This document shows, piece after piece, positions 1-64,000 of a stretch of DNA of 64,000 nt. The DNA comes from Streptomyces sp. BA2. Lineage in GTDB: Bacteria > Actinomycetota > Actinomycetes > Streptomycetales > Streptomycetaceae. Position numbers and translations under genes: made by a program. The first letter of the stretch is position 1, and every line of letters starts with the position of its first letter. The stretch lies in NCBI RefSeq assembly GCF_009769735.1, contig NZ_WSRO01000002.1, forward strand, positions 3,670,001 through 3,734,000, in the 5' to 3' direction. The notes below the pieces were generated by a model. It worked only from the letters and a program-made list of their open reading frames with translations, was not told the DNA's origin and made no database searches.

Positions 1-837
1 GACGGCCTGTACCGACGCGCTGCCGCCCCGCTGCGGACCGCCTACGCCCTGCTCGACGCGGGCACCACCCGGCAGCCTGTGGCGGACCGGCTCTACACGG
101 GCGCCGGGGAACTGTCCATCTCCGTGGGCTGGTTGGCGCACGACTCGGGCCGCTTCGACGACGCGCGCTCGCACTACGCCGAGGCTCTCGCGACGGCCCG
201 GATGGCCGGCGATCCGGCCCTGGAGGCGCACGCCTTCTGCAACACGGCCTTCCTGGCACGCGACGCCGGGCGGCCCAGGGAGGCGGTGCGCGCGTCCCAG
301 GCGGCGACGCGGGCGGCCCGGCATCTCTCGTCGCCGCGGCTGCTCTCGCTCCTCGCGCTGCGGGAGGCCGGGGGCTGGGCGGGGCTCGGCGACCGGGCCG
401 GCTGCGAACGGTCACTGACCCGCGCGCACGCCCTCTTCGACCGGGGTCCCACGGACGCCGACCCGGAGTGGATGACCTTCTACGGCCCCGCCGAGCTTGA
501 GGTCCTCGAGGCACAGTGCTGGTCGGCGCTCGGTGACTGGGGGCGGGCCGCCCGGCACGCACGGCGCGCGGCGGGCATCGCGTCGGCGCAGACCCCGCAG
601 TTCACCCGCAACATCGCCCTCTACACCGCGGAGCTCGCCGACGACCTGGCCCGCGCGGGCCGCCCCGACGAGGCGGCGACGGCGGGCATGCGCGTGCTCG
701 GGCTCCTGGACGAGGTGCAGTCGTCGCGCATCCAGTCGATGCTCGCCACGACGGCCCGGGTGCTGCTTCCGCACCGACGGGCCTCGGGGGTGTGCGGCTT
801 CCTGGAGCGGCATGCTTCCTTGCCGCGGGCCGTGTAG
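1..837 (+). CDS. C-terminal part of a TPR-repeat protein, probably a regulator (5' end outside window)
   Basis: The reading frame is open from base 1 to the stop at 835-837, so this is the 3' part of a longer gene. The visible ~278 residues are almost wholly alpha-helical, Ala/Arg/Leu-rich and arranged as degenerate tetratricopeptide repeats, for example the helix pair around AHDSGRFDDARSHYAEAL. Streptomyces has many XRE-type DNA-binding proteins with a C-terminal TPR array of this look, and that is the most likely parent. No helix-turn-helix is visible because the N-terminus is missing, so the regulatory role is inference. It converges on the phosphatase gene that follows. Confidence 0.7.
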   Translation, partial: DGLYRRAAAPLRTAYALLDAGTTRQPVADRLYTGAGELSISVGWLAHDSGRFDDARSHYAEALATARMAGDPALEAHAFCNTAFLARDAGRPREAVRASQAATRAARHLSSPRLLSLLALREAGGWAGLGDRAGCERSLTRAHALFDRGPTDADPEWMTFYGPAELEVLEAQCWSALGDWGRAARHARRAAGIASAQTPQFTRNIALYTAELADDLARAGRPDEAATAGMRVLGLLDEVQSSRIQSMLATTARVLLPHRRASGVCGFLERHASLPRAV

Positions 838-877
838 ACAGCCGTACGCGTCCGGGGCGGCCCTGCGCCCCTGGCGG

Positions 878-1471
878 CTACGCCAGGTGCCCGGTGTCGT
901 TCCACGACTCGATGGCCGGTTCGCCGTAGGCCCAGCCCAGGGTCGAGATCGAGGTCGGGTTGAGGCGGACGCGGGCGGCGAAGTCGACGCCGAGGCCCAG
1001 CCAGCGTGCGCCGATGGAGCGCAGGATGTGCCCGTGCGCGAAGACCAGGACATCGCGGTCCGCGCTGCGGGCCCAGGCCACCACCTCGTCCGCGCGCGCG
1101 GTGATCTGCTCCAGGGTCTCGCCCCTGGGGACGCCGTCGCGCCAGATGAACCAGCCGGGGCGTACGCCCTGGATGTCGGCCGGGGTCATCCCCTCGTAGG
1201 AGCCGTAGTCCCACTCCATGAGCGTGTCCCAGGTGGTGGCACGGTCTCCGAAGCCGGCGATCTCGCAGGTCTCCCGCGCACGCGCGAGGGGGCTGGTGCG
1301 CACCTCGGCGTCCGGGAGGCCGTCGAAGGGGGCGCGGTGCAGGCGCTCGCCCAGGAGCTTCGCGCCGACCCGGCCCTCTTCCAGGAGCGGGACGTCCGTC
1401 CTGCCGGTGTGCTTCCCGGACAGGGACCACTCCGTCTGTCCGTGTCGGGCCAGCAGGATGCGCGGTGCCAT
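878..1471 (-). CDS. histidine phosphatase family protein (phosphoglycerate-mutase-like)
   Basis: A 197-aa cytoplasmic enzyme. The N-terminus carries the family signature [10 protein letters not shown], whose RHG histidine is phosphorylated during catalysis. A second conserved part, [10 protein letters not shown], follows near residue 60, and the second catalytic His lies in VFAHGHILR in the C-terminal half. The family includes cofactor-dependent phosphoglycerate mutases and broad-specificity phosphatases such as CobC; the short length and lone context favour a phosphatase. I chose the ATG at 1471, which puts the RHG motif about ten residues in. An in-frame start nine codons upstream is possible. 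The substrate cannot be told from the sequence. Confidence 0.85.
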
Positions 1472-1709
1472 GTCGAGCCTTTCCGAGCCGACAGCCATCG
1501 GTAGAGACCATCAGGACCATCAGCTGTCATAGAGCGAATTCTGTGGACAGGCGACTGTCCGTACCCTGCATCATCACTCACGCGCCATGTCGCGATCACT
1601 CGTGCCCGCGAGGAGCAACCCGCTCGTCGATCTCTGCGTCTAAGACGACCGGGGACCGCCTCAGCGGGCTTTCGCGTGCGCCGTAAAGTGATGCGGCGGC
1701 GAACACCGC

Positions 1710-2747
1710 ATGACCAAAGACAGATGGGGGACCGACCGGATGCCGCAGACCCACGCTCCGGGCACCAGGGGCATAGGCGGGCTCCGGCTTCGCTGGTGGA
1801 CGGAGCTGCCGCTGATCGTGCTGGTGTACGCCGCGTACTCGGCGGGACGCCTGCTGGTCCGCGGTGACGTGGCCGACGCCGTCGACAACGGCCTGGACAT
1901 ACTCCACGTCGAGAAGCTCCTGAGCCTCAACGCAGAGCACCCGCTGAACCGTCTCTTCACCGACCACTCCTGGATAGGCGTCCCCGCCGACTTCTGGTAC
2001 GCGTCGCTGCACTACCTGGTGACGCCCGTGGTCCTCGTCTGGCTCTTCCGCAGCCGCGCGGTCCACTACCGCGCCGCACGCGCGTGGCTGATGACCTCCA
2101 CCATGATCGGCCTGATCGGCTTCACGCTCCTGCCGACCTGCCCGCCCCGCCTGCTGAGCGAGGGGTACGGCTTCGTCGACACCATGGCGCAGTACAGCGA
2201 CTTCGGCTGGTGGGGCGGCGAGGCGAGTGCGCCGCGCGGGCTCGGCGGCATGACCAACCAGTACGCGGCGATGCCGAGCCTGCACGTGGGGTGGGCGCTG
2301 TGGTGCGGGGTCATACTGTGGCGTCACGGCCGTTCGCCGCTGGTCAGGACCGCGGCGGTGGCCTACCCCCTGATCACCACGATCGTCGTGATGGGCACCG
2401 CGAACCACTACTTCCTCGACGCGGTCGCGGGCGCCGTGGTGATGGGCGTCGGACTGCTCCTCGTACGGCCGGTGCTGCGGATCGCGGACCGGGTGAAGGC
2501 GAGCGTCAAACTCCCGTTCGGTGCCGCGCGACCTTCGTCGGGGACGGTGGCCGGGTCGAGGCCGGTGTCCCTAGCGGGCTCGCCGTCGGCCTCATCCGCC
2601 CCAGAGTCCTCAATTGTCAGTGGCGGGTGCCAGACTTCGACGGGTGAGCGAATTCCCCGGCCGCGCAAGCGGCCTGCCGAGCCAGGCGCCGAGCCGAGTG
2701 CCCGCCCCGCCGAAGCGGGGGACAGCACTAAGACAGCGGCTCGCTGA
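1710..2747 (+). CDS. PAP2-superfamily integral membrane protein (Aur1/Ipt1-like)
   Basis: A 345-aa polytopic membrane protein with about six hydrophobic segments between residues 30 and 265. It carries the Aur1/inositolphosphotransferase-type PAP2 motifs: LLPTCPPR, then MPSLHVGWALW (SxxH) and NHYFLDAVAG (catalytic second His). In actinobacteria such proteins act in lipid or polyprenyl-phosphate head-group transfer or dephosphorylation at the membrane. The last ~75 residues are low-complexity Ser/Pro/Ala/Arg, probably cytoplasmic and disordered. They overlap the start region of the next gene by about 100 bases, so either this tail or the nuclease start is drawn too long. The substrate is unknown. 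Confidence 0.8.
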   Translation: MTKDRWGTDRMPQTHAPGTRGIGGLRLRWWTELPLIVLVYAAYSAGRLLVRGDVADAVDNGLDILHVEKLLSLNAEHPLNRLFTDHSWIGVPADFWYASLHYLVTPVVLVWLFRSRAVHYRAARAWLMTSTMIGLIGFTLLPTCPPRLLSEGYGFVDTMAQYSDFGWWGGEASAPRGLGGMTNQYAAMPSLHVGWALWCGVILWRHGRSPLVRTAAVAYPLITTIVVMGTANHYFLDAVAGAVVMGVGLLLVRPVLRIADRVKASVKLPFGAARPSSGTVAGSRPVSLAGSPSASSAPESSIVSGGCQTSTGERIPRPRKRPAEPGAEPSARPAEAGDSTKTAAR

Positions 2748-3852
2748 GCTGCGCGGCCCCGACGTCCCCGCGTCACCGCTCGACGCCCGCGCGCTCGCGG
2801 CCCTCGCCGCGAATCCGGGCTGCCAGAGGCGGGCGCTGCTCGACGGCGCGGGCGTGGACAAGACGACGCTGGCGCGGTCGCTCGGCTCCCCCGCACCCTT
2901 CGGTCAGTCGCAGTTCGCGTTCATGCGGGGCAATGCCTTCGAGGCGAAGGTCAAGGCCGACGGCGGCGCGGAGCTGCTGCGTCTGGTGCACGGCAGGACG
3001 GGAGGCGGCCCGGAGCCCGTGCCGGGCGAGTCGTCCGTCCCCGACCTCGCCGCGGTGGGGCCCGAAGGCCGCGCGGCCCGCACCTCGCTGGCGCTGCGCG
3101 AGGCGACGCCGACGGAGGGCTGGACCCTCCTGGACCACCCCATGCTGGCCCTTGACGTGGCCGGGACGCCCGCCTTCCTCGAACCGGACGCGGTGGTGGT
3201 CCATCCCGACGGCAGCTGGACGGTCGTCGAGATCAAGTCCTTCCCGATGATCGACGGTTCGGCGGACGCGGCGAAGGTGGGCGCGGCGGCGCGCCAGGCC
3301 GCGGTGTACGCCCTGGCCCTGGAGCGGGTGGCGGCGCACATGGACCCCGCGCCCCACATCCGGCACCACGTGCTCCTGGTCTGCCCCAAGGACTTCTCGA
3401 ACCTCCCCACCGCGTCGGCGATCGACGTGCGCAAACAAATCTCGGTGACGAGGCGCCAGTTGGCGCGCCTGACCCGCATCGAGGACATCGCGGCAGCACT
3501 CCCGGAGGGCACCACCTTCGACGTGAACCGCCCCGCGGCCGAGCTGACGGCGGCGGTCGAGTCGGTCCCCGCGACGTACGCCCCCGAGTGCCTGGCCGCC
3601 TGCGAACTGGCCTTCCACTGCCGCGAGCGCTCCCGCGAGGAGGGCGCTGTGACGTCCCTGGGGCGTTCGGTGCGGGGCGAGCTGGGCGGCCTGACGACGG
3701 TCGCGGGGGTTCTCTCCGCGGCGACCGGAGCCTCGGGCGACCCTGCGGACCCGGCGGTGGCGGCGCTTCGGCGGGCGGCGGCGCTGCGGGCCGAGGCATT
3801 GTCTGGCGCGGGCGCCTCGGGCGGGCATACGGCGGGGGGCACGCCGTGCTGA
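2644..3852 (+). CDS. Cas4/AddB-like PD-(D/E)XK nuclease with likely iron-sulfur staple
   Basis: About 402 aa from the GTG at 2644; a GTG at 2698 is an alternative, and neither has a clear ribosome site. The RecB/Cas4 nuclease core is readable: FE in NAFEAKV (~99-100), Asp182 in EPDAVVV, Glu196 and Lys198 in VEIKSF, and Gln218/Tyr222 in QAAVYAL. Three C-terminal cysteines (C316, C320, C326 in ECLAACELAFHC) with C60 near the N-terminus match the split four-Cys layout of Cas4 and AddB-type 4Fe-4S nucleases, although the spacing here is C-x3-C-x5-C, not the usual C-x2-C-x5-C. It lies upstream of an unknown protein and an SF1 helicase on the same strand. Known relatives cut or process DNA ends; this one's target is unknown. 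Confidence 0.65.
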   Translation: MSEFPGRASGLPSQAPSRVPAPPKRGTALRQRLAELRGPDVPASPLDARALAALAANPGCQRRALLDGAGVDKTTLARSLGSPAPFGQSQFAFMRGNAFEAKVKADGGAELLRLVHGRTGGGPEPVPGESSVPDLAAVGPEGRAARTSLALREATPTEGWTLLDHPMLALDVAGTPAFLEPDAVVVHPDGSWTVVEIKSFPMIDGSADAAKVGAAARQAAVYALALERVAAHMDPAPHIRHHVLLVCPKDFSNLPTASAIDVRKQISVTRRQLARLTRIEDIAAALPEGTTFDVNRPAAELTAAVESVPATYAPECLAACELAFHCRERSREEGAVTSLGRSVRGELGGLTTVAGVLSAATGASGDPADPAVAALRRAAALRAEALSGAGASGGHTAGGTPC

Positions 3853-4054
3853 GCGCCACTGCGACGCGGTCGCCCGGCACGCACCACCGCCGCTCACACC
3901 GGCGCCCTGCGGCTGCCGTTCCCTTCACACCCAACCACCCACCGGCCAGCCCTTCAGTAAGCGGATGTCGCCGGGTAATCGGGTGGGCAGGTGGGGAGAA
4001 TCCGCCGCGAAGCGGCGGGAAAAGAACCCACAACCCGCCGGGAGGGACGGACCG

Positions 4055-5650
4055 GTGTCACTGATCGACAACCTCGCCCGTCTGGAGGCGGTGGCCACCG
4101 GCCGCGCCCAGCCGAGGGCGACCGTGCGCCACCGCCACCTCTCCCAGCGCCCCCTCGTCCTCGTCCCCCTCATCACCGCCGGCGAGGCAGGCGCTCCCCT
4201 CGGCGCCCTCGTCGGGACCGAGCGCACCTCGCCCCGCATCCTCGTCGTACCGCAGCCCCGCGACCGCGACCTCCGCTTCACCTTCCTGGCCCAACTCGCG
4301 GACACCGTCCTGGAGTACGTCGACTCGTTCACGGACGACGTCGAGGCGGCGGAGCGCAGCGAGACGGACCCGGAGACCGGCAAGCGCGTCAAGGTGGAGG
4401 TCGAACTCTGCGCGGACGCACCGCAGTTGATCGTCCCGAGCCGCGCCGGCATCGACTTCGTACGGCTCATCGGCCGCTCCACCCGTTTCCGCCGCACCGC
4501 CGAGCAGGACCCGGAGACCCCGTATCCCGCCCCGCCCCGCGTCCCCCTCCTCGGCCGCTGGCTGACCCACTTCGGGGAGCGGGCCCGCGTCCCGGGCTCC
4601 TCCCTCCTCGTCGCCATGACCGAGCTGCTCTCCCGGCACTGGGCCACCGGGCAGAGCAGCCTCGAAGACCAGCATCTCGGCGCCCTGCTCGCCTGGATCG
4701 AGGCCCCGGAAGGCACATCCGGGGCCGACGCCGCGCTCCGCGCCGAGCTGGCGCGGGACGAAGGCGGCCAGCTGCTCTGTCCGCCCGCGGGCCCCGCCAC
4801 GGATCCGGCGTTCGACAACCACCTCCTCGCCCCGGCCATCGAGCGCTACGACCGCGCGCGCGGCACCCTCGCCGGTGCCGAGGACGGCATCCAGGCGGAC
4901 ACCCGTCTCGCCGAACTGGCCGCGGCCGAGCGGGAGATCCGTTCCCTGATCGAGAGCAGGACCCGCCCCACCTGGGACGCGGTGTGGCGCGGTCTCGACG
5001 CGCTCTGCACGCTCCCGGAGGCACCGCACGCCACCGACCGCTGGACCCGCGACCGCTGGTCGTTCACCGGCCACCGCGACCGCGTCACGGCGGGCGAACC
5101 CCCGCAGCCCCGCGTCGACGACGCGGTGACGTCGGCGAACAAGCTGGCCACGCGCGAGCGCGAGCAGGCCAGGCTCGACGCCCAGGAAGCACTCGACGAC
5201 CCCCTGGTGATGGCGGGCCGCCGGCTCGCGGGCGAGGCCTTCGCGGGCGAGGTGACCGAGGTGGTCATGGCGTACAGCGAGAGCAAGCGCCCGAGCCCCC
5301 GCCCCCTGGTCACCGTCCGCACGGACGACCACCCGCACCTGGCCGAGCGCGCGAAGGTGTACCGCTCGCTCCAAGGCAAGCCGCAGACAGCCGAGTTCGT
5401 GACGTACGAGGCCGGGGGTGGCGGCGCTTCTGTCGTCCTGCGCATCACCGACAAGATGGGCCGCGGCAAGGAGCCCGAACCCGGCTCCGTGCCGGAGAAG
5501 GGCGACCGGATCTGCTGGACGCTCTTCGAGCACGAGCAGCGCGGCGGCCCCAAGCTCCCCGACCCCGAGGCGACTCCCTGGACCCACGGCGGCCCGCCGG
5601 GCGACGCCGCCGAGCGCCCTGACCCCGTGACGCCGGAGGACACCCTGTGA
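4055..5650 (+). CDS. conserved protein of unknown family between nuclease and helicase
   Basis: A 531-aa soluble protein with no family I recognise. The GTG at 4055 follows a good ribosome site (GGGAGGGA, about 8 bases away); longer in-frame starts reach into a poorly coding leader. The first ~150 residues are mixed alpha/beta, with the hydrophobic stretch RPLVLVPLITAG. The middle is charged and helical, with a probable coiled coil around 270-310 (LAELAAAEREIRSLIES). The C-terminal third has beta-rich segments such as GGGGASVVLRITDKMGRG, and the tail is acidic and Pro-rich. It overlaps the helicase start by 4 bases (GTGA), so the two are translationally coupled. An accessory or substrate-recognition subunit of the helicase is an inference from that coupling only. 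Confidence 0.75.
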   Translation: MSLIDNLARLEAVATGRAQPRATVRHRHLSQRPLVLVPLITAGEAGAPLGALVGTERTSPRILVVPQPRDRDLRFTFLAQLADTVLEYVDSFTDDVEAAERSETDPETGKRVKVEVELCADAPQLIVPSRAGIDFVRLIGRSTRFRRTAEQDPETPYPAPPRVPLLGRWLTHFGERARVPGSSLLVAMTELLSRHWATGQSSLEDQHLGALLAWIEAPEGTSGADAALRAELARDEGGQLLCPPAGPATDPAFDNHLLAPAIERYDRARGTLAGAEDGIQADTRLAELAAAEREIRSLIESRTRPTWDAVWRGLDALCTLPEAPHATDRWTRDRWSFTGHRDRVTAGEPPQPRVDDAVTSANKLATREREQARLDAQEALDDPLVMAGRRLAGEAFAGEVTEVVMAYSESKRPSPRPLVTVRTDDHPHLAERAKVYRSLQGKPQTAEFVTYEAGGGGASVVLRITDKMGRGKEPEPGSVPEKGDRICWTLFEHEQRGGPKLPDPEATPWTHGGPPGDAAERPDPVTPEDTL

Positions 5651-7011
5651 GTCCGACCGCCCCCTTCGACCGCGCGTCGTTCGACCCCGGCGCGGCGGCA
5701 GGCCGCGCCACGGACGCGATCCTGCACGACACGCTGCACGGCGCGCACCGCGGTGTCGTCGTCGACTCGCCGCCCGGCGCGGGCAAGTCGACCCTCGTGG
5801 TCCGCGCGGCCCGCGAACTGGCCGCCGCAGGGCGCCCGTTGATGGTGATCGCGCAGACGAACGCGCAGGTCGACGACCTGGTCCTGCGCCTCGCCGAGAA
5901 GGACCCCGAGCTGCCGATCGGCCGTCTGCACAGCAGCGACCCGGACGCGTACGACAAGGCGCTCGACGACCTGCCCTTCGTCCGTACGTCCACGAAGGCC
6001 GCCGACCTCGCGGGGCTCGACGTCGTCGTGTCGACCGCGGCGAAGTGGGCGCACGTCGACGTCACCAAGCTCGACGCGCCCTGGCGGCACGCGATCGTGG
6101 ACGAGGCGTACCAAATGCGCTCGGACGCGCTGCTCGCGGTGGCCGGGCTCTTCGAGCGGGCCCTGTTCGTGGGCGACCCCGGCCAGCTCGACCCGTTCTC
6201 GATCGTGGGCGCCGACCAGTGGGCCGGTCTCGCGTACGACCCTTCGGCGAGCGCCGTGACGACCCTGCTCGCGCACAACCCCGAGCTGCCCCAGCACCGC
6301 CTGCCGGTGTCCTGGCGGCTCCCGGCGTCGGCGGCCCCGCTGGTCTCGGCCGCGTTCTATCCGTACACGCCCTTCCGCAGCGGCACGGACCACGGCGACA
6401 GGCGGCTCGACTTCGGTGTGCCGTCCGACGGCTCGGGCCCGGACCGGGTGATCGACGAGGCGGCGGAGTCGGGCTGGGGCCTGCTCGAACTGCCCGCGCG
6501 GAACACGCCGCGCACCGACCCCGAGGCCGTACGCGCGGTGGCCCAGGTCGTCCGGCGCCTCCTCGACCGCGGCGGCGCGGCCACGTCGGAGCGCGGCCCG
6601 GACCCCACTCCCCTGACGGCCGACCGGATCGCCGTCGGCACCGCCCACCGCGACCAGGCGGCGGCGGTGCGGGCGATCCTCGCGGACATGGGCGTAAGGG
6701 ACGTCACGGTGGATACGGCCAACCGGCTCCAGGGCCGCGAGTTCGACGTGACGGTGGTCCTGCACCCGCTCTCCGGCCGCCCGGACGCCACCGCGTTCCA
6801 CCTGGAGACGGGCCGCCTCTGCGTCCTGGCGTCCCGCCACCGCCACGCGTGCATCGTGATCTGCCGAGCGGGCGTCAGCGAACTCCTCGACGACCACCCG
6901 TCGACGGAACCGGTCCAGCTGGGAGTCACGGTGAAGTTCCCAGATGGCTGGGAAGCGAACCACGCAGTGCTCGCCCGCCTCGCCGAGCACCGGGTGGAAT
7001 GGCGCCCGTGA
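5647..7011 (+). CDS. superfamily 1 DNA/RNA helicase (Upf1/Dna2-like ATPase)
   Basis: A 454-aa ATPase with the complete SF1 motif series: Walker A SPPGAGKST (41-49), Ia IAQTNAQVDDL (68-78), Walker B VDEA (151-154), III GDPGQLDP (176-183), IV SWRLP (222-226), V DTANRLQGREFDVTVV (356-371) and VI LASRHRHA (394-401). Motif spacing and the QGREFD element resemble Upf1/Dna2-type SF1B helicases and not UvrD/Rep. No nuclease domain is fused, but a Cas4-like nuclease sits two genes upstream, so helicase and nuclease are split here where Dna2 joins them. The start overlaps the preceding gene by 4 bases. The last 23 codons are duplicated just downstream. Confidence 0.85.
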   Translation: MSPTAPFDRASFDPGAAAGRATDAILHDTLHGAHRGVVVDSPPGAGKSTLVVRAARELAAAGRPLMVIAQTNAQVDDLVLRLAEKDPELPIGRLHSSDPDAYDKALDDLPFVRTSTKAADLAGLDVVVSTAAKWAHVDVTKLDAPWRHAIVDEAYQMRSDALLAVAGLFERALFVGDPGQLDPFSIVGADQWAGLAYDPSASAVTTLLAHNPELPQHRLPVSWRLPASAAPLVSAAFYPYTPFRSGTDHGDRRLDFGVPSDGSGPDRVIDEAAESGWGLLELPARNTPRTDPEAVRAVAQVVRRLLDRGGAATSERGPDPTPLTADRIAVGTAHRDQAAAVRAILADMGVRDVTVDTANRLQGREFDVTVVLHPLSGRPDATAFHLETGRLCVLASRHRHACIVICRAGVSELLDDHPSTEPVQLGVTVKFPDGWEANHAVLARLAEHRVEWRP

Positions 7012-7150
7012 ACCCGCGGGCACACCACCCCAAACGCCGGACGGAGTCCGGCACGCCGCCGGAGGCGGCCAAGAGAAACAGCCCAGATGGCTGGGAAGCG
7101 AACCACGCAGTGCTCGCCCGCCTCGCCGAGCACCGGGTGGAATGGCGCCC
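6939..7150 (+). repeat. 69-bp direct repeat: duplicated 3' end of the helicase gene
   Basis: Positions 6939-7007 and 7082-7150 are identical over 69 bases, offset 143. The first copy encodes the C-terminus of the helicase (…PDGWEANHAVLARLAEHRV). The second lies after the stop codon and ends in its own stop (TAG). The 74 bases between hold GC-rich sequence with a partial copy of a CAAACGCCGGACGG-type Streptomyces intergenic element. The second copy has no start or upstream domain of its own, so it is a remnant of a local duplication, not a gene. Confidence 0.95.
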
Positions 7151-7238
7151 CTAGACCGCCAGGCACCCGGCCCCCTTGCGCGGCAAGGGAGAATGGAAGA
7201 CGGCCCCACGGCCGGAAACCGTACGAGGAGGAAGAACC

Positions 7239-7607
7239 ATGGCGGAGCCCGAGCGGAGCCGGACCGAGCGGCGTCTACGACCCGCGCCCCTGCTCTTCGA
7301 GCCCGCGGAAGCCGTCGCCGACCCGGAGCACTTCTTCGACCTGGAGTCGATGGAGGACCCCCGGGAGCTCCTGGCCCGCGCCACCGAGCTGACCCACGCC
7401 TTCCGTGCCGCCACGGACCGTTCGGTCGAGTTCCAGGCGATCGCGGCGGCCCAGCTAGCCGACCCCCGGCGCTTCGACCGGCTGACGCCCGCCGCGATCG
7501 CCGAGCGCGCGCAGTGGACCGAGGACTACGCGAAGAAGATGGTCGAGTTCGGGCGGGATCTCCTGCGCGGGGCCGGTGCGAGTGGCGGCGGCGGCCCGGA
7601 GGCCTGA
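7239..7607 (+). CDS. small hypothetical protein (122 aa)
   Basis: A 122-aa soluble, charged, helical protein starting at an ATG preceded by GAGGAGGAAGAACC, a strong ribosome site. It has no signal peptide, membrane segment or cysteine. Recognisable stretches include HFFDLESMEDPRELLARATEL and FDRLTPAAIAERAQW. The C-terminus is Gly-rich. I do not recognise the family. It follows the nuclease-helicase genes on the same strand after the duplicated segment, about 230 bases from the helicase stop, and could be co-transcribed with them, but no functional link is visible. Confidence 0.65.
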   Translation: MAEPERSRTERRLRPAPLLFEPAEAVADPEHFFDLESMEDPRELLARATELTHAFRAATDRSVEFQAIAAAQLADPRRFDRLTPAAIAERAQWTEDYAKKMVEFGRDLLRGAGASGGGGPEA

Positions 7608-7629
7608 GAGCGGTGAGAGCGCCGGAAGT

Positions 7630-7673
7630 GGCCCTGAACGGCCCTGAACGGGGCCCTGAACACGGCCCTGAAC
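7630..7673 (+). repeat. four short direct repeats of GGCCCTGAAC
   Basis: Copies start at 7630, 7640, 7652 and 7664, spaced 10-12 bases. They lie just after the stop of the small hypothetical gene and before the primase-like gene. This could be a slippage-type tandem array or a regulatory site read on one helix face; nothing in the sequence decides between these. Confidence 0.8.
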
Positions 7674-7797
7674 GACCGATAAGAGAAGATCACGGGGCAT
7701 ATGCCACGAGGGCAAGGTACTCCCTCCCACCCATCGTTGTCCCGATTTCTGGCAACTCTCAGAAATGGAACCCTCACTACCGGTAGATGTAGTCGCC

Positions 7798-8430
7798 ATG
7801 AGCCCCACGCGCCTTCACCCGGATCCCGCCCCCGCCGACGTCCAGGACATCTCCGACGTCACCACCGAGGGAGCCGCCTGGCTCGCCTCTGCGGAAACGT
7901 ATCCGCGCAGCACCCTCGCCCACTGGCGCAGTCGCCCCACCGCCCCCGCCGTCCTCCCCTGCGGCTCCGTCTTCGACGTGGTGAGCGTCCCCGCGGTCTT
8001 CGGCCGGCGGATGCTCGACCGCTTATGGGAGGAAGGCCCCGGCTCGGGCCCCGTAGCCGCGCACCGCGGCCGCATGCTGCTCTTCGCCGCCCCCGGGACC
8101 GCTCAGCGACTGCCCTCGCTCCTCGAGTGGGAGGAATGGGGCCGGGCCGTGCCGGGCGTCCTCTGCCACGGCATGGGGGACGCCGTGACGGTGCCGCCGA
8201 TCACCGCGGGGAAGCGGGACGCCTCGCCCTCCGGCCGCCTCGAAGGGCACCTCGAATCGCGCTGGCTGGTGGCCCCCGATGCCCGGCACCCCTGGCTTCC
8301 CGGGCCCGAGGTAGCGCTCTGGGCCTGCGTCCGCGCGGCCCGCGCGGCGGCCGGCTCCACGGTCCGTATATCGATTTTTCCTGGCGGCGATCAGGGTGCT
8401 AAGGTCTACGACGTCAGCAGGCGCCGCTAG
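7798..8430 (+). CDS. primase-polymerase-like protein containing a TTA codon
   Basis: About 210 aa from the ATG at 7798 (an ATG at 7765 is also in frame; neither has a good ribosome site). Segments such as AAWLASAETYPRSTLAHWRSRPTAPAVL, given here only by its ends AAWLASAETY and TAPAVL, and VLCHGMGDAVTVPP resemble, from memory, Streptomyces proteins annotated as bifunctional DNA primase/polymerase N-terminal-like, but I cannot verify the catalytic acidic residues. Codon 8023-8025 is TTA, very rare in Streptomyces and dependent on the bldA tRNA. The coding end overlaps the first 10 bases of the tRNA-Lys gene and the TAG stop lies inside the tRNA, so the natural C-terminus may be altered. Confidence 0.6.
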   Translation: MSPTRLHPDPAPADVQDISDVTTEGAAWLASAETYPRSTLAHWRSRPTAPAVLPCGSVFDVVSVPAVFGRRMLDRLWEEGPGSGPVAAHRGRMLLFAAPGTAQRLPSLLEWEEWGRAVPGVLCHGMGDAVTVPPITAGKRDASPSGRLEGHLESRWLVAPDARHPWLPGPEVALWACVRAARAAAGSTVRISIFPGGDQGAKVYDVSRRR

Positions 8431-8494
8431 CTCAGTTGGTTAGAGCAGCTGACTCTTAATCAGCGGGTCCGGGGTTCGAGTCCCTGGCGGCGCA
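8421..8494 (+). tRNA. tRNA-Lys (CTT), copy 1
   Basis: A 74-nt cloverleaf: acceptor arms GCGCCGC/GCGGCGC, D-arm with AGTTGGTTA loop, anticodon stem GCTGA/TCAGC with loop CTCTTAA (anticodon CTT), T-arm with GTTCGAGT, discriminator A. CCA is not encoded. It is identical to copies at 22385 and 35829. It reads AAG, the dominant Lys codon in this genome. The overlapping end of the primase-like gene shares its first 10 bases. Confidence 0.97.
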
Positions 8495-8500
8495 CAGACA

Positions 8501-8536
8501 GAAAGAAGCCCCTCGCGCAAGCGGGGGGCTTCTTTC
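8501..8536 (+). terminator. hairpin terminator of tRNA-Lys copy 1
   Basis: Near-perfect inverted repeat beginning GAAAGAAGCCCC and ending GGGGCTTCTTTC with a GCAA-type loop, six bases after the tRNA. The same architecture follows the other two tRNA-Lys copies. Confidence 0.85.
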
Positions 8537-8590
8537 ATGCTCGGCCACATGCCGTGGACTTCTTTCACGCTCGGCCGCATGCCGTGGACC
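8531..8590 (+). repeat. 30-bp tandem duplication
   Basis: Two adjacent 30-base units (8531-8560 and 8561-8590) differ at three positions and share the core CGGCC(A/G)CATGCCGTGGAC. They fill the gap between the tRNA terminator and the stop codon of the convergent protease gene. Confidence 0.9.
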
Positions 8591-9838
8591 TCAGCCCACC
8601 GCCACCTTCACCGTCCACGCCCCCGAAGCCGTCCGCCCCTCGACCTCGACGCGCACGTCCTCGTCCGGCACCGTGAAGCTCTCCCCCTCCCCCACCGGCG
8701 CGTCCGCGAGCGGCGGATACACCGAGTCGCCCCAGCACGCCTCCGAGTCCGGGTGGGCGTCGAGGACCTCGACCGGGCCACCTCCGGACGGCGCCTCATT
8801 GCGTACGCGATAGACGAGCACCCCCTCGCTGCACGTCTCCCGGTCGTTGCCCTCCGCGCCGCGCGCCTCGAAGGCGATCGCGCTGCCGTGGCCCGTGCGC
8901 ACGACCGCCAGCTTGGTGCCGCCGACGCCCCCGCGCGCCGGCCGCGTCGACAGCGGCTCCAGGGTCAGCCGCCGCCCCTCGCCGTCCACACACGCCACCT
9001 GCCGCTGGTCCAGCCAGCCGAGCTTCCACTTGTGCCAGCCGAAGAGGTCGGGGGAGAGCCCGAACTGGCTGCCCATGACGTCCCAGTCGCCGACGTGCGT
9101 GTCCCAGTCGCCCTTGCCGTCCGTCGGCCGGTGGTAGAGGTCGGGCAGGTCGAAGACGTGGCCGGTCTCGTGGGCGAGGACGTTGCGGTCCGGCGGATGC
9201 CGCTCGAAGACGGTGACGATGCGCTTGATCTCCGCGCCGTCGGCCCGCATCGGCCGGTCGAAGTTGACGACCTTCGTCGCGTCCGAGTTGACCCCGGGCG
9301 CGTCCGGGTCGGCGACGAAGTAGACGACGTCGTACCGCGAGAAGTCGACGTGCGGATCGGTGGCGGCCACAGCGTCCCGAAGGTAGGCGCTGCGCCGCGA
9401 AGCGTTCCAGTCGCGCTGTATGGCGTACGAGGTGGAGTCGTCCGGCATCTCGACCCACTCGCGCCGCGGGTGCGGGCGTAGGGCGAACCTGCCGTAGGAG
9501 GCACGGTCGAAGAACTGGCTGGTGGCGGGGAAGTAGTCGGCCGCCAGTTCCTCGGGGGCGGTCCGGGGCGGGGAGTCGGGGAAGGAGAGGAAGACCATCA
9601 CCGCGTCGAGGGCCCTGTCGGGGCGCGGATAGGCGCCGTTCCAGGTGTCCAGGCCCTCCGAGTGATGTGCCGGGGTGCGCTGGAGCGCGCAGGGGACCGA
9701 GGTCTGGGCGATCGCGGGGCCCGCGACGAGCCCCGTGGCGGCGAGTGCGGTCAGGGACGTAAGGGCGGCGGCCGTGCTGCGCAACCGGGGTCTCTCCCCT
9801 CCACGGGTGAGTCCCCAGGGGGGTAGCTGACGCGGCAC
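8591..9838 (-). CDS. secreted M6-family (immune inhibitor A-like) metalloprotease
   Basis: A 415-aa exported protease. The start is the GTG at 9838, six bases after CCGGAGGTGGAC; longer in-frame starts lack such a site. A signal peptide spans about residues 15-44, hydrophobic core LTSLTALAATGLVAG, cleavage near AIA-Q. The zinc site HETGH is at 223-227, with GDWDVMGSQFG downstream as the Met-turn region, matching M6 peptidases such as immune inhibitor A. The domain starts with ALDAVMVFLSFPD, typical of the family. It probably degrades extracellular protein for nutrition. It stands alone, convergent with tRNA-Lys, and divergent from cdgA. Confidence 0.85.
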   Translation of the reverse strand: MPRQLPPWGLTRGGERPRLRSTAAALTSLTALAATGLVAGPAIAQTSVPCALQRTPAHHSEGLDTWNGAYPRPDRALDAVMVFLSFPDSPPRTAPEELAADYFPATSQFFDRASYGRFALRPHPRREWVEMPDDSTSYAIQRDWNASRRSAYLRDAVAATDPHVDFSRYDVVYFVADPDAPGVNSDATKVVNFDRPMRADGAEIKRIVTVFERHPPDRNVLAHETGHVFDLPDLYHRPTDGKGDWDTHVGDWDVMGSQFGLSPDLFGWHKWKLGWLDQRQVACVDGEGRRLTLEPLSTRPARGGVGGTKLAVVRTGHGSAIAFEARGAEGNDRETCSEGVLVYRVRNEAPSGGGPVEVLDAHPDSEACWGDSVYPPLADAPVGEGESFTVPDEDVRVEVEGRTASGAWTVKVAVG

Positions 9839-10195
9839 GTCCACCTCCGGATGCGGATTACGGGGCATCCCACCCACCCTGTGACGCTTTCGGGAAATAC
9901 GCCCTGTTTGTCTGAGCCAGCCGGGTGACGCGCCACTCCCGGAGTGCTCACGGAACGTCACAAGTTGTCGCCGGGCAGATTGAGGCGTAAAGGAAGCAGT
10001 AAGCGGGCGAGCAGAAACGATCTACCGCCTGGTGGGTGCCACATCCGTACCGGGCATGCGCCTGTCCTATGCCCTGCGTGCCCGCCACGCGGCGCCGCTC
10101 CGTGGCTGGATGCGCCCTCGGGCCAGCCCCTATGATCGGCACACTTTCCTGCGCGGGCCCGGCCTCGCCGAACAACTGCACTGCGGGAGCAAGTG

Positions 10196-12001
10196 GTGAA
10201 CGGAACGTCTGAAGGCCAAGCGCCCACAGCGGTCACAGCACCCGACCTCGCCAGGGCGCCCACTACGGAGCGTCGCCATCCGGGGCAGCGGCCCGACCAC
10301 CGAGCCGCATTCGCCGCCGCCCCTCTCGCCCTCGGCGTCGTGGACGGCGAGGGCCTCGTCGTCGATGCCAACGACGCGCTCGCCGAGCTGCTCGGCGCGA
10401 CCCCGGACGAGCTCGCGGGACGTCTCGCCGCCGATCTGGTGGACCTGGCGTCGGACGCACGCACCTGGCACGCGTACCGCGAGGTGCTCCGCGGCCGGCA
10501 GGCGAAGCTGCGCTGCACCCGGCGCCTGAAACACCCCGACGGGCACTCGCTGTGGGTCCAGGTCACCGTCTCGCCGATGCCCGGCGGACGCACGGTGCTG
10601 CTCGCCGCCACCGACATCAGCGCACGCCGCGAGCTCCAGGCCCGGCTGCGGCATCTGCAGATGCACGACCCCGTGACCCGGCTCCCCAACCGCAGCCTGT
10701 TCTTCGAACGCCTCGCCGCCGCGCTCGAAGCGGGTGCGTACGACGACACGGGCACCGGACGGATCGGGCTCTGCTATCTGGACCTCGACGGGTTCAAGGC
10801 GGTCAACGACACCCTCGGCCACCGGGTCGGCGACCGGCTGCTCGCGGCCGTCGCGGAGCGGCTCACGCGGTGCGCCGACGAGGCCGGGCACGGCAGGACC
10901 GCGGCGCCGCTGGTCGCGCGGCTCGGCGGCGACGAGTTCGCGCTGCTCGTGGAGGACTCGACGGGCACGGACCAGCTGGCCGACCTCGCCGACGCGGCGC
11001 TCAAGGCGCTGCAGGACCCCTTCGACCTGTCGGGCCAGCGGCTCTCCGTCTCGGCGTCGATCGGCGTGGTGGAGCGGCGCGCGGCAGGGACGACGACGAC
11101 CTGCCTGATGCAGGCGGCCGACACGACGCTGTACTGGGCGAAGTCGGACGGCAAGGCACGCTGGACGCTCTTCGACCCTGAGCGCAACGCCCACCGCATG
11201 ACCCGCCAGACGCTGTCGAGTTCGCTGCGCCCGGCCGTCGAGCGAGGCGAATTCCTCCTGGACTACCAGCCGTTGGTGCGCCTTGAGGACGGCGGAGTGC
11301 GCGGGGTCGAGGCACTGGTGCGGTGGCAGCATCCGCGCTTCGGCCTGCTTACGCCGAATCGGTTCATCGGATTGGCGGAGGAGGACGGTTCGATCGTGCA
11401 GCTGGGCCGCTGGGTGCTGCGGACGGCGTGCCGCCAGGCCCGGCAGTGGCAGCTGGACCACCCGGAGCGGCCGCCGGTCTTCGTGAGCGTCAACGTCGCG
11501 GTGCGCCAGGTGTGGGACTCGGACCTGGTGGCCGACGTCGCGGAGATCCTCGCCGAGACCGGACTCTCCCCCGAACTGCTCCAGTTGGAGCTCACCGAGT
11601 CGGCGGTGATGGGCTCGGCGGGCCGGCCGCTGCAGGCACTCCAGTCGCTCAGCGACATGGGGGTGCGGATCGCCATCGACGACTTCGGCACGGGGTACTC
11701 GAACCTCGCGTACCTGAGCCGGCTACCGGTCTCCGTCCTCAAACTGGACGGCTCCTTCGTACGCGGCTTCCAGTACGACGCGGAAGCGGGCGAGGCACAC
11801 ATCAACCCCGCCGACGAGGTCATCGTCGAAGCCCTGGTGCAACTCGCGCACCGGCTCGGCCTGACCGTCACCGCCGAGTGCGTGGAGACCACGTCCCAGG
11901 CGGCGCGGCTGCGGCGGATCGGGTGCGACACCGGGCAGGGGTGGCTGTACTCCCGCCCGGTGGCGCCGGATCGTATCTCCGCTCTGCTCGCGGCCGGTTG
12001 A
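10196..12001 (+). CDS. cdgA: PAS-GGDEF-EAL cyclic-di-GMP turnover protein, CdgA-like
   Basis: About 601 aa, soluble, no membrane segment. An N-terminal PAS domain (~35-145) is followed by a diguanylate cyclase domain with intact GGDEF (244-248, RLGGDEF) and a phosphodiesterase domain with intact EAL (372-374, GVEALVRW). The EAL metal and base residues are also present: ELTES, DDFGTGYSN, a Lys in VLKLDG, and AECVET. No RxxD inhibitory site is seen before GGDEF. Both halves therefore look catalytic. S. coelicolor CdgA has this domain order and influences development, and the surrounding genes match its neighbourhood as I recall it. The start is GTG 10196, or the adjacent GTG 10193. Confidence 0.8.
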   Translation: MNGTSEGQAPTAVTAPDLARAPTTERRHPGQRPDHRAAFAAAPLALGVVDGEGLVVDANDALAELLGATPDELAGRLAADLVDLASDARTWHAYREVLRGRQAKLRCTRRLKHPDGHSLWVQVTVSPMPGGRTVLLAATDISARRELQARLRHLQMHDPVTRLPNRSLFFERLAAALEAGAYDDTGTGRIGLCYLDLDGFKAVNDTLGHRVGDRLLAAVAERLTRCADEAGHGRTAAPLVARLGGDEFALLVEDSTGTDQLADLADAALKALQDPFDLSGQRLSVSASIGVVERRAAGTTTTCLMQAADTTLYWAKSDGKARWTLFDPERNAHRMTRQTLSSSLRPAVERGEFLLDYQPLVRLEDGGVRGVEALVRWQHPRFGLLTPNRFIGLAEEDGSIVQLGRWVLRTACRQARQWQLDHPERPPVFVSVNVAVRQVWDSDLVADVAEILAETGLSPELLQLELTESAVMGSAGRPLQALQSLSDMGVRIAIDDFGTGYSNLAYLSRLPVSVLKLDGSFVRGFQYDAEAGEAHINPADEVIVEALVQLAHRLGLTVTAECVETTSQAARLRRIGCDTGQGWLYSRPVAPDRISALLAAG

Positions 12002-12013
12002 GCCGCTTGACCG

Positions 12014-13111
12014 CTACGCGGCGGGGAGCCCGTAGGCGTCCGCGATCAACTCGTAGGAGCGAAGGCGCACTTCGCCGCTGTGCGCGTTGGCCGTGAGCAT
12101 CATCTCGTCGGCGCCGGTGCGCTTGGCGAGGTCGTCGAGGCCGGTGCGGACCTGGTCGGCGGTGCCGTGGATGACGTTGGAGTTCCAGCTGTTGACGAAC
12201 TCCCGCTCCAGCTCACTGAATTCGTACGCCTCGGCTTCCTCGGGGGTCGGGACGAGCCCCGGCTTTCCGGTGCGCAGCCGGACCATGTTCAGTGCGGCGG
12301 CGAGGACTTGACGCCGGGCTTCGTTCTCGTCATCGGTGGCCAACGCCGAGACGCCGATGAGGGCATAGGGAGCATCGAGAACGGCGGAAGGCTTGAAGGA
12401 CTCGCGGTAGAGGTCGAGGGCCGGGATCGTGTTCTGCGCGGAGAAGTGGTGCGCGAAGGCGAAGGGCAGGCCGAGGACTCCCGCGAGGCGGGCGCTGAAC
12501 CCGGAGGAGCCGAGCAGCCACAGGGGCGGGCGGTGCGGGGACTGTACGCCGCCGGGTGAGGTGGCCTGGATCGGGCCGGGGACGGCGTGGATGCGGCCGT
12601 ACGGGTGCCCGTCGGGAAAGTCGTCGTCCAGGAAGCGGGTCAGCTCGGCGAGCTGCTGCGGGAAGTCGTCGGCGCCTTCGTTCAGACGGTCCGTCCTGCG
12701 CAGGGCGGCGGCGGTCGCGCCGTCCGTGCCCGGGGCGCGCCCCAGGCCCAGGTCGACGCGGCCCGGGGCCATGGCCTCCAGGGTGCCGAACTGCTCCGCG
12801 ATGACGAGGGGGGCGTGGTTGGGGAGCATGACGCCGCCCGAGCCGAGGCGGATCCGCTCCGTGTGGGCGGCGAGGTGGGCGAGGATGACCGCCGGGGAGG
12901 AGGAGGCCACTCCCGGCATGGAGTGGTGCTCGGCCACCCAGTAGCGGTGGTAGCCCCGCCCCTCCGCCAGCTTGGCGATCTCCACGCTCTTCTTCAGGGC
13001 ATCGCTGGCGGTCCGCCCCGCACCCACGGTCACCAGGTCAAGGACGGAGAGCGGAACCGGCGCGCTGCCGTACCGCTCACCGCGAATGTCGTCGCTCGGG
13101 TCCACTGTCAC
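12014..13111 (-). CDS. LLM-class (luciferase-like) flavin-dependent oxidoreductase
   Basis: A 365-aa cytoplasmic monooxygenase-type enzyme of the bacterial luciferase fold. Typical segments are [20 protein letters not shown] near the N-terminus, [22 protein letters not shown], and [13 protein letters not shown], which bind FMN (here quoted in parts). A C-terminal [30 protein letters not shown] helix is also standard. Start chosen at the GTG 13111, with GGAGG ten bases upstream. It is the closely spaced tail gene of the minus-strand run that includes the racemase-like genes, but 220 bases of repeat-rich DNA separate them, so co-transcription is uncertain. The substrate is unknown. Confidence 0.85.
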
Positions 13112-13266
13112 GGGGGTCCTGCCTCCTGCTGCGCGGTGCGTTTCTCCTACTCCGCCGTGCAACAGGAGGCGGGCTCCGCTTTATTCCCGTAGGGGTGCGG
13201 GGCGCGGGGCGCGGGGCTGCCTGGGTGTGATTTTTCGCCCCGCGGCTGGTCCTTGCCGAAACAGGC

Positions 13267-13297
13267 CTTTCCCGCCCACCCACCCGATTGCCCCGCA
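13267..13297 (-). repeat. dispersed 31-bp repeat, copy 1 (inverted relative to 29141)
   Basis: The 31 bases here are the exact reverse complement of 29141-29171 (core GGGGCAATCGGGTGGGTGGG). They lie in the 222-base gap upstream of the LLM oxidoreductase, which is otherwise GC-rich with GCGGGGCGCGGGG runs and no coding sequence. Confidence 0.9.
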
Positions 13298-13333
13298 GCG
13301 ACCAGCGAACAGCCGCACCCCCCGAGCCGGACC

Positions 13334-14071
13334 CTAGTCCCGGGCCTGTACCACCGGCTCCTTGGTGAACAGGGCGCCCAGCGAGGGTGCGTTTACCCGG
13401 CGGGAGGCCAGGCGCAGGGCTTCCCAGACCGTGACCTGGTTCGCCGTCAGGACCGGCTTGCCCAGGTCCTGCTCCAGGTCCTTCACGTACGCCGCCGTGT
13501 GCAGCGCCGTGTCGGGGAGCAGGAGCGCCTCCGCGTCGGGGTGGTCGCCCGCGTGGGCCATGGCCCTGACCTCCTGCCACCCCCACGTACCCACCTCCGC
13601 CGCCGTGATGATGCCGTTCCCCTGCGTCGACACGACCTCCACGCCGGACGCCTTCAGGAACGAGGCGAAGAGCCCCGCCACGTCCTCCGGATACGTCGCG
13701 GCGACCGCGACCCTGCCCGCCCCCACCTCACGTGCCGCGTGGGCGAACGCGAAGGACGTACTGGACGCCGGCAGGCCCGCCGACCGGGCCAGGGCGCGGA
13801 CCTGGTCGTGCGCCCCCTCCCAGCCGAAGACGAAGCTCGCGCTGGTGCACGCCCACACCACGGCCTCCGCGCCGGACAGGCGCAGCTCCTCGACCCCGGC
13901 GGCGAGCCGTTTCGGCGACCCCATCTCCAGGAGGGCGTCGACCCGGTGCGCGTCCTCGCCGATGTCGGTGTGGACGACCTGCAGCCGGACGTCACTCCCC
14001 AGCATCTGCTCCATGCGGGGGTAGTCGTCCTCAGCCGAGTGACCCGGATAGAGGAAACCAAGTGCGGTCAC
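13334..14071 (-). CDS. Asp/Glu racemase-superfamily protein (maleate isomerase/EutA-like), one catalytic Cys missing
   Basis: A 245-aa cytoplasmic enzyme of the Asp/Glu racemase, maleate isomerase and arylmalonate decarboxylase superfamily. The N-terminal half carries VVWACTSASF with Cys75 at the first catalytic position. In the second half the site that holds Cys194 in the paralogue next door (LFISCTN) reads LLLPDTA, so an Asp (D187) stands there. The end, PVLTANQVTVWEALRLA, is standard for the family. GTG start with AGGAGG six bases upstream, 13 bases after the paralogue's stop, so the two form one operon. With a single Cys it may catalyse a decarboxylation or elimination and not a two-base isomerisation; that is inference. 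Confidence 0.8.
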   Translation of the reverse strand: MTALGFLYPGHSAEDDYPRMEQMLGSDVRLQVVHTDIGEDAHRVDALLEMGSPKRLAAGVEELRLSGAEAVVWACTSASFVFGWEGAHDQVRALARSAGLPASSTSFAFAHAAREVGAGRVAVAATYPEDVAGLFASFLKASGVEVVSTQGNGIITAAEVGTWGWQEVRAMAHAGDHPDAEALLLPDTALHTAAYVKDLEQDLGKPVLTANQVTVWEALRLASRRVNAPSLGALFTKEPVVQARD

Positions 14072-14083
14072 TTCCAGCCTCCT

Positions 14084-14920
14084 TCAAGGCAGCGTTGGTG
14101 GTCCTTCGGGCAGACCCTGGGGCGGATCGAGCGGTACGACGCCGGGCAGCTCGCCCGGCGAGGCGACCGGACCCGCGCCCGGCCTCGCACTCGGATTGAT
14201 CAGCGCCTGGTAGGGCCCTACCGCATGCGTACCCAGACGGCGCAGGGCGGACCACATCGTCACCTGGTTCGCGGAGATCACCGGCATCCGCAGCTCGGCC
14301 TCCAGCTGCGGAATGACGTCGTACGTCGCGAGATTGGTGCAGCTGATGAAGAGCGCGTCGGCCCCGCCGAGCACCGCCCGCCGCGCCATCTCCGCCACGT
14401 CCTTGTAGGGAACCTTCCAGATGTGCCTGGTCAGGCCCAGGTAGGCGCGCCCGGTGACGGACACACCCGATTCGCCCAGGTAGTGCTCCAGGGACTGGGT
14501 CACCGACCAGGTGTAGGGCGTGACGAGCGCGATGCGCCGCGCGCCCAGATCGTCGAGCGCTTCGAGCAGCGCGCCCGAGGTGGTGACGGCGGAGACCGCG
14601 CCCTCGCGGGTCATGGCCTCGCACATCGCGCGCTCGCCCGCGATGCCGCCGACGAAGCTTCCCGAAGTGCAGGCGTACGCGAGGACTTCGGGTTCGGCGG
14701 CGCTCAGCGCTCGCACCGCCTCGCCGAGCGTTTCGTGCTCGCTGACGAGTCGTGCCAGGTCAAGGCTTACCTCGACGGGCACGTACGGGGTGCGCGTCAG
14801 GTGGAGGGAGACCTCGTCGGGCACCCAGCGCCAGAGCTCCCGGTCGAGGGCGAAGTCGAAAGGGGCGACGACACCCACACCTCGTTGAGGGTGTGGTCCG
14901 CCGAGGAAGGAGACGTCCAT
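14084..14920 (-). CDS. Asp/Glu racemase-superfamily protein, maleate cis-trans isomerase/EutA-like
   Basis: A 278-aa paralogue of the gene that follows it in the operon. Both catalytic cysteines are present, Cys84 in AYACTSGSFVGG and Cys194 in LFISCTNLATYDVI, as in maleate isomerases, which form a covalent succinyl-cysteine intermediate. The ectoine utilisation protein EutA of Sinorhizobium belongs to the same group. The start is the ATG at 14920, giving the normal family N-terminus; ORF extension upstream is Pro/Arg-rich and unlikely to be coding. It diverges from a 2-hydroxyacid dehydrogenase across about 290 bases. Confidence 0.85.
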   Translation of the reverse strand: MDVSFLGGPHPQRGVGVVAPFDFALDRELWRWVPDEVSLHLTRTPYVPVEVSLDLARLVSEHETLGEAVRALSAAEPEVLAYACTSGSFVGGIAGERAMCEAMTREGAVSAVTTSGALLEALDDLGARRIALVTPYTWSVTQSLEHYLGESGVSVTGRAYLGLTRHIWKVPYKDVAEMARRAVLGGADALFISCTNLATYDVIPQLEAELRMPVISANQVTMWSALRRLGTHAVGPYQALINPSARPGAGPVASPGELPGVVPLDPPQGLPEGPPTLP

Positions 14921-15213
14921 GAGCAGGCCCCAAGTTCGTGCGTGCGTGCAGTGGAGGGACCGGCCGGGGGCCGGGAGATGCGGTGCCGGCGACGCGCCGG
15001 GACGTCGGGACGGGGCAGAAGGCGCCAAGAAAGCGCTACAGAGCGTGCTATGACCTCGTACGGAGAGTACTCAGCCGTGGGGTGCTTGTGATAGAGCACC
15101 TCTGTTGACGAAGGTAGTTTCAGGTGCGAGCGTGGTCAATCCGCGCATCTCAGACGGCTCTGGCCGACACAACTCAGGGAAGCGGACTCTCATTGCGAAA
15201 CGGTTTCTCCTCG
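14921..15213. other. divergent intergenic control region of the racemase and dehydrogenase genes
   Basis: No coding sequence is evident. The segment contains a TTGACG hexamer at 15105-15110 reading rightward without a convincing -10 box, and the palindrome at 15197-15207 next to the dehydrogenase start. Local A+T is higher between 15040 and 15210 than in flanking genes, as expected for a promoter region. Confidence 0.5.
15197..15207. promoter_or_regulatory. candidate operator palindrome GAAACGGTTTC
   Basis: A perfect 11-base palindrome with a one-base centre. It has the same form, GRAACSGTTYC, as GGAACCGTTCC just upstream of the IclR regulator of this island (21539). A shared operator for that regulator is inferred. 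It lies seven bases before the chosen dehydrogenase ATG, so it may also argue for the alternative start at 15250. Confidence 0.4.
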
Positions 15214-16206
15214 ATGTCCGAATCAACGTCTGATCCGACGCCCGGCGCGATGTCCGAACCAACCGTTCTTGTCCTTGATGCCCCGTCCCCAGCTCCGGCA
15301 CCCCGCCTCGGCAGCCTCACCGGGCGCGCCCGGATCCTGCACGCGGACGCGGACACCCTGGCGGCCCAACTCCCCCACGCCGATGTGCTCCTCGTATGGG
15401 ACTTCCTCTCGGACGCGGTGCGGCTCGCCTGGCCGGGCGAGGGGCCGCGGCCCCGCTGGGTGCACACCGCGAGCGCGGGCGTGGACCGCCTCATGTGCCC
15501 GGAGCTCGCCGAGTCCGACACGCTGGTCACCAACGCCCGCGGCGTCTTCGACCAGCCGATCGCCGAGTACGTGGCCGCTCTCGTCCTCGCCATGGCCAAG
15601 GACCTGCCGCGCACCCTCCAGCTCCAGGGCGAGCGCGCCTGGCAGCACCGCGAGACCCAGCGAGTCGCCCGTACGCGCGCGTGTGTCGTGGGTTCGGGGC
15701 CGATCGGACACGCCATCGTCCGCATGCTGAAGGGGCTCGGGATCATCACCGCCCTGGTGGGGCGCAGCGCGCGGAACGGCGTCCACGGCCCGGACGAACT
15801 CGACCGGCTGATGGCGCGCGCCGACTGGGTGGTGTGCGCGGCGCCCCTCACGGACGACACGCGCGGCATGTTCGACGAGCGGCGCTTCGGGATGATGCAG
15901 CCGTCGGCGCGCTTCATCAACATCGGGCGCGGCGCGCTCGTCGTGGAGGACGATCTCGCGGCCGCCCTGTCGAAGCGGTGGATCGCGGGCGCGGCGCTCG
16001 ACGTCTTCGAGCACGAGCCGCTGCCGGCGGACAGCCCGCTGTGGACGGCGCCGGGTCTCCTCGTCTCCCCGCACATGAGCGGCGACACGGTGGGCTGGCG
16101 CGATGAACTGGGCGCGCAGTTCGTGGAGTTGTACGAGGAGTGGGCCGCCGGGCGGCCTCTTTCCAACGTGGTCGACAAGAAACGCGGGTATGTACCCGGG
16201 AGTTGA
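15214..16206 (+). CDS. D-isomer-specific 2-hydroxyacid dehydrogenase
   Basis: About 330 aa, an NAD(P)-dependent cytoplasmic oxidoreductase. The Rossmann site VVGSGPIGHAIVRML is at about 150-165. Family residues follow: INIGRGALVVEDDL, the Glu in AALDVFEHEPLPADSPLW, and the catalytic His in SPHMSGD. NARGVFDQPIAEYV is the usual hinge before the NAD domain. It reduces a 2-oxo acid or oxidises a D-2-hydroxy acid. The ATG at 15214 is taken as start, but an ATG at 15250 is equally possible since neither has a clear ribosome site. It precedes the amidase on the same strand by 40 bases. Confidence 0.88.
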   Translation: MSESTSDPTPGAMSEPTVLVLDAPSPAPAPRLGSLTGRARILHADADTLAAQLPHADVLLVWDFLSDAVRLAWPGEGPRPRWVHTASAGVDRLMCPELAESDTLVTNARGVFDQPIAEYVAALVLAMAKDLPRTLQLQGERAWQHRETQRVARTRACVVGSGPIGHAIVRMLKGLGIITALVGRSARNGVHGPDELDRLMARADWVVCAAPLTDDTRGMFDERRFGMMQPSARFINIGRGALVVEDDLAAALSKRWIAGAALDVFEHEPLPADSPLWTAPGLLVSPHMSGDTVGWRDELGAQFVELYEEWAAGRPLSNVVDKKRGYVPGS

Positions 16207-16246
16207 TCACTGCCGAAAGTCACGTCCCACCCCCTGAGGAGCGTGC

Positions 16247-17650
16247 ATGACCGAGCTCACGGATCTCACCGCGGTACAACTCGTCGAGGCCTATCGCAAG
16301 GGCGAATTCAGTCCGGTCGACGCGACACGGGCGGCGCTGCGCAGGGCCGAGGAGGTGCAGCCCGCGGTGAACGCCTTCGTGCGCGTCGACGCCGACGAGG
16401 CCCTCGCGCAGGCCGAGTCGAGCGCCGAGCTGTGGCGGCGCGGTGAGCCGCGCGGTCTCCTTGAGGGGGTTCCGGTCTCGGTCAAGGACATCCTGCTGCA
16501 GCGGGGCGGCCCGACGCTGCGGGGCTCGAAGGCCGTCAGCACGGAAGGGACTTGGGACGAGGACGCGCCGTCGGTGGCGCGGCTCCGTGAGCACGGCGCG
16601 GTGTTCATCGGCAAGACGACTACGCCCGAGTTCGGCTGGAAGGGCGTCACGGACAGCCCGCTGAGCGGGATCACACGCAATCCGTACGACACCTCGCGCA
16701 CCGCGGGCGGATCCAGCGGCGGCAGCGCGGCGGCCGTGGCGCTCGGCGCGGCGCCGGTGTCGCTCGGCACGGACGGCGGCGGCTCGGTGCGGATCCCGGG
16801 TGCCTTCTGCGGGATCTTCGCGCTGAAGCCGACGTACGGCAGGGTGCCGCTGTACCCCGCGTCCGCGTTCGGCACGCTGGCGCACGTCGGGCCCATGACG
16901 CGGGACGCGGCGGACGCGGCGCTCCTGATGGACGTCATCAGCGGCCCCGACACGCGCGACTGGTCGCAGCTCGGCCCGGTGACGGACGGCTTCCGGGCGG
17001 GTATCGCAGGCGGCGTACGCGGCCTGCGCATCGCGTACTCGCCCTCGCTCGGCGGCCAGGTCGCGGTGCGGCCCGCGGTCGCCGCCGCGGTGCGGCATGC
17101 GGTGGAGGCCCTCGCGGCGCAGGGTGCGTACGTCGAGGAGACCGACCCGGACTTCACGGATCCGGTGGAGGCCTTCCACACGCTGTGGTTCAGCGGCGCC
17201 GCGCGGGTGACCCAGCATCTGCCGCCCGACCGGCGGGAGTTGCTCGACCCGGGGCTGCGCGAGATCTGTGCGCAGGGCGCACGGTACAGCGCGCTCGACT
17301 ACCTTGCCGCAGTTGACGTACGCATGGAGCTCGGCCGTCGCATGGGCCGCTTCCACCAGACGTACGACCTTCTGGTCACTCCGACGTTGCCGATCACCGC
17401 GTTCGAGGCGGGGGCGGAGGTACCGAAAGGTTCCGGCCATCGTCGGTGGACGGGATGGACGCCTTTCACGTACCCCTTCAACATGACGCAGCAGCCGGCC
17501 GCGACCGTCCCCTGCGGGGTGGACGGCGATGGGCTGCCCATCGGGGTGCAGATCGTGGCGGCGCGGCACGCGGACGTACTCGTCCTGCGGGCCGCGCACG
17601 CGCTGTACGAGGCGGGCAGCGCGGGGATCGCGCCGCCCGCCGCTGTCTGA
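16247..17650 (+). CDS. amidase-signature-family amidase
   Basis: A 467-aa cytoplasmic hydrolase with the full Ser-cisSer-Lys triad: Lys80 in PVSVKDILL, the Ser pair in GGSSGGS (154-160) and the nucleophile Ser180 in DGGGSVRIPG. Length and motifs fit the AS family (GatA/AtzF/6-aminohexanoate-hydrolase type). It cleaves an amide C-N bond. Being in an import and oxidation cluster rather than beside gatB/gatC, it is probably catabolic and not tRNA amidotransferase. The ATG follows TGAGGAGCGTGC, a strong ribosome site. Placed between the dehydrogenase and the importer, it may open an amide or lactam substrate. Confidence 0.88.
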   Translation: MTELTDLTAVQLVEAYRKGEFSPVDATRAALRRAEEVQPAVNAFVRVDADEALAQAESSAELWRRGEPRGLLEGVPVSVKDILLQRGGPTLRGSKAVSTEGTWDEDAPSVARLREHGAVFIGKTTTPEFGWKGVTDSPLSGITRNPYDTSRTAGGSSGGSAAAVALGAAPVSLGTDGGGSVRIPGAFCGIFALKPTYGRVPLYPASAFGTLAHVGPMTRDAADAALLMDVISGPDTRDWSQLGPVTDGFRAGIAGGVRGLRIAYSPSLGGQVAVRPAVAAAVRHAVEALAAQGAYVEETDPDFTDPVEAFHTLWFSGAARVTQHLPPDRRELLDPGLREICAQGARYSALDYLAAVDVRMELGRRMGRFHQTYDLLVTPTLPITAFEAGAEVPKGSGHRRWTGWTPFTYPFNMTQQPAATVPCGVDGDGLPIGVQIVAARHADVLVLRAAHALYEAGSAGIAPPAAV

Positions 17651-17665
17651 ACCCGCAGGCGGGAG

Positions 17666-18166
17666 CTACGCTCTGCGGAAATTCAGCGTCTCGCCCTGCG
17701 CGCCGCCGCGCCACAGGTCGTTGCAGGCCTCGGCCATCCGGTCGAGGCCGTCGACCACCTGGCCCCAGACGATGCCGGGGACCCAGCCCACGTCTCCGTT
17801 GAGCAGCAGGTTGTTGCGCTCGTAGAAGAGGGCGAGGTCCACGACCGTGGCGCCCGCCTTGACGTCCGCGGCCGGTTCGTACCCATAGGCCTGCGTGCCC
17901 AGCTGTGTCCCGTTGAAGGAGAAATAGCAGAGGTCGCCGGGAATGGGGGTGACTGTCGGGTTCTCCAGGGGCGGCTCGCGGTCCGCGAAAGCCGGAAAGA
18001 GGGCGTAGATCTCATTGCGGGCGTACTTCGCGTGATAGACGTCCTCGCTGAGCGGAAGCGCCTCCCACACCGCCGCACAGGTCAACGGGGCCCGGTCGTC
18101 GAGCAGCTTTGCCGTGCACTGAACTCCCCGCTTGGCGAGGGAGACTTCGATGAATCGGTCTGCCAT
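17666..18166 (-). CDS. DUF3830-family protein (cyclophilin-like fold)
   Basis: A 166-aa soluble protein. Segments such as FIEVSLAKRGVQCTAKLLDD, PLTCAAVWEALPLSEDVYHAKYARNEIY (ends PLTCAAVWEAL and YHAKYARNEIY) and GDLCYFSFNGTQLG match, from memory, DUF3830 proteins found beside Asp/Glu racemases and amidases in catabolic clusters. Start taken at the ATG at 18166; another ATG three codons upstream at 18175 lies only three bases from GGAGG. It is convergent with the amidase and divergent from ehuB. No catalytic motif is known; a role as binding or cis-trans isomerising partner of the pathway is guesswork. Confidence 0.75.
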   Translation of the reverse strand: MADRFIEVSLAKRGVQCTAKLLDDRAPLTCAAVWEALPLSEDVYHAKYARNEIYALFPAFADREPPLENPTVTPIPGDLCYFSFNGTQLGTQAYGYEPAADVKAGATVVDLALFYERNNLLLNGDVGWVPGIVWGQVVDGLDRMAEACNDLWRGGAQGETLNFRRA

Positions 18167-18263
18167 GTGTCCCATGCTCCTCCCTGGGTCAAGAGGACAA
18201 CGATTGCATCAGGGGCTGAAATTGGCCCGCATATCTTGTGTCGAGTCGGGTAGCCGCGCGCCC

Positions 18264-19193
18264 ATGGCTCCACCACTTGGGAACAACGAGGGATTCATCG
18301 GCAAAGCAGTCCGCCGCCGCTCTCTGCTCACCGGAGCGGGCGTGGCGGCACTGGGCGTATTCGGGGGCGCGGCCTGCAGCCGGGTGCCTGAGGAAGGGAA
18401 GGTCGAGGGCGGAGATCTGCTGGACCGGCTGCGTGACACCGGCGAGGTCAGGATCGGTGTCGCGGGCGAGGTCCCGTTCGGGTACATCGACAAGAACGGC
18501 GAGGTGACCGGCGAGGCACCGGAAATCGCCAAGGTGATCTTCCCTCGCCTCGGTGTGCCCAGGGTCAAGGCGGTGCCCACCAAGTTCGGTGCGCTGATCC
18601 CCGGGTTGACCCAGGCCCGGCAGTTCGACGTGGTCTCGGCGGGCATGTACATCAACCCGACGCGCTGCGAGCGGGTGCTGTTCTCCGACCCCGACTACCT
18701 GATGCTCGACTCCTTCATCGTGAAGAAGGGCAATCCGCACGGCATCAAGAAATATGAGGACATCGCCAAGAAGGGCCTGAAGCTGGCGAGCGGTACGGCC
18801 TACGCGCAGATCGCCACCGCCGAGGCGAACGGCGTGAAATCCGTCCTCGTGGTGCCCGACCAGGTGGCGGGCGCCGACGCCGTCGCGCTCGGCCGGGTCG
18901 ACGCTTTCGCCGGGACCGCGGTCACCGTGCGCGACGTGGTCAAGGGCAATCCGCGGGTGGAGGCGACGAAGCCCTTCCAGCCGATCATCGACGGCGAACC
19001 GGCCTACGGAGCGGGTGGTTTCGCCTTCAGGCTGTACGAGAAGAACCTGCGGGACGCCTTCAACAAGGAGCTGCACAAGCTCAAGGAGAGCGGTGAACTG
19101 CTCAGGATCGTCAAGCCGTTCGGGTTCACCGAGACCGAGATGACCGATCTGACGGCCGAGAAGTTGTGCCCCCCTGTGAAGGGAGCCTCCTGA
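18264..19193 (+). CDS. ehuB: EhuB-like substrate-binding lipoprotein of an amino-acid/ectoine-type ABC importer
   Basis: About 309 aa. A twin-arginine-like signal RRRSLLTGAGVAALGVF is followed by a lipobox ending GGAAC, so it is a Tat-exported lipoprotein. The mature part is a family 3 solute-binding protein: VRIGVAGEVPFGYIDKNGEVTG at the N-terminal lobe, VVSAGMYINPTRCERVLFSDP in the middle. This matches EhuB, which binds ectoine/hydroxyectoine in Sinorhizobium. The start is the ATG at 18264; longer frames are non-coding in character. It is the first of four overlapping importer genes. Ligand identity is inferred from family only. Confidence 0.8.
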   Translation: MAPPLGNNEGFIGKAVRRRSLLTGAGVAALGVFGGAACSRVPEEGKVEGGDLLDRLRDTGEVRIGVAGEVPFGYIDKNGEVTGEAPEIAKVIFPRLGVPRVKAVPTKFGALIPGLTQARQFDVVSAGMYINPTRCERVLFSDPDYLMLDSFIVKKGNPHGIKKYEDIAKKGLKLASGTAYAQIATAEANGVKSVLVVPDQVAGADAVALGRVDAFAGTAVTVRDVVKGNPRVEATKPFQPIIDGEPAYGAGGFAFRLYEKNLRDAFNKELHKLKESGELLRIVKPFGFTETEMTDLTAEKLCPPVKGAS

Positions 19194-19927
19194 TGATGTC
19201 GTCACAGTTCCTCGAGAACTGGTTCCTGCCCGGCGTCTGGATCACCGTGCAGGTCACCGTCCTCAGCGCGGCCCTCGCCTTCGTGATCGCCTTCCCCATC
19301 GGGGTGCTCCGCACGTCCCGTCTCTGGATCGTGCGCTTCCTGGCCGGAACGTACTTCGAGATCTTCCGCAGCACCTCGTCGCTGGTCTTCATGTTCTGGA
19401 TCGCGTTCACGGTGCCCGCGCTGTTCCAGATCAGCTTCGAGCCGCTTTTCGCGGGTGTCATCGCCCTGGGCATCACCTACGGGGCGTACGCCTCCGAGAT
19501 CGTGCGCGGCGCGCTCGCCGCGGTGCCGCAGGCGCAGCGCGAGGCGGGCATCGCCCTGAACTTCACGCCGCTGCAGCGGCTGCGCCGCATCGAACTGCCG
19601 CAGGCCTGGCCCGAGATGCTGCCGCCCTTCAACAACCTGCTGATCGAGCTGCTCAAGGGCACGTCCCTCGTCTCCCTCATCGCGGTGGCCGACATGACCT
19701 TCGCCGGCGATCTGCTCCGTCTCGTCACGACCGAAAGTGGGCCGATCTACACGCTGTTGCTCGCGCTCTACTTCGTGTTCGCGTTCATCCTCACGCGCGG
19801 CATGCGGCTCCTTGAGCGGCACGCCAAGAAGGGCGTGGGGCAGGCTCCCGAGAAGCTGGGCCTGTTCAGCGGGATCCGCTCCAAGTCGTCGATCGACGTC
19901 GTCACCGGCGCGGGGGGTGCCAAGTGA
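19193..19927 (+). CDS. ehuC: EhuC-like ABC importer permease
   Basis: A 244-aa inner-membrane permease of the HisMQ family with about five hydrophobic segments. The cytoplasmic EAA loop is clear: GALAAVPQAQREAGIALNF, followed by the coupling helix. The ATG overlaps the ehuB stop by one base (TGATG), with GGGAGCCTCC upstream. It pairs with the next gene to form the translocation pore. A Ser/Lys-rich cytoplasmic tail of ~35 residues follows the last helix. Confidence 0.88.
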   Translation: MMSSQFLENWFLPGVWITVQVTVLSAALAFVIAFPIGVLRTSRLWIVRFLAGTYFEIFRSTSSLVFMFWIAFTVPALFQISFEPLFAGVIALGITYGAYASEIVRGALAAVPQAQREAGIALNFTPLQRLRRIELPQAWPEMLPPFNNLLIELLKGTSLVSLIAVADMTFAGDLLRLVTTESGPIYTLLLALYFVFAFILTRGMRLLERHAKKGVGQAPEKLGLFSGIRSKSSIDVVTGAGGAK

Positions 19928-20571
19928 ACTGGGATTGGCAGAACGTCGATGACTTCATGCCCCTCTTCTGGGACGGCGTGTGGATCACGCTCAAGGCGCT
20001 GTTCTTCGGCACCCTGATCGCCTTCTCGCTCGGCATGGTCTGGGCCATCGCGCAGCGGTCGGAGAAGAAATGGATCCGCTGGCCGGTGACGGTGTTCACC
20101 GAGTTCATCCGGAACACTCCGCTGCTGGTCCAGCTGTTCTTCCTCTTCTACGTGGTGCCGGAGTGGGGCCCGTCCATGTCGCCGCTCGTCACGGGCATCG
20201 TCGGGCTCGGTCTGCACTACTCGACGTACACCTCCGAGGTGTACCGGGCGGGCATCGAGGGTGTCCCGGAAGGGCAGTGGGAGGCGGCCACCGCGCTCAG
20301 CCTCACCAAGCAGCGCACCTGGACCGCTGTGATCCTGCCGCAGGCCGTGCGCCGGGTGGTCCCCGCGCTCGGCAACTACGTGATCGTCATGCTGAAGGAG
20401 TCGCCGCAGATGGCTGCCATCGGCGCGCTCGACATGCTGGGCCAGGCCCAGGGGTACAGCCAGGCGACCTTCACCTACGAGGCCATCAGCATCGTCGGCG
20501 TCGCCTTCATCGTCATCGCCTACCCGGCCTCTCTTCTTCTGCGAGTTTTGGAGCGTCGTCTTGTCCGCTGA
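19924..20571 (+). CDS. ehuD: EhuD-like ABC importer permease
   Basis: A 215-aa HisMQ-family permease with five predicted membrane segments and the EAA loop GIEGVPEGQWEAATALSL at about 114-131. The GTG start overlaps the ehuC stop by four bases. It is a divergent paralogue of the preceding permease and presumably the other half of the heterodimeric channel. The motif FIRNTPLLVQLFFLFY in the second segment is typical of amino-acid importers. Confidence 0.88.
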   Translation: MNWDWQNVDDFMPLFWDGVWITLKALFFGTLIAFSLGMVWAIAQRSEKKWIRWPVTVFTEFIRNTPLLVQLFFLFYVVPEWGPSMSPLVTGIVGLGLHYSTYTSEVYRAGIEGVPEGQWEAATALSLTKQRTWTAVILPQAVRRVVPALGNYVIVMLKESPQMAAIGALDMLGQAQGYSQATFTYEAISIVGVAFIVIAYPASLLLRVLERRLVR

Positions 20572-21376
20572 CAGCAGCACTTCCCAGGAAATCCCCAACC
20601 CGGCCGTGGACGGCAGCGAGCTGATCCGCTTCGACAAGGTGGTCAAGCGCTACGGCTCGAACACCGTCCTCGACGAGCTGGACTTCTCCGTGGACTCCGG
20701 CAAGCACGTCACCCTGATCGGCCCGTCCGGCTCCGGCAAGACCACGATCCTGCGCCTCCTGATGACCCTGGTGAAGCCCGATCAGGGCACCATCAAGGTG
20801 GGCGGCAACTACCTCATGCACGAGGAGAAGAACGGCAAGCTCGTCCCGGCGGGCGAGAAGCACATCCGCGAGGTCCGCAAGAACATCGGGATGGTCTTCC
20901 AGCAGTTCAACCTCTTCCCGAACATGAAGGTCCTGCGCAACATCATGGAGGCGCCGGTCAACGTCCTCGGCCTGCCCAAGGACGAGGCGGAGCAGCGGGC
21001 GCGCGAGCTGCTCGACCTGGTCGGCCTCGGGGACCGCTGCGACGCCTACCCGACGCAGCTCTCCGGCGGCCAGCAGCAGCGCGTGGCCATCGCGCGCGCC
21101 CTGGCGATGCGTCCGCAGGTGCTGCTCCTGGACGAGGTCACGTCCGCGCTCGACCCCGAGCTGGTGGCGGGCGTCCTCGACGTCCTCAGGGACATCGCGC
21201 ACACCACGGACATCACGATGCTGTGCGTGACCCACGAGATGAACTTCGCCCGTGACATTTCGGACCAGGTCCTGATGTTCGACTCGGGCCGGGTCATCGA
21301 GGCCGGGACGCCGGAGAAGATCTTCACGGAGCCGGAGCACGAGCGGACCCGGGAGTTCCTCAGCGCAGTCCTGTGA
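20561..21376 (+). CDS. ehuA: EhuA-like ABC importer ATPase
   Basis: A 271-aa ATP-binding subunit: Walker A GPSGSGKTT, Q-loop FQQFNLFPNMKVLRN, signature LSGGQQQRVAIARAL, Walker B VLLLDEVTSALD and the H-loop His in CVTHEM. The start is a TTG at 20561, overlapping the upstream permease by 11 bases, so translation is coupled. It energises uptake for the ehuBCD proteins. Polar amino-acid transporter ATPases (GlnQ type) are the closest recognised group. Confidence 0.92.
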   Translation: MSADSSTSQEIPNPAVDGSELIRFDKVVKRYGSNTVLDELDFSVDSGKHVTLIGPSGSGKTTILRLLMTLVKPDQGTIKVGGNYLMHEEKNGKLVPAGEKHIREVRKNIGMVFQQFNLFPNMKVLRNIMEAPVNVLGLPKDEAEQRARELLDLVGLGDRCDAYPTQLSGGQQQRVAIARALAMRPQVLLLDEVTSALDPELVAGVLDVLRDIAHTTDITMLCVTHEMNFARDISDQVLMFDSGRVIEAGTPEKIFTEPEHERTREFLSAVL

Positions 21377-21419
21377 CCGCGTTCCGTAATCACGCAGGCT
21401 ATGGCCTTGGGTGGTGACG

Positions 21420-21433
21420 CTGGCATATGCCAG
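21420..21433. promoter_or_regulatory. 14-bp perfect palindrome CTGGCATATGCCAG
   Basis: Lies 44 bases after the ehuA stop and about 130 bases before the IclR-family start. A dyad this size in an otherwise unremarkable gap is a candidate regulator binding site; no promoter hexamers can be assigned with confidence. Confidence 0.4.
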
Positions 21434-21538
21434 GGTGGCGCGTTCCTGCTGACAGAGCCGGGGCGCGCCGCCAATCTCGTCAACAGCCGCTCCATATCGA
21501 CCTCTTGGCGGCTATCGTGGGACGGAGCCCAGCTGTCC

Positions 21539-21549
21539 GGAACCGTTCC
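21539..21549. promoter_or_regulatory. candidate autoregulatory operator GGAACCGTTCC
   Basis: A perfect 11-base palindrome 16 bases upstream of the IclR-family start codon. It shares the pattern GRAACSGTTYC with the site at 15197-15207 before the dehydrogenase of the same island. IclR-family operators are usually short palindromes of this kind. Confidence 0.45.
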
Positions 21550-21564
21550 ACGCAGGGGGAAGCC

Positions 21565-22323
21565 GTGGCGCTGAAGCACGAGCCGACGACGCCGCAGCAC
21601 TCTGTGCAGAGCGCCCTGCGAGTGCTCGAAATCGTCGCCAGGCACGAGGGCGGCGTCACCGACGTCGAGCTCGCCCGGCAGACCAAACTGCCCGCACCCC
21701 AGCTCGCCCCCCTGCTGCGCATGCTGCGCCGCGAGGCATACGTCAAGCAGGTCGCCGACGGTGCGTACGTGACCGGCGAATCCCTCACCCGCCTCGGCTC
21801 GGCCCACCGCCGTGACCAGGCCCTGCGGGACAAGCTCAGGGTGACGCTCGACGGCCTGCGCGACTCGATCGGCGCCGCCGTCTACATCAGCCGGTACGAG
21901 GACGGCGAAATCAAGATCACCGACTTCGCGGACGGCCCCCGCACCCCCAAGGTCAACGAGTGGGTGGACTTCCGCTCCTCCGCGCACGCCAGCGCGGTCG
22001 GCAAGAGCCTGCTGACCCAGCTCGACCTGAACGGCCGCAGGGATCACCTCTCCCGCCACAAGATGGCCCGCCTCACCTCGCGGACGATCACGAACGAGCG
22101 GGTCCTCCTGAACCGCCTCGCCGCCCAGCCCGCCACGGTCCCGGTCCTCGACCTCCAGGAGTACGCGGTCGGCACGGTCTGCGCCGCCGTCCCCATCACC
22201 GCGGGCTCCGCGGTCGGCTGCCTGGCGCTCTCCCTGCCGGTGGAGCACGCGCACCGGCTCCGGGAGGCGGCCCAGACGCTCAACCGCGGGGCGGCGCCGG
22301 TACTGCTCTCGCTGGCGATCTAG
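21565..22323 (+). CDS. IclR-family transcriptional regulator
   Basis: A 252-aa regulator. The N-terminal winged helix (residues ~10-70) includes SALRVLEIVARHEGGVTDVE and the recognition region KLPAPQLAPLLRMLRRE. The C-terminal IclR effector domain includes SSAHASAVGKSLL, the family hallmark, and later CAAVPITAGSAVGCLALSLP. GTG start with AGGGGGAAGCC ahead. It lies next to the ehu importer and probably senses the imported compound or a breakdown product and controls the island. A palindrome directly upstream suggests autoregulation. Confidence 0.88.
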   Translation: MALKHEPTTPQHSVQSALRVLEIVARHEGGVTDVELARQTKLPAPQLAPLLRMLRREAYVKQVADGAYVTGESLTRLGSAHRRDQALRDKLRVTLDGLRDSIGAAVYISRYEDGEIKITDFADGPRTPKVNEWVDFRSSAHASAVGKSLLTQLDLNGRRDHLSRHKMARLTSRTITNERVLLNRLAAQPATVPVLDLQEYAVGTVCAAVPITAGSAVGCLALSLPVEHAHRLREAAQTLNRGAAPVLLSLAI

Positions 22324-22338
22324 GCACACCTCACGGCC

Positions 22339-22370
22339 GGTCCGGAGCACCCTCCGGGACCAGGTATTAT
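22339..22370 (+). promoter_or_regulatory. probable promoter of tRNA-Lys copy 2
   Basis: Contains TATTAT at 22365-22370 as a good -10 box, 14 bases before the tRNA. The 14-base element GGTCCGGAGCACCC at 22339-22352 also occurs at the same distance upstream of tRNA-Lys copy 3 (35782), in the -35/upstream region. Confidence 0.5.
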
Positions 22371-22384
22371 TTTCGAGTCAGCAG

Positions 22385-22458
22385 GCGCCGCTAGCTCAGT
22401 TGGTTAGAGCAGCTGACTCTTAATCAGCGGGTCCGGGGTTCGAGTCCCTGGCGGCGCA
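22385..22458 (+). tRNA. tRNA-Lys (CTT), copy 2
   Basis: Base-for-base identical to copies 1 and 3, with the same cloverleaf and anticodon loop CTCTTAA. CCA is not encoded. It lies between the IclR regulator and a two-component system, with its own promoter-like region and terminator. Confidence 0.97.
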
Positions 22459-22464
22459 CAGACA

Positions 22465-22500
22465 GAGAGAAGCCCCTCGCGGAAGCGAGGGGCTTCTCTC
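22465..22500 (+). terminator. hairpin terminator of tRNA-Lys copy 2
   Basis: Perfect inverted repeat, arms GAGAGAAGCCCCTCGC and GCGAGGGGCTTCTCTC around a GGAA loop, six bases after the tRNA. Confidence 0.9.
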
Positions 22501-22604
22501 GTTCCGCATACCCCTTCGTTCCGTATATCCCCCGCACCGGTGAGGACAGCGCCGCGGGGCCGCCGCGATACTGGCACGGCCCTCCTGCCCCGAGGAGCCG
22601 CCCG

Positions 22605-23837
22605 ATGCGACGTCCCTTCCCCGCGCTGTCCCGGCTGCGCACCACCCACCCCTACGTCGTGGACACCGCTCTCGCCGCCCTGGTGCTGTTCGCCGTGTCG
22701 CTCCAGTTCCTGTTCCCCGACGAGGGGGGCGACGAGCTGAGCGCCGCCGGGTTCGCCCTCGGCGCCGGTACCGCGGTGCCGCTGATCTGGCGGCGCCTCG
22801 CGCCTTTCGCCTGCGCCGCCGTGATCGCCTTCTTCACGCCCGCCATGGCGCTCTACCACCGGCCGCCGCCCGACGTCTGCTTCGGCGGCATGGTCGCCCT
22901 CTACACCGTGGCCGCCCTGAGCACCCCGCTGAAACGGCGCGTCATGCTCGCCGGGTGGCTGACGGGGGCCGCCGTCACGATGGCCTTCAAGGAGCACGCG
23001 GAGCCGTACGAGTACCCTTTCCACCTGCTCAGCCTCATCAGCGCGTACGCCCTCGGAGCCTTCGCCCGTGTGCAGCGCGCGTACACCGCGGCCCTGGAGG
23101 ACCGGGCCCGGCGCCTGGAGCGGGAGCGCGCCACCGAGACGGCGCGAGCGGTCAGCCAGGAGCGGTCCAGGATCGCCCGCGACATGCACGACATCCTCGC
23201 CCACGCGGTGAGCCTGATGGTGGTCCAGGCGGAGGCGGGCCCCGTGGTCGTCCGCAGCGACCCCGACCGCGCGGTGGGGGCGTTCGACGCGATCGCCGGT
23301 GCGGGACGCGACGCGATGGAGCAGTTGCGGCGGATCCTGGGCGTACTGAGGGAGTCGTCGCCCCCGGACGGCGGACGCGTGCCGCAGCCGACGCTCGCGG
23401 CGCTCCCGGCACTCGCCGCGCTGGTCGAACGCACGGGTCCGCGCGTGGAGTTGAGGGAGGAAGGCCGTCCTCTCCCGCTGGCCCCCGACGTCGAGGTGGC
23501 CGCGTACCGCATCGTCCAGGAGGCGCTGACCAACTGTGTGAAGCACGCGGGGGCGAGCGCTGTCAGCATTCAACTCAGCTGGACAGGTAGCGAATTGAGC
23601 ATTCTGGTCCAGGACGACGGAACCGGGCTCTCCGCCTCGGACGGCGCGGGTCACGGCCTCGTCGGCATCCATGAACGCGCCGCCGCGTGCGGTGGCACCG
23701 CCGAAGCCGGTGACGGACCCGATGGTGGATTCCGTGTCGCCGTACGGCTGCCCACGGCATCCTTGGGGGATGAGCATCCGGGTGGCGGTCGCCGACGATC
23801 AGGAGCTGGTGCGCAGCGGCTTCTCCATGATCCTTGA
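22605..23837 (+). CDS. NarL-type sensor histidine kinase
   Basis: A 410-aa membrane kinase. Four or five hydrophobic segments fill residues ~18-150. A coiled linker (ALEDRARRLERERATETARA) leads to the HisKA_3 dimerisation domain with the phosphorylated His in RIARDMHDILAHAVSLM. The ATPase domain has the N-box in IVQEALTNCVKHAGAS and the G-box GHGLVGIHERAAACGG. ATG start. Its end overlaps the response regulator start by 68 bases, so the two are a coupled pair. It sits upstream of an MMPL exporter it probably controls. The signal is unknown. Confidence 0.9.
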   Translation: MRRPFPALSRLRTTHPYVVDTALAALVLFAVSLQFLFPDEGGDELSAAGFALGAGTAVPLIWRRLAPFACAAVIAFFTPAMALYHRPPPDVCFGGMVALYTVAALSTPLKRRVMLAGWLTGAAVTMAFKEHAEPYEYPFHLLSLISAYALGAFARVQRAYTAALEDRARRLERERATETARAVSQERSRIARDMHDILAHAVSLMVVQAEAGPVVVRSDPDRAVGAFDAIAGAGRDAMEQLRRILGVLRESSPPDGGRVPQPTLAALPALAALVERTGPRVELREEGRPLPLAPDVEVAAYRIVQEALTNCVKHAGASAVSIQLSWTGSELSILVQDDGTGLSASDGAGHGLVGIHERAAACGGTAEAGDGPDGGFRVAVRLPTASLGDEHPGGGRRRSGAGAQRLLHDP

Positions 23838-24441
23838 GGCGCAGCCCGACATCGAGGTGGTGGCGGAGGCGGGTGACGGCGCGGAGGCGGTGGCAGCGGT
23901 GCGCCGGCACGCGCCCGACGTCATCCTCCTGGACATCCGGATGCCGGGGATGGACGGCATCGAGGCGGCCCGCCAGGTGTGCGCGCAGTCCAGCTGCCGG
24001 GTCGTCATGCTCACCACGTTCGACCTCGACGAGTATGTGTACGAGGCGCTCTACGCGGGGGCGAGCGGCTTCCTGCTCAAGGACGTCCGCAGGGACGACC
24101 TGGTGCACGCGGTGCGCGTCGTGGCGGCCGGGGACTCCCTGCTCGCGCCCTCGGTGACGCGGCGCCTGGTGGCGGACGTGGTCCGGCGCCGCCGCACGGA
24201 GGCCGACGCGCCTGCCGTGTCGCCCTCCGAACGCCTCGCGGTGCTCACGGCCCGCGAGGAGGAGACGCTGCGGCTCCTTGCCCGGGGGCTCTCCAACGCG
24301 GAGATCGCGGCGTCGTTCGTGGTCAGCGAGCACACGGTGAAGACGCATGTCAGCAACGTCCTGTCGAAGCTGGCGCTGCGGGACCGGGTGCAGGCGGTCA
24401 TCTGCGCGTACGAGACGGGGCTCGTGGTTCCCGGGAGCTAG
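23770..24441 (+). CDS. NarL/LuxR-type response regulator
   Basis: A 223-aa regulator. Receiver domain: acidic pair in VAVADDQELV, phosphoacceptor Asp in VILLDIRMPGMDG, Thr in VMLTTFDLDEY, Lys in FLLKDVRRDD. The C-terminal LuxR helix-turn-helix runs from LTAREEETLRLLARGLSN to HTVKTHVSNVLSKL. The ATG at 23770 lies inside the kinase gene, which gives an intact receiver start (MSIRVAVADD). Partner of the kinase upstream. The MMPL gene starts 233 bases downstream on the same strand. Confidence 0.92.
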   Translation: MSIRVAVADDQELVRSGFSMILEAQPDIEVVAEAGDGAEAVAAVRRHAPDVILLDIRMPGMDGIEAARQVCAQSSCRVVMLTTFDLDEYVYEALYAGASGFLLKDVRRDDLVHAVRVVAAGDSLLAPSVTRRLVADVVRRRRTEADAPAVSPSERLAVLTAREEETLRLLARGLSNAEIAASFVVSEHTVKTHVSNVLSKLALRDRVQAVICAYETGLVVPGS

Positions 24442-24514
24442 GTCCTGGCGCGGGCGCCCCGGTCGTATACGCGCACCGGACCTACACGCGCCGTCAGTCA
24501 CCGGCTTCGCCGAG

Positions 24515-24534
24515 TTCGTCCTCAAACGCCGGAC
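24515..24534 (+). repeat. copy of a Streptomyces intergenic element (TTCGTCCTCAAACGCCGGAC)
   Basis: Found in the 233-base gap between the response regulator and the MMPL gene. From memory this sequence and its close variants recur after genes in many Streptomyces genomes. A shorter relative occurs at about 7031. The rest of the gap shows no gene. Confidence 0.45.
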
Positions 24535-24674
24535 AGGCTGAAACTCCCCCGCGCGACGGAGACCTGGCCCACGCGAGGGAGGCCGCAAGACCACCCACCA
24601 CGGCGATCCGCCACGGGCGGGCGAGGACGACTCTGAGGGGCGGTAACCCGGAATCCTCCAAGGAGGCGCCAGCC

Positions 24675-26852
24675 ATGCTCGCCGCCCTCGCCCGTACAGC
24701 GACCCAACGCCCCAAGACCGTCGTCCTCATCTGGCTTCTGCTCCTCGTCCTGGGCCTCGGCTTCGGCACCCGGGTCTTCGGCGACCTGACCTCGTCGGTC
24801 GAAGACGTGCCCGGCAGCGAGTCGGTCGTCGCCGAGGAACGCCTCGCCGAACTCACCCCGGACGGCGACGACTTCAGCGCCGTCGTGTCGGCTCCCGCCG
24901 TCGACACCCCGCAGATCCGCTCGCAGGTGGGCGATGCGGTGGCCGACGTACGGAAGCATCCGGGCATCGCCCAGGTGCCGGATCCGTACACCACCAGGGG
25001 CCTGGTCGCCCAGGACGGCAAGGCCCTGCTCATCCCGGTCACGCTCAAGGGCGGCCTCGACGACGACGCCGAGGAAGAGGCCGTCGGCGACGCGGCCGAC
25101 CGCATCCGCGAGATCACCGCCGGTGACGTGGCGGTGAGCGGCGGGCCGCTGCTCGGTGAGCAGATGGGCGGCAGGGCCCAAGAGGATGTGGCGCAGGCCG
25201 AGTTGATCACCCTGCCCGCCGTGCTGGTCGTCCTCCTGCTCATCTTCGGCGGGCTGCGGGCCGCGGGGCTCCCGCTCCTGGTCACCGTGAGCGGCGTCGC
25301 CGGTGCCTTCCTGACCCTCTACGGCTTCAGCCAGTTCACCGAGATCTCCGTCTACGCCGTCCAGATCGTCACCATGCTGGGCCTCGGCCTCGCCGTCGAC
25401 TACGCGCTCCTGATGGTGATCCGCTTCCGCGAGGAACGAGGAAGGACGGACGACGTGGCGCAGGCGGTGCACGCGACCGTCGCCCGCGCCGGACGCACCG
25501 TCCTGTTCTCCGGCCTGACGGTGGCCATCAGCCTGTCGGGGCTCGTCTGGTTCCCCAGCCCGTTCCTGCGCAGCATGGGCCTCGCGGCCGGCGCGGTGGT
25601 CGTCGTCGACATGCTGGCGGCCCTGACGCTGCTGCCCGCGCTGCTCGCGCTGTTCGGCGGGAAGATCGCGCCCTCGGGCGCCAAGTACCGTACAGGTAAG
25701 GGGGTTTGGTGGCGACGCAAGTCCGGCACCGCGTCCGAACCCGGCGCCTTCTTCGCCCGCCTCGCCCTCTTCTCCGCCCGGCGCCCCCTGGCCGTGATCG
25801 CCGCCGTCGTAGCCGTACTCGCCCTCCTCGCGCTGCCCGCCTTCGGGATGCGGATCAACATCGGGGACGCCCGGCAGCTCCCGCACGACACCGAGGCGCG
25901 GCAGCTGTACGACACCGTGCGCGAGCACTATCCGGCGGGGACGGACACCGACCCCGTCCAGGTGCTCATCGGGTCGGGCTCCGACCCCGACTGCGAGGGC
26001 AAGATCCGGGCCCTGCCCGGGATCAGGGCGGCCGACCGCGAGCGGCTCTCCGACGGCACGGTCCTGCTCGAACTGACCCCGGACGGTTCGGTCGACGGCC
26101 CCACCGCCACCCGGCTCGTGGAGCAGGTGCGCGACCTCCGTGGCGACGAGCCCATCCAGGTCACGGGCAACGCCGCGAGCCTCGTCGACTTCCGCTCGAT
26201 GCTCGCCGAGCGCGCGCCCTGGGCCGTACTCACCGTCCTGGCCGGCCTGTTCGTCCTGCTCTTCTCCTTCACCGGCTCGCTGCTGCTCCCGCTGCGTACG
26301 CTCGCCACCACCCTGCTCAGCCTGGGCTCCGCGCTCGGCGTCGTCGTGTGGGTGTTCCAGGACGGGCATCTCGCGGGGCTGCTCGGCGGTGAGGAGCTCG
26401 GGGCGCTGAGTCTGACCGCGCCGCCGCTGATCATCGCGATCGCGTTCGGGCTCGCCATGGACTACGAGCTGTTCATCCTGTCCCGGATGCGGGAGACGTG
26501 GCTGGAGACCGGCGACCACCGTGCCGCCGTCGTGGAGGGACTGCGCCGCTCGGGCCGCGTCGTCAGCTGTGCGGCGCTGCTGCTCGCGATCGTCTTCGGC
26601 GGCTTCATGACCGGTGGCTTCTCACCGATCCTGCAGATCGGGCTCGGCCTGACGCTCGCGGTGCTCATCGACGCGACCGTGGTGCGGATGTTCCTCGTCC
26701 CGGCGACGATGACGCTGCTCGGCCGCCGCGCCTGGTGGGCGCCGCGGCGGATGCGGAAGCTCCATGAGCGGTACGGGCTCCGCGAGGAAGCTCCGTCCGC
26801 CGGCCCCGTACCGGTCGACCAAGCGGTCAGGCAAGCACCACCCAGTCCATGA
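24675..26852 (+). CDS. MMPL-family membrane exporter
   Basis: A 725-aa RND-type transporter. The first membrane helix (TVVLIWLLLLVLGLGFGTRVF) is followed by a ~150-residue extracellular domain, then five clustered helices including LGLGLAVDYALLMVIRFREERG, the MMPL signature. The layout then repeats: helix near 370, second extracellular domain, and a second cluster with FGLAMDYELFILSRMRE. Start at the ATG 24675, eight bases after AGGAGG. Such proteins export lipids or drugs by proton motive force. Placement after a NarL-type pair suggests stress-induced export. Confidence 0.92.
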   Translation: MLAALARTATQRPKTVVLIWLLLLVLGLGFGTRVFGDLTSSVEDVPGSESVVAEERLAELTPDGDDFSAVVSAPAVDTPQIRSQVGDAVADVRKHPGIAQVPDPYTTRGLVAQDGKALLIPVTLKGGLDDDAEEEAVGDAADRIREITAGDVAVSGGPLLGEQMGGRAQEDVAQAELITLPAVLVVLLLIFGGLRAAGLPLLVTVSGVAGAFLTLYGFSQFTEISVYAVQIVTMLGLGLAVDYALLMVIRFREERGRTDDVAQAVHATVARAGRTVLFSGLTVAISLSGLVWFPSPFLRSMGLAAGAVVVVDMLAALTLLPALLALFGGKIAPSGAKYRTGKGVWWRRKSGTASEPGAFFARLALFSARRPLAVIAAVVAVLALLALPAFGMRINIGDARQLPHDTEARQLYDTVREHYPAGTDTDPVQVLIGSGSDPDCEGKIRALPGIRAADRERLSDGTVLLELTPDGSVDGPTATRLVEQVRDLRGDEPIQVTGNAASLVDFRSMLAERAPWAVLTVLAGLFVLLFSFTGSLLLPLRTLATTLLSLGSALGVVVWVFQDGHLAGLLGGEELGALSLTAPPLIIAIAFGLAMDYELFILSRMRETWLETGDHRAAVVEGLRRSGRVVSCAALLLAIVFGGFMTGGFSPILQIGLGLTLAVLIDATVVRMFLVPATMTLLGRRAWWAPRRMRKLHERYGLREEAPSAGPVPVDQAVRQAPPSP

Positions 26853-27108
26853 CCAGGGCGGCCACCAGGCCGACGGCGAGGAGATAGCTGCCGAGCCGGG
26901 TCCGACCGCGCCTGCTGAGTTCGATCACCAGGCCGCAGAGGACGAGCAGCAGCCCGTACACCCCCACGACCAGGACGGACGACCGGCTCGCCAGGCGTAC
27001 GGCGAGCACTACGGCCGCCGCGGCCATCAGCACCGAGGCCGCGGCGATCCGTATGCGCCGGGCCTGGCGCGGCGTGAGGCCTGCCCGTATCTGGTCTGAC
27101 GTGCTCAT
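26827..27108 (-). CDS. small three-helix membrane protein
   Basis: A 93-aa protein with three hydrophobic segments: IAAASVLMAAAAVVLAV, VLVVGVYGLLLVLCGLVI and LGSYLLAVGLVAALVMDWVV. The first ~20 residues are basic (LTPRQARRIR). ATG start at 27108. It is convergent with the MMPL gene and overlaps its end by 26 bases. No family is recognised; small proteins like this are common in Streptomyces, and its reality rests on its clear hydrophobic pattern. Confidence 0.65.
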   Translation of the reverse strand: MSTSDQIRAGLTPRQARRIRIAAASVLMAAAAVVLAVRLASRSSVLVVGVYGLLLVLCGLVIELSRRGRTRLGSYLLAVGLVAALVMDWVVLA

Positions 27109-27185
27109 GGTTCAGGATCGTAATGGACCGGACCGGTGGCCGGTGCATGATGCATGCTTCCGGGCGCCGCCAAGCGCTTCCGGGC

Positions 27186-27863
27186 TCAGGCCCGCAGGTA
27201 CGCAAGGACCGCGAGCACCCTGCGGTGGGTTCCGTCTCCGGGCGGCAGGTCCAGTTTGCCGAGGATGTTGCCGATGTGTTTGCCCACCGCCGCCTCGCTG
27301 ACCACGAGTTCGGCGGCGATCGACGCGTTCGACCTGCCCTCGGCCACCAGGCCGAGCACCTCGCGCTCGCGCGGCGTGAGCTGTTCGAGGGGGTCGCGGC
27401 GGCGCCTGATCAACTGGCGTACGACTTCCGGGTCCACGACCGTGCCGCCGTCCGCGACCCGCGTGACCGCGTCGGCGAACTGCTCGACCTGGCCCACCCT
27501 GTCCTTGAGCAGATAGCCGACGCCGGTGCCGTCGCCGGTGTCCAGGAGCTCGGCGGCGTACGAACGTTGCACGTACTGGCTGAGCACCAGGACCGGAAGC
27601 TTCGGCCGTTCGGCGCGCAGGGCGAGGGCCGCGCGCAGGCCCTCGTCCTGGAAAGTGGGCGGCATGCGGACGTCGGTGAGGACGAGGTCCGGTTCGTGCG
27701 CCTCGACGGCGGCGCGCAGCCCTTCCGCGTCACCGAGCGCGGCCGGTACGTCGTGGCCGAAGCGGGCGAGCAGACCGATGAGTCCCTCGCGCAGCAGCAC
27801 GCTGTCCTCGGCGACGACGATTCTCAGTCGCTGAGGGGGGCCGGGGGGTGCTGGGCTCGGCAC
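27186..27863 (-). CDS. NarL/LuxR-type response regulator
   Basis: A 225-aa regulator. Receiver: ED in IVVAEDSVLLREGL, phospho-Asp in LVLTDVRMPP, Ser in VLVLSQYVQRSYA, Lys in GYLLKDRVGQ. LuxR helix-turn-helix: LTPREREVLGLVAEGRSN and VVSEAAVGKHIGNILGKL. It is read after its kinase partner, overlapping it by 40 bases. Target genes are not evident; no other gene follows in the operon. Confidence 0.92.
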   Translation of the reverse strand: MPSPAPPGPPQRLRIVVAEDSVLLREGLIGLLARFGHDVPAALGDAEGLRAAVEAHEPDLVLTDVRMPPTFQDEGLRAALALRAERPKLPVLVLSQYVQRSYAAELLDTGDGTGVGYLLKDRVGQVEQFADAVTRVADGGTVVDPEVVRQLIRRRRDPLEQLTPREREVLGLVAEGRSNASIAAELVVSEAAVGKHIGNILGKLDLPPGDGTHRRVLAVLAYLRA

Positions 27864-29128
27864 GGGATCTCCACGGACAGTACGGTCGGGCCACCGGGCG
27901 GGCTGGTGACCGTCAGTGTGCCATCGAGCACCGCGATCCGGTCCGCCAGGCCGGTCAGGCCGGTGCCGCGGGCCGGGTCCGCGCCGCCGTCGCCCTCGTC
28001 GCGCACGTCGATGCGGAGGGCTTCTTGCCGCTCGTGGCGGGCCCTGATGTGCGCGCGGGGCGCGTTGCTGTGACGCGCGATGTTGGTAAGTGCTTCCCGA
28101 GTGGCGAAGTACCCGGCGGACTCAACGGGTTCGGGGAGGCGGGGCAGGCCGTCCAGGTCGGTGGCGACGGGGATCGGGGAGCGGTCGGCGGCGTCTTCGA
28201 TGGCGGCGGCAAGGCCGTAGTCGACAAGCACCTGGGGGTGGATGCCGCGGATGAGCTCGCGCAGTTCCGTGAGGACGTTCCCCGCCTCGTCGTGGGCCGT
28301 GGCGAGCCGGTCCGCGAGGGGGCTGCCGGGGGCGGCGTCGAGTCTCGCGAGCCCCAGGGTCATGCTCAGCGCGACGAGCCGCTGCTGGGCCCCGTCGTGC
28401 AAGTCCCGCTCGATGCGGCGCCGTTCCGCTTCGAAGGCGTCGACCAGGCGGGCCCTGGAGCGGGTCACTTCTGCCAGCTGGGTGGCCAACTCGGCCTCGC
28501 GGGGCGCGAGGAGGAGGTGGGCGAGGGCTGCTCGGGCGGAGGCGTAGGCGCCGAGGGGATAGAGCAGCGGGGCGAGCAGGGCGACCCCGAGGAGGGCGAT
28601 GGCGAAGGCGTGCGGATAGTCACTGACGAGCCACAACTTGGCGGCACGTATCTCGCCGCCGTCGAAGGCGAGTTGGGCGGGGGCGCCGATGAGGAGGGCG
28701 GGAGCGCCGACGGTGCAGGCGAGCACGAGGAGGTCGAGGGGCCACAGGACGAGGGCGAGCAGGACGGTGTACGCGAGCTCGCGCCAGGTGGCCTGCTCCT
28801 TGACGCGCAGCTTGAACCAGGCGGGGATGCCGGGGGCTTCGGGGGTGCGGTGGGGTGTGAGGGCGGGGGGCGCGGGGTCGACGAGGCGGAGGCGGCGGCG
28901 TTCGAGGGCGGCGACGGGGATGCCGGTGAGGGCGAGGAGGGGAAGGAGGGGGAGCCCCACGAGGACGAGGGCGAGGGCAGCGCAGAGTACGAGGGCGAGA
29001 ACGCCACCCACGAGAACGAAGCTCCCCAGGAGAACACCCCCGAGGAGGTACACGACGCCCCTCCAGGGCGCACTACTCCCCAGATAGGCCCGCCCCCGAA
29101 GCCCCACCCACACACTGTCCCTGGCCAT
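27824..29128 (-). CDS. sensor histidine kinase with N-terminal sensor membrane domain
   Basis: A 434-aa kinase. Two pairs of long hydrophobic segments (~25-75 and ~120-200) match the putative sensor domain common in Streptomyces NarL-type kinases. The phosphorylated His is in RRRIERDLHDGAQQRLVAL. The ATPase core follows, with NIARHSNAP (N-box) and GTGLTGLADRIAVLDG. ATG start at 29128. It overlaps its response regulator by 40 bases. Stimulus unknown. Confidence 0.92.
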   Translation of the reverse strand: MARDSVWVGLRGRAYLGSSAPWRGVVYLLGGVLLGSFVLVGGVLALVLCAALALVLVGLPLLPLLALTGIPVAALERRRLRLVDPAPPALTPHRTPEAPGIPAWFKLRVKEQATWRELAYTVLLALVLWPLDLLVLACTVGAPALLIGAPAQLAFDGGEIRAAKLWLVSDYPHAFAIALLGVALLAPLLYPLGAYASARAALAHLLLAPREAELATQLAEVTRSRARLVDAFEAERRRIERDLHDGAQQRLVALSMTLGLARLDAAPGSPLADRLATAHDEAGNVLTELRELIRGIHPQVLVDYGLAAAIEDAADRSPIPVATDLDGLPRLPEPVESAGYFATREALTNIARHSNAPRAHIRARHERQEALRIDVRDEGDGGADPARGTGLTGLADRIAVLDGTLTVTSPPGGPTVLSVEIPCRAQHPPAPLSD

Positions 29129-29140
29129 GGGGCCACGGTA

Positions 29141-29171
29141 TGCGGGGCAATCGGGTGGGTGGGCGGGAAAG
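29141..29171 (+). repeat. dispersed 31-bp repeat, copy 2
   Basis: Exact reverse complement of 13267-13297. It lies just upstream of the kinase start, in a 117-base gap that also contains GAACGGGCGGGTGGGCGGG, a degenerate relative. Related G-rich text recurs at about 3975 and 53838. Confidence 0.9.
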
Positions 29172-29245
29172 CTCGTTCGTCCAGGGTCGGACGCGGGGTG
29201 AACGGGCGGGTGGGCGGGAGAGGCTTTTCGGCAGCGAAGACGGGC

Positions 29246-30919
29246 TCAGCCCGGCAGCCCCGGCAGCAGCCCCTCGCGGCCCTGGGCCCGGTACTGGCCA
29301 AGCAGTTCAGCCACGGCCCCCGGCGTGAGGCGGTGATAGGCCCCCGCCCCAGCATCGGGGCGCCACCACACAGACCCCCCACAGCGGAACCCCTCCCGAC
29401 GCAAAGCAGAGCGGGCCACCTTATTGGTGGCCGTAACCGGCATCCGCTCCACCACCCGCACGAAGCGCGGCGCCATCTTCGTCCCCAGGTCCGGCTGGGA
29501 GAGGAGGAACTCCGCGAAGGCCAAGGGGTCGAACTCCACCCCCTCCCGGAGGGAAACCGCGGCCATCACCTGATCCCCCGCCACAGGGTCAGGAACCGCG
29601 TACACCGCCACCCCCGCGGCCCCCTCCCACCGCGCGAGGATGTTCTCGATCATCGCTGCCGCCAAGTTCTCGCTGTCCACGCGGAGCCGGTCATCCGTAC
29701 GCCCCGCGAAGTAGAGGAACCCCTCCGCGTCCCGGTAGAAGAGATCCCCCGTCCAGTACCAGCCGTCCCGAAGCCGCGCCGCGTCCGCGTCGGAGTTCCG
29801 CCAGTACCCCTCGAACGGTGTGCGCCCCTTGTTCACCAACTCCCCTATCGCCTCCTCGCCGTTCAGCAGCCGCCCGTCCGCCGCGAAGACAGCGGACGGG
29901 CACTCCTCGCGCGTGCCGGGATCCACCACCGCCAGCTCATCCCCCGGCGCCGCCCGCCCGATCGCCCCGGCCGGAGTCCCCGGCGTCCGCTGGATCGCCG
30001 CCCCGCCCTCCGAAGAGCCGTAACCCTCCACCAGCCGCACGCCGAACCGCTTCTCGAAGCGCTCCGCGTCCACCGCCCCGGCCTCCGTGCCGAAACCCAT
30101 CCGGAGCGGGTTCTCCGTGTCGTCGGGACGTTCAGGCGTGGCCAGGATGTACTGCACCGCCCTGCCCACGTACGTGAAGTACGTGGCCCCATGAGCCCGT
30201 ACGTCGTCCAGGAACGCCGAAGCCGAGAAGCGCCGCCGCAGCGCCACCCCCGCCCCGGCCGCGAGCGCGGGCGCCCAGTCCGCGATCACCGCGTTGCCGT
30301 GGAACATGGGCATGCAGATGTAGTGGACCCCGTCAGGGCCGAGCCGGAAGTGGGTGACCAGGGACTGCCCCGCCGCCGCGAGCCGGCCCTGACTGCAGAT
30401 CGCCGCCTTGGGCGCCCCGGTCGAGCCGGAAGTGAAGTAGAGCAGCATGCGGCTCGAAGGGACCGCCGCCCTCGCTATCTCCGGATGCGCGCCCGCATAG
30501 GGGGCCAGCAGCTCCCCGTACGCATCCGTGTCCGTCACCAGGATGCGTACGCCCGGGAGTTGGAGGCCGTCCAGGAGCGCGAGGTGCGCCCGTTCCGTGA
30601 TCAGGACCCGGCAGTCGGTGTGCACGATGTCGCGGGCCAGTTCCGCACCCCTGCGCGTGGGGTTGATGCCCGCCACCGCCGCTCCCGCCAGCGCGGCAGC
30701 GCTCAACCACAGTGGATATTCAGGGGTGTTGTCGAGCAGGACGCCGACGTGCGGCTCGGCCCCTCTGGGCAGCAGATCGGCCAGAAGCGCCGCCCTCGCC
30801 GCCGCGCCCGCCGCGACCTGGTGGTGAGTCAGCTCCTGGCGCTCGAAGCGCAGGCCGGGGCGGTGGTCGCCCCAGCGCGCCTGTACGAGTTCCGCGACGG
30901 TACTCCCGGTGGACTTCAT
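29246..30919 (-). CDS. acyl-CoA ligase / AMP-dependent synthetase (FadD-like)
   Basis: A 557-aa ANL-superfamily enzyme that adenylates a carboxylic acid and joins it to CoA. The P-loop-like motif is LLYFTSGSTGAPKAA, the second core VEGYGSSEGGA and the hinge region YWTGDLFYRDAEGFLYFAGR (A7/A8). The catalytic Lys is in TATNKVARSALR near the end. It resembles long/very-long-chain FadD types that act on steroids or long fatty acids, but the specificity pocket cannot be read here. Monocistronic, ATG start, flanked by repeat DNA downstream. Confidence 0.88.
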   Translation of the reverse strand: MKSTGSTVAELVQARWGDHRPGLRFERQELTHHQVAAGAAARAALLADLLPRGAEPHVGVLLDNTPEYPLWLSAAALAGAAVAGINPTRRGAELARDIVHTDCRVLITERAHLALLDGLQLPGVRILVTDTDAYGELLAPYAGAHPEIARAAVPSSRMLLYFTSGSTGAPKAAICSQGRLAAAGQSLVTHFRLGPDGVHYICMPMFHGNAVIADWAPALAAGAGVALRRRFSASAFLDDVRAHGATYFTYVGRAVQYILATPERPDDTENPLRMGFGTEAGAVDAERFEKRFGVRLVEGYGSSEGGAAIQRTPGTPAGAIGRAAPGDELAVVDPGTREECPSAVFAADGRLLNGEEAIGELVNKGRTPFEGYWRNSDADAARLRDGWYWTGDLFYRDAEGFLYFAGRTDDRLRVDSENLAAAMIENILARWEGAAGVAVYAVPDPVAGDQVMAAVSLREGVEFDPLAFAEFLLSQPDLGTKMAPRFVRVVERMPVTATNKVARSALRREGFRCGGSVWWRPDAGAGAYHRLTPGAVAELLGQYRAQGREGLLPGLPG

Positions 30920-30972
30920 GGCCGCGAACCATAATTGATGGCCCGTCAGATGAGGAGGGCCTTGAGGCAGGA

Positions 30973-31500
30973 CTAGGGCAGCTCCGACTCGAAGCCGTCG
31001 TCCGGGCCGAACGGGTCACCCGAGTCGAACGGGTCACCCGAGTCGAACATGTCGGCCGAAGCGAACATGTCGTGCGCCGTCGCCATGAAGAAAATACAGA
31101 AGGCGAGCACGACGCCGAGGAAGCAGAGCACGCCGATCATCGCCGCCGCACCCTTGGCGGGGTCCGGCGCGTGCGCCGTGGCCCTCTCGGGGCGATCCGC
31201 CGTGTAGTACACGGTGACGATGTCGCCCTCGATGGTCGTCGCGGGGCCGTTCTCCTCCTCGAACCGGACGGGACGGCCCGCGGGCGGAGTGAACTCGTAG
31301 ACATGGTGCAGCGTGGTGCTGATGCGGCTGCTGTCGCTGTGGCGGCTCGTCGTGGTGTACGTGCGCAGGCAGCGCGCCTCCGCCGTCAGACCGCTCGACC
31401 ACGCCTGCCGCACCTGCGCATAGCGGCTGATCACCGTGACCGCCATCGCGATCACCCCGACGCACATCAACGCCGGCACGGCGTAGAACATGAACTCCAC
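30973..31500 (-). CDS. DUF3592-like membrane protein with acidic repeat tail
   Basis: About 175 aa from the GTG at 31500 (GGGGGA nearby). One N-terminal helix (AVPALMCVGVIAMAVTVI), an extracytoplasmic or cytoplasmic domain with YEFTPPAGRPVRFEEENG and GDIVTVYYTADRPERA, which match DUF3592 domains, and a second helix (MIGVLCFLGVVLAFCIFFM). The C-terminal tail repeats DMF/SGDPF units (DMFASADMFDSGDPFDSGD). Function unknown. A longer start at 31554 is possible but lacks a ribosome site. Confidence 0.75.
   Translation of the reverse strand: MEFMFYAVPALMCVGVIAMAVTVISRYAQVRQAWSSGLTAEARCLRTYTTTSRHSDSSRISTTLHHVYEFTPPAGRPVRFEEENGPATTIEGDIVTVYYTADRPERATAHAPDPAKGAAAMIGVLCFLGVVLAFCIFFMATAHDMFASADMFDSGDPFDSGDPFGPDDGFESELP
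31013..31066 (-). repeat. in-gene tandem 18-bp repeat
   Basis: Two perfect 18-base units (31013-31030 and 31031-31048, GGGTCACCCGAGTCGAAC) plus a degenerate third encode the DSGDPF-type acidic repeat at the C-terminus of the DUF3592-like protein. Copy number could vary by slippage. Confidence 0.9.
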
Positions 31501-31609
31501 TGCATCCCCCGATGGCTGTCGCTGGTACTGCCCCGCGCACGCCGCCCTGGTCATGGACGGCGTACGCGGAACCTACCCGTGGGGAGTGCGCCAGAGCCTC
31601 AAGCCCTGC

Positions 31610-32212
31610 TCAGAACTTGACGTCGGAGCAGGCGTAGAACGCGTTCGCCGTGTCGTGGACCGTCCACACCGCGACGATCACGTGGTGTCCGCTCCTGCCG
31701 CCGGGAATCGTCCCGGAGTGCGAGAGCGTGGCGGGCGGTTGCTGGCCGTTGTAGGGGACGTTGAGGAACGGGGTCGTGTCGAGGGCGGCACGGGTCACCG
31801 GCTTGCTCTCGTCCCATCCCTGCTTGGTTATGTAGTACTTGAAGTCGGTGGTGCGGTGGCGTGCCGTGAACTGCCAGCGGAAGGTGTAGTTCTGACCGGC
31901 GCTGACACTGGTCGTCGGCCAGGCGCCGCCGCCCGGTGCCTTCGGCTGGTTGAGCGTGTCGAAGCCGCTGATGCCCGCCGAGCAGATCTTGCCGTCGGCC
32001 GGCCCTGACGCCGGGAAGCCTTTGGGGCCCTCGACGCTCTGGGGTTCGTACTGGATGGAACCGCAGCCGCTCACCGTGCCCTTGGCACAGTTGATCTGGC
32101 GGCTTGCGGGCAGGTCGGTGTAGCCGTGACTGCTCGCACCACCGGACGAGAGCGCGAAGGCCCCGACCGTGGTGGCGCCGAGCATGGCCGCGTACAACTT
32201 CTTGTTTCGCAT
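31610..32212 (-). CDS. lpmP: AA10 lytic polysaccharide monooxygenase, LpmP-like
   Basis: A 200-aa secreted copper enzyme. The signal peptide (1-28) ends at ASS, so the mature protein begins His29-Gly-Tyr, the obligatory N-terminal His of the copper histidine brace. The second brace His is His119 in FTARHRTTDF. Four cysteines and the end AFYACSDVKF fit AA10 enzymes, which cleave chitin or other crystalline glycans oxidatively. In S. coelicolor lpmP lies beside cslA-glxA and is required for cell-wall passage or anchoring of the tip glycan. No carbohydrate-binding module is attached. Confidence 0.9.
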   Translation of the reverse strand: MRNKKLYAAMLGATTVGAFALSSGGASSHGYTDLPASRQINCAKGTVSGCGSIQYEPQSVEGPKGFPASGPADGKICSAGISGFDTLNQPKAPGGGAWPTTSVSAGQNYTFRWQFTARHRTTDFKYYITKQGWDESKPVTRAALDTTPFLNVPYNGQQPPATLSHSGTIPGGRSGHHVIVAVWTVHDTANAFYACSDVKF

Positions 32213-32337
32213 GCTGCCGCTCCAGGGGAAACGTGGGGGTTCCGTGAGCCGTGCGCGCGCCGCGGCACTGCGGGTGCAGTGGGATGCAGTGAGTTGCGTG
32301 AGTCGCGATCAGTACTGCGGTCTAGACCAAGCCCAGA

Positions 32338-33024
32338 TTATGGGCGGTAGTTGAACATGTCCATACCAATAGTGGAGACGATCCGATCGCAGCGATGGCG
32401 CGACTTCTCCACGACATCGCCGTTCGGGCTGTCGTTGGTCGCCACCCAGGCGGCCGCCCCGTCGACCGTCCGGCCCCCCGCCAACTGCCTCTCGATCAGG
32501 CGTCGTTGGCGTACCTCTGCTGGTGCCGCCACGTACCAGCACTCCTCCATCAGCTCCCGCGCCTCGCGCCAGCCGGGCAGATCGCAGGCCAGATAGTTCC
32601 CCTCGGTGACGACGAGCCGGGCGGACGGCGGGACCCGGTGCCGGGCGGCCACCGGCTCGTGGAGGGTGCGGTCGTAATCGGGTACGTAGATGTCGTGGCC
32701 GGCGTCGGAGAGGACCCGGTCGAGCAGCGCGCCGTACCCCCGCACGTCGAAGCTCGGCTCCGAGCCCTTGCGGGAGGTCAGAAAGAGGCGCTCCAACTGG
32801 TCGTTCGAGAGATGGAAACCGTCGAGCGGCAGATACGCGGCCCCCTCGCCGATCCGATCCACCAGCGCCCGCGCGAACGTCGACTTGCCCGCGCCTGGCG
32901 GCCCCGCGATCCCGAGGAGGGCGCGGGGCCGGTCCGCGGTCAGCCTCCAGGCGTCCCGGGCGAGGGCCGCGAGGCCGGGGGTGTCGTCAGTGGCTTGTCC
33001 AGAGGCGTGGTCATCGTTCTCCAT
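32338..33024 (-). CDS. P-loop kinase of the uridine kinase/phosphoribulokinase family
   Basis: A 228-aa cytoplasmic kinase. Walker A is GIAGPPGAGKST (38-49); LPLDGFHLSNDQL follows, with the DGFH Asp used for substrate binding in this family, and YVPDYDRTLHEPV and LVVTEGNYLA (Walker B-like) further on. The family includes uridine kinases and the frcK-type kinases next to sugar transporters; the sequence looks like the latter group of small-molecule kinases. It overlaps the SPFH gene upstream by 14 bases and is therefore co-translated with it. Substrate unknown. Confidence 0.85.
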   Translation of the reverse strand: MENDDHASGQATDDTPGLAALARDAWRLTADRPRALLGIAGPPGAGKSTFARALVDRIGEGAAYLPLDGFHLSNDQLERLFLTSRKGSEPSFDVRGYGALLDRVLSDAGHDIYVPDYDRTLHEPVAARHRVPPSARLVVTEGNYLACDLPGWREARELMEECWYVAAPAEVRQRRLIERQLAGGRTVDGAAAWVATNDSPNGDVVEKSRHRCDRIVSTIGMDMFNYRP

Positions 33025-34201
33025 GTCCCGTATAGAACGCCACCGTCAGGTCCTTGACCAAGGCCTTGCGCTCGTAGTCGTCGAGCTCGACGAGGCCGCG
33101 GGTGGTCAGCCGGGTCACCGTGTCCTCGACGGAGTCCACCACCGAGGTGAGCACGCTGTCGCGGTGCCGTGCGTCCAGCGCGGCCACCCTGCGCAGGCGC
33201 ATCGTGTCGGCGATCTCGGGGGCGTACTCGATCCGGGTCGGCTGGGCCGAGAAGATCTCGATGCCGACCGGCTCGGCCTCCGCCGCGAGCATCCGGGTCA
33301 GCATGTCGCCCACCGCCTCCGCGTCGCGCAGTGTCGGGGTGTCGTCGTGGAAGGCGTCGGCGGGCAGCCGGGACAGGACGCGGGCGGTCGCCGCCTCGAC
33401 GCACTCGCGCAGATACTCCTGGTGGTCGGCTACGCCGAGCGTCGCCCGCGCCGCGTCCTTGACCCGCCAGACCACGAGGACGACGACCCGCAGCGCGACC
33501 CCGCCCCGGTCAACCGCGGGCATCGGCTCGCTGCGCCAGTGCCGCAGACGTACGTCGACACGGCGGCGCAGGAGGAGCGGGTTGACCCACATCAGGCCGG
33601 TGCGGCGGACGCTGCCGCGGTACCGCCCGAAGAGGGTGAGCACCCACGCCGTGCCGACCCGGCCCCGGGCGAGGCCCCCGAACCCGAACAGGGCGAGCGC
33701 GCCCGACCCGGCGAGCGAGGCCCACTGCGCGGCGCCGAGCCCCGCGTACGCGTCGTAGCCGCCGTACCCGTCGGGCCAGGGCAGCCCGGCTGCCCGCGCC
33801 ACCGGCTCGGGCAGCACCCCCGCCCACCACAGCGCGGCCGCGCACCCGGCGACTCCCGCGGTCCCGCCGAGCACCCCGATCGCACCGGGCAGCACGCGGG
33901 CCGGCCGCTCGCCGAGCGACGGGTCCACCTCGGGCAGCGGGCGGGCGGCCACCCTCGCCGGGGGACGCCGGGCGGTGCGGGGCTGCTCGCCCGTTCCGTG
34001 CCGGCGCCCCACCACGGCGGGCGACAACGGGGCCCCGGGGTCACCGGGATCGTCGCGGAAGAGCAGATGGATGGGGATCTCGGTGGTGGCTTCGCTCTGG
34101 ATCAGACGCGACGGCCGTGCGGCGGCCGTGTCCGGGGCGCCGGTGGTCTGCGGTTCCTCGGGCTGGGGGGCCTGTGACCGTGATGCCGCTGTCGCACTCA
34201 T
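33011..34201 (-). CDS. SPFH (band 7/prohibitin)-domain membrane protein
   Basis: A 396-aa protein. A long Pro/Arg/Ala-rich N-terminus precedes two hydrophobic segments (ALGVLGG-type at ~105-125 and GSGALALFGFGG at ~165). The SPFH domain follows from about 180: RTGLMWVNPLLLRRRVDVRL, VVVLVVWRVKDAARATLGV and a coiled C-terminal part with IEIFSAQPTRIEYAPEIADTM. SPFH proteins organise membrane microdomains. ATG 34201 preceded by GGAGGCAAGG. Next to the tip-glycan genes, a scaffold role at the membrane is plausible but unproven. Confidence 0.85.
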   Translation of the reverse strand: MSATAASRSQAPQPEEPQTTGAPDTAAARPSRLIQSEATTEIPIHLLFRDDPGDPGAPLSPAVVGRRHGTGEQPRTARRPPARVAARPLPEVDPSLGERPARVLPGAIGVLGGTAGVAGCAAALWWAGVLPEPVARAAGLPWPDGYGGYDAYAGLGAAQWASLAGSGALALFGFGGLARGRVGTAWVLTLFGRYRGSVRRTGLMWVNPLLLRRRVDVRLRHWRSEPMPAVDRGGVALRVVVLVVWRVKDAARATLGVADHQEYLRECVEAATARVLSRLPADAFHDDTPTLRDAEAVGDMLTRMLAAEAEPVGIEIFSAQPTRIEYAPEIADTMRLRRVAALDARHRDSVLTSVVDSVEDTVTRLTTRGLVELDDYERKALVKDLTVAFYTGHGER

Positions 34202-34271
34202 CCTTGCCTCCGCCTCATACGTACCTCGATCTCATCCGTAACCCGGTCGGCTTCCTGCCCGCTCATGCGGC

Positions 34272-35585
34272 TCATGCGAACAACCGCCGCCAGGTCTCGG
34301 GGCCCGGATATCCGTCCGCGGCCCCGCCCCGCCAGCCCTGCGCCCGCTGGAACGCCTCGACGTTGCGGCGGTCGCTCTCGCTCCACCGCGGGCCCGGACC
34401 CTGCGCGTAGTGCAGGCCGAAGCCCTTCGCCACCAGTTGCCTGCCGAGCTTCTCGATCGACGGGCTCGACTGGCCGGGGCGGAACACTCCCCTGCCGGGG
34501 TACGCGGGCGCCCTGTCCTGGGTGCCTCCCGCCCCCGCGCGGGGGATGTCACGCCCCTTGCCCGTCATCAGGTACGACCAGGTCGCCGGGCCCGGCAGGC
34601 CGTCCGCGTCACCGCCGGTCCAGCCCTGCGCCCGCTGGAACGCCTGCGTGGCCCTGCGGTCCGCGTCACTCCAGCGCGGCCCCGGACCCGTCGTGTAGAA
34701 GCGGGCGCCGCCCCGGCCGGCCAGTGCCTTGCCGAGCTGGGTGACGTACTTGTTGTCGGCGCCGGGGCCGAACGATCCCGCCCCGGGATAGCGCGTCGCC
34801 GTGCCCTGCTCCGAGCCGCCCGGAGCGCCGGCCCTCACCCCTTTGTAGCGGTACGCCAGATAGCGGCTCCCATTGCTCCAATAGGCATAGGGAGTCGTCT
34901 GCTTACGGGTGTGCGGGCGGGCCTGTTCGTACGCGGTGTATTGCGTGCGCGCCGCGTTCGCCCAGCCGCCGAAAATCGTCACGTGCGACCCCTTCTGGGG
35001 GTTGTCGGGATTGTGGAACAGAAGGATGTCGCCGGGCTGCAGCTGGTCCTTCGTAATGCGCACCGCGAACGAGGGGAGACTGCCCGTCCATTCGTTGCCG
35101 CCGAGATTCCAGGCCATGGAGACAAAGCCCGAGCAGTCCTGCCGGTAACCGTCGGACCAGTACGCGCTCATGCTGTACGGCACCTTCGCCGCGACCCACA
35201 GATTGGCGCGGGCCAGGATCGCGGCCCGCGTCGTGTCCCGCGCCGCCGACACCGCGGGGCCCGGGGAACCCGGCGAGCCCGGCGCCCCGTGCAGCGCGCT
35301 CGTGTCGCCCTGCGGGCTGCCGGGGCCCGGGTCGCCCACCCCCGGGTCCTCGTCCGACGGAGCCTGGATTCCCGGGGCCGCCGCCACGGGAAGCACCTGG
35401 CCGCCGCCGAGCACGGTGCCCGCCGCCGCGGCGATGACGAGGGCACGGCGCGCACCGTGCGCCGCCGGGTGGCCGCCTTGTCGTACGGGGAGTGCGTGGG
35501 TCATGGCTCGCCGCCGGTGAATACATCCGGGGCAGTCGCAGTCGCTCTCGGGGTCGAATTCCTCGAATACCGGAGCAACGTCCAT
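34272..35585 (-). CDS. exported NlpC/P60-like protein with two peptidoglycan-binding repeats
   Basis: A 437-aa protein. A catalytic-looking domain lies at ~115-260, with Cys151 in YRQDCSGFVSMAWNL and His201 in GSHVTIFGGW, as in NlpC/P60 amidases/peptidases. Two ~80-residue C-terminal repeats share GPGPRWS-DRR-AFQRAQGW-ADG-PGP-TW, a peptidoglycan/glycan-binding type. ATG 35585 with GAGGGGAATCGC upstream. Its first 27 residues contain DCDCPGC (Cys16, 18, 21) before a basic signal peptide-like stretch starting at Met28, so the true start may be Met28 (35504). It probably trims or binds cell wall near the tip-glycan apparatus. Confidence 0.82.
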   Translation of the reverse strand: MDVAPVFEEFDPESDCDCPGCIHRRRAMTHALPVRQGGHPAAHGARRALVIAAAAGTVLGGGQVLPVAAAPGIQAPSDEDPGVGDPGPGSPQGDTSALHGAPGSPGSPGPAVSAARDTTRAAILARANLWVAAKVPYSMSAYWSDGYRQDCSGFVSMAWNLGGNEWTGSLPSFAVRITKDQLQPGDILLFHNPDNPQKGSHVTIFGGWANAARTQYTAYEQARPHTRKQTTPYAYWSNGSRYLAYRYKGVRAGAPGGSEQGTATRYPGAGSFGPGADNKYVTQLGKALAGRGGARFYTTGPGPRWSDADRRATQAFQRAQGWTGGDADGLPGPATWSYLMTGKGRDIPRAGAGGTQDRAPAYPGRGVFRPGQSSPSIEKLGRQLVAKGFGLHYAQGPGPRWSESDRRNVEAFQRAQGWRGGAADGYPGPETWRRLFA

Positions 35586-35781
35586 GCGATTCCCCTCACA
35601 CTCCAGGAAAGAATGCCTGCGTCGCATCTGCACAGTCGTCAGCTTCTCAACTGTCCGGTGATATCGCATGTTGACGGTCCGAATGATTGATAGGCCCCGC
35701 ATCCCCCGGGGACCCGCCCTCGAGCAAAGCCCGCTCGAAGCTCAGCCCAAAGCTACCCCGGGCACCCGTAAGCTCCCGGAG

Positions 35782-35813
35782 GGTCCGGAGCACCCGTCGG
35801 CGTCCGGTAGAGT
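35782..35813 (+). promoter_or_regulatory. probable promoter of tRNA-Lys copy 3
   Basis: GGTCCGGAGCACCC at 35782-35795 repeats the element found 46 bases upstream of copy 2 (here 47). TAGAGT at 35808-35813 fits a -10 box, 16 bases before the tRNA. Confidence 0.5.
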
Positions 35814-35828
35814 TCTCCAGGTCAGCGC

Positions 35829-35902
35829 GCGCCGCTAGCTCAGTTGGTTAGAGCAGCTGACTCTTAATCAGCGGGTCCGGGGTTCGAGTCCCTGGCGGCG
35901 CA
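35829..35902 (+). tRNA. tRNA-Lys (CTT), copy 3
   Basis: Identical to copies 1 and 2, including the CAGACAG that follows the discriminator base. Located between the NlpC-type gene and the FadR-type regulator, about 13.4 kb from copy 2. Confidence 0.97.
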
Positions 35903-35909
35903 CAGACAG

Positions 35910-35941
35910 CGAAAGCCCTCCGTTCACACGGGGGGCTTTCG
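35910..35941 (+). terminator. hairpin terminator of tRNA-Lys copy 3
   Basis: Inverted repeat with arms CGAAAGCCC and GGGCTTTCG, seven bases after the tRNA and 40 bases before the FadR-type start. Confidence 0.8.
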
Positions 35942-35980
35942 TCATGCCGCCACCGGCGCGGGTACCGCTACCGTTGCGCC

Positions 35981-36712
35981 ATGGCGCGCGACATTCAGGA
36001 GCGGATCAAGAAGCTCATCATCGACCAGCGGCTGCCCTCCGGGGCCTCTCTGCCCACCGAGCCCGAACTGATGGAACGCCTCGGCGTCAGTCGGAACTCC
36101 GTGCGAGAAGCCCTCAAGGCGCTGCAGGCGATGGGCATCGTGGAAATCCGGCACGGCTTCGGCACCTACGTCGGGCCCATGTCGATGGCTCCCATGATCG
36201 AGGGCCTCACCTTCCGCACGGTGGCAGGCCACTACCGCGGCGAGGACAGCCTGCTCCAGCTCCTGGAGCTGCGGGAGGCCGTGGAGACCGGGCTCATCGC
36301 GCGCCTCGCCGGCCGTATTCCGGCCGCGGATCTGGCCGAACTCGACGCCCTCGTGGACCGCATGGACACCGAGGCGGCGGCGAGCGACGGCCGGAGCGGT
36401 CAGCCGGGGGCGGTGCACACCGAAACCGACCGTGCATTTCACGCCACCCTCTACCGCTGTCTGCGCAATCCACTGCTCGGCGAGGTACTGGAGGCGTTCT
36501 GGGACGCCTTCCACAAGGTACGTACCGATCTGGTCGACGTTCCACAGGATCCCAAGGTCACCTGCCGCCAGCACCGGGAGATCCTCGACGCGGTCCGGTC
36601 CGGCGACGTGCTCCGGGCCGAGCGGGCGATACGGGAACACTTCGGTAATATTCGAACGCGATTGAGCGCTCCTGTCCCAACAGGTAACTCGATTCGCTCG
36701 TATGACCGGTAA
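35981..36712 (+). CDS. FadR/GntR-family transcriptional regulator with FCD domain
   Basis: A 243-aa regulator. The N-terminal winged helix includes LPSGASLPTEPELMERLGVSRNSVREALKALQ (only the ends are diagnostic: LPTEPELMERLGVS and VREALKAL). The C-terminal FCD effector domain has LLQLLELREAVETGLIARLAGRI, then acid/His metal-site residues in DRAFHATLY and CRQHREILDAV. It acts as a dimer responding to a small carboxylate or metabolite. It lies directly upstream of cslA, from which about 300 bases of non-coding DNA separate it; regulation of cslA is possible but not shown. Confidence 0.88.
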   Translation: MARDIQERIKKLIIDQRLPSGASLPTEPELMERLGVSRNSVREALKALQAMGIVEIRHGFGTYVGPMSMAPMIEGLTFRTVAGHYRGEDSLLQLLELREAVETGLIARLAGRIPAADLAELDALVDRMDTEAAASDGRSGQPGAVHTETDRAFHATLYRCLRNPLLGEVLEAFWDAFHKVRTDLVDVPQDPKVTCRQHREILDAVRSGDVLRAERAIREHFGNIRTRLSAPVPTGNSIRSYDR

Positions 36713-37014
36713 ACACCTTGTTTCGCTCTTGCGATCATGGCTAGGGGCGTAGAACCTTGTGCTGGAGCCATTGGCTCTCATGAGGCAGGCGGTGCGGGGC
36801 AGTTGGGGGGCCCGGCCGGCCGAGGCCCACGGGGTAAGGGGCGGGGGCCCCTTTCACAACCGGATGCCGAGGGGGGCATCATGCAACCGGAAGGTAGCTG
36901 TTCCATGTCTAAGGGGACGGTGGCCTGCCACTGATGCGTCCGTGAAGGTCGGGGGACCGGGTCGGACGGAAGGACCAACGAACACGCGGACGACCGCGTG
37001 CGGGGGGATGACTC
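36713..37014 (+). other. 302-base region upstream of cslA
   Basis: No gene is supported. It contains a GATGCC/GGCATC hairpin (36863-36880, six-base loop), G/C blocks and a GGGGGGATGACTC stretch before the cslA ATG that would serve as ribosome site. A promoter for cslA must lie here or in the FadR gene, but no hexamer pair stands out. I do not recognise a known riboswitch. Confidence 0.4.
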
Positions 37015-39006
37015 ATGACGTCGACGCCGACGGGCGCCCGGCCGAACGACCCGTCAGAGACGACCCAGCTGCGGGTGCCATCGCACCGGACAGGCGGGTT
37101 CCGGCGTATCAAGAAAGCCTTGCCGAGGTACGACTACGAGCACTACAGCCGTCTCGCGGGGCCGCTCACGCAGCCCGATCCGACCAAGCCGTACAAGGTG
37201 CAGTACCGCTCTCTGCTCTCGCAGGAACCGCACCGGATCAGAGCCGCGCTCATGCTGGGGGCCGCGCCGCTGCTCTCGCTCGTGCTGCTCGCCTGGCTGC
37301 TGCAGCCGACGCACTGGACGAAGCGCGACTACGTCGCGAACGACTGGCTGCCGACGCTCGACATCGTCATGCTCATATCCATCGGCCTGATCGAGTTCTT
37401 CCGCTGCATGAACGTGCTGTCGAACGCGCACGCCACGCTCGTAGCCCGTGACCCGATACCCGTGGTGCCCGAGACCGGCACCCGTGTCGCCTTCCTCACC
37501 TCCTTCGTGCCCGGCAAGGAACCCCTTGAGATGGTGACGAAGACCCTGGAGGCGGCCGTCAAGATCCGCCACCGCGGTCTGATGCACGTCTGGCTCCTCG
37601 ACGAGGGCGACGACCCCGCCGTCAAGGAGGTCTGCCAGCGGCTCGGCGTGCACCACTTCTCCCGCAAGGGCGTGGCGAAGTGGAACATGACCAAGGGCCC
37701 GCACCGCGCCAAGACCAAGCACGGCAACTACAACGCCTGGCTCGACGCGCACGGCGACGCCTACGACTACTTCGCATCGGTCGACACCGACCACGTCCCG
37801 ATGCCCAACTACCTCGAGCGGATGCTCGGCTTCTTCCGCGACGAGAACGTCGGCTTCGTCATCGGCCCGCAGGTCTACGGCAACTACGACAACTTCATCA
37901 CCAAGGCCGCCGAGTCCCAGCAGTTCCTCTTCCACGCCCTGATCCAGCGCGCGGGCAACGCGTACGGCTCCCCCATGTTCGTCGGCACGAGCAACGCAGT
38001 ACGCATCAGCGCCCTGAAGCAGATCGGCGGTCTGTACGACTCGATCACCGAGGACATGGCGACCGGCTTCGAGATCCACCGCGCCACGAACCCGAGGACC
38101 GGCAAGAAGTGGAAGTCGGTCTACACCCCGGACGTGCTCGCGGTCGGTGAGGGCCCCAACGCCTGGACGGACTTCTTCACGCAGCAGCTGCGCTGGTCGC
38201 GCGGAACGTACGAGACCATCCTGAAGCAGTTCTGGAAGGCGCCGTTCTCGCTGCCGCCCGGCCGCTTCTTCAACTACACGATGATGGTCATCTTCTACCC
38301 GATGTCCGCCATGAACTGGATCCTGGCCGCGCTCTCCTGCGCGCTGTTCCTCGGCATGGGCGCATCGGGCGTGAACATCGACCCGACGATCTGGCTGATG
38401 CTGTACGGCAACGCTTCGGCGCTGCAGATCGGCCTCTACATCTGGAACCGCCGCCACAACGTCTCGCCGCACGAGCCCGAGGGCTCCGGCGGTATCGCGG
38501 GCATGGTGATGTCGGCCCTCTCCGCGCCGGTCTACGCACGCTCCCTGCTCGACGCCGTGCTGCGCCGCAAGAGCAAGTTCGTGGTGACTCCCAAGGGCGA
38601 TTCGGCGAGCCCGGACACTCTGTTCGGCACGTTCCGCATCCACCTGTTCTTCATCCTGGTCTTCGCCGGTTCGATGGCCGCCGCGTTCGTGTACGACCAC
38701 GTCCACCCGGCGATGATCATCTGGGCCACGTTCGCCCTGCTGATCACGGCGGCGCCGATCTTCGCCTGGCGCTGGGGGATGCGGCAGGACAAGAAGAAGC
38801 GCAAATCCCAGCAGGGAGCTTCGGGGCCGCCTTCCGGCGGCGGGGACCCGATGGTGCCGCAGCAGCGTGACGTCACGGCGGAGCTGCCGCAGGCGCAGCA
38901 GCCTCCGCAGCAGACGCCGCACGCGCCACACGCGCCGCAGCAGAAGCCCAGCTGGGCAGCGAACGACCAGACCATGCAGATCGCCCTTGGGGGACGTAAG
39001 AAATGA
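37015..39006 (+). CDS. cslA: cellulose synthase-like glycosyltransferase CslA
   Basis: A 663-aa membrane GT2 polymerase. N-terminal membrane helices (~77-96 and ~113-130) precede the catalytic domain: Asp196 (LLDEGDD), DTD 257-259 (SVDTDH), TED 345-347 and QxxRW (Q390/R393/W394), the D,D,D,QxxRW set of processive beta-glycan synthases. Four or more membrane helices follow, then a Pro/Gln-rich cytoplasmic tail. In S. coelicolor CslA makes a beta-glucan at hyphal tips with the polarity protein DivIVA. Its stop overlaps the glxA start (ATGA), so the pair is translationally coupled. Confidence 0.95.
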   Translation: MTSTPTGARPNDPSETTQLRVPSHRTGGFRRIKKALPRYDYEHYSRLAGPLTQPDPTKPYKVQYRSLLSQEPHRIRAALMLGAAPLLSLVLLAWLLQPTHWTKRDYVANDWLPTLDIVMLISIGLIEFFRCMNVLSNAHATLVARDPIPVVPETGTRVAFLTSFVPGKEPLEMVTKTLEAAVKIRHRGLMHVWLLDEGDDPAVKEVCQRLGVHHFSRKGVAKWNMTKGPHRAKTKHGNYNAWLDAHGDAYDYFASVDTDHVPMPNYLERMLGFFRDENVGFVIGPQVYGNYDNFITKAAESQQFLFHALIQRAGNAYGSPMFVGTSNAVRISALKQIGGLYDSITEDMATGFEIHRATNPRTGKKWKSVYTPDVLAVGEGPNAWTDFFTQQLRWSRGTYETILKQFWKAPFSLPPGRFFNYTMMVIFYPMSAMNWILAALSCALFLGMGASGVNIDPTIWLMLYGNASALQIGLYIWNRRHNVSPHEPEGSGGIAGMVMSALSAPVYARSLLDAVLRRKSKFVVTPKGDSASPDTLFGTFRIHLFFILVFAGSMAAAFVYDHVHPAMIIWATFALLITAAPIFAWRWGMRQDKKKRKSQQGASGPPSGGGDPMVPQQRDVTAELPQAQQPPQQTPHAPHAPQQKPSWAANDQTMQIALGGRKK

Positions 39007-40943
39007 AGGACCGCTCCAGCCGCCGCCGCGCCCGCCGCATCGCGATAGGCGCGGCGGTGGTCATAGCGCTGGCCGGCATGAACGGCCCGTGGCTGTGGCG
39101 CGTGGGTTCGGAGAAGTACCACGACTACAAGATCAACAAGCCGGAGTACAAGGCCGACAACGGCCACTGGCAGGTCGTGAACTTCCCCGAGGAGTACCGC
39201 CAGAACACGATCCACGCGGCGCTCCTGCACACCGGCAAGATCCTCCTGGTGGCCGGCTCCGGCAACAACCAGAAGAACTTCGACGCCAAGAAGTTCGACA
39301 CCCGCCTGTGGGACCCGGTCAAGAACACGATCAAGAAGATCAAGACACCGGTCGACCTCTTCTGCACCGGCCACACCCAGCTCGCCAACGGCAACCTGCT
39401 GATCGCGGGCGGCACCCAGCGCTACGAGAAGCTCAAGGGCGACATCACCAAGGCCGGCGGCCTGATGGTGGTGCACAACGAAGACCCGGACAAGCCGATC
39501 ACGCTGCCCGCGGGCACGAAGTTCACCGGCAAGAAGAACGGCAAGACGTTCGTCTCCAAGGACCCGGTCGTCGTCGAGCGCGCGAAGAAGGTCTTCGACA
39601 AGCAGACCGGCGCGTTCGTACGCAACGAGCCGGGCCTCGGCCGTGTGTACGTGGAGGCGCAGAAGAGCGGCTCGAAGTACGAGACGGGCACGCAGGACAA
39701 CTACCGCGTGCAGGGCCTCAAGGGCGCCGCCACCCGCAACACGTACGGCATCGCGCAGAAGCTCGCCCTGGACAAGAAGGACTTCCAGGGGATCAAGGAC
39801 GCCTTCGAGTTCGACCCGGTCGCCGAGAAGTACATCAAGGTCGACCCGATGAACGAGGCCCGCTGGTACCCCACGCTGACCACGCTCTCGGACGGCAAGG
39901 TGCTCAGCCTCTCCGGCCTGGACGAGATCGGCCAGCTGGTCCCGGGCAAGAACGAGATCTACGACCCCAAGACCAAGAAGTGGACCTACACCAAGGAGGT
40001 CCGCCAGTTCCCCACGTACCCCGCCGTGTTCCAGCTGGAGAGCGGCAGGCTCTTCTACTCGGGCTCGAACGCGGGCTACGGCCCTGACGACGTCGGCCGC
40101 AAGCCCGGCACCTGGGACCTGGAGAAGAAGGGCAGCTGGAAGGGGATCCCGGGGATGAGCGACCCGGATCTCCTTGAGACGTCCAACACGGTCGAACTGC
40201 CGCCCGCGCAGGACCAGAAGTACATGGTCGTCGGCGGCGGCGGTGTCGGCGAGTCCAAGAAGTCCAGCAAGAAGACCCGCATCGTCGACCTCCTGGAAGA
40301 CAACCCGAAGTTCGAGGACGGCCCCGAGCTGGAGAAGGGCACCCGTTACCCGCAGGCGTCGACCCTGCCCGACGACACGGTGCTCATATCCGGCGGCTCC
40401 GAGGACTACCGCGGCCGCAGTGACTCGAACATCAAGCAGGCGCGGATCTACGACGCCAAGACCGGCGACATGCGGCGGGTCGCGGACCCGGAGGTCGGCC
40501 GGAACTACCACTCGGGCTCGATCCTGCTGCCCGACGGCCGCGTGATGTTCTTCGGCTCCGACTCGCTCTACTCCGACAAGGCCAACACCAAGCCCGGCGA
40601 GTTCGAGCAGCGCATCGAGATCTACACCCCGCCGTATCTGTACCAGGGCTCGCAGCCCACGCTCAGCGGCGGCCCTGAGGAGATCAAGCGGGGCGGGTCC
40701 GGGACCTTCAAGACCCAGCACGCCTCGTCCATCAAGACGGCCCGTCTGATCAGGCCGAGCGCGTCGACGCACGTCACCGACATCGACCAGACGTCCGTCG
40801 CCCTGGACCTGAAGAAGTCCGCGGGCGGGGTCACGGTGACGATCCCGAAGGAGAAGAGCCTGGTCGAGTCCGGCTGGTACATGCTCTTCGTGACGGACGA
40901 TCAGGGCACACCCAGTAAGGCCCAGTGGGTCCACGTGCCGTAG
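39003..40943 (+). CDS. glxA: mononuclear copper-radical oxidase GlxA
   Basis: A 646-aa galactose-oxidase-like enzyme, membrane-anchored by the helix IAIGAAVVIALAGM (~14-27) and facing outward. The cross-linked cofactor residues align with galactose oxidase: Cys121 in LFCTGHTQL and Tyr289 in ARWYPTL, with Trp288 beside it. Copper ligands are Tyr502-His503 (RNYHSG) and His590 (STHVTD). A Kelch propeller spans most of the protein and an Ig-like domain ends it (GWYMLFVTDDQGTPS). Works with CslA in tip-glycan maturation. Starts four bases inside cslA. Confidence 0.95.
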   Translation: MKDRSSRRRARRIAIGAAVVIALAGMNGPWLWRVGSEKYHDYKINKPEYKADNGHWQVVNFPEEYRQNTIHAALLHTGKILLVAGSGNNQKNFDAKKFDTRLWDPVKNTIKKIKTPVDLFCTGHTQLANGNLLIAGGTQRYEKLKGDITKAGGLMVVHNEDPDKPITLPAGTKFTGKKNGKTFVSKDPVVVERAKKVFDKQTGAFVRNEPGLGRVYVEAQKSGSKYETGTQDNYRVQGLKGAATRNTYGIAQKLALDKKDFQGIKDAFEFDPVAEKYIKVDPMNEARWYPTLTTLSDGKVLSLSGLDEIGQLVPGKNEIYDPKTKKWTYTKEVRQFPTYPAVFQLESGRLFYSGSNAGYGPDDVGRKPGTWDLEKKGSWKGIPGMSDPDLLETSNTVELPPAQDQKYMVVGGGGVGESKKSSKKTRIVDLLEDNPKFEDGPELEKGTRYPQASTLPDDTVLISGGSEDYRGRSDSNIKQARIYDAKTGDMRRVADPEVGRNYHSGSILLPDGRVMFFGSDSLYSDKANTKPGEFEQRIEIYTPPYLYQGSQPTLSGGPEEIKRGGSGTFKTQHASSIKTARLIRPSASTHVTDIDQTSVALDLKKSAGGVTVTIPKEKSLVESGWYMLFVTDDQGTPSKAQWVHVP

Positions 40944-40951
40944 CCCCGTAA

Positions 40952-41066
40952 GGGGCGCGGGGAACTGCGCGCTCAGCGCACGAAAAGCCGCAGTCGCATC
41001 TGCCAGGTATCTCGGCAGATGCGACTGCGGCTTTTCTGCGGTTGCTCGCGCAGTTCCCCGCGCCCC
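40952..41066. terminator. nested palindrome between convergent glxA and cslZ
   Basis: Two coaxial perfect inverted repeats. Inner arms of 22 bases (40983-41004 and 41014-41035, starting AAAAGCCGCAGTCGC) around a nine-base loop; outer arms of 20 bases (40952-40971 and 41047-41066, GGGGCGCGGGGAACTGCGCG). The AAAA/TTTT flanks of the inner stem fit a bidirectional terminator. The outer arm is a member of a repeat also found at 55045 and 55218. Confidence 0.85.
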
Positions 41067-42097
41067 TAACGGGCCGCCTTCGCAAGGCCCAGTGCGTACT
41101 CGGGCCACCACTCCCCCGCCTTGGGGCCACCACGGCACGTGCCGTCGGACTCACCGGGGCGCTTCACCCAGAGGTAGGCGTCGACGAGCGGATCGCCCGT
41201 CTTCGTCGTGGGCGCCTCGCCCAGCGCCCGGCCCGGCGGATTGCACCAGGGGTCCTTGCCCTTGGTGTACGGGCCGTTGCCGTTGCGTGCGGTGTCGATG
41301 ACGAACGGCTTGTTGCCGATCTTCGCCGAGAGCTTCTTGCCGAACTCCGTGCTGGCCTCGGTGGTCTGGAAGTTCGAGACGTTGACCGAGAAGCCGTCGG
41401 CCTGCTCGACGCCCGACCACTTCAGGGGCTCCCAGAGCGAGTCGGGGTTCTTCCAGCCCGCGTTGCCCGCGTCCAGGTACACCTTGGTGTTCTTCAGGGA
41501 CTTGAGCTTCGTGATGGCGCCCTTGAGGAGGTCGTACCGCTCCTCGTGGAACTCCTCCGGCGTGCAGTTGTCGACCATGTGGAGCACGGCGTCCGGCTCC
41601 AGGATGACCGTGGTCTTCCGGTCGCCGACGCCCTTGGCGACCTGGTCTATGAACTTGCGGTATTCGTTGCCGTCGGCCGCCCCGCCGCCCGAGTACTGAC
41701 CGCAGTCGCGGTGCGGGATGTTGTAGAGGACCAACAGGGCGTCCCGGTCGGCCTTCTCGGCGGCCTCGGTGAAGCCGCGCGCCTGATCCTCCGCGTTCTC
41801 CGGGACGATCCATTCGGCGACCGGCTGCTCGGCGATCTTCCGGATCAGCTTGGCGTCGTCCTTCTTGTCGTCCTTCTCGTACGCGGCGACCTGCTTGGCC
41901 GCGTTCCCCTCCGGGTTGACCCAGTACGGATCGGAGCCCTTGGGCTGCTGCTTGACCGGCTGCCCCGAGGACTCCTCCTCGCCGCCGTCATCGGAGGAGC
42001 ACCCCGACAGCAGTAGCGCAGCCCCCGCAAACGCCGCCGCAGCCTTCACCCCCCGGGACGCGATCCGATGACCGCGGCCGGTGCCTTTGTGGTACAT
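41066..42097 (-). CDS. cslZ: GH6 endoglucanase lipoprotein CslZ-like
   Basis: A 343-aa exported hydrolase. The ATG at 42097 follows GGGGGAGTGG; a signal peptide ends in the lipobox LLSGC, so it is a lipoprotein, with an acidic SSDDGGEEESS linker. GH6 features: NIPHRDCGQYSGGGA containing the catalytic acid Asp, VILEPDAVLHM, YLDAGNAGW and VIDTARNGNGPY, and WVKRPGESDG near the end. GH6 enzymes cleave beta-1,4-glucans. In S. coelicolor a GH6 gene converges on cslA-glxA, matching this arrangement; it probably releases or edits the CslA glycan. Confidence 0.9.
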   Translation of the reverse strand: MYHKGTGRGHRIASRGVKAAAAFAGAALLLSGCSSDDGGEEESSGQPVKQQPKGSDPYWVNPEGNAAKQVAAYEKDDKKDDAKLIRKIAEQPVAEWIVPENAEDQARGFTEAAEKADRDALLVLYNIPHRDCGQYSGGGAADGNEYRKFIDQVAKGVGDRKTTVILEPDAVLHMVDNCTPEEFHEERYDLLKGAITKLKSLKNTKVYLDAGNAGWKNPDSLWEPLKWSGVEQADGFSVNVSNFQTTEASTEFGKKLSAKIGNKPFVIDTARNGNGPYTKGKDPWCNPPGRALGEAPTTKTGDPLVDAYLWVKRPGESDGTCRGGPKAGEWWPEYALGLAKAAR

Positions 42098-42257
42098 CCA
42101 CTCCCCCTTGGGTGCACTGTCCGATTTCTCAATCCTGACATACGCACTCCCGGCCCACGAGGCCCGCCCGTCCGCTGCGGAGACCTGTTGGAGACCTGTT
42201 ACAGCACGGCGCCCCGGGGTAGGCGCAGTGAGCGGGGACGCTGTTGGGGAGGAGACC

Positions 42258-43013
42258 ATGCGGGATCGCAGCTCTGAACTACGGCTGGCCCAAGTCCTGG
42301 TGGAGACCACGAACACTCTGGACGACGACTTCGATCCGGAGCACTACCTGAGCCGGGTCGCGAGCCACTGCGTAGAACTTCTCGACGCGTCCGCCGCCGG
42401 GGTCGTCTTCGACGGCGCCGGCGCACCCGCGCTCGCCACCGGTGGGCACCCCCGGGACCTCGCGCTCGACCTGCTCGGGGCCCAGCGGAGCGGCGGGCCC
42501 TGCGTGGAGAGCCTCGGCACGGGGCTTCCCGTGCCGCCGGTGCGGCTCTCGGCGGCCGAACCCGCCGAGCGCTGGCCGGAGTTCACGGCGCTCGCACGGC
42601 GCCACGGGATCGGGGTGACGTACGCGGTTCCGCTGCGTCAGCGCGAGACCCTGCTCGGGGCGCTCAACATCTTCGTGCCCGAGACCTCCCGGGGCCCGTA
42701 CGCCGACGGCGAGTTGCGGCTCGCGCAGTCGATCGCCGACGCCGCCGCGGTGGGCCTGCACAACCACCGTGCCTACACGGAGTATCGAACGCTCACCACA
42801 CAGCTCCAGACCGCCCTGACCAGCCGCGTACGCATCGAACAGGCCAAGGGCATACTCGCCGAACGCTGGCACACCGGGGTGGACGAGGCCTTCGACACGC
42901 TGCGGCGGTACGCGCGCAGGGAACGGCTGGTCATCGACATGGTCGCCACCGAAGTGATCAAGGGATCGCTCGACGACGCGGCGCTGCGCGGCGGTTGGTC
43001 CGAACCTTCCTGA
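42258..43013 (+). CDS. GAF-ANTAR RNA-binding antiterminator regulator
   Basis: A 251-aa protein. A GAF domain (~25-170) includes RHGIGVTYAVPLRQRETLLGALNIF. A C-terminal ANTAR domain (~185-245) starts LTSRVRIEQAKGILAERW and ends VIDMVATEVIKGSL. ANTAR domains bind paired RNA hairpins to suppress termination. ATG 42258 with GGGGAGGAG just upstream. It diverges from cslZ over 160 bases. Many Streptomyces paralogues exist, and the targets of this one cannot be identified. Confidence 0.92.
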   Translation: MRDRSSELRLAQVLVETTNTLDDDFDPEHYLSRVASHCVELLDASAAGVVFDGAGAPALATGGHPRDLALDLLGAQRSGGPCVESLGTGLPVPPVRLSAAEPAERWPEFTALARRHGIGVTYAVPLRQRETLLGALNIFVPETSRGPYADGELRLAQSIADAAAVGLHNHRAYTEYRTLTTQLQTALTSRVRIEQAKGILAERWHTGVDEAFDTLRRYARRERLVIDMVATEVIKGSLDDAALRGGWSEPS

Positions 43014-43314
43014 AGGTCATCGCGAGAACCACCGCCACCTGCGGTGATCACGGAGAGGAAGCGAAGCACGACTTGGCGTCAATCCACCCCTAGGCCCCAG
43101 CGCTCATCCGTTCTAGAGTCGTCACAACGGCCCAAGCCCCCGGCCTGATCGCCCATCCCGCACAGCGGGGTTGGCCACCGAACCTCCCGCGCCGGCGCCG
43201 GGTTACTCCCGCAGCTCGTGCGCGCGCGGTCGAGGACCAGCCCGGTCGACGGCTCCGGGGGGAGCGGGCCGCCGACCGGGCCGGGTTGTCCGGACCGGGG
43301 CAGTCGAGCCGCTC
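43014..43314. other. 301-base non-coding gap after the ANTAR gene
   Basis: No supported gene; the open frames crossing it are shadows of the sortase gene frames. It has short inverted repeats (for example CCGCCACCTGCGG at about 43031) and several GC-rich dyads near 43185-43250. The two flanking genes converge, so it probably holds terminators. Confidence 0.4.
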
Positions 43315-44004
43315 CTACGACCCCGCCCCGGTGAGGTAGGCGGACACCACCACGTTCGCCGAGTACGTCTTGGACGCCCGGTCGAACGTGCCGCCGCAGG
43401 TGATCAGGCGGAGCTCGGCGCGGCCCTCCTCGTGGGGGCCGTACGCCTTCTTCGCGTCGAAGCGGTCCCGGCTGATGACCTGGACGTCGTCCACGGTGAA
43501 CTCGGCGACCGAGCCGTCCTCCCGGGTCACCCTGACCTTCTCGCCGGGGCGCACCGCGCTGAGGTCGTAGAAGACCGCGGGGCGCGTCTCGGTGTCGACG
43601 TGGCCCACGAACAGGGACGTGCCCGCCGCGCCGGGGTGCGTACCGCCGCCGTACCAGCCGACGGAGCCCGCCTGCTCGAAGGGCGGCGGATCGATGGCAC
43701 CGTCCTGGTCGAGCCCGCGGGTGATCACGGGCGCCCGCACCTTCAGCGAGGGAACATCGATACTCAGCGGCCTTGCGGCGCCCAACGGCTCGTGCGCGTC
43801 GGGGAGTTCGACGGCGAACGGCCGGCCCACCGCCGCCACGTCGCCGTTCGTGGGCTCCGAGACACCGCCGCGTACGTCGGTGATCTCGCTGCCCCACAGC
43901 CAGAGCCCTACGAGGACCAGCGCCCAGGCGACCCCGGTGAGGAAACGCCCGTGCCCTGCCGGCCCCTCATGGCCCGGCCCGTGGCCCGACTCCTGGCCCG
44001 ACAT
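43315..44004 (-). CDS. class F sortase
   Basis: A 229-aa membrane-anchored transpeptidase. One N-terminal helix (FLTGVAWALVLVGLWLWG) leads into the sortase barrel. The triad is visible: His135 in LFVGHVDT, Cys203 in RLITCGG, Arg209 in FDRASKTY. Length and the LITCGGTFD form match actinobacterial class F sortases, whose sorting signals are poorly defined. It lies 15 bases after the stop of the secreted protein gene upstream in the same operon, a likely partner. Confidence 0.9.
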   Translation of the reverse strand: MSGQESGHGPGHEGPAGHGRFLTGVAWALVLVGLWLWGSEITDVRGGVSEPTNGDVAAVGRPFAVELPDAHEPLGAARPLSIDVPSLKVRAPVITRGLDQDGAIDPPPFEQAGSVGWYGGGTHPGAAGTSLFVGHVDTETRPAVFYDLSAVRPGEKVRVTREDGSVAEFTVDDVQVISRDRFDAKKAYGPHEEGRAELRLITCGGTFDRASKTYSANVVVSAYLTGAGS

Positions 44005-44019
44005 GTCGGTCGTCGCCCG

Positions 44020-44571
44020 TCACTCGGAGCGGCGCCGGCGGACGCTGCGGAACGCCACGGCCACGGCCGCCACCCCTGCGAGGATCAGGCCGATCACCGC
44101 GTGCCGGGTGCCGGGGCCCGCCTCCTGGGCGTGCGCGGCCAGCTGCGCGGTGCCGCCGCCGCCCGCGCGGACCGGCGAGACGGGCTCGGCGGGCTGCTCG
44201 GCCTGCGGCTGGACGACGCGCAGGGTGCCCACGCCCTGGTGGGGGTGGCCGTCGCAGACGACGGTGACATCGTGCGAGCCCTCGACGCCGTCCCTGATCG
44301 TGGCGGAGCCGTTCAGGGTGTACTTGTCGCCGTCCCTGCCCGTGAGCTTCGCGTCCCCCGTGAACGCCCCGGACCCGGCGGACCCGGTCGTCCCCTCGCA
44401 GCCCGTGACGCTGATCTCCACCTTGGCCCCGGCCGCGGCGCTGGCCGGGGTGACGGTGGCATGCACTTTCCCCTGGTCATGGGCGTACGCGGGCGCCGTG
44501 GCGGCAACGGGGAGCACGGCGAGGACAGCGGCCCCGGCTATGCCACGCAGGGTGAATGATCCTCTACGCAT
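44020..44571 (-). CDS. secreted protein with C-terminal membrane helix, beside class F sortase
   Basis: A 183-aa protein. Signal peptide 1-30 (GIAGAAVLAVLPVAATAPAYA), then an Ig-like beta domain with VHATVTPASAAAGAKVEISV and SHDVTVVCDGHPHQGVG, two Cys residues that may pair, an Ala/Glu/Pro linker and a C-terminal helix (HAVIGLILAGVAAVAVAF) with a basic RRRRSE tail. This is the layout of a sortase substrate, but no LPxTG or LAxTG is present before the helix (sequence there is AGPGTRHAV). First gene of an operon with the class F sortase. Confidence 0.8.
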   Translation of the reverse strand: MRRGSFTLRGIAGAAVLAVLPVAATAPAYAHDQGKVHATVTPASAAAGAKVEISVTGCEGTTGSAGSGAFTGDAKLTGRDGDKYTLNGSATIRDGVEGSHDVTVVCDGHPHQGVGTLRVVQPQAEQPAEPVSPVRAGGGGTAQLAAHAQEAGPGTRHAVIGLILAGVAAVAVAFRSVRRRRSE

Positions 44572-44642
44572 CGTGAACCTCCTGTTTCGAGGTTCACGCG
44601 CGGCGGCGGGTCACGCCTCCCGTGTGCGGCAAACGGGTGGTT

Positions 44643-45422
44643 TCACACGCGATCGACCAGGTCAGCGATGGAGTCCACGATGTTGGACGGCCGGAACGGG
44701 TGCTGGTCGATGTCCCCGCGGGACGTCAGGCCCGTGAGCACCAGGAACGTCTCCATCCCGGCCTCGAGACCGGCGAGGATGTCCGTGTCCATGCGGTCGC
44801 CGATCATGGCGCTGGTCTCGGAGTGCGCCCCGATGGCGTTGAGCCCTGTCCGCATCATCAGCGGGTTCGGCTTTCCGGCGAAGTAAGGGTTCCGGCCCGT
44901 GGCCTTGGTGATCAGCGCGGCGACGGCCCCGGTCGCGGGCAGCGGGCCTTCCATGGAGGGCCCGGTCTCGTCCGGGTTCGTGCAGATGAAGCGGGCCCCG
45001 CCGTTGATCAGCCGTACGGCCTTGGTCATGGCCTCGAAGGAGTACGTACGGGTCTCGCCGAGCACCACGTAGTCCGGGGCGTGGTCGGTCAGGACGTACC
45101 CGATGTCGTGCAGGGCGGTGGTGAGGCCCGCCTCGCCGATGACGTACGCCGTGCCGCCGGGGCGCTGGTCGTCCAGGAACTTCGCGGTGGCGAGCGCCGA
45201 GGTCCAGATGTTCTCGACAGGCACTTCGAGCCCCATGCGGGTCAGCCGTGCCTGGAGGTCGCGCGCGGTGTAGATCGAGTTGTTCGTCAGGACCAGGAAG
45301 GGCTTGCCGGACTCCCGGAGCCTCTTGATGAAGGCGTCGGCGCCGGGGATCGGGACGCCCTCGTGGATGAGCACGCCGTCCATGTCGGTGAGCCACGATT
45401 CGATGGGCTTGCGCTCTGCCAT
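44643..45422 (-). CDS. HAD-IIA (NagD-like) phosphatase
   Basis: A 259-aa cytoplasmic phosphatase. The HAD nucleophile motif is LTDMDGVLIHEG, motif II LVLTNNS, the Lys is in FAGKPNPLMM and the metal-binding motif IV is AMIGDRMDTDI. C2b-type cap in the middle. ATG with AGGAGTG ahead. NagD-type enzymes dephosphorylate nucleotide monophosphates or glycolytic by-products. It is the last gene of the minus-strand phosphonate run, downstream of the exported phosphatase, so it may use its products; that is inference. Confidence 0.88.
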   Translation of the reverse strand: MAERKPIESWLTDMDGVLIHEGVPIPGADAFIKRLRESGKPFLVLTNNSIYTARDLQARLTRMGLEVPVENIWTSALATAKFLDDQRPGGTAYVIGEAGLTTALHDIGYVLTDHAPDYVVLGETRTYSFEAMTKAVRLINGGARFICTNPDETGPSMEGPLPATGAVAALITKATGRNPYFAGKPNPLMMRTGLNAIGAHSETSAMIGDRMDTDILAGLEAGMETFLVLTGLTSRGDIDQHPFRPSNIVDSIADLVDRV

Positions 45423-45493
45423 GGGGTGCACTCCTGCGGTGTACGGGTTGGCTGGGGCGCCGGGACAGCGCTGTGCCGACGCCCCCACCCTAA

Positions 45494-46990
45494 TCAGGAA
45501 GCGGTGATCGTGACCCCGTCGATCACCCAGTACCAGTTGTTGCCGCCGGTGTACCGGAAGCGGACCTGGGCCTTCTCGGCTCCCGCGGGCACCTGGAGGG
45601 CGATGTTCTCGACGACGGAGGGGGTGTCCGCGGTGTACGTCTTCACCACGACCGGGGCCCCTCCGTCGTACGAGACGAGCACCTCGCCCTTCTGCGGGGC
45701 CTCCTGGCGGTAGTACGTCGTGTAGGTGAGGGTGGCCCGCGCGCCGCCCCGCACGGCGTACGAGGGGCTGACCAGCATCGAGTCGAAGGTCCCCGTGAAG
45801 GACTTGTCGGTCCATTCGTCGCCGTCCGCGACCGCGAAGACGTTCCGGGCGCGGATGTTGTTCTCGCGCTGCTGGTCGCGCTGGGTCTTCGTCCAGAACT
45901 CGTCCGTGGTGAAGGACCAGCCGCGCCACTCGGTGATGCCGCCCGTGCCCATCCTGGAGTTGTCGACGCTCCAGCCGCTCGGCGGTGTGTGCGTGAAGCC
46001 GATGACTGCGGCGCCGATGCCGGTCTCGTCGACGGGCCCCGTCAGCTTGGCCCGCAGCGCGTCGAACGCGTCCGGCGTGGGCTGCTGAACCGGGCGCCCG
46101 TCCAGGCCCCAGGCCGGGTCGATCGCGATGCCGAGGTGGGCGAGCGCGCTGGCGGCGATGTCGGGCATGCGGACGTCGTGGCGGACCGAACCCGGCGTGA
46201 GCGTGCCGCCCGCGGCGATCATGAAGGTCTGGCGCTCGGGCCAGCTGGAGCCGCCGTGACCGCCGGGGTCGGTGTGCCCGTGGTCCGCGGTGATCATGAT
46301 GAGCCAGTCCTCTTCGCCGTACGTGGCACGGGACTTGACCGCGGCGACGATCTGGCCGACCTGGGTGTCGGCGCCGTGGATCGCGTCGAGATAGGCCTGG
46401 CTCGCGGCGCCGCTGTCGTGGCCCGCGTGGTCGATGTTGTCGAGCTGGACGAAGACCGCGTCGGGGTTGCCGCTCTTCACCTCGGCGACGGCGCGGGCGG
46501 TGGTCCCGGTGTCGTACTCGGCGCTGGGCGTGGAGACCCGGGTGTCGACCTTCGCGGAGAAGATGATGTCGGTGATCGGAGCCCAGGACGAGACCGCGTA
46601 GGTACGCAGGTTGGGCTTCGCGGCCTCGATCCGGGTCATGAAGTCCGGGTAGGCGGCGAGGTTGTGGCCGGTGAAGTCGTTGTTCACGACCTTGTGCTTG
46701 TCGGGCCAGACGCCCGTGATGAGCGTCGACCAGCCGGGGCCCGATGAGGTGGGGGCGAGCGGGTTGGCGTAGATGCTGCTGGGCGCGGTCAGGCCCGCGC
46801 TCATCAGGCCCTTGAGCGCGGGCGCGTCGGCGTCCTTGATTCTGCCGAGCAGGGCGCCGTCGAGACCGATGACCAGGACCTTGGGGGTCTTGGCAGCGGC
46901 TTTGGCGACGGCGGCGAGGGGCCCCGCCACAAGGGCAGCGGCCGCGGTGGAGACGAGGAGCGAGCGGCGGGATATGCCGTGCGACGACAC
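45494..46990 (-). CDS. exported alkaline-phosphatase-superfamily phosphodiesterase/phosphatase
   Basis: A 498-aa Tat-exported enzyme (SRRSLLVSTAAAALVAG signal). The metal sites of the nucleotide-pyrophosphatase/phosphonoacetate-hydrolase branch are visible: Asp in VIGLDGAL, nucleophile region PTSSGPGWSTLITGVWPDKH, DNIDHAGHDSG and TADHGHTDPGG. A beta-sandwich C-terminal domain (~340-498, ending RYTGGNNWYWVIDGVTI) may bind glycans. It lies downstream of an aminoethylphosphonate importer and behind the shared motif at 47074, so it may liberate phosphonate or phosphate from outside esters. Exact substrate unknown. Confidence 0.85.
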   Translation of the reverse strand: MSSHGISRRSLLVSTAAAALVAGPLAAVAKAAAKTPKVLVIGLDGALLGRIKDADAPALKGLMSAGLTAPSSIYANPLAPTSSGPGWSTLITGVWPDKHKVVNNDFTGHNLAAYPDFMTRIEAAKPNLRTYAVSSWAPITDIIFSAKVDTRVSTPSAEYDTGTTARAVAEVKSGNPDAVFVQLDNIDHAGHDSGAASQAYLDAIHGADTQVGQIVAAVKSRATYGEEDWLIMITADHGHTDPGGHGGSSWPERQTFMIAAGGTLTPGSVRHDVRMPDIAASALAHLGIAIDPAWGLDGRPVQQPTPDAFDALRAKLTGPVDETGIGAAVIGFTHTPPSGWSVDNSRMGTGGITEWRGWSFTTDEFWTKTQRDQQRENNIRARNVFAVADGDEWTDKSFTGTFDSMLVSPSYAVRGGARATLTYTTYYRQEAPQKGEVLVSYDGGAPVVVKTYTADTPSVVENIALQVPAGAEKAQVRFRYTGGNNWYWVIDGVTITAS

Positions 46991-47038
46991 GTGGTCCTCC
47001 GAGATTCACAGGGGGATGCGTAGGGGTCTGGCGCACAC

Positions 47039-47066
47039 CAACGCCCCTGGAGAACCAGGGGCGTTG
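47039..47066 (-). terminator. 12-bp stem hairpin upstream of the exported phosphatase
   Basis: Perfect arms CAACGCCCCTGG (47039-47050) and CCAGGGGCGTTG (47055-47066) around an AGAA/TTCT tetraloop. It lies between the importer-binding-protein stop and the phosphatase start on the minus strand. It could terminate the importer operon, or act in the phosphatase leader, since the shared motif lies upstream of it. Confidence 0.7.
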
Positions 47067-47073
47067 GGTCCAT

Positions 47074-47094
47074 ACCCGTTATCTTTTCGCTACC
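47074..47094. promoter_or_regulatory. shared motif, copy A (CGTTATC-TTTT-CGCTACC)
   Basis: Matches 52954-52974 at 18 of 21 positions (ACCCGTTAT common start). Read on the plus strand it contains two CGTTAT-like half-sites 11 bases apart. It lies about 85 bases upstream of the exported phosphatase start. Candidate operator for the GntR regulator, or a PhoP-like direct repeat, or a promoter element. Confidence 0.5.
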
Positions 47095-47121
47095 GAACAC
47101 CCCGGGGCCAGAGGTGCGACG

Positions 47122-47159
47122 GTGAACTCTCAGCTACCGGGTGAACTCTCAGCTACCGG
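47122..47159 (-). repeat. 19-bp tandem duplication at the end of the binding-protein gene
   Basis: Two perfect copies (47122-47140 and 47141-47159, GTGAACTCTCAGCTACCGG). The right-hand copy includes the last codons and stop of the substrate-binding-protein gene; the left-hand copy repeats them just after the stop. Confidence 0.95.
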
Positions 47160-48231
47160 TCGCCGACTTCCAGTCCTCGACGTACGTCTGGAGGTTCTCG
47201 GAGATGTCGGACCAGTCCGGCTCGAAGACCTCGACCCCGTCGACGATCTTGTCGAGGGCGACCGCGTTGGGGTCGGTGGCCTTGATGTCCTTGCGTGCCG
47301 CGAAGCCGCCGCCGACCTCGCTGACCTGCTGCTGGGCCTTCTGGCTGAGCAGGTAGTCCAGGAACTTCTTGGCGTTGGCGTTGTGCGGGGCCTTGTTGAC
47401 CAGGCCGGCGGCGTAGGGCAGCGCGAAGGTGGTGGGCTTGCCGCCCTCCTTGGCCGGGAACCAAATGCCGAGGTTCGGCATGTCCTTGGACTGGGCGTAG
47501 TTCATCTGGACGTCGCCGTTGGCGGCGAGGAGCTCGCCCTTGTCGACCTTGGGCGCGAGTTTGCCGGTGGAGGCGGAAGGACCGACGTTGTTCGTCTGGA
47601 GCTTCTTCAAGTAGTCCATGGCGGGCTTCTTGCCGCCGAAGTCGTGCATCGCCTTGATGAGCACGGCGGTGCCGTCGCCCGCGACACCGGGCGTGGAGTA
47701 CTGGACCTTGTCCTTGTACGAGGGGTCCGTGAGGTCCTCCCACGTCTTGGGCGCCTTGCCGCCGCTGAGCTCCTTCTTGTTGTAGATGAAGCCGAAGTAG
47801 TTGTTCACCACGGAGGTCCACTTGCCGTCGGTGGCCTTGTCGGCGCCGTCGACCTGGTCGGACCCCTTGGGCTTGTAGGCCTGAAGAAGGCCCTTGTCGT
47901 CGGCCTGCTGGATGAACGGCGGCAGGGTGATGATGACGTCGGCCTGCGTGTTGGACTTCTCGCGGACGGCGCGCTGCACCATCTCGCCGGAGCCGCCCTC
48001 GACGTACTTCACCTTGATGCCGGTCTTCTTCTCGAAGTCCTTGAAGACCTGGTCGTACCAGCCGTCGCCGTTCTCGCCCTTGAGGCCGTCGGCGCTGTAG
48101 ACGGTGACCTCCTTCGCGTCGGACGCGGAGGATTCACCGCCGCACGCGGTGAGGGATCCGGCGAGGACGAGGCTGCCGGAGACGGCGGCGAGCGTGCGGG
48201 TGCGGGTGCTGATGCGGGTGTGACGCGACAT
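47149..48231 (-). CDS. 2-aminoethylphosphonate-type ABC importer binding lipoprotein (PhnS-like)
   Basis: A 360-aa lipoprotein: signal ending in the lipobox SLTAC, mature N-terminus Gly/Ser/Asp-rich. The bi-lobed iron/phosphonate-type binding fold starts VTVYSADGLKGENGDGWYDQ and has VNNYFGFIYNKKEL and ALPYAAGLVNKAPHNANAKKF. This matches TIGR-type 2-aminoethylphosphonate binding proteins. It precedes, in mRNA order, the phosphatase gene and follows two permease genes, so it completes the importer. The ATG follows AGGAGT. The C-terminal coding end is tandemly duplicated. Confidence 0.85.
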   Translation of the reverse strand: MSRHTRISTRTRTLAAVSGSLVLAGSLTACGGESSASDAKEVTVYSADGLKGENGDGWYDQVFKDFEKKTGIKVKYVEGGSGEMVQRAVREKSNTQADVIITLPPFIQQADDKGLLQAYKPKGSDQVDGADKATDGKWTSVVNNYFGFIYNKKELSGGKAPKTWEDLTDPSYKDKVQYSTPGVAGDGTAVLIKAMHDFGGKKPAMDYLKKLQTNNVGPSASTGKLAPKVDKGELLAANGDVQMNYAQSKDMPNLGIWFPAKEGGKPTTFALPYAAGLVNKAPHNANAKKFLDYLLSQKAQQQVSEVGGGFAARKDIKATDPNAVALDKIVDGVEVFEPDWSDISENLQTYVEDWKSATGS

Positions 48232-48274
48232 GACGTTTCGTACTCCTTGAAGCCTTGGGGGGTGAGGTCTTGGC

Positions 48275-49072
48275 TCAGCGGTAGGAGGCGCGGGTGCGGA
48301 TGCGGGAGACGCCGAAGAGGACGAGCAGCGTCGCCGCCATCAGGACCACCGCGACGGCGGCACCGGTGAAGAGGGAGCCGCGGTCGGTGGCCGCGTAGAT
48401 CCGCACGGGAAGCGGCATCCAGTCCGGCGGATAGAGCATCATCGTGGCGCTCAACTCGCCCATGGAGAGCGCGAAGCAGAGGCCCGCGGCCGCGTTGAGC
48501 GACGGCAGCAGGAGCGGCAGCTTCACCTTCCACAGGACGTACGAGGGCCTGGCACCGAGCGATGCGGCGGCCTGTTCGTACGCCGGGTCGAGTCGGACGA
48601 TGGCAGCCGAAACCGACTGGTAGGCGAACGCCGTGACAAGAATGGTGTGCGCGAGGATCACGATCCAGCGCGTGCCGTTGAGGATCATCGGCGGCTTGCT
48701 GAACGCGACGAGGATCGCGAGCCCGACGACGACGGAGGGCACGGCGACCGGCAGCATGAACAGGGTGTCGAGCACACGCTTGCCGCCCCTCTTCAGCGAG
48801 GCGGCGGCGAGCGCGGCCCAGGACCCGACGGCAAGCGCGAGCAGGCTGGCGCTGACGGCGGTGACCAGGCTGGTGGTGAGCGCCTTGAGCGATTCCCCGC
48901 GGGTGGCGGACTCGTAGTGCCCCGTGGTGAATCCGGAGGGAAAGGCGCCGGACCAGTGCGAGGAGAACGAGGCGGCCAGAATCACGAGGAGAGGCAGCGC
49001 GAAGAGGGGCAGGAAGAAGACGAGGAAAAGAAGCCAGGTGGCCCATTTTCCCTTGCGGCTATGCACCAACAC
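48275..49072 (-). CDS. 2-aminoethylphosphonate-type ABC importer permease (PhnV-like)
   Basis: A 265-aa permease with six hydrophobic segments. The first is TWLLFLVFFLPLFALPLLVILAAS (ends TWLLFLVFF, VILAAS). The EAA-type loop is DPAYEQAAASLGARPSYVLWKV. GTG start overlapping the preceding permease by 14 bases. Together with that gene it forms the membrane channel for phosphonate uptake; the two are homologous halves, as in PhnU/PhnV or spermidine/putrescine importers. Confidence 0.88.
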   Translation of the reverse strand: MLVHSRKGKWATWLLFLVFFLPLFALPLLVILAASFSSHWSGAFPSGFTTGHYESATRGESLKALTTSLVTAVSASLLALAVGSWAALAAASLKRGGKRVLDTLFMLPVAVPSVVVGLAILVAFSKPPMILNGTRWIVILAHTILVTAFAYQSVSAAIVRLDPAYEQAAASLGARPSYVLWKVKLPLLLPSLNAAAGLCFALSMGELSATMMLYPPDWMPLPVRIYAATDRGSLFTGAAVAVVLMAATLLVLFGVSRIRTRASYR

Positions 49073-49994
49073 GACGGCTCACCACCCGGTAGAGGCTGTA
49101 AAGACCCACGGAGATCGCGATGTTGACCACGGCGACGACACAGGCCGCCGGATAGTCGGACTCGAGAATGGCCTTGCTGTAGACGAGCATGGGGAGGGTC
49201 GTGACCCCCTTGGCTCCGGTGAAGAGAACAATCCCGAACTCATTCAGGCACATGACGAGTACGAGGCTGCCGCCCGCGGCGAGGGCGGGCAGCGCCTCGG
49301 GCAGGATGACCCGCCGGATGATGCGGCCGGACTTCGCCCCGAGGCTCGACGCCACTTCCAGCTGCGCGGTGTCGATCTGCGAGAAGGCGGCGAGCAGGGG
49401 GCGCATCACGAAGGGGGTGAAGTACGTGATCTCGGCGAGGAGAACGCCCCACGGGGTGGTCAGGAACTGGAAAGGCCCTTCGGCGGCCCCGGTGGCGTCG
49501 GTCCACATCCCATTGGCCATGCCCTTGGTGCCGTAGATGAACAGCAGGGCGAGGGTGATCAGGAAGGACGGAAAGGAGAGAAAGACGTCGATGAACCTGG
49601 CGACGGCTTTCCCTCCCGGGAACGGCACGAAGGCGATGATCAGCGCGAGCGCGAACCCGAGCACGAGACACCCGACCGTGGACCCGACGGCCAGCCACAC
49701 GGTGGTCCCGAGCGCCTCCCGGAACGCTTCGGAGGCGAAGACGTCGGAGTAGGGCTGAAGGGAGGTCCCCCCGGTGTCGGGCTGAACGGACTGCTGGACG
49801 ACGAGGGCGAGGGGGTAGAGAAAGAAGAGGGCGAGGAGAGCGATGGGGGGCAGGGCCCATACGAAGCGGGGTATCTGTCGCCGCGCACCTTCTGGCCGTC
49901 CTGGCTGTGGGCAGGCGTTCCGCAGGGCGGAACGGGTGGGCACAGCCCTCACTGCCGGGGCACTTTCAACGAGGCGTCCACCAGGGCTATCCAT
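49059..49994 (-). CDS. 2-aminoethylphosphonate-type ABC importer permease (PhnU-like)
   Basis: A 311-aa permease. An Arg/Pro-rich ~40-residue N-terminus precedes six hydrophobic segments (first PPIALLALFFLYPLALVVQQS). The EAA loop is DTAQLEVASSLGAKSGRII. The ATG overlaps the ATPase gene stop by eight bases. GTTAT is not seen at this junction, so it is co-transcribed with the ATPase. Confidence 0.88.
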   Translation of the reverse strand: MDSPGGRLVESAPAVRAVPTRSALRNACPQPGRPEGARRQIPRFVWALPPIALLALFFLYPLALVVQQSVQPDTGGTSLQPYSDVFASEAFREALGTTVWLAVGSTVGCLVLGFALALIIAFVPFPGGKAVARFIDVFLSFPSFLITLALLFIYGTKGMANGMWTDATGAAEGPFQFLTTPWGVLLAEITYFTPFVMRPLLAAFSQIDTAQLEVASSLGAKSGRIIRRVILPEALPALAAGGSLVLVMCLNEFGIVLFTGAKGVTTLPMLVYSKAILESDYPAACVVAVVNIAISVGLYSLYRVVSRRVGA

Positions 49995-51039
49995 CGGTCA
50001 CCCCCGCCCCCAGCAACACCGCGTCCTCGGGCGCGAAGTGCAGCGTGACCGAGTCACCGAGCGACGGCGGCGTCCGAAGCTCCCGCAGGTCAGCCTTGAC
50101 CCGCTGCCCAGCGACATCGACGTACAACCGATGGGTGGCCCCCCGCCACTGCACCTCGGCAACGCTGCCCGTCAGGGCGTTGGGCCCCTCCCCCAGGCCC
50201 ACCAGATGCGGCCGCACGCACAACGTGGCCGTCACCCCGGCGGCCACCTCCCCGGTGTCGACCTTCAGATCGGCCCCGCCGAACGAGACGGTGCCGGACC
50301 CCACCCGCACGGGAAGCAAATTCGCATTCCCCACAAAAGAAGCCGTGAACTCGGTCCGAGGCGCCCGATAAAGCTCCTGAGGAGTACCGCAGTCCTTGAG
50401 GCACGCCTTGTCCATGACGGCGATCCGATCCGCCAGGGTCAAGGCCTCGACCTGGTCATGGGTGACGTAAAGAATCGAGACGTCGGGCAACTCCCGGTGC
50501 AACCGGGCGAGTTCCCCCAGCATCCCCGACCGCAACTGCGCGTCGAGCGCGGAAAGCGGCTCGTCGAGCAGAAGCACCCCCGGCCGAATGGCCAACGCCC
50601 GCGCGATGGCGACCCGTTGCTGCTGCCCTCCGGAAAGCTCCCGGGGAAACCGCTTGGCGTACGAGGCCATCCCCGTCATCTCCAGCGCCTCGGCGACCCG
50701 CCCCGGAATCTCGGACTTGGCGACCTTCTGCGCCTTCATGCCGAAGGCGACGTTGTCCGCGACCCGCATGTGCGGGAAGAGCGCGTACTGCTGGACGACC
50801 ATCCCTATCCCCCGCTGATGCGGCGGAAGGCCGGTGACGTCGCGCTCCCCGATGAACACCCGCCCGGACGCCGGCCGCACGAACCCGGCGACGGCCCGCA
50901 GCGCGGTCGTCTTGCCCGAGCCCGAAGGGCCGAGCAGGGCCATGACCTCGCCGGGCTCGACGGTCAGGTCGAGCGAGTCGAGCACGGTGTTCTTGCCGTA
51001 GGCGACCGACACGCGATCGAAGCGGATGCCGCTGCTCAT
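49987..51039 (-). CDS. 2-aminoethylphosphonate-type ABC importer ATPase (PhnT-like)
   Basis: A 350-aa ATP-binding subunit with C-terminal TOBE domain. Walker A GPSGSGKTTAL, Q-loop VQQYALFPHMRVADN, signature ELSGGQQQRVAIARAL, Walker B VLLLDEPLSALD and H-loop YVTHDQ. The TOBE region (~240-345) includes VEFTASFVGNANLL-like and VCVRPHLVGLG-type strands (TLCVRPHLVGLGEG). ATG 51039 overlaps the phosphonatase stop (ATGA). The putative/polyamine/iron ATPase subfamily also covers PhnT. Confidence 0.9.
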   Translation of the reverse strand: MSSGIRFDRVSVAYGKNTVLDSLDLTVEPGEVMALLGPSGSGKTTALRAVAGFVRPASGRVFIGERDVTGLPPHQRGIGMVVQQYALFPHMRVADNVAFGMKAQKVAKSEIPGRVAEALEMTGMASYAKRFPRELSGGQQQRVAIARALAIRPGVLLLDEPLSALDAQLRSGMLGELARLHRELPDVSILYVTHDQVEALTLADRIAVMDKACLKDCGTPQELYRAPRTEFTASFVGNANLLPVRVGSGTVSFGGADLKVDTGEVAAGVTATLCVRPHLVGLGEGPNALTGSVAEVQWRGATHRLYVDVAGQRVKADLRELRTPPSLGDSVTLHFAPEDAVLLGAGVTDG

Positions 51040-51728
51040 TCCCCGACACCCCTGAGAAGAGCGGGCAGTTCGGCGACGGACCCGAGGACGTGCGTGGCTC
51101 CCACGCCGCGCAGCGCCTCGTCGTCGTGCGCTCCCGTCAGCACTCCGGCGACGACCGATGCACCGGAGCGAACGCCGCTGAGCATGTCGTACGCCGTGTC
51201 GCCCACGACGGCGATCTGCCGGACGTCGTCCACCGCCCCCGTCCGCAGGAAGGCGCTGAGCACCATGTCCGGGTAGGGCCGCCCGCGACCGCCCGCGTCG
51301 GCGGGGCACAGGGTCAGCTCGACCAGGTCGCGCCACCCCAGCGCGTCCAGGATGGCGTCCTGCGTGACCCGGGCGAACCCGGTGGTCAGCACCACGGTCC
51401 GCCCCTCGCCCCGCAGCTCCTCGACGGCTTCCCGAGCCCCGGGGACCGGCGCGATACGGCCCCCGTCGACCAGTTCCCCGTACGCCTTCTCGAAGGCGAC
51501 GTTGGCCCGCTGGGCAAGGGCCTCCTCGCCGAACAGATGCCGGAAGACGGTGATCTTGGACTCGCCCATGGTGGCGCGTACGTAGTCCAGCTTCTCGGCA
51601 TGATCGGCGGACCCGGGCTCGACGCCGAGTTCCCGCGCGGCGGCGGAGAAGGCCTGCTCGACAAGCCCTCCGTCCGCCACGGTCGTACCGGCCATGTCGA
51701 GCACGACAAGCCCACAGCGCATGCGCAT
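51036..51728 (-). CDS. phosphonatase-like HAD hydrolase (phosphonoacetaldehyde-type)
   Basis: A 230-aa HAD hydrolase. The nucleophile motif is LDMAGTTVADGG: Asp11 with Ala at +2 where most HAD phosphatases have a second Asp, as in phosphonoacetaldehyde hydrolase PhnX. Lys58 in MGESKITVFRHL aligns by spacing with the PhnX Schiff-base lysine (MGxxK). The reaction would be phosphonoacetaldehyde to acetaldehyde plus phosphate. ATG 51728 or 51722; the gene starts 18 bases after the oxidase stop. It belongs to a phosphonatase-like group distinct from PhnX itself. Confidence 0.85.
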   Translation of the reverse strand: MRMRCGLVVLDMAGTTVADGGLVEQAFSAAARELGVEPGSADHAEKLDYVRATMGESKITVFRHLFGEEALAQRANVAFEKAYGELVDGGRIAPVPGAREAVEELRGEGRTVVLTTGFARVTQDAILDALGWRDLVELTLCPADAGGRGRPYPDMVLSAFLRTGAVDDVRQIAVVGDTAYDMLSGVRSGASVVAGVLTGAHDDEALRGVGATHVLGSVAELPALLRGVGE

Positions 51729-51745
51729 GTCCGACTTCAACTCCC

Positions 51746-52870
51746 TCACCATCCCAACTCGTCGGCGGTCTTCTCCGCGATCGCGGGTGAACACGTCATG
51801 CCGCGCCCGCCGGGCCCGGTGACCAGCCACACGCCCTCGCGGACCTGCTGGCGGTGCACGACACGGGCGGTGTCGACGCACTGGGCGTACACCCCGGCCC
51901 AGCGCCGCTTGATCTTCGGCAACGGGCGGCCCAGGAAGCCCTCGACGACCTCGGTCAGGTGGTCGTAGGGGTCTTCGAGGGTGTCGAAGGCGAAGGGGTG
52001 CTCGTACTCGTGGGTGTCGCCGATGGTCAGGCCGCCGTCCTCGCGCTGCACCATCAGGAGCTGCATCTTGTGCTCGGCGGCGGTCGGCGTCTGCGCCTGT
52101 CCGGCGTTGAGCGCGTCGAGGGCGTCCGACTTGTACGCCGGGTAGTAGCGGAAGCTGTCGGCGTCGGCGACGGAGGTGGTGAGCGGCTCACCGAGGGGCT
52201 CCGTCTGCATCATCTGCAGCCGCACGCGCCGCACGGGCAGGTCGGGCCCGGCCAGCTCCCGCACGAGACCGCCGAGCCAGGCGCCGGTGGCGAGCACGAC
52301 GACGTCACCGGTGTGTACGTCTCCGTGGTCGTCCCGCACCGCGTTCTCGCCGACGACTTCGCGGACCTCGCGGCCGGGCAGGAAGGTGTAGCGGGGAGAG
52401 GCGCGAAGTGCCTCGCGCAGCCGGAGTTGAGCTGTGCGCGGCTCCACCGCCGCATCCCGCTCGCACCACAATCCGGCGATGAAGTCGCCCCGCAGCGCCG
52501 GATTGAGGGCGCGGGCCTCGGCGGCGTCGAGCAGCTTGTAGCCGCGGGCCGCCGCGTCGGGGCGGGTGAGGGCGGCCTCGGCGACCGCGTGCTCGCGTTC
52601 GTTGCGTACGAGGGTGAGGGAGCCGTTGGCCCGGAAGCCGATGCCCTCCACCCTCGCGCCTATCTCCTCCCAGAGCTCACGGGCCCGCAGGGCGGTGTCC
52701 AGCTCCTCGCCGCCGGCGCGGCCGCTCACCCATATCTGCCCGAAGTTGCGCAGCGAGGCCCCGCGGGCCTCGCTCTCGCGCTCGATCTGTACGACCTCGT
52801 GGCCGCGTTCCACTGCGTGCCAGGCGTGCATGGTTCCCACCACGCCGGCTCCTACGACGATGACTCTCAC
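51746..52870 (-). CDS. FAD-dependent amine oxidoreductase of the phosphonate cluster (TIGR03364-like)
   Basis: A 374-aa DAO-fold enzyme. The FAD site is VIVVGAGVVGTMHAWHAVERG at the N-terminus; SLRNFGQIWVSGR follows. C-terminal TGPGGRGMTCSPAIAEKTAD holds the FAD. This type sits in phosphonate clusters. No PhnW transaminase is present in the window, so it may oxidise aminoethylphosphonate, or an N-methyl form, to phosphonoacetaldehyde, feeding the next enzyme; this is inference. GTG 52870 preceded by CAGGAGCG. First structural gene after the regulator, with the shared motif in its upstream gap. Confidence 0.82.
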   Translation of the reverse strand: MRVIVVGAGVVGTMHAWHAVERGHEVVQIERESEARGASLRNFGQIWVSGRAGGEELDTALRARELWEEIGARVEGIGFRANGSLTLVRNEREHAVAEAALTRPDAAARGYKLLDAAEARALNPALRGDFIAGLWCERDAAVEPRTAQLRLREALRASPRYTFLPGREVREVVGENAVRDDHGDVHTGDVVVLATGAWLGGLVRELAGPDLPVRRVRLQMMQTEPLGEPLTTSVADADSFRYYPAYKSDALDALNAGQAQTPTAAEHKMQLLMVQREDGGLTIGDTHEYEHPFAFDTLEDPYDHLTEVVEGFLGRPLPKIKRRWAGVYAQCVDTARVVHRQQVREGVWLVTGPGGRGMTCSPAIAEKTADELGW

Positions 52871-52953
52871 GCCGGCAACGCTCCTGGGGACGAGTGACCC
52901 GCTGCGGTCCTGTCGGCAACGGGATGGTGAACGGCCACCCAAGGTTGGCCTAG

Positions 52954-52974
52954 ACCCGTTATGTTCTCGTTATC
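52954..52974. promoter_or_regulatory. shared motif, copy B (CGTTATG-TTCT-CGTTATC)
   Basis: In the gap between the GntR gene and the FAD oxidase, 84 bases before the oxidase start. It matches copy A (47074-47094) at 18 of 21 positions. Read on the plus strand it is a direct repeat of CGTTATS with 11-base spacing. Confidence 0.5.
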
Positions 52975-53017
52975 AAGGTGACGGTGGGAAGAGGAGCCCG
53001 AGGAGCCCGCCGACGGG

Positions 53018-53809
53018 TCAGCCGCCGTTGCCCAGGTGGGTGGTGAAGGAGAACCGGTCACCGCGGTAGAGGGTGCGGACCCGCTCCAGCGGGTGTCCTG
53101 ACGTGTCCCGTGAGACGCGGTGGATCAGCAGCATGGGCAGCGCGGGAGGGGTGCCGATGAGGAGAGCCTCGCGGGGGGTGGCGAGGACGGTCTCGATGCG
53201 TTCGTCGGCGTCGCCGAAGGAGATGCCGAGCTGGTCGCGCAGGTAGGCGTAGAAGGAGGAGTCGGGCTCGAACTCCCGGTCGAGAGCGGGGACTCGGGCA
53301 ACGGAGACGTACGTACTTTCGAGCCCCACCCGCTCGTCGTCGGCGAGCAGCACGCGCTCCATGTGCCAGACGGGCTCGCCGTGATCGACGCCGATCTCGG
53401 CGGCAAGTGCTTCCGGGGCGGGGAAACGATCGAGGGAGATGAGATTTCGCCCGGGGATACGCCCCTGCCGCCGTACGCCTTCCGTGTAGCTCGCGAGGGA
53501 CAGCGGCTGCTCCAGCTTGGGGCCCGCGACGACGGTGCCGCGCCCCTGCCGGCGCAGCCGCCCTTCGAGCAGCAGCTCACGCAGCGCCTGCCGCACGGTC
53601 TCCCGCGCGACCTCGTACCGCACGGCGAGATCCCGCTCGGTCGGCAGCGTCTGCCCGTCCCCCAACTCCTCTATCAGCTCGGCGATCCGGGCCTTCACCG
53701 CGTAGTACTTCGGGATGCGGCCGTGCTCGGGAATGCCGGAGCGGATGGGGGCGCCGGGGGCCTGGCCGAGCAGGTGCGAGGGAGAGTGCGGGGGGTTCGG
53801 GTTGTCCAC
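53018..53809 (-). CDS. GntR/HutC-family transcriptional regulator with UTRA domain
   Basis: A 263-aa regulator. The winged helix includes LPTERDLAVRYEVARETVRQ. The UTRA effector domain (~115-255) includes VWHMERVLLADDERVGLES, and VLATPREALLIGTPPALPML. Start taken as the GTG 53809; upstream frames are His/Pro-rich and unlikely. It heads the minus-strand phosphonate run and probably represses it until a phosphonate or intermediate binds. The shared motif 44 bases beyond its stop is a candidate target. Confidence 0.88.
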   Translation of the reverse strand: MDNPNPPHSPSHLLGQAPGAPIRSGIPEHGRIPKYYAVKARIAELIEELGDGQTLPTERDLAVRYEVARETVRQALRELLLEGRLRRQGRGTVVAGPKLEQPLSLASYTEGVRRQGRIPGRNLISLDRFPAPEALAAEIGVDHGEPVWHMERVLLADDERVGLESTYVSVARVPALDREFEPDSSFYAYLRDQLGISFGDADERIETVLATPREALLIGTPPALPMLLIHRVSRDTSGHPLERVRTLYRGDRFSFTTHLGNGG

Positions 53810-53916
53810 CCAGGGATGTTCGCAGACGGATGTGAACGGGCGGGTGAACGGAGGGGGTGGCGGGGGGTGGTGGCCCCCCAGGGGGGGGTGGTGGGCGGCG
53901 GCTTCGCGTGCGGGGC

Positions 53917-54801
53917 TCAGCGCCTGCGCGCGCCCCGCAGCCGCCGGGTCCCAGCGACGAGTGCCCACCCCCCGGCGAACAGTGCGCCGGCGACGGCACT
54001 GACGCCGAGCAGGGCTCGGGGACCCGTGGCGGCGAGTTCATCGGCGTACGAGAACCCTCCGGCGTCGGAGCGCTCATGGCCGCCGTCGCCGTCCGGGACG
54101 TCACGACCCTCGGGCCCGACGCCCCCGCTCTCGTCGCTGTCGGTACCGGTGGCCCCGCCCCCGTCCCCGCTCCCATCGCCACCGCCATCACCCATGCCGA
54201 TACCGAAGGGATAGTCCTCCGACTCGCCCACCCAGTCCCCGTCGTCGTCACGGCGCTGGACGACGGCGGCGGAGATGACGGCACGCTCGGAACGGGCCTC
54301 GGAGGTGAACGAGAGCCGCACCTTGACGGTGAGGGTCCGTCCCGCCTTGACCGTGAACCCGGGGAATCCGTCGTCGAAGACGCCGACGTTCTCGTCCCGG
54401 TCGGTCCGCTCGAACGCGACGGGACGCCAGCGCGTGCCGTCGTGGAACTCCAACTGGACCTGGCGGGCGCGCAGTTCGCGCTCCTTGTCGACGATGACGA
54501 CGACCGGGTGGATGTTCCCGCAACTGCCTCGGGTGGTGTTGGCCAACTCGACGGACCACTTCCGGTAGCCGCCTCCGGCCTCGTAGGTGGCGGGCCCTCC
54601 CCGGATCCGCGTCCCGATGGGAAAGCCGTCGCCGCTGGGGTCGGAGCAGGTGGGGGGCTGGGCCGCGTGAGGCCGCTGCACCACCGCGGCCACTGCCGCG
54701 GCATCGCTCGTCGGCACCCCTCCCGCAACCCCGCCCCCGGTCACGAGCGCGGCGGCGGCAGCGGCGGTGATGCCGGAGGCGAGAGAGCGGCGGAGTCGCA
54801 T
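53917..54801 (-). CDS. LAATG-type sortase substrate, secreted cell-wall protein
   Basis: A 294-aa protein. Signal peptide 1-~35; an Ig-like domain from ~50 to 185 with KWSVELANTTRGSCGNIHPVVVI and GRTLTVKVRLSFTSEA; a Gly/Asp-rich low-complexity linker (DGGGDGSGDGGGATGTDSD); then the sorting signal LAATG at 256-260, a hydrophobic helix (LLGVSAVAGALFAGGWALVAG) and a basic end RRLRGARRR. LAxTG is the motif of actinobacterial class E sortases. The Ig-like domain suggests adhesion or structural display on the wall. Monocistronic. Confidence 0.85.
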   Translation of the reverse strand: MRLRRSLASGITAAAAAALVTGGGVAGGVPTSDAAAVAAVVQRPHAAQPPTCSDPSGDGFPIGTRIRGGPATYEAGGGYRKWSVELANTTRGSCGNIHPVVVIVDKERELRARQVQLEFHDGTRWRPVAFERTDRDENVGVFDDGFPGFTVKAGRTLTVKVRLSFTSEARSERAVISAAVVQRRDDDGDWVGESEDYPFGIGMGDGGGDGSGDGGGATGTDSDESGGVGPEGRDVPDGDGGHERSDAGGFSYADELAATGPRALLGVSAVAGALFAGGWALVAGTRRLRGARRR

Positions 54802-55323
54802 GAGGGGCCTTTGCTGGGCGCGGGGCGGCGGGGCGTTGGGGGGCGGCGGGGCCTAGGCCCATATGACACGGCTCATGGCCCGCGACCTTGCCACGCCCCA
54901 GGCCGCCCCCGAGTACGCCACAACCCCGTACCGCCGACTGCCCCGCGCAAATTCCTCCTATCAGCCGACTTTCCACTGATCCCGATTGCCGAGCCCCTGG
55001 CCCCGAGCCACCGAAAACACCCCCGAGCAGCACCGCGCCCCAAAGGGGCGCGGGGAACTGCGCGCCCAACCCCACACACCCGCGCCAAAAGGCCGACCCC
55101 CCCCTAGCCCGCAGACGCACCCCCACCCAACACCCCCCCCCGCGAGCCACCACCCGCCCAGCAGAGCCCCCAGCCCTGGCCCGCCAGAAGCACCCCCGAG
55201 CAGCACCGCCCTCCCCAGGGGCGGGGGGAACTGCGCGCCCAACCCCCACACACCCGCAGCAAAAGACCAAGACCCAAACCCCAGGCCCCAAACCCCAGGC
55301 CTCAGGCCCCAACCCCCAGCCCC
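54802..55323. other. 522-base non-coding region with repeats
   Basis: No gene is supported: frames here are low-complexity and shared with both strands. It contains the two related repeat units at 55012-55266 and C-rich runs of CCCCAGGCCCCAAACCCCAGGCC type before the ROK stop. A and T are scarce except at 54955-54985 (ATTCCTCC, TTTCCACT). The region separates two minus-strand genes. Confidence 0.6.
55012..55266 (+). repeat. two imperfect ~85-bp direct repeats with hairpin cores
   Basis: 55012-55094 and 55182-55266 share CACCCCCGAGCAGCACCG, a GCCCC/GGGGC hairpin and GGGGAACTGCGCGCCCAA, then ACACACCCGC. The hairpin arm belongs to the GGGGCGCGGGGAACTGCGCG family that also forms the outer stem at 40952/41047. 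Confidence 0.8.
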
Positions 55324-56487
55324 CTACCCCCGCCCCACCGGAAACGCCACATCCGCCCGGCCGAACAATGGCGCGAGGAGCAGTTGCGCGGCGCCCTCCG
55401 CGACGCCCCGCTCTCCCCCGGACGCGACGGCGACCGGGACCTCCGTTCCGCCTCCGCCACGCCTCGCTCGCTCGGTCACCACCGCGCCCACGCCTCGTAC
55501 GAAGCACTCCTCGTCCGCCAGGACAGCCCGGCCGCCGAGCAGTACGAGGTCGATGTCGAGCAGGCTGACCAAGTTCCCCGCCCCCGCCCCCAGGACCCGC
55601 GCCGCCTCGTCCAGATCACCTCGCGCGACCGCCGCCAGGCACAGCGCCTCGATGCAGCCGCGGTCGCCGCACTCGCACTCCGGGCCGTCCAGCTGAATCA
55701 CCTGGTGCCCGAACTCGCCCGCCCCCGTCCGCGCCCCGCGGTAGAGGCCCCCGCCCAGCACGAGGCCCGCGCCGAGCCCCGTCCCGAGGTGCAGATACGC
55801 GAAGGACTCCGCCACCCCGCCCAGCGCGAGGCCGAGCGCCGCCGCGTTCGTGTCCTTGTCCACGACGACCGGCAGCCCGAGCCGCCCGGCGAACGCGTCC
55901 CGCAGCGGGAACCCGTCCCACGCGGGGAAACCGGTCACGCGATGCAGCACCCCGTCGGAGTGGTCGAGCGGACCGGGCAGCGCGACCCCGACGCCGAGCA
56001 GCCCCGCGCCGCCGGCCGGCGGCACCTCGCCCGCCCCCAAGTCCCGCACCACCCCCACCGCCGCGTCCACCACCGCCTCCGCACCAGCCGCGAAATCCAG
56101 CGGCGCCCGGCGTTCCGCGACCACGTGGCCGGTGAGGTCGACCAGGACCGCCGTCAGCTCGTCGCGGTCCAGGTGGAGGCCGATCGCGTGGCCCGCGTCC
56201 GGGACGAGGCGCAGCAGCGTCCGCGGCTTGCCGCCCGTCGAGGCGCGCCGGCCCGCCTCCGCCGCGAGACCCTCCGTACGCAGCCGCGCGGTGATCTTGC
56301 TGACGGCCTGCGGCGTGAGCCCCGTGCGCTCGGCCAGTTCGAGGCGGCTTATGCCGCCGTCCCCCGCCGTGCGCAGCAGGTCGAGCACAAGAGCGGCGTT
56401 GTGCCCGCGCAGCGCCGGCAGGTTCACCCCGGCGCCCGTCCTGCCACCGCTCCCCATACCCGCCCTCGCCTTATCAGTGCTGTTCAC
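55324..56487 (-). CDS. ROK-family transcriptional repressor
   Basis: A 387-aa protein. Winged helix at ~25-85 (ISRLELAERTGLTPQAVSKI). The ROK domain has VALPGPLDHSDGVL, VDKDTNAAALG, TGLGAGLVLGGGLYRGARTGAGEFGH and the Zn-binding CECGDRGCIEAL. ROK repressors respond to sugars. It diverges from a Gfo/Idh/MocA dehydrogenase and probably controls it; a 13-base palindrome lies between them. ATG start with acidic N-terminus. Confidence 0.9.
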   Translation of the reverse strand: MNSTDKARAGMGSGGRTGAGVNLPALRGHNAALVLDLLRTAGDGGISRLELAERTGLTPQAVSKITARLRTEGLAAEAGRRASTGGKPRTLLRLVPDAGHAIGLHLDRDELTAVLVDLTGHVVAERRAPLDFAAGAEAVVDAAVGVVRDLGAGEVPPAGGAGLLGVGVALPGPLDHSDGVLHRVTGFPAWDGFPLRDAFAGRLGLPVVVDKDTNAAALGLALGGVAESFAYLHLGTGLGAGLVLGGGLYRGARTGAGEFGHQVIQLDGPECECGDRGCIEALCLAAVARGDLDEAARVLGAGAGNLVSLLDIDLVLLGGRAVLADEECFVRGVGAVVTERARRGGGGTEVPVAVASGGERGVAEGAAQLLLAPLFGRADVAFPVGRG

Positions 56488-56517
56488 ACCCCCATTGTCG
56501 CCCGCGCTTGCGCTTTG

Positions 56518-56530
56518 GCAACACCGTTGC
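56518..56530. promoter_or_regulatory. candidate operator palindrome GCAAC-ACC-GTTGC
   Basis: A perfect 13-base dyad in the 56-base gap between the divergent ROK repressor and the dehydrogenase gene. ROK operators are commonly AT-rich dyads, so the match is by position only. Confidence 0.4.
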
Positions 56531-56543
56531 TTAAGTGGAACGC

Positions 56544-56597
56544 ATGACTGGTATGACAGGCACGACTGGGATGACAGGCATGACTGGTACAGGCTCA
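56544..56597 (+). repeat. repetitive ATGAC(T/A)GG-type N-terminal tract
   Basis: The 5' end of the dehydrogenase gene repeats ATGACTGGT/ATGACAGGC units, encoding an MTG/TTG/MTG string. Six or so 9-base units can be read. In-frame slippage would change the N-terminal length without altering the enzyme domain. Confidence 0.75.
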
Positions 56598-57668
56598 GGC
56601 TCCCCGCTACGCGTCGCCCTCATCGGATACGGCCTCGCGGGCTCCGTCTTCCACGCCCCGCTGATCGCCGCCACCGAGGGCCTCGCCCTCGACACGGTCG
56701 TCACGTCGAACCCCGAGCGGCAGGCGCAGGCCCGCGCCGAGTTCGGTGACGGACTGAACTTCGCCGCATCGGCCGACGACCTCTGGGCCCGCGCGGACGA
56801 GCTCGACCTGGTGGTGATCGCGTCCCCGAACAAGACGCACGTCGCGCTCGCGACCGCCGCCCTCAAGGCAGGCCTCCCGGTCGTCGTGGACAAGCCGATC
56901 GCGGGCACCGCCGCCGAGGCCCGCGAGCTCGCGGCGCTCGCCGACGACCGCGGCCTTCTCCTCTCCGTCTTCCAGAACCGCCGCTGGGACAACGACTTCC
57001 GCACCCTCCAGAAGCTCATCGCCGACGGCGAGCTCGGCGACGTATGGCGCTTCGAGTCCCGCTTCGAGCGGTGGCGCCCGCAGCCCAAGGGCGGCTGGCG
57101 CGAGTCCGGGAACCCCGAAGAGATCGGAGGTCTCCTCTACGACCTCGGGTCCCACGTCGTCGACCAGGCGCTCGTACTCTTCGGCCCGGCGCGGTCCGTG
57201 TACGCGGAGTCCGACGTCCGCCGCTCCGGCGCCGAGGCCGACGACGACACGTTCATCGCGATCACGCACGAGAACGGCGTCCGCTCTCACCTGTACGTGA
57301 GCGCCACCACTGCCCAACTCGGCCCGCGCTTCCGCGCGTTGGGCTCGGCGGCGGGTTATGTGAAGTACGGCCTCGACCCGCAGGAAGCCGCACTCCGTGA
57401 CGGCAAGCGACCCACGGACGAGGGCAGTTGGGGTGAGGAACTCGAAGGCATGTGGGGCCGGGTCGGCTCCGGCGAGTCCCCGCTGACCGGCGGCGGCAAC
57501 CCGGTCAGGACGCTGCCGGGCGACTACCCCGCGTACTACGCGGCCGTGGCCGCCGCGCTCCGGGGCGCAGGCGAGAACCCGGTCTCCGCGCACGAGGCCG
57601 CAGCGGCCCTCGACGTCCTGGAGGCGGCGCGCCGCTCGGCCCGCGACGGTGTGACGGTGGTCGTATGA
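56544..57668 (+). CDS. Gfo/Idh/MocA-family sugar dehydrogenase
   Basis: A 374-aa NAD(P)-dependent oxidoreductase. Rossmann site VALIGYGLAGSVFHAPLI, then VIASPNKTHVALA and VVDKPIAGTAAEA with the catalytic Lys of EKP type. The C-terminal alpha/beta domain begins FQNRRWDNDFRTL. The first ~20 residues are a repetitive MTG tract. ATG 56544 (a GTG at 56535 is also possible; both lack a good ribosome site). It oxidises a sugar or inositol-like polyol. The stop overlaps the next gene (ATGA). Confidence 0.88.
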   Translation: MTGMTGTTGMTGMTGTGSGSPLRVALIGYGLAGSVFHAPLIAATEGLALDTVVTSNPERQAQARAEFGDGLNFAASADDLWARADELDLVVIASPNKTHVALATAALKAGLPVVVDKPIAGTAAEARELAALADDRGLLLSVFQNRRWDNDFRTLQKLIADGELGDVWRFESRFERWRPQPKGGWRESGNPEEIGGLLYDLGSHVVDQALVLFGPARSVYAESDVRRSGAEADDDTFIAITHENGVRSHLYVSATTAQLGPRFRALGSAAGYVKYGLDPQEAALRDGKRPTDEGSWGEELEGMWGRVGSGESPLTGGGNPVRTLPGDYPAYYAAVAAALRGAGENPVSAHEAAAALDVLEAARRSARDGVTVVV

Positions 57669-58132
57669 CGACGCCTGCCGCACCGACAGTGGAAGAGCTG
57701 GAGACCCAGGAACTCCGCCTGGTACTCCCCCACTTCACGCACGAGGACGCCTGGGCGCTCGGCACTCTCCTGGTCGATCTGGCCCGCGAACGCCAGGCCC
57801 CAGTCGCGATCGACATCACCCGGAACGGCCAACAGCTCTTCCACGCGGCGCTGCCCGGATCCACCCCGGACAACGACGCCTGGATCGCCCGCAAGCGCCG
57901 CGTCGTCGAACGTTACGGCTGCTCGTCGTTCCTGGTCGGCACGCGCTTCCGCGCCAAGGGGACGACGTTCGAGGAGTCCTCGCGCCTGGACCCGGACGTG
58001 TACGCGGCGCACGGCGGCGCGTTCCCGATCGCGGTGCGGGGCGCGGGCGTGATCGGCACGGTGGTGGTGTCCGGGCTTCCACAGGCGGCGGACCACGCGA
58101 TGGTGGTCGAGGCACTGGAGCGGTTCACGTAA
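57665..58132 (+). CDS. GlcG/HbpS-like (UPF0303) protein
   Basis: A 155-aa cytoplasmic protein. DITRNGQQLFHAALPGSTPDN and VAAHGGAFPIAVRGAGVIGTVVVSG belong to the UPF0303/GlcG-HbpS heme-degrading-domain group. The ATG overlaps the dehydrogenase stop (ATGA), so they are co-translated. Function in sugar or heme use is not established. HbpS itself is a Streptomyces heme sensor, but this one is shorter and lacks a signal peptide. Confidence 0.82.
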   Translation: MTTPAAPTVEELETQELRLVLPHFTHEDAWALGTLLVDLARERQAPVAIDITRNGQQLFHAALPGSTPDNDAWIARKRRVVERYGCSSFLVGTRFRAKGTTFEESSRLDPDVYAAHGGAFPIAVRGAGVIGTVVVSGLPQAADHAMVVEALERFT

Positions 58133-58190
58133 GCCGCGGGTACGCCCCGTCAGGGGCGCGGGGAAGCTCGCCCAGCCACGACGCACCCGC

Positions 58191-58231
58191 GGAGCGGCGT
58201 CGACGGAGGCCCACTCCGCCGACGCCGCTCC
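58191..58231. terminator. 18-bp stem-loop between convergent genes
   Basis: Arms 58191-58208 and 58214-58231 (core GGAGCGGCGTCGAC and its complement) pair with one mismatch around GCCCA. It lies between the convergent UPF0303 gene and the FAH-family gene. A degenerate GGGGCGCGGGGA repeat (58154) precedes it. Confidence 0.75.
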
Positions 58232-58270
58232 GGGGCGCCACGAATCCGCCGCGCCCCCCGCCCCGAAGGG

Positions 58271-59128
58271 CTACGCGTCCTTCAGTTCCTGACGCTGCTT
58301 GCCGAGCCCCTCGATCTCCAGCTCCACCACATCACCGGCCCGCAGATACGGCTTCGGCTCCGGCTGTCCCATGGCCACACCCGCCGGCGTACCGGTGTTG
58401 ATGACATCGCCCGGGTACAGCGTCATGAACTGGCTTACGTAGCGCACCACTTCGGCCACCGGGAAGATCTGCTGGGCGGTGGTCCCGTCCTGCTTCAGCT
58501 CGCCGTTGACCCAGAGCTTCAGGGACAGCGCCTGCGGGTCGGGGACCTCGTCCGCCGTCACCAGCCACGGGCCCAGCGGGTTGAACGTCTCGCAGTTCTT
58601 GCCCTTGTCCCAGGTGCCGCCGCGCTCGATCTGGAACTCCCGCTCCGACACGTCGTGCGACACCGCGTATCCGGCGACGTGCGCGAGCGCCTGCTCGTCG
58701 GACTCCAGGTAGCGCGCGGTGCGCCCGATGACGATCGCGAGCTCGACCTCCCAGTCGGTCTTGACCGACTTGCGCGGCACCAGGACCGTGTCGTTCGGGC
58801 CGACCACCGTGTCCGCCGCCTTGAAGAAGATGACGGGCTCGGAGGGCGGCGTCGCCCCGGTCTCCTGCGCGTGGTCGTGGTAGTTGAGCCCGATGCACAC
58901 GACCTTGCCGATCCGCCCCACGGGCGGCCCGACCCGCAGCCCCGCCGCGTCGAGCGCGGGCAGCTCGCCCGACTCGGCTGCGGACCGGATCCGGTCGAGG
59001 GCCGCCGCGTCGGCGAGCAGCGACCCGTCGATGTCCGTGACGGTCCCTGAAAGGTCCCGCAGCGTGCCTTCGGCATCGAGCAGCGCCGGGCGCTCGGCCC
59101 CTGCCGTACCGACTCGCAGCAGCTTCAT
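58271..59128 (-). CDS. fumarylacetoacetate-hydrolase-family enzyme
   Basis: A 285-aa cytoplasmic enzyme. FAH-core motifs: VCIGLNYHDHAQETG, ELAIVIGRTAR, GYAVSHDVSEREFQ, LGPWLVTADEVPDPQ and INTGTPAGVAMG. Metal ligands are carried by GLNYHDHA and EVELAIV. The family cleaves C-C bonds or hydrates in 2-oxo acids; the resemblance is closest to 2,4-diketo-3-deoxyfuconate hydrolases and ureidoglycolate-lyase types. ATG 59128 preceded by AAGGGAGA. Convergent with the sugar-dehydrogenase operon. Confidence 0.88.
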   Translation of the reverse strand: MKLLRVGTAGAERPALLDAEGTLRDLSGTVTDIDGSLLADAAALDRIRSAAESGELPALDAAGLRVGPPVGRIGKVVCIGLNYHDHAQETGATPPSEPVIFFKAADTVVGPNDTVLVPRKSVKTDWEVELAIVIGRTARYLESDEQALAHVAGYAVSHDVSEREFQIERGGTWDKGKNCETFNPLGPWLVTADEVPDPQALSLKLWVNGELKQDGTTAQQIFPVAEVVRYVSQFMTLYPGDVINTGTPAGVAMGQPEPKPYLRAGDVVELEIEGLGKQRQELKDA

Positions 59129-59269
59129 GGTCATTCTCCCTTTGGTCGAGCGCGGCCGGTCCGCTGTGACCGTCCGCGTACCCGGCCGATGGGTTGCGGC
59201 CATCGGAGGTTTGGCCGATCCTCCAATCTCGCGGTCCACTCCGCAAGACCCTGTTCACAGATCGGACCG

Positions 59270-60067
59270 TTACCCAGCGGTAGCCAGCGCGCCCGCCCCG
59301 GCCCCGTACGGCATGTCGCGGTAGAGCACGGCGCGCTCGACCGCACTCCAGGTGGTGCTGGTGACCACGTACAGGGCGGCGGCGAGCGGCACGAAGGCGA
59401 CGGTGAAGAGCGTCATGAAGGACATGAACGGCATGACCTTGGTCATCGCACTCATCGCCCCCATGCCGGGCACCTGCTGTCCCGCGTCCCCAACGGGCGT
59501 GGCCGCGGCCGACGCGGCCATCTGCTGCTTCGTACGCCGGAAGTTGAAGGTCGCGACGGCGGCGACGATCGCGAAGAGCCCGAGGTAGACGAGGCCCTGC
59601 GCCCCGAAGACCCCGCCGTCGCCGAGCGCGTCGGCCCACCGCCCGCCGAGGGGTGCATCGAACAGCTTGTGCTTGAGCAGTGCGTTGGCTTCCCCGCCGA
59701 TGCTGGAGCTGGAGAACAGGTGGTAGAGCAGGAAGAACGCCGGAAGCTGGAACAGGCTCGGCAGGCACCCGGAGAGCGGCGAGACCTTCTCCGCCGCGTG
59801 CAGCTCAAGGACCGCCTTCTGCAGCTTCTCGGGGTTCTTGGCGTGCTTCTTGCGCAACTCGGCGATCTGCGGCGAGAGCTTGGCGCGCGCCTTCTGGCCA
59901 CGGGCCGACGCCCGCGACAAGGGGTGGACGAGGAGTCGTACGCACGCGGTGAAGAGCACGATGGCGGCGGCCATCGCGGAGGCGTGGAAGAGGGGTTCGA
60001 GGAGGTCGGCGATGGAGCCGACCAAGTCGGCGAAAAGGGACATGAAATCGGGCAGGAAGCCAAACAT
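59270..60067 (-). CDS. YidC/Oxa1-family membrane insertase, paralogue
   Basis: A 265-aa membrane protein with five helices and the YidC/Oxa1 core: VRLLVHPLSRASARGQKARAKL, LELHAAEKVSPLSGCLPSLFQLPAFF and MPFMSFMTLFTVAFVPLAAALY. No large periplasmic domain, as in Gram-positive SpoIIIJ-type proteins. Streptomyces has a main YidC elsewhere near the origin; this is an extra copy. ATG start. A small membrane protein gene lies upstream in the same direction. Confidence 0.88.
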   Translation of the reverse strand: MFGFLPDFMSLFADLVGSIADLLEPLFHASAMAAAIVLFTACVRLLVHPLSRASARGQKARAKLSPQIAELRKKHAKNPEKLQKAVLELHAAEKVSPLSGCLPSLFQLPAFFLLYHLFSSSSIGGEANALLKHKLFDAPLGGRWADALGDGGVFGAQGLVYLGLFAIVAAVATFNFRRTKQQMAASAAATPVGDAGQQVPGMGAMSAMTKVMPFMSFMTLFTVAFVPLAAALYVVTSTTWSAVERAVLYRDMPYGAGAGALATAG

Positions 60068-60175
60068 GGAGGAGCCCTCCGGGGGGTCTCGTCGTGCCGA
60101 GGAAAAGGGGCAGATGCTCTTTTCGGCGTGACGGCCCGCGAAGGGGGCTTCGGGTTTCCGGTGGTCCGGTGCTCC

Positions 60176-60496
60176 CTACGCGGCCGTCATGACGAGACGG
60201 CCCGGTGCTCGGGGTCGCCTGCGCCCGGCGGCGTCGGGATCGCGCTGCGGCAGGAACGCCGTGCGCTTCTCGCGGTCGCGGATGGCCGTACGTACCCGAG
60301 TGCGGGGCACGGCGGGAGCGCAGCGCGCGGCGATCAGCGAGCAGACGGCGAGCGCGGAGCCCGCGGCGGCGGTCGCGGCGAGCGCGACGGCGGCGGTGAG
60401 GCTGCTCGCGTCGAGGAGGACGACCTCGACGAGGAGGAAGAGGAGGAGACCGGTGGGGCGGAGGGCGGCTTTCCAGCTGCGCATCGCGTCCTGCAT
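60176..60496 (-). CDS. small two-helix membrane protein (DUF6412-like)
   Basis: A 106-aa protein. Two hydrophobic segments (PTGLLLFLLVEVVLLDA and AAVALAATAAAGSALAVCSLIAA) precede a basic, Arg/Pro-rich tail (RTRVRTAIRDREKRTAFLPQ). From memory this matches DUF6412, a family seen next to this YidC paralogue in Streptomyces. ATG with GGAGGG-like ribosome site further upstream. A role with YidC is suggested by position only. Confidence 0.65.
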   Translation of the reverse strand: MQDAMRSWKAALRPTGLLLFLLVEVVLLDASSLTAAVALAATAAAGSALAVCSLIAARCAPAVPRTRVRTAIRDREKRTAFLPQRDPDAAGRRRPRAPGRLVMTAA

Positions 60497-60546
60497 TTAC
60501 CGGCCCTCCCTCGCCACTCGTTGATACGTCCTATCGCGTACTGCCG

Positions 60547-61077
60547 TTATACAGGATCCGTCTCCACGGCCGTAAGGAGCCTTCGGGGCGCGAGCAGCGC
60601 CCGGCTGACCGGATCGGAGGGGTCCGGATCGAGCCCGGGTCCTGGCACCATCTCGACGTCCTCGACGGGTACGAGGATTCCGCAGGCCGGACATTCCCCG
60701 ACGAGCCCGAGCTCCGTACCGCACTCCGCATGCCGGAAGTACCGCGGCGGCTTCGTCTCCGAGAAGTTGTCGCGCCCCCAGGTGCCGAGCGCGCGCAGGG
60801 TCGGCCAGAGGGCGCGGCCCCGCTCCGTCACGACGTACTCGTGCCGCGAGGGCGCCTGCGCGCACGGCCGCTTCTCCAGGACGCCGGCCGCGGTGAGCGA
60901 CTGGAGGCGCGAGGCGAGGACCGCGCGGGGGATGCCGAGGTGGACGAGGAAGTCGTTGTAGCGCCGCACCCCGTAGAGCGCGTCACGGACGACGAGCAGC
61001 GTCCAGCGCTCCCCGACGACCTCCAGCGCGCGGGCGATGGAGCATTCCTGCGCCGCGTAGTCCTTGCCGAGAGCCAT
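60547..61077 (-). CDS. HxlR-family transcriptional regulator
   Basis: A 176-aa regulator. The HxlR winged helix (1-100) starts CSIARALEVVGERWTLLVVRDALYG (Cys13 region) and includes RLQSLTAAGVLEKRPC. A C-terminal extension carries a zinc-ribbon-like pair (HAECG and CPACG) at ~118-133. HxlR proteins sense redox or small electrophiles. It diverges from an MFS exporter; two palindromes in the gap are its likely operators. Confidence 0.88.
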   Translation of the reverse strand: MALGKDYAAQECSIARALEVVGERWTLLVVRDALYGVRRYNDFLVHLGIPRAVLASRLQSLTAAGVLEKRPCAQAPSRHEYVVTERGRALWPTLRALGTWGRDNFSETKPPRYFRHAECGTELGLVGECPACGILVPVEDVEMVPGPGLDPDPSDPVSRALLAPRRLLTAVETDPV

Positions 61078-61107
61078 GGGTCCACCTTAACGACTTTCCA
61101 CTGCCAA

Positions 61108-61124
61108 GGTTCAATGAATGAACT
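61108..61124. promoter_or_regulatory. HxlR operator candidate 1 (GGTTCAATGAATGAACT)
   Basis: Dyad GTTCA-ATGAA-TGAAC in the divergent HxlR/MFS gap, nearer the HxlR gene. Centre at about 61116, 45 bases from the second dyad. Confidence 0.6.
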
Positions 61125-61149
61125 CGCCCTGCTACGGTCATCGGGCAGG

Positions 61150-61172
61150 GCAGGTTCAATGACTGAACCTGC
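61150..61172. promoter_or_regulatory. HxlR operator candidate 2 (GCAGGTTCA-N5-TGAACCTGC)
   Basis: Nine-base perfect arms around ATGAC. Shares the core GGTTCAATGA with the first dyad. Its position before the MFS gene suggests control of the efflux pump, and the pair together suggests cooperative binding. Confidence 0.65.
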
Positions 61173-61208
61173 CTTCTCGGACTCTGATGCCCCCTGGAGG
61201 AGCAGGCC

Positions 61209-62615
61209 ATGCCGCCACGGCCAGAACGCACCGCAGCCGCCGTCATCTCGGCACCGTCCACGGCCCCGCCGGTCCACCCGCGCCCCGCCGCCACACTCGC
61301 CGTCACCAGCGCGGCCACCGCCGTGGCCCTGATGACGTACACCGCGCCGATGGTCACGCTCCCGGACACGGCGGCCTCCCTGCACACGCCGCTCTCCGCC
61401 CAGGCCTGGCTGCTCAACGGCACCCCGCTGGGCCTGGCCGCCCTGCTCCTGGTGGCGGGCAGTCTCGCCGACGACTACGGCCGCCGCCGGATCTTCCTCT
61501 CCGGGACGGTCGCGCTCGGCATCACCACGGCGCTCGGCGCGCTCGCCTCGTCGACCTGGCTGTTCACGCTGGCCCGCGTCGCCCAGGGCGCGGCGAGCGC
61601 GGCGATCCTGGCGGCCAGCCTCGGCCTGCTGGTGCACGCGTTCCCGGCGGGGCCCGCCCGGATCAGGGCGACCGGCATCTGGGGAGCGTTCGTGAGCGGC
61701 GGCATCGCTGTGGGCCCGGTCCTCGCGGGCGGCATAGCGTCACAGTGGAACTGGCGTTGGTCGTACGTGGCGTTGGGGGCGGCGGCGCTCGCGGTGGCCG
61801 CCTTCGCCCCGCGCACGCTGACGGAATCGCGCGCCCCACGCGGCGGCCGCCCGGACCTCGCGGGGGCGCTGACGCTGGGCCTCGCGCTGGTGGCGCTGGT
61901 GGCGGCGCTGACGCTGGGCAGGGACGGCTGGCTGCGTACGCCGGTGACGGTACTGCTCGTGGCGGCAGCCGTCCTGATCACGGCGTTCGCGGCGGTGGAA
62001 CAGCGGTCGGCGGCCCCCATGCTCGACCTGGCCCTGCTCCGCCAGGCACCGTTCCTCGCGTCATCGGCGGGCGGCTTCTTCACGGGCTTCGCGGTGATCG
62101 CGCTGTTCAGCTACCTCCCGACACTCCTGCAGCAGACGCTCCCCATGTCGGCGATGGCCACGGCGCTCCTGCTCATGATCTGGTCGGGCACGTCATTCCT
62201 GGTGGCCTTGCAGGCGCGCCGCCTGGCGGGCAAGATCTCGCCCCGCCACCAACTGGCCCTGGGCTTCGCCCTGCACGCGGCGGCGGTCCTGACGATGCTG
62301 TCCGCGGTGGACGCGGGCCCGTGGCCGCTGCTTCTGCCCGGCCTCGTGATCTCGGGCGCGGGCAGCGGCTTCCTGAACGCGGCGCTCCCCTTGCTGGCCG
62401 TCACCTCCGTCCCGCCCGACCGGGCGGCGATGGGCTCGGGGGCCAACAACACGGCGCGGTACATCGGTTCGGCGGCGGGAGTGGCGCTGATGATCGCGAT
62501 ATCGACGTCGGGGGGCTCGCTGGCCCGTGGGGCGCAGATGGCGCTGGTGGTGTCGGCGGTCCTGGCCGTGGTGGGGGCGGCGCTGGTGTGGGCGCTGCGG
62601 GAGCGTCGGCGCTGA
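61209..62615 (+). CDS. MFS drug exporter (DHA2-type)
   Basis: A 468-aa membrane protein with about 14 helices. The loop-2 motif A is LADDYGRRRIF, with further marks LLVAGSLADD, AQGAASAAILAASLGLLVHAF and GIASQWNWRWSYVALGA. ATG 61209 with GGAGGAGCAGGCC ahead. DHA2 (QacA/LfrA-like) pumps export cationic or lipophilic drugs with protons. Divergent HxlR regulator and tandem palindromes indicate inducible efflux. Confidence 0.9.
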   Translation: MPPRPERTAAAVISAPSTAPPVHPRPAATLAVTSAATAVALMTYTAPMVTLPDTAASLHTPLSAQAWLLNGTPLGLAALLLVAGSLADDYGRRRIFLSGTVALGITTALGALASSTWLFTLARVAQGAASAAILAASLGLLVHAFPAGPARIRATGIWGAFVSGGIAVGPVLAGGIASQWNWRWSYVALGAAALAVAAFAPRTLTESRAPRGGRPDLAGALTLGLALVALVAALTLGRDGWLRTPVTVLLVAAAVLITAFAAVEQRSAAPMLDLALLRQAPFLASSAGGFFTGFAVIALFSYLPTLLQQTLPMSAMATALLLMIWSGTSFLVALQARRLAGKISPRHQLALGFALHAAAVLTMLSAVDAGPWPLLLPGLVISGAGSGFLNAALPLLAVTSVPPDRAAMGSGANNTARYIGSAAGVALMIAISTSGGSLARGAQMALVVSAVLAVVGAALVWALRERRR

Positions 62616-62627
62616 CCCCGGGGGGCC

Positions 62628-63395
62628 TCACCTCGGCCGCATGGACTGCAGCTTCCCCCACACGATGAGCCGGTACTTGGAGGTGTACTCGGGGGTGCAG
62701 GTGGTGAGGGTGATGTAGTACCCGGGAGAGCTGTACCCGTGCCCCGCCTTCACTTCGCTGCGGGGGACGGGGCGGATGACGCCGCTGTCACGGGCGGAAG
62801 TCTGGGCCAGCGTCTTGTCGACGACGTACGTGTAGATGGCCTTCTGGGTCTCGACGACAAGCTCGTCACCGCCCCGCAGCCGATTGATGCGGCGAAAGGG
62901 CTCTCCATGGGTATTGCGATGCCCGGCGAGCGCGAAGTTCCCCCCTTGGCCGGGCTGGGCGGTGCGCGGGTAATGCCCGACGTACCCCTTGTTCAGCACG
63001 CCGCCCTTGCTGACGCCCTCGGCGACGGGCACGCGGATCGCGATCCGGGGGATGCGGAGGACGGCGTAGGCCTGGTCCCAGCGGGGCGCGGGGGTGGGGT
63101 CGGGGGCGGCTTGCTGACGGCGGCCGGGGCGCTGCTCGGAGGGTCCACCGGAGCCGGAGGTACGCGATTCGGGGTCGGAGTCGGGGTCAGGGTCAGGGTC
63201 GGGGTGAGACTCGGCAGCGGCTCCAGGCGGCGCGGAAGGGGACGGGCTCCCCCACTCCTCCTCAAGGGCCTGAACCTGGCGCTCGGCGCCTTCGCGGGCC
63301 TGGCGATTGGTCCACCAGAGCTGATGGGCGACGAGGAGCAGCAGCACGAGCCCGCAGGTGACGGCGGCCTCGGCCGCACCCCACAGCCCTCGCAC
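62628..63395 (-). CDS. class E sortase
   Basis: A 255-aa membrane sortase. N-terminal helix AAVTCGLVLLLLVAHQLWW (~11-29), a Pro/Asp-rich linker (PDPDPDPDSDPE) and the sortase barrel: His159 in ALAGHRNTHGEPF, Cys233 in TLTTCTPEYT and Arg242 in SKYRLIVWG. Streptomyces class E sortases anchor chaplins and other LAxTG proteins. GTG 63395 with GGAGGAG seven bases upstream. Convergent with the MFS gene; the LAATG protein at 53917 is a candidate substrate. Confidence 0.9.
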   Translation of the reverse strand: MRGLWGAAEAAVTCGLVLLLLVAHQLWWTNRQAREGAERQVQALEEEWGSPSPSAPPGAAAESHPDPDPDPDSDPESRTSGSGGPSEQRPGRRQQAAPDPTPAPRWDQAYAVLRIPRIAIRVPVAEGVSKGGVLNKGYVGHYPRTAQPGQGGNFALAGHRNTHGEPFRRINRLRGGDELVVETQKAIYTYVVDKTLAQTSARDSGVIRPVPRSEVKAGHGYSSPGYYITLTTCTPEYTSKYRLIVWGKLQSMRPR

Positions 63396-63407
63396 AAGGG
63401 AACTCCT

Positions 63408-63443
63408 CCGCCCCCTCCGCCCCCTTCGCCCCCTTCGCCCCTG
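63408..63443. repeat. four imperfect 9-bp tandem repeats (YCGCCCCCT)
   Basis: Four adjacent units just upstream of the class E sortase start and its ribosome site. On the minus strand this makes an AGGGGGCG-type tract in the 5' leader. Confidence 0.8.
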
Positions 63444-63575
63444 CACGACAACAGGAACCCGCTCCCGCACGGCTACCACTCCTCTCCGGGCCGCCCGCAC
63501 GATAAAGCCAGACCCGCCAAGTAGCCATGGGCAAGGACCATCGCCGCACCGAGGCGGTATCCCCGTAACCCTGTG

Positions 63576-63607
63576 TCCCCGTATCCCCGTATCCCCGTAT
63601 CCCCGTA
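63576..63607. repeat. four perfect 8-bp tandem repeats (TCCCCGTA)
   Basis: Four identical units followed by a partial fifth, with a related TCCCCGTAA at 63560. They lie in the divergent gap between the sortase and the TPR-like gene, within 85 bases of the latter's start. Confidence 0.9.
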
Positions 63608-63659
63608 TCCGCACGACAACCCTGCTGTAACGCCCCCACTCGGCAGTACGGTGTCCCGT

Positions 63660-64000
63660 ATGCGCCCCGACACGCCTGCCGACCACATCGCCGAAGCCGA
63701 GCGCCTGGAGCGGACTGCCGGCTTGTACCCCGAGGACACCGAGCACCTGCTGCTCCAGGCCGCGGCCCACCTGGAGCTGGCGGGCGAGCGCGACCGCGCG
63801 ACCACGCTCTACGACCGCCTGCTGGCCCCGGACGCCGCCCACCCGGCGTCGGCCCCGACCCTGATCCGAGCCCTGAAGGCGTCGAACCTCTGGGAGTACG
63901 GCCACGAGGCGGAAGCAAGGGCGATCATCGACGGAGTCCGAGCGGCGGCGCCGCGCGACCCGGCCCCGTGGGTGATCGTGGCGGAGTCGCTGGAGGCGCA
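63660..64000 (+). CDS. TPR-like helical protein, 3' end cut by the window
   Basis: The frame is open from ATG 63660 to the window end (113 codons visible). The N-terminus is helical with TPR spacing: AEAERLERTAGLYPEDTEHLLLQAAAHLELAGERDRATTLYDRLL (ends AEAERLERTA and DRATTLYDRLL) and then WEYGHEAEARAIIDGVR. No membrane or signal sequence is visible. The full-length product and function are unknown. Confidence 0.7.
   Translation, partial: MRPDTPADHIAEAERLERTAGLYPEDTEHLLLQAAAHLELAGERDRATTLYDRLLAPDAAHPASAPTLIRALKASNLWEYGHEAEARAIIDGVRAAAPRDPAPWVIVAESLEA

Follow-up and report, generated by a model that had tools for sequence, protein, structure and literature searches.

A Cas4-like nuclease, a linking protein and an SF1B helicase core in adjoining genes of Streptomyces: a likely DNA helicase–nuclease split over three chains

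In Dna2 (5eaw), a Cas4-like nuclease is coupled to an SF1B motor within one chain, and we know of no DnaQ-like or RNase H-like domain in this enzyme. In the long-form proteins of the TM0106 family (TIGR03491), a nuclease, an RNase H-like domain, a spacer and an SF1B helicase with AAA_11/AAA_12 follow each other on a single chain of 1102–1166 aa (six scanned); the terms "TM0106 family", "TIGR03491" and "RecB-like putative nuclease" are unmentioned in the open-licence PMC literature. AdnAB, AddAB and RecBCD utilize UvrD-type SF1A motors. In the case of the UvrD-Cas4 fusions, a Cas4-like nuclease is joined to a UvrD-like (3'-5') SF1 helicase, and passages of Hudaiberdiev et al. 2017 (PMC5704561) place these fusions with type III Mod/Res genes, as ancillary components of defence systems. 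Hachiman HamAB is described as a nuclease–helicase defence complex whose helicase senses DNA damage; it consists of two subunits, with the helicase classed under DEAD/DEAH box domains (PMC10952713). The three genes described here, NUC, MID and HEL, lie in the window (the whole stretch of DNA analysed, 64,000 nucleotides of Streptomyces sp. BA2). They share with Dna2 and UvrD-Cas4 the pairing of a Cas4-like nuclease with an SF1 helicase, but the parts are on separate chains and a third subunit is added; the motor, unlike that of UvrD-Cas4, is of the AAA_11/AAA_12 SF1B type. Within titles, abstract openings and passages of the open-licence PMC literature (including PMC12839542 and PMC10482375; preprints lie outside this scope), no description of the trio was found.

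The ORFs run in the order NUC, MID, HEL, all with high third-position GC (Table 1). Their coordinates confirm the order, the common strand and the MID/HEL overlap named in the original prediction; the overlap is real, since the stop codon of MID and the start codon of HEL fall within it. NUC read from 2644, the start chosen in that prediction, has 402 aa. TTG at 2614 and GTG at 2620 are further candidates, conserved SVxDARL... residues precede position 2644 in the ORFs of the relatives L140, L141 and L143, and the true start may thus be either of the two upstream codons. NUC begins before the PAP2 ORF ends, and the PAP2 product, as far as known, is outside the machine. In one Streptomyces genome (G415), NUC, MID and HEL are missing together and the PAP2 gene directly adjoins the 143-aa gene. 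The gene caller used was crude, and some shadow frames are named as genes.

Table 1. Positions of the trio, its motifs and its flanking genes in the window
Feature	Position	Strand	Remark
PAP2-family gene	1710..2747	+	Pfam PAP2_3; upstream edge of trio
NUC	2614..3852 (start 2614, 2620 or 2644)	+	Cas4/RecB-like PD-(D/E)XK nuclease, four conserved Cys
NUC C60	2821..2823	+	First Cys of presumed 4Fe-4S site; invariant in alignment A2
NUC active-site core D182...E196-x-K198	3187..3237	+	Invariant in alignment A2
NUC C316-x3-C320-x5-C326	3589..3621	+	C-terminal Cys of presumed 4Fe-4S site
MID	4055..5650	+	531 aa, linking subunit, without a family
MID residues 31-377	4145..5185	+	DnaQ/DEDD exonuclease-like fold continuing into helical part (model)
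MID residues 392-493	5228..5533	+	Beta barrel resembling the Sen1 1B subdomain (model)
HEL	5647..7011	+	454 aa, Upf1/Dna2-like SF1B helicase core; stalk and 1B absent
GTGA overlap MID/HEL	5647..5650	+	MID stop TGA 5648-5650; HEL start GTG 5647
HEL Walker A motif	5767..5790	+	G44, G46, K47 in 108/108 aligned rows
143-aa ORF	7176..7607	+	No Pfam family; borders trio downstream

NUC shows the Cas4 nuclease fold and, at the sequence level, a Cas4-like pattern of active-site residues and Cys. The alignment takes rows from 103 of 110 loci (75 named Streptomyces and 28 others). In the 75 Streptomyces rows, C60, E100, D182, E196, K198, C316, C320 and C326 are invariant where present, with 73 to 75 rows counted per residue and the gaps due to the cut ORFs L011 and L032. 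The conservation of Cys and nuclease residues proposed as a check on the prediction is thus found, and the four Cys presumably hold a 4Fe-4S cluster. Three of the 28 other rows keep the Cys but have an altered active site: E196 and K198 are both changed in L144 and L145, whereas in L161 only E196 is. The odd row of L137 is a frame artefact, and its NUC is intact. All Pfam matches of NUC are sub-threshold (PDDEXK_1, E 0.07), and neither a Cas_Cas4 nor a cas4 model of Pfam or NCBIfam matches. A CRISPR role of NUC finds no support in Pfam and NCBIfam, where no cas model matches the protein.

HEL exceeds the Pfam cut-offs for AAA_11, AAA_30, AAA_12 and Viral_helicase1, in agreement with the predicted Upf1/Dna2-like SF1B helicase, and gives no PF00580 match in the Pfam scan, which sets it apart from AdnAB, AddAB and RecBCD. 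The residues K47, D152, E153, Q180, R224, Q362, G363 and R390, which we take to be those of Walker A, Walker B and motif V/VI, are kept in 107 or 108 of 108 rows. In HEL the Lys of Walker A is residue 47 (33 to 60 across eight family helicases, HEL included), and the stalk and the 1B barrel are lacking from the chain. The best PDB relative by sequence is Dna2 (5eaw, E 3.4e-8). Of the one-chain parallels considered here, the TM0106 family is closer than the fused Dna2 named in the original prediction, and it too has an RNase H-like domain between nuclease and helicase. The top NCBIfam match, NF040671 (PLuB_AAA), reaches 57.5 bits against a cut-off of 999; the assignment of HEL as PLuB was rejected as a domain resemblance, and no "PLuB system" was found among the open-licence PMC papers listed.

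MID has no Pfam family over the cut-off (best E 0.083), and neither MID nor NUC has any NCBIfam or PADLOC match at E up to 1, TIGR03491, Mokosh and Hachiman included, in line with the original description of the middle protein as belonging to no recognised family. Its named relatives are annotated as hypothetical proteins, apart from one row of the SseB family. In the predicted model, an exonuclease fold of the DnaQ kind leads into long helices, and a barrel resembling the 1B subdomain of Upf1/Sen1 comes after them, the likeness to Sen1 1B being tied with ferredoxin-reductase barrels in the model comparison. At E up to 0.001, Foldseek matches nothing to this model or to that of the fused protein described below; the likenesses come from a second look at the rows listed, which leaves room for folds not listed. 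In the Streptomyces type, Asp or Glu occupies positions 31, 44, 175, 204, 205 and 231 in at least 90% of 14 rows, and a scan of these rows over positions 20–245 (by sequence comparison) yields no D-x-E, including at the ExoI place. The N-terminal domain in the model probably lacks catalysis of its own in this type. The fused type keeps D369, D433, D438, D531 and others (68 rows; likewise by sequence comparison).

Across 296 genomes of the class, the 48 genomes bearing MID all hold NUC and HEL as well; NUC adjoins MID in 52/52 copies and HEL does so in 49/52, so that the co-occurrence proposed as a check on the prediction is found. Around the named loci, NUC is adjacent in all 74 with room upstream and HEL in all 79 with room downstream. 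Such adjacency is more than chance. HEL is separated from NUC-MID by 36 and 49 kb in G278 and G377, both of one family; a shared operon is therefore non-essential. Scans of the viral contig collection yield no relative, and HEL at E 1e-15 has zero matches in the phage collection. On plasmids, HEL at E 1e-30 finds three records, one of which is 11.9 Mb and thus chromosome-sized; the fused protein finds two and the protein P0124 none.

Compared with TM0106, the trio keeps the same order of parts but distributes them over three chains, or over two in a fused branch in which NUC is joined to a MID-like half. Walker A begins at 728 to 759 in three TM0106 chains. Both also show a four-Cys pattern in which a single Cys is N-terminal and the other three are C-terminal (C60, C316, C320 and C326 in NUC; invariant C21, C214, C217 and C220 in TM0106). 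TM0106 contains a recognisable RNase_H_2 domain with an invariant D-x-E (domain scan of six of the nine loci with TM0106-like proteins, leaving out L178, L182 and L183), while NUC and MID (P0002), as well as P0244 and P0124, give no RNase_H_2 match. By sequence, HEL is homologous to the TM0106 helicase part (hhalign 99.7%, 358 columns), NUC is weakly alike (11.9%) and the fused protein reaches 5.5%, around the Cys cluster alone. Sequence comparison reveals no homology of MID to TM0106 (0.3%) or to the C-terminal half of the fused protein (0.4%; 2.4% for the G165 type); the likeness of MID to TM0106 accordingly lies in fold and order of parts. TIGR03491 at E 1e-10 is present in 100/296 genomes; the control search also gave a signal, above or below the cut-off, in Corynebacterium glutamicum. 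The family occurs together with the trio in two genomes against 16 expected and, outside the genus of the window, in 2 of 21 trio genomes against 7.8 expected (P 0.004), kinship being ignored in both comparisons; within the genus, none of the 27 trio genomes is among the 100. In groups f3 and f95, the sole trio genome of each (G050 and G430) also has TM0106; the figures for groups f68 and f69 are post hoc. In our reading, the trio corresponds in split form to the TM0106-type proteins, which are single chains and which it seems to replace.

The three genes likely encode one ATP-driven DNA helicase–nuclease split over three chains, with the core copy acting as a repair or replication enzyme and the extra copies as a defence arm; the analysis thereby supports the predicted undescribed system of split nuclease, helicase and extra subunit. 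On the predicted model, the C-terminal helices and barrel of MID would supply the stalk and 1B subdomain missing from HEL, and its N-terminal DnaQ-like domain may bind single strands or dock NUC. From what is known of the families, HEL would load on single-stranded DNA, travel 5' to 3' and feed the strand to the NUC site, where ends or flaps would be trimmed. The copy in the window would serve the core genome. If this is true, a major genus has a core enzyme of DNA processing with a subunit so far annotated as hypothetical, a natural system is at hand for recombining nuclease, linker and motor and testing each apart, and the function of TM0106-family proteins is hinted at.

Extra copies, some of them of the fused type, adjoin SbcCD, Wadjet, type III modification genes and SF2 helicases, and some are on plasmids; that of NBC_01244 carries SbcCD, c4, the trio and Wadjet in one locus. 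In the hand-chosen loci read, with the PADLOC scan confined to loci other than the core ones, SbcCD is beside 4/8 second copies and type III methyltransferase and Res-like genes are beside 3/4 fused-type loci; Wadjet type I is beside copies on two related Streptomyces plasmids (JetA1–JetD1 by PADLOC on L184, by record names on L185), and an integrase is beside the copy in G165. The trio proteins themselves match no Jet model of PADLOC. In these loci the extra copies may be the arm that degrades DNA, acting on ends that SbcCD, Wadjet or restriction enzymes produce. Such neighbours, with the partial matches of HEL to Mokosh MkoC (E 9.5e-8) and MkoA (E 2.2e-7), whose profiles exceed 1100 positions and share the SF1 helicase part, would also suit a trio devoted chiefly to defence against phages or plasmids, the core copy included. 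This is rather unlikely, as MID occurs in 157/160 genomes of the family to which the window belongs and the setting is similar across the five core loci compared, whereas defence genes are usually patchy in distribution; the TM0106 family is widespread too, and NUC and MID lack PADLOC matches at E up to 1. The original preference for housekeeping over defence fits the core copy, on account of its near-constant presence, but it covers only part of the picture in view of the neighbours and plasmid locations of the extra copies.

Within the reading of a split helicase–nuclease, a more tentative proposal is a modular end-processing engine: a core repair enzyme of Streptomycetaceae that was recruited again and again, along with SbcCD, a c4 protein and an SF2 helicase, to complete the degradation of DNA already cut by Wadjet, type III or other restriction systems; where the nuclease of the trio seems inactive (G304, G380), a separate PD-(D/E)XK gene may stand in for it. 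A common DNA-degrading arm would then lie behind several defence systems.

A trio directed at RNA or RNA–DNA hybrids, like Sen1/senataxin and with MID contacting RNA, is improbable. The MID barrel and HEL resemble the Sen1/SETX/Upf1 helicases, which act on RNA (PMC5452015), and the fused relative has in its model an exonuclease fold similar to that of RNase T; the Cas4-like fold of NUC is nevertheless a DNA nuclease fold, the closest solved relative of HEL by sequence is Dna2, and the recurrent SbcCD, Wadjet and methyltransferase neighbours act on DNA. Equally doubtful are three separate co-operonic proteins that form no single machine, for which the unlinked HEL of G278 and G377 speaks, against the NUC–MID-like fusion, the 1B-like barrel in MID beside a HEL devoid of 1B, the joint absence in G415 and the constant co-occurrence.

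With regard to Azaca (ZacABC), the trio proteins have no PADLOC match to ZacA or ZacB (if PADLOC contains such models). ZacC is found in none of the other proteins run through PADLOC, a scan of proteins other than the neighbours of the trio in the window; in G392, ZacC (PDLC03830, 1065 bits) adjoins the trio.

The trio NUC-MID-HEL, a Cas4-like nuclease, a 531-aa linking protein and an SF1B helicase core, is on sequence grounds a real, conserved, candidate three-subunit helicase–nuclease, and no description of it was found in the literature searched. The trio matters in that it is near-universal in the family of the window, seldom overlaps the one-chain TM0106 family, and recurs in defence-like loci. 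The ORFs, their coordinates and the GTGA overlap of MID and HEL, as put forward in the original prediction, were borne out by the ORF and sequence check. MID had been assigned to no recognised family, which also stands: neither MID nor NUC has a Pfam family above the cut-off or any match with an E-value of 1 or less in NCBIfam or PADLOC. HEL exceeds the Pfam cut-offs for AAA_11, AAA_30, AAA_12 and Viral_helicase1, its closest PDB entry in a sequence search is Dna2, and its PADLOC matches are partial, with MkoC at the top (E 9.5e-8). MID relatives in Streptomyces reach 93% identity, and the family of the window is on the basis of its Streptomyces relatives taken as Streptomycetaceae. Conserved residues precede position 2644 in the ORFs of relatives, so the true NUC start may be one of the two upstream candidates. 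Whichever start is used, more than 100 bases of NUC lie within the 3' end of the PAP2 ORF, in a different frame; the longest ORFs in the relatives L139, L140, L141 and L143 overlap likewise. In addition, a direct repeat of 93 bases, with 90% identity between its units and a spacing of 143, is situated around the end of HEL. Its second unit, just past the HEL stop, copies the 3'-terminal part of this gene and re-encodes HEL residues 430–454 with 92% identity.

Coordinates of features of the trio and of related loci
Feature	Location	Details
PAP2 ORF, upstream edge of the trio	window 1710-2747	
NUC start candidates	window 2614, 2620, 2644	TTG at 2614, GTG at 2620
NUC/PAP2 overlap	window 2614-2747	
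Direct repeat, first unit	window 6939-7031	
Direct repeat, second unit	window 7082-7174	
143-aa ORF, downstream edge of the trio	window 7176-7607	
c4 family member	L153, 6877-7674	
Cys/His cluster of the fused type	P0244, residues 812-831	C812, H824, C827, C828, H831
Operon-like set	L148:92-13752	ZacC, 510-aa protein, fused NUC-MID, HEL, type III methyltransferase, Res-like helicase
Extra copy	G588:C1:15413	contig of 8,867,154 bases
Extra copy	NZ_CP108489 (linear), 284.6 kb of 300 kb	

Sequence searches show three conserved parts that are found together. In an even sample of the phylum (n = 198 genomes, single-sequence searches), MID was found in 9, NUC in 11 and HEL-like proteins, a count that takes in other SF1B helicases, in 24. 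Profile searches of 296 genomes of the class (limits of E 1e-25 for HEL and 1e-6 for NUC and MID) returned HEL in 50, NUC in 49 and MID in 48; the co-occurrence count proposed with the original prediction came out in its favour, both NUC and HEL being present in 48/48 MID genomes. The NUC match lies at most 252 bases from MID in all 52 MID copies, and HEL, at up to 1513, is near it in 49. The remaining three comprise G278 and G377, with HEL 36 and 49 kb off, and G333, with a contig break; in G278 (L149/L150) and G377 (L151/L152), the distant HEL is on the same strand as NUC-MID. HEL occurs without MID in G357 and G392, both of which carry the fused form. Among 80 named Streptomyces loci, NUC adjoins MID in 74/74 with upstream room and HEL in 79/79 with downstream room. 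MID is present in 157/160 genomes of the family, and HEL went undetected in the other three too at E 1e-10, in a search that contained no positive genome and used a profile that gave matches in the 296-genome search. In G415, NUC, MID and HEL are all absent by profile searches and the PAP2 gene adjoins the 143-aa gene; thus, the trio is absent from this genome as a unit. Of G415, G497 and G587, the NUC search took in G415; G587 is 71% complete, and in the stretch of G497 examined PAP2 and the histidine-phosphatase-like neighbour likewise went undetected.

The trio can be read as a variant of something known, because its parts follow the order of the TM0106 proteins (TIGR03491, one-chain RecB-like putative nucleases). 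Many of the next-best helicases of the phylum search sit in long frames, and all six chains scanned, out of nine fetched, match TIGR03491, RNase_H_2, AAA_11 and AAA_12 over the cut-off, with the order nuclease, RNase H-like, spacer and helicase and with four invariant Cys. HEL is alignable with the helicase part (99.7%), NUC aligns weakly (11.9%, E 0.0025) but with its active-site and Cys positions approximately matched, and MID gives no alignment by sequence. In the same draw of 296 genomes, TIGR03491 occurs in 100 (99 over the cut-off) and the trio in 48; with kinship ignored, both occur in 2 genomes (G050 and G430) against 16.2 expected (Fisher P 1.4e-7), and with the own genus left out in 2/21 against 7.8 (P 0.004). 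By family, in figures computed after the lists had been seen, with minimum family sizes and kinship ignored, the trio and TM0106 occur in 7 and 13 genomes, respectively, of f68 and in 10 and 14 of f69, with zero overlap in either family. Families f3 and f95 have a single trio genome each (G050 and G430, respectively), both also with TM0106. G357 and G392 carry TM0106 as well; the trio of G430 and the fused forms of G357 and G392, in defence-like settings, may be extra copies.

Outside the class, G165 possesses NUC, a 519-aa ORF and HEL in the order of the window, with overlaps, adjoining a phage-type integrase. Profile comparison (hhalign 99.1%, E 4e-19, 441 columns) identifies this ORF as a MID. 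A third branch has NUC fused to a MID-like half in a single chain of 896 aa (G357) or 924 aa (G392), followed by a separate 501-aa helicase. Residues 1–320 of the fused chain are homologous to NUC (95.2%, E 3e-8), and profile comparison of the second half with MID detected no relation by sequence. Among the roughly 8000 candidates of each protein search, relatives within E 0.001 numbered at least 3798 for MID, 368 for the G165 type and 707 for the fused type; the organisms named among the 120 matches listed per search are, we take it, all Actinomycetota. A further invariant cluster, of Cys and His near the C-terminus of the fused type, is perhaps a metal site.

Eight second copies in family genomes were read (L137, L144, L145, L146 and L169–L172); these, the plasmid and the fused-type loci were chosen, not random. 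A c4 protein of about 265–325 aa lies directly upstream of NUC in 8/8, divergent SbcC and SbcD accompany 4/8, and an SF2 helicase is directly downstream of HEL in 5/8. The c4 family also occupies this position at the f68 loci L153, L155 and L156 and in Nonomuraea (L186); the L153 member has no Pfam or PADLOC match. A divergent PD-(D/E)XK gene exists in 2/8, L144 and L145, where NUC carries E196L, K198R and E100H and is therefore probably dead, beside another nuclease. Changed NUC active sites with intact Cys were seen in L144, L145 and L161. Two Streptomyces plasmids contain c4-NUC-MID-HEL followed by Wadjet type I JetABCD; the two regions are 89% identical and therefore related, and the second plasmid has SbcC and SbcD in pieces. 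The G430 copy neighbours relatives of SbcC and SbcD, together with DUF2397/DUF2398 genes, which we take to be Wadjet-like. Of the four fused-type loci read, three have HEL immediately followed by type III methyltransferase and Res-like helicase genes: the G392 locus, which also has ZacC, and those of two Rhodococcus plasmids that share 96% identity. At the remaining locus, in G357, an Mrr/ResIII/ISP-coupler protein is encoded divergently. The operon-like set at L148 may constitute a larger undescribed defence system.

As for the most likely working of the proposed complex, the HEL motor would travel 5' to 3', as its family suggests, while MID would complete the motor and tie it to NUC, which would trim a strand, its fold kept together by the presumed Fe-S site. 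The core copy, of the window type, would act on DNA ends or flaps during repair or replication, and the extra copies would break down invading DNA once cut. A similar ancillary role is proposed for UvrD-Cas4 fusions, with type III Mod/Res also alongside (PMC5704561). Some extra copies map close to an end of the long contig or linear plasmid that carries them.
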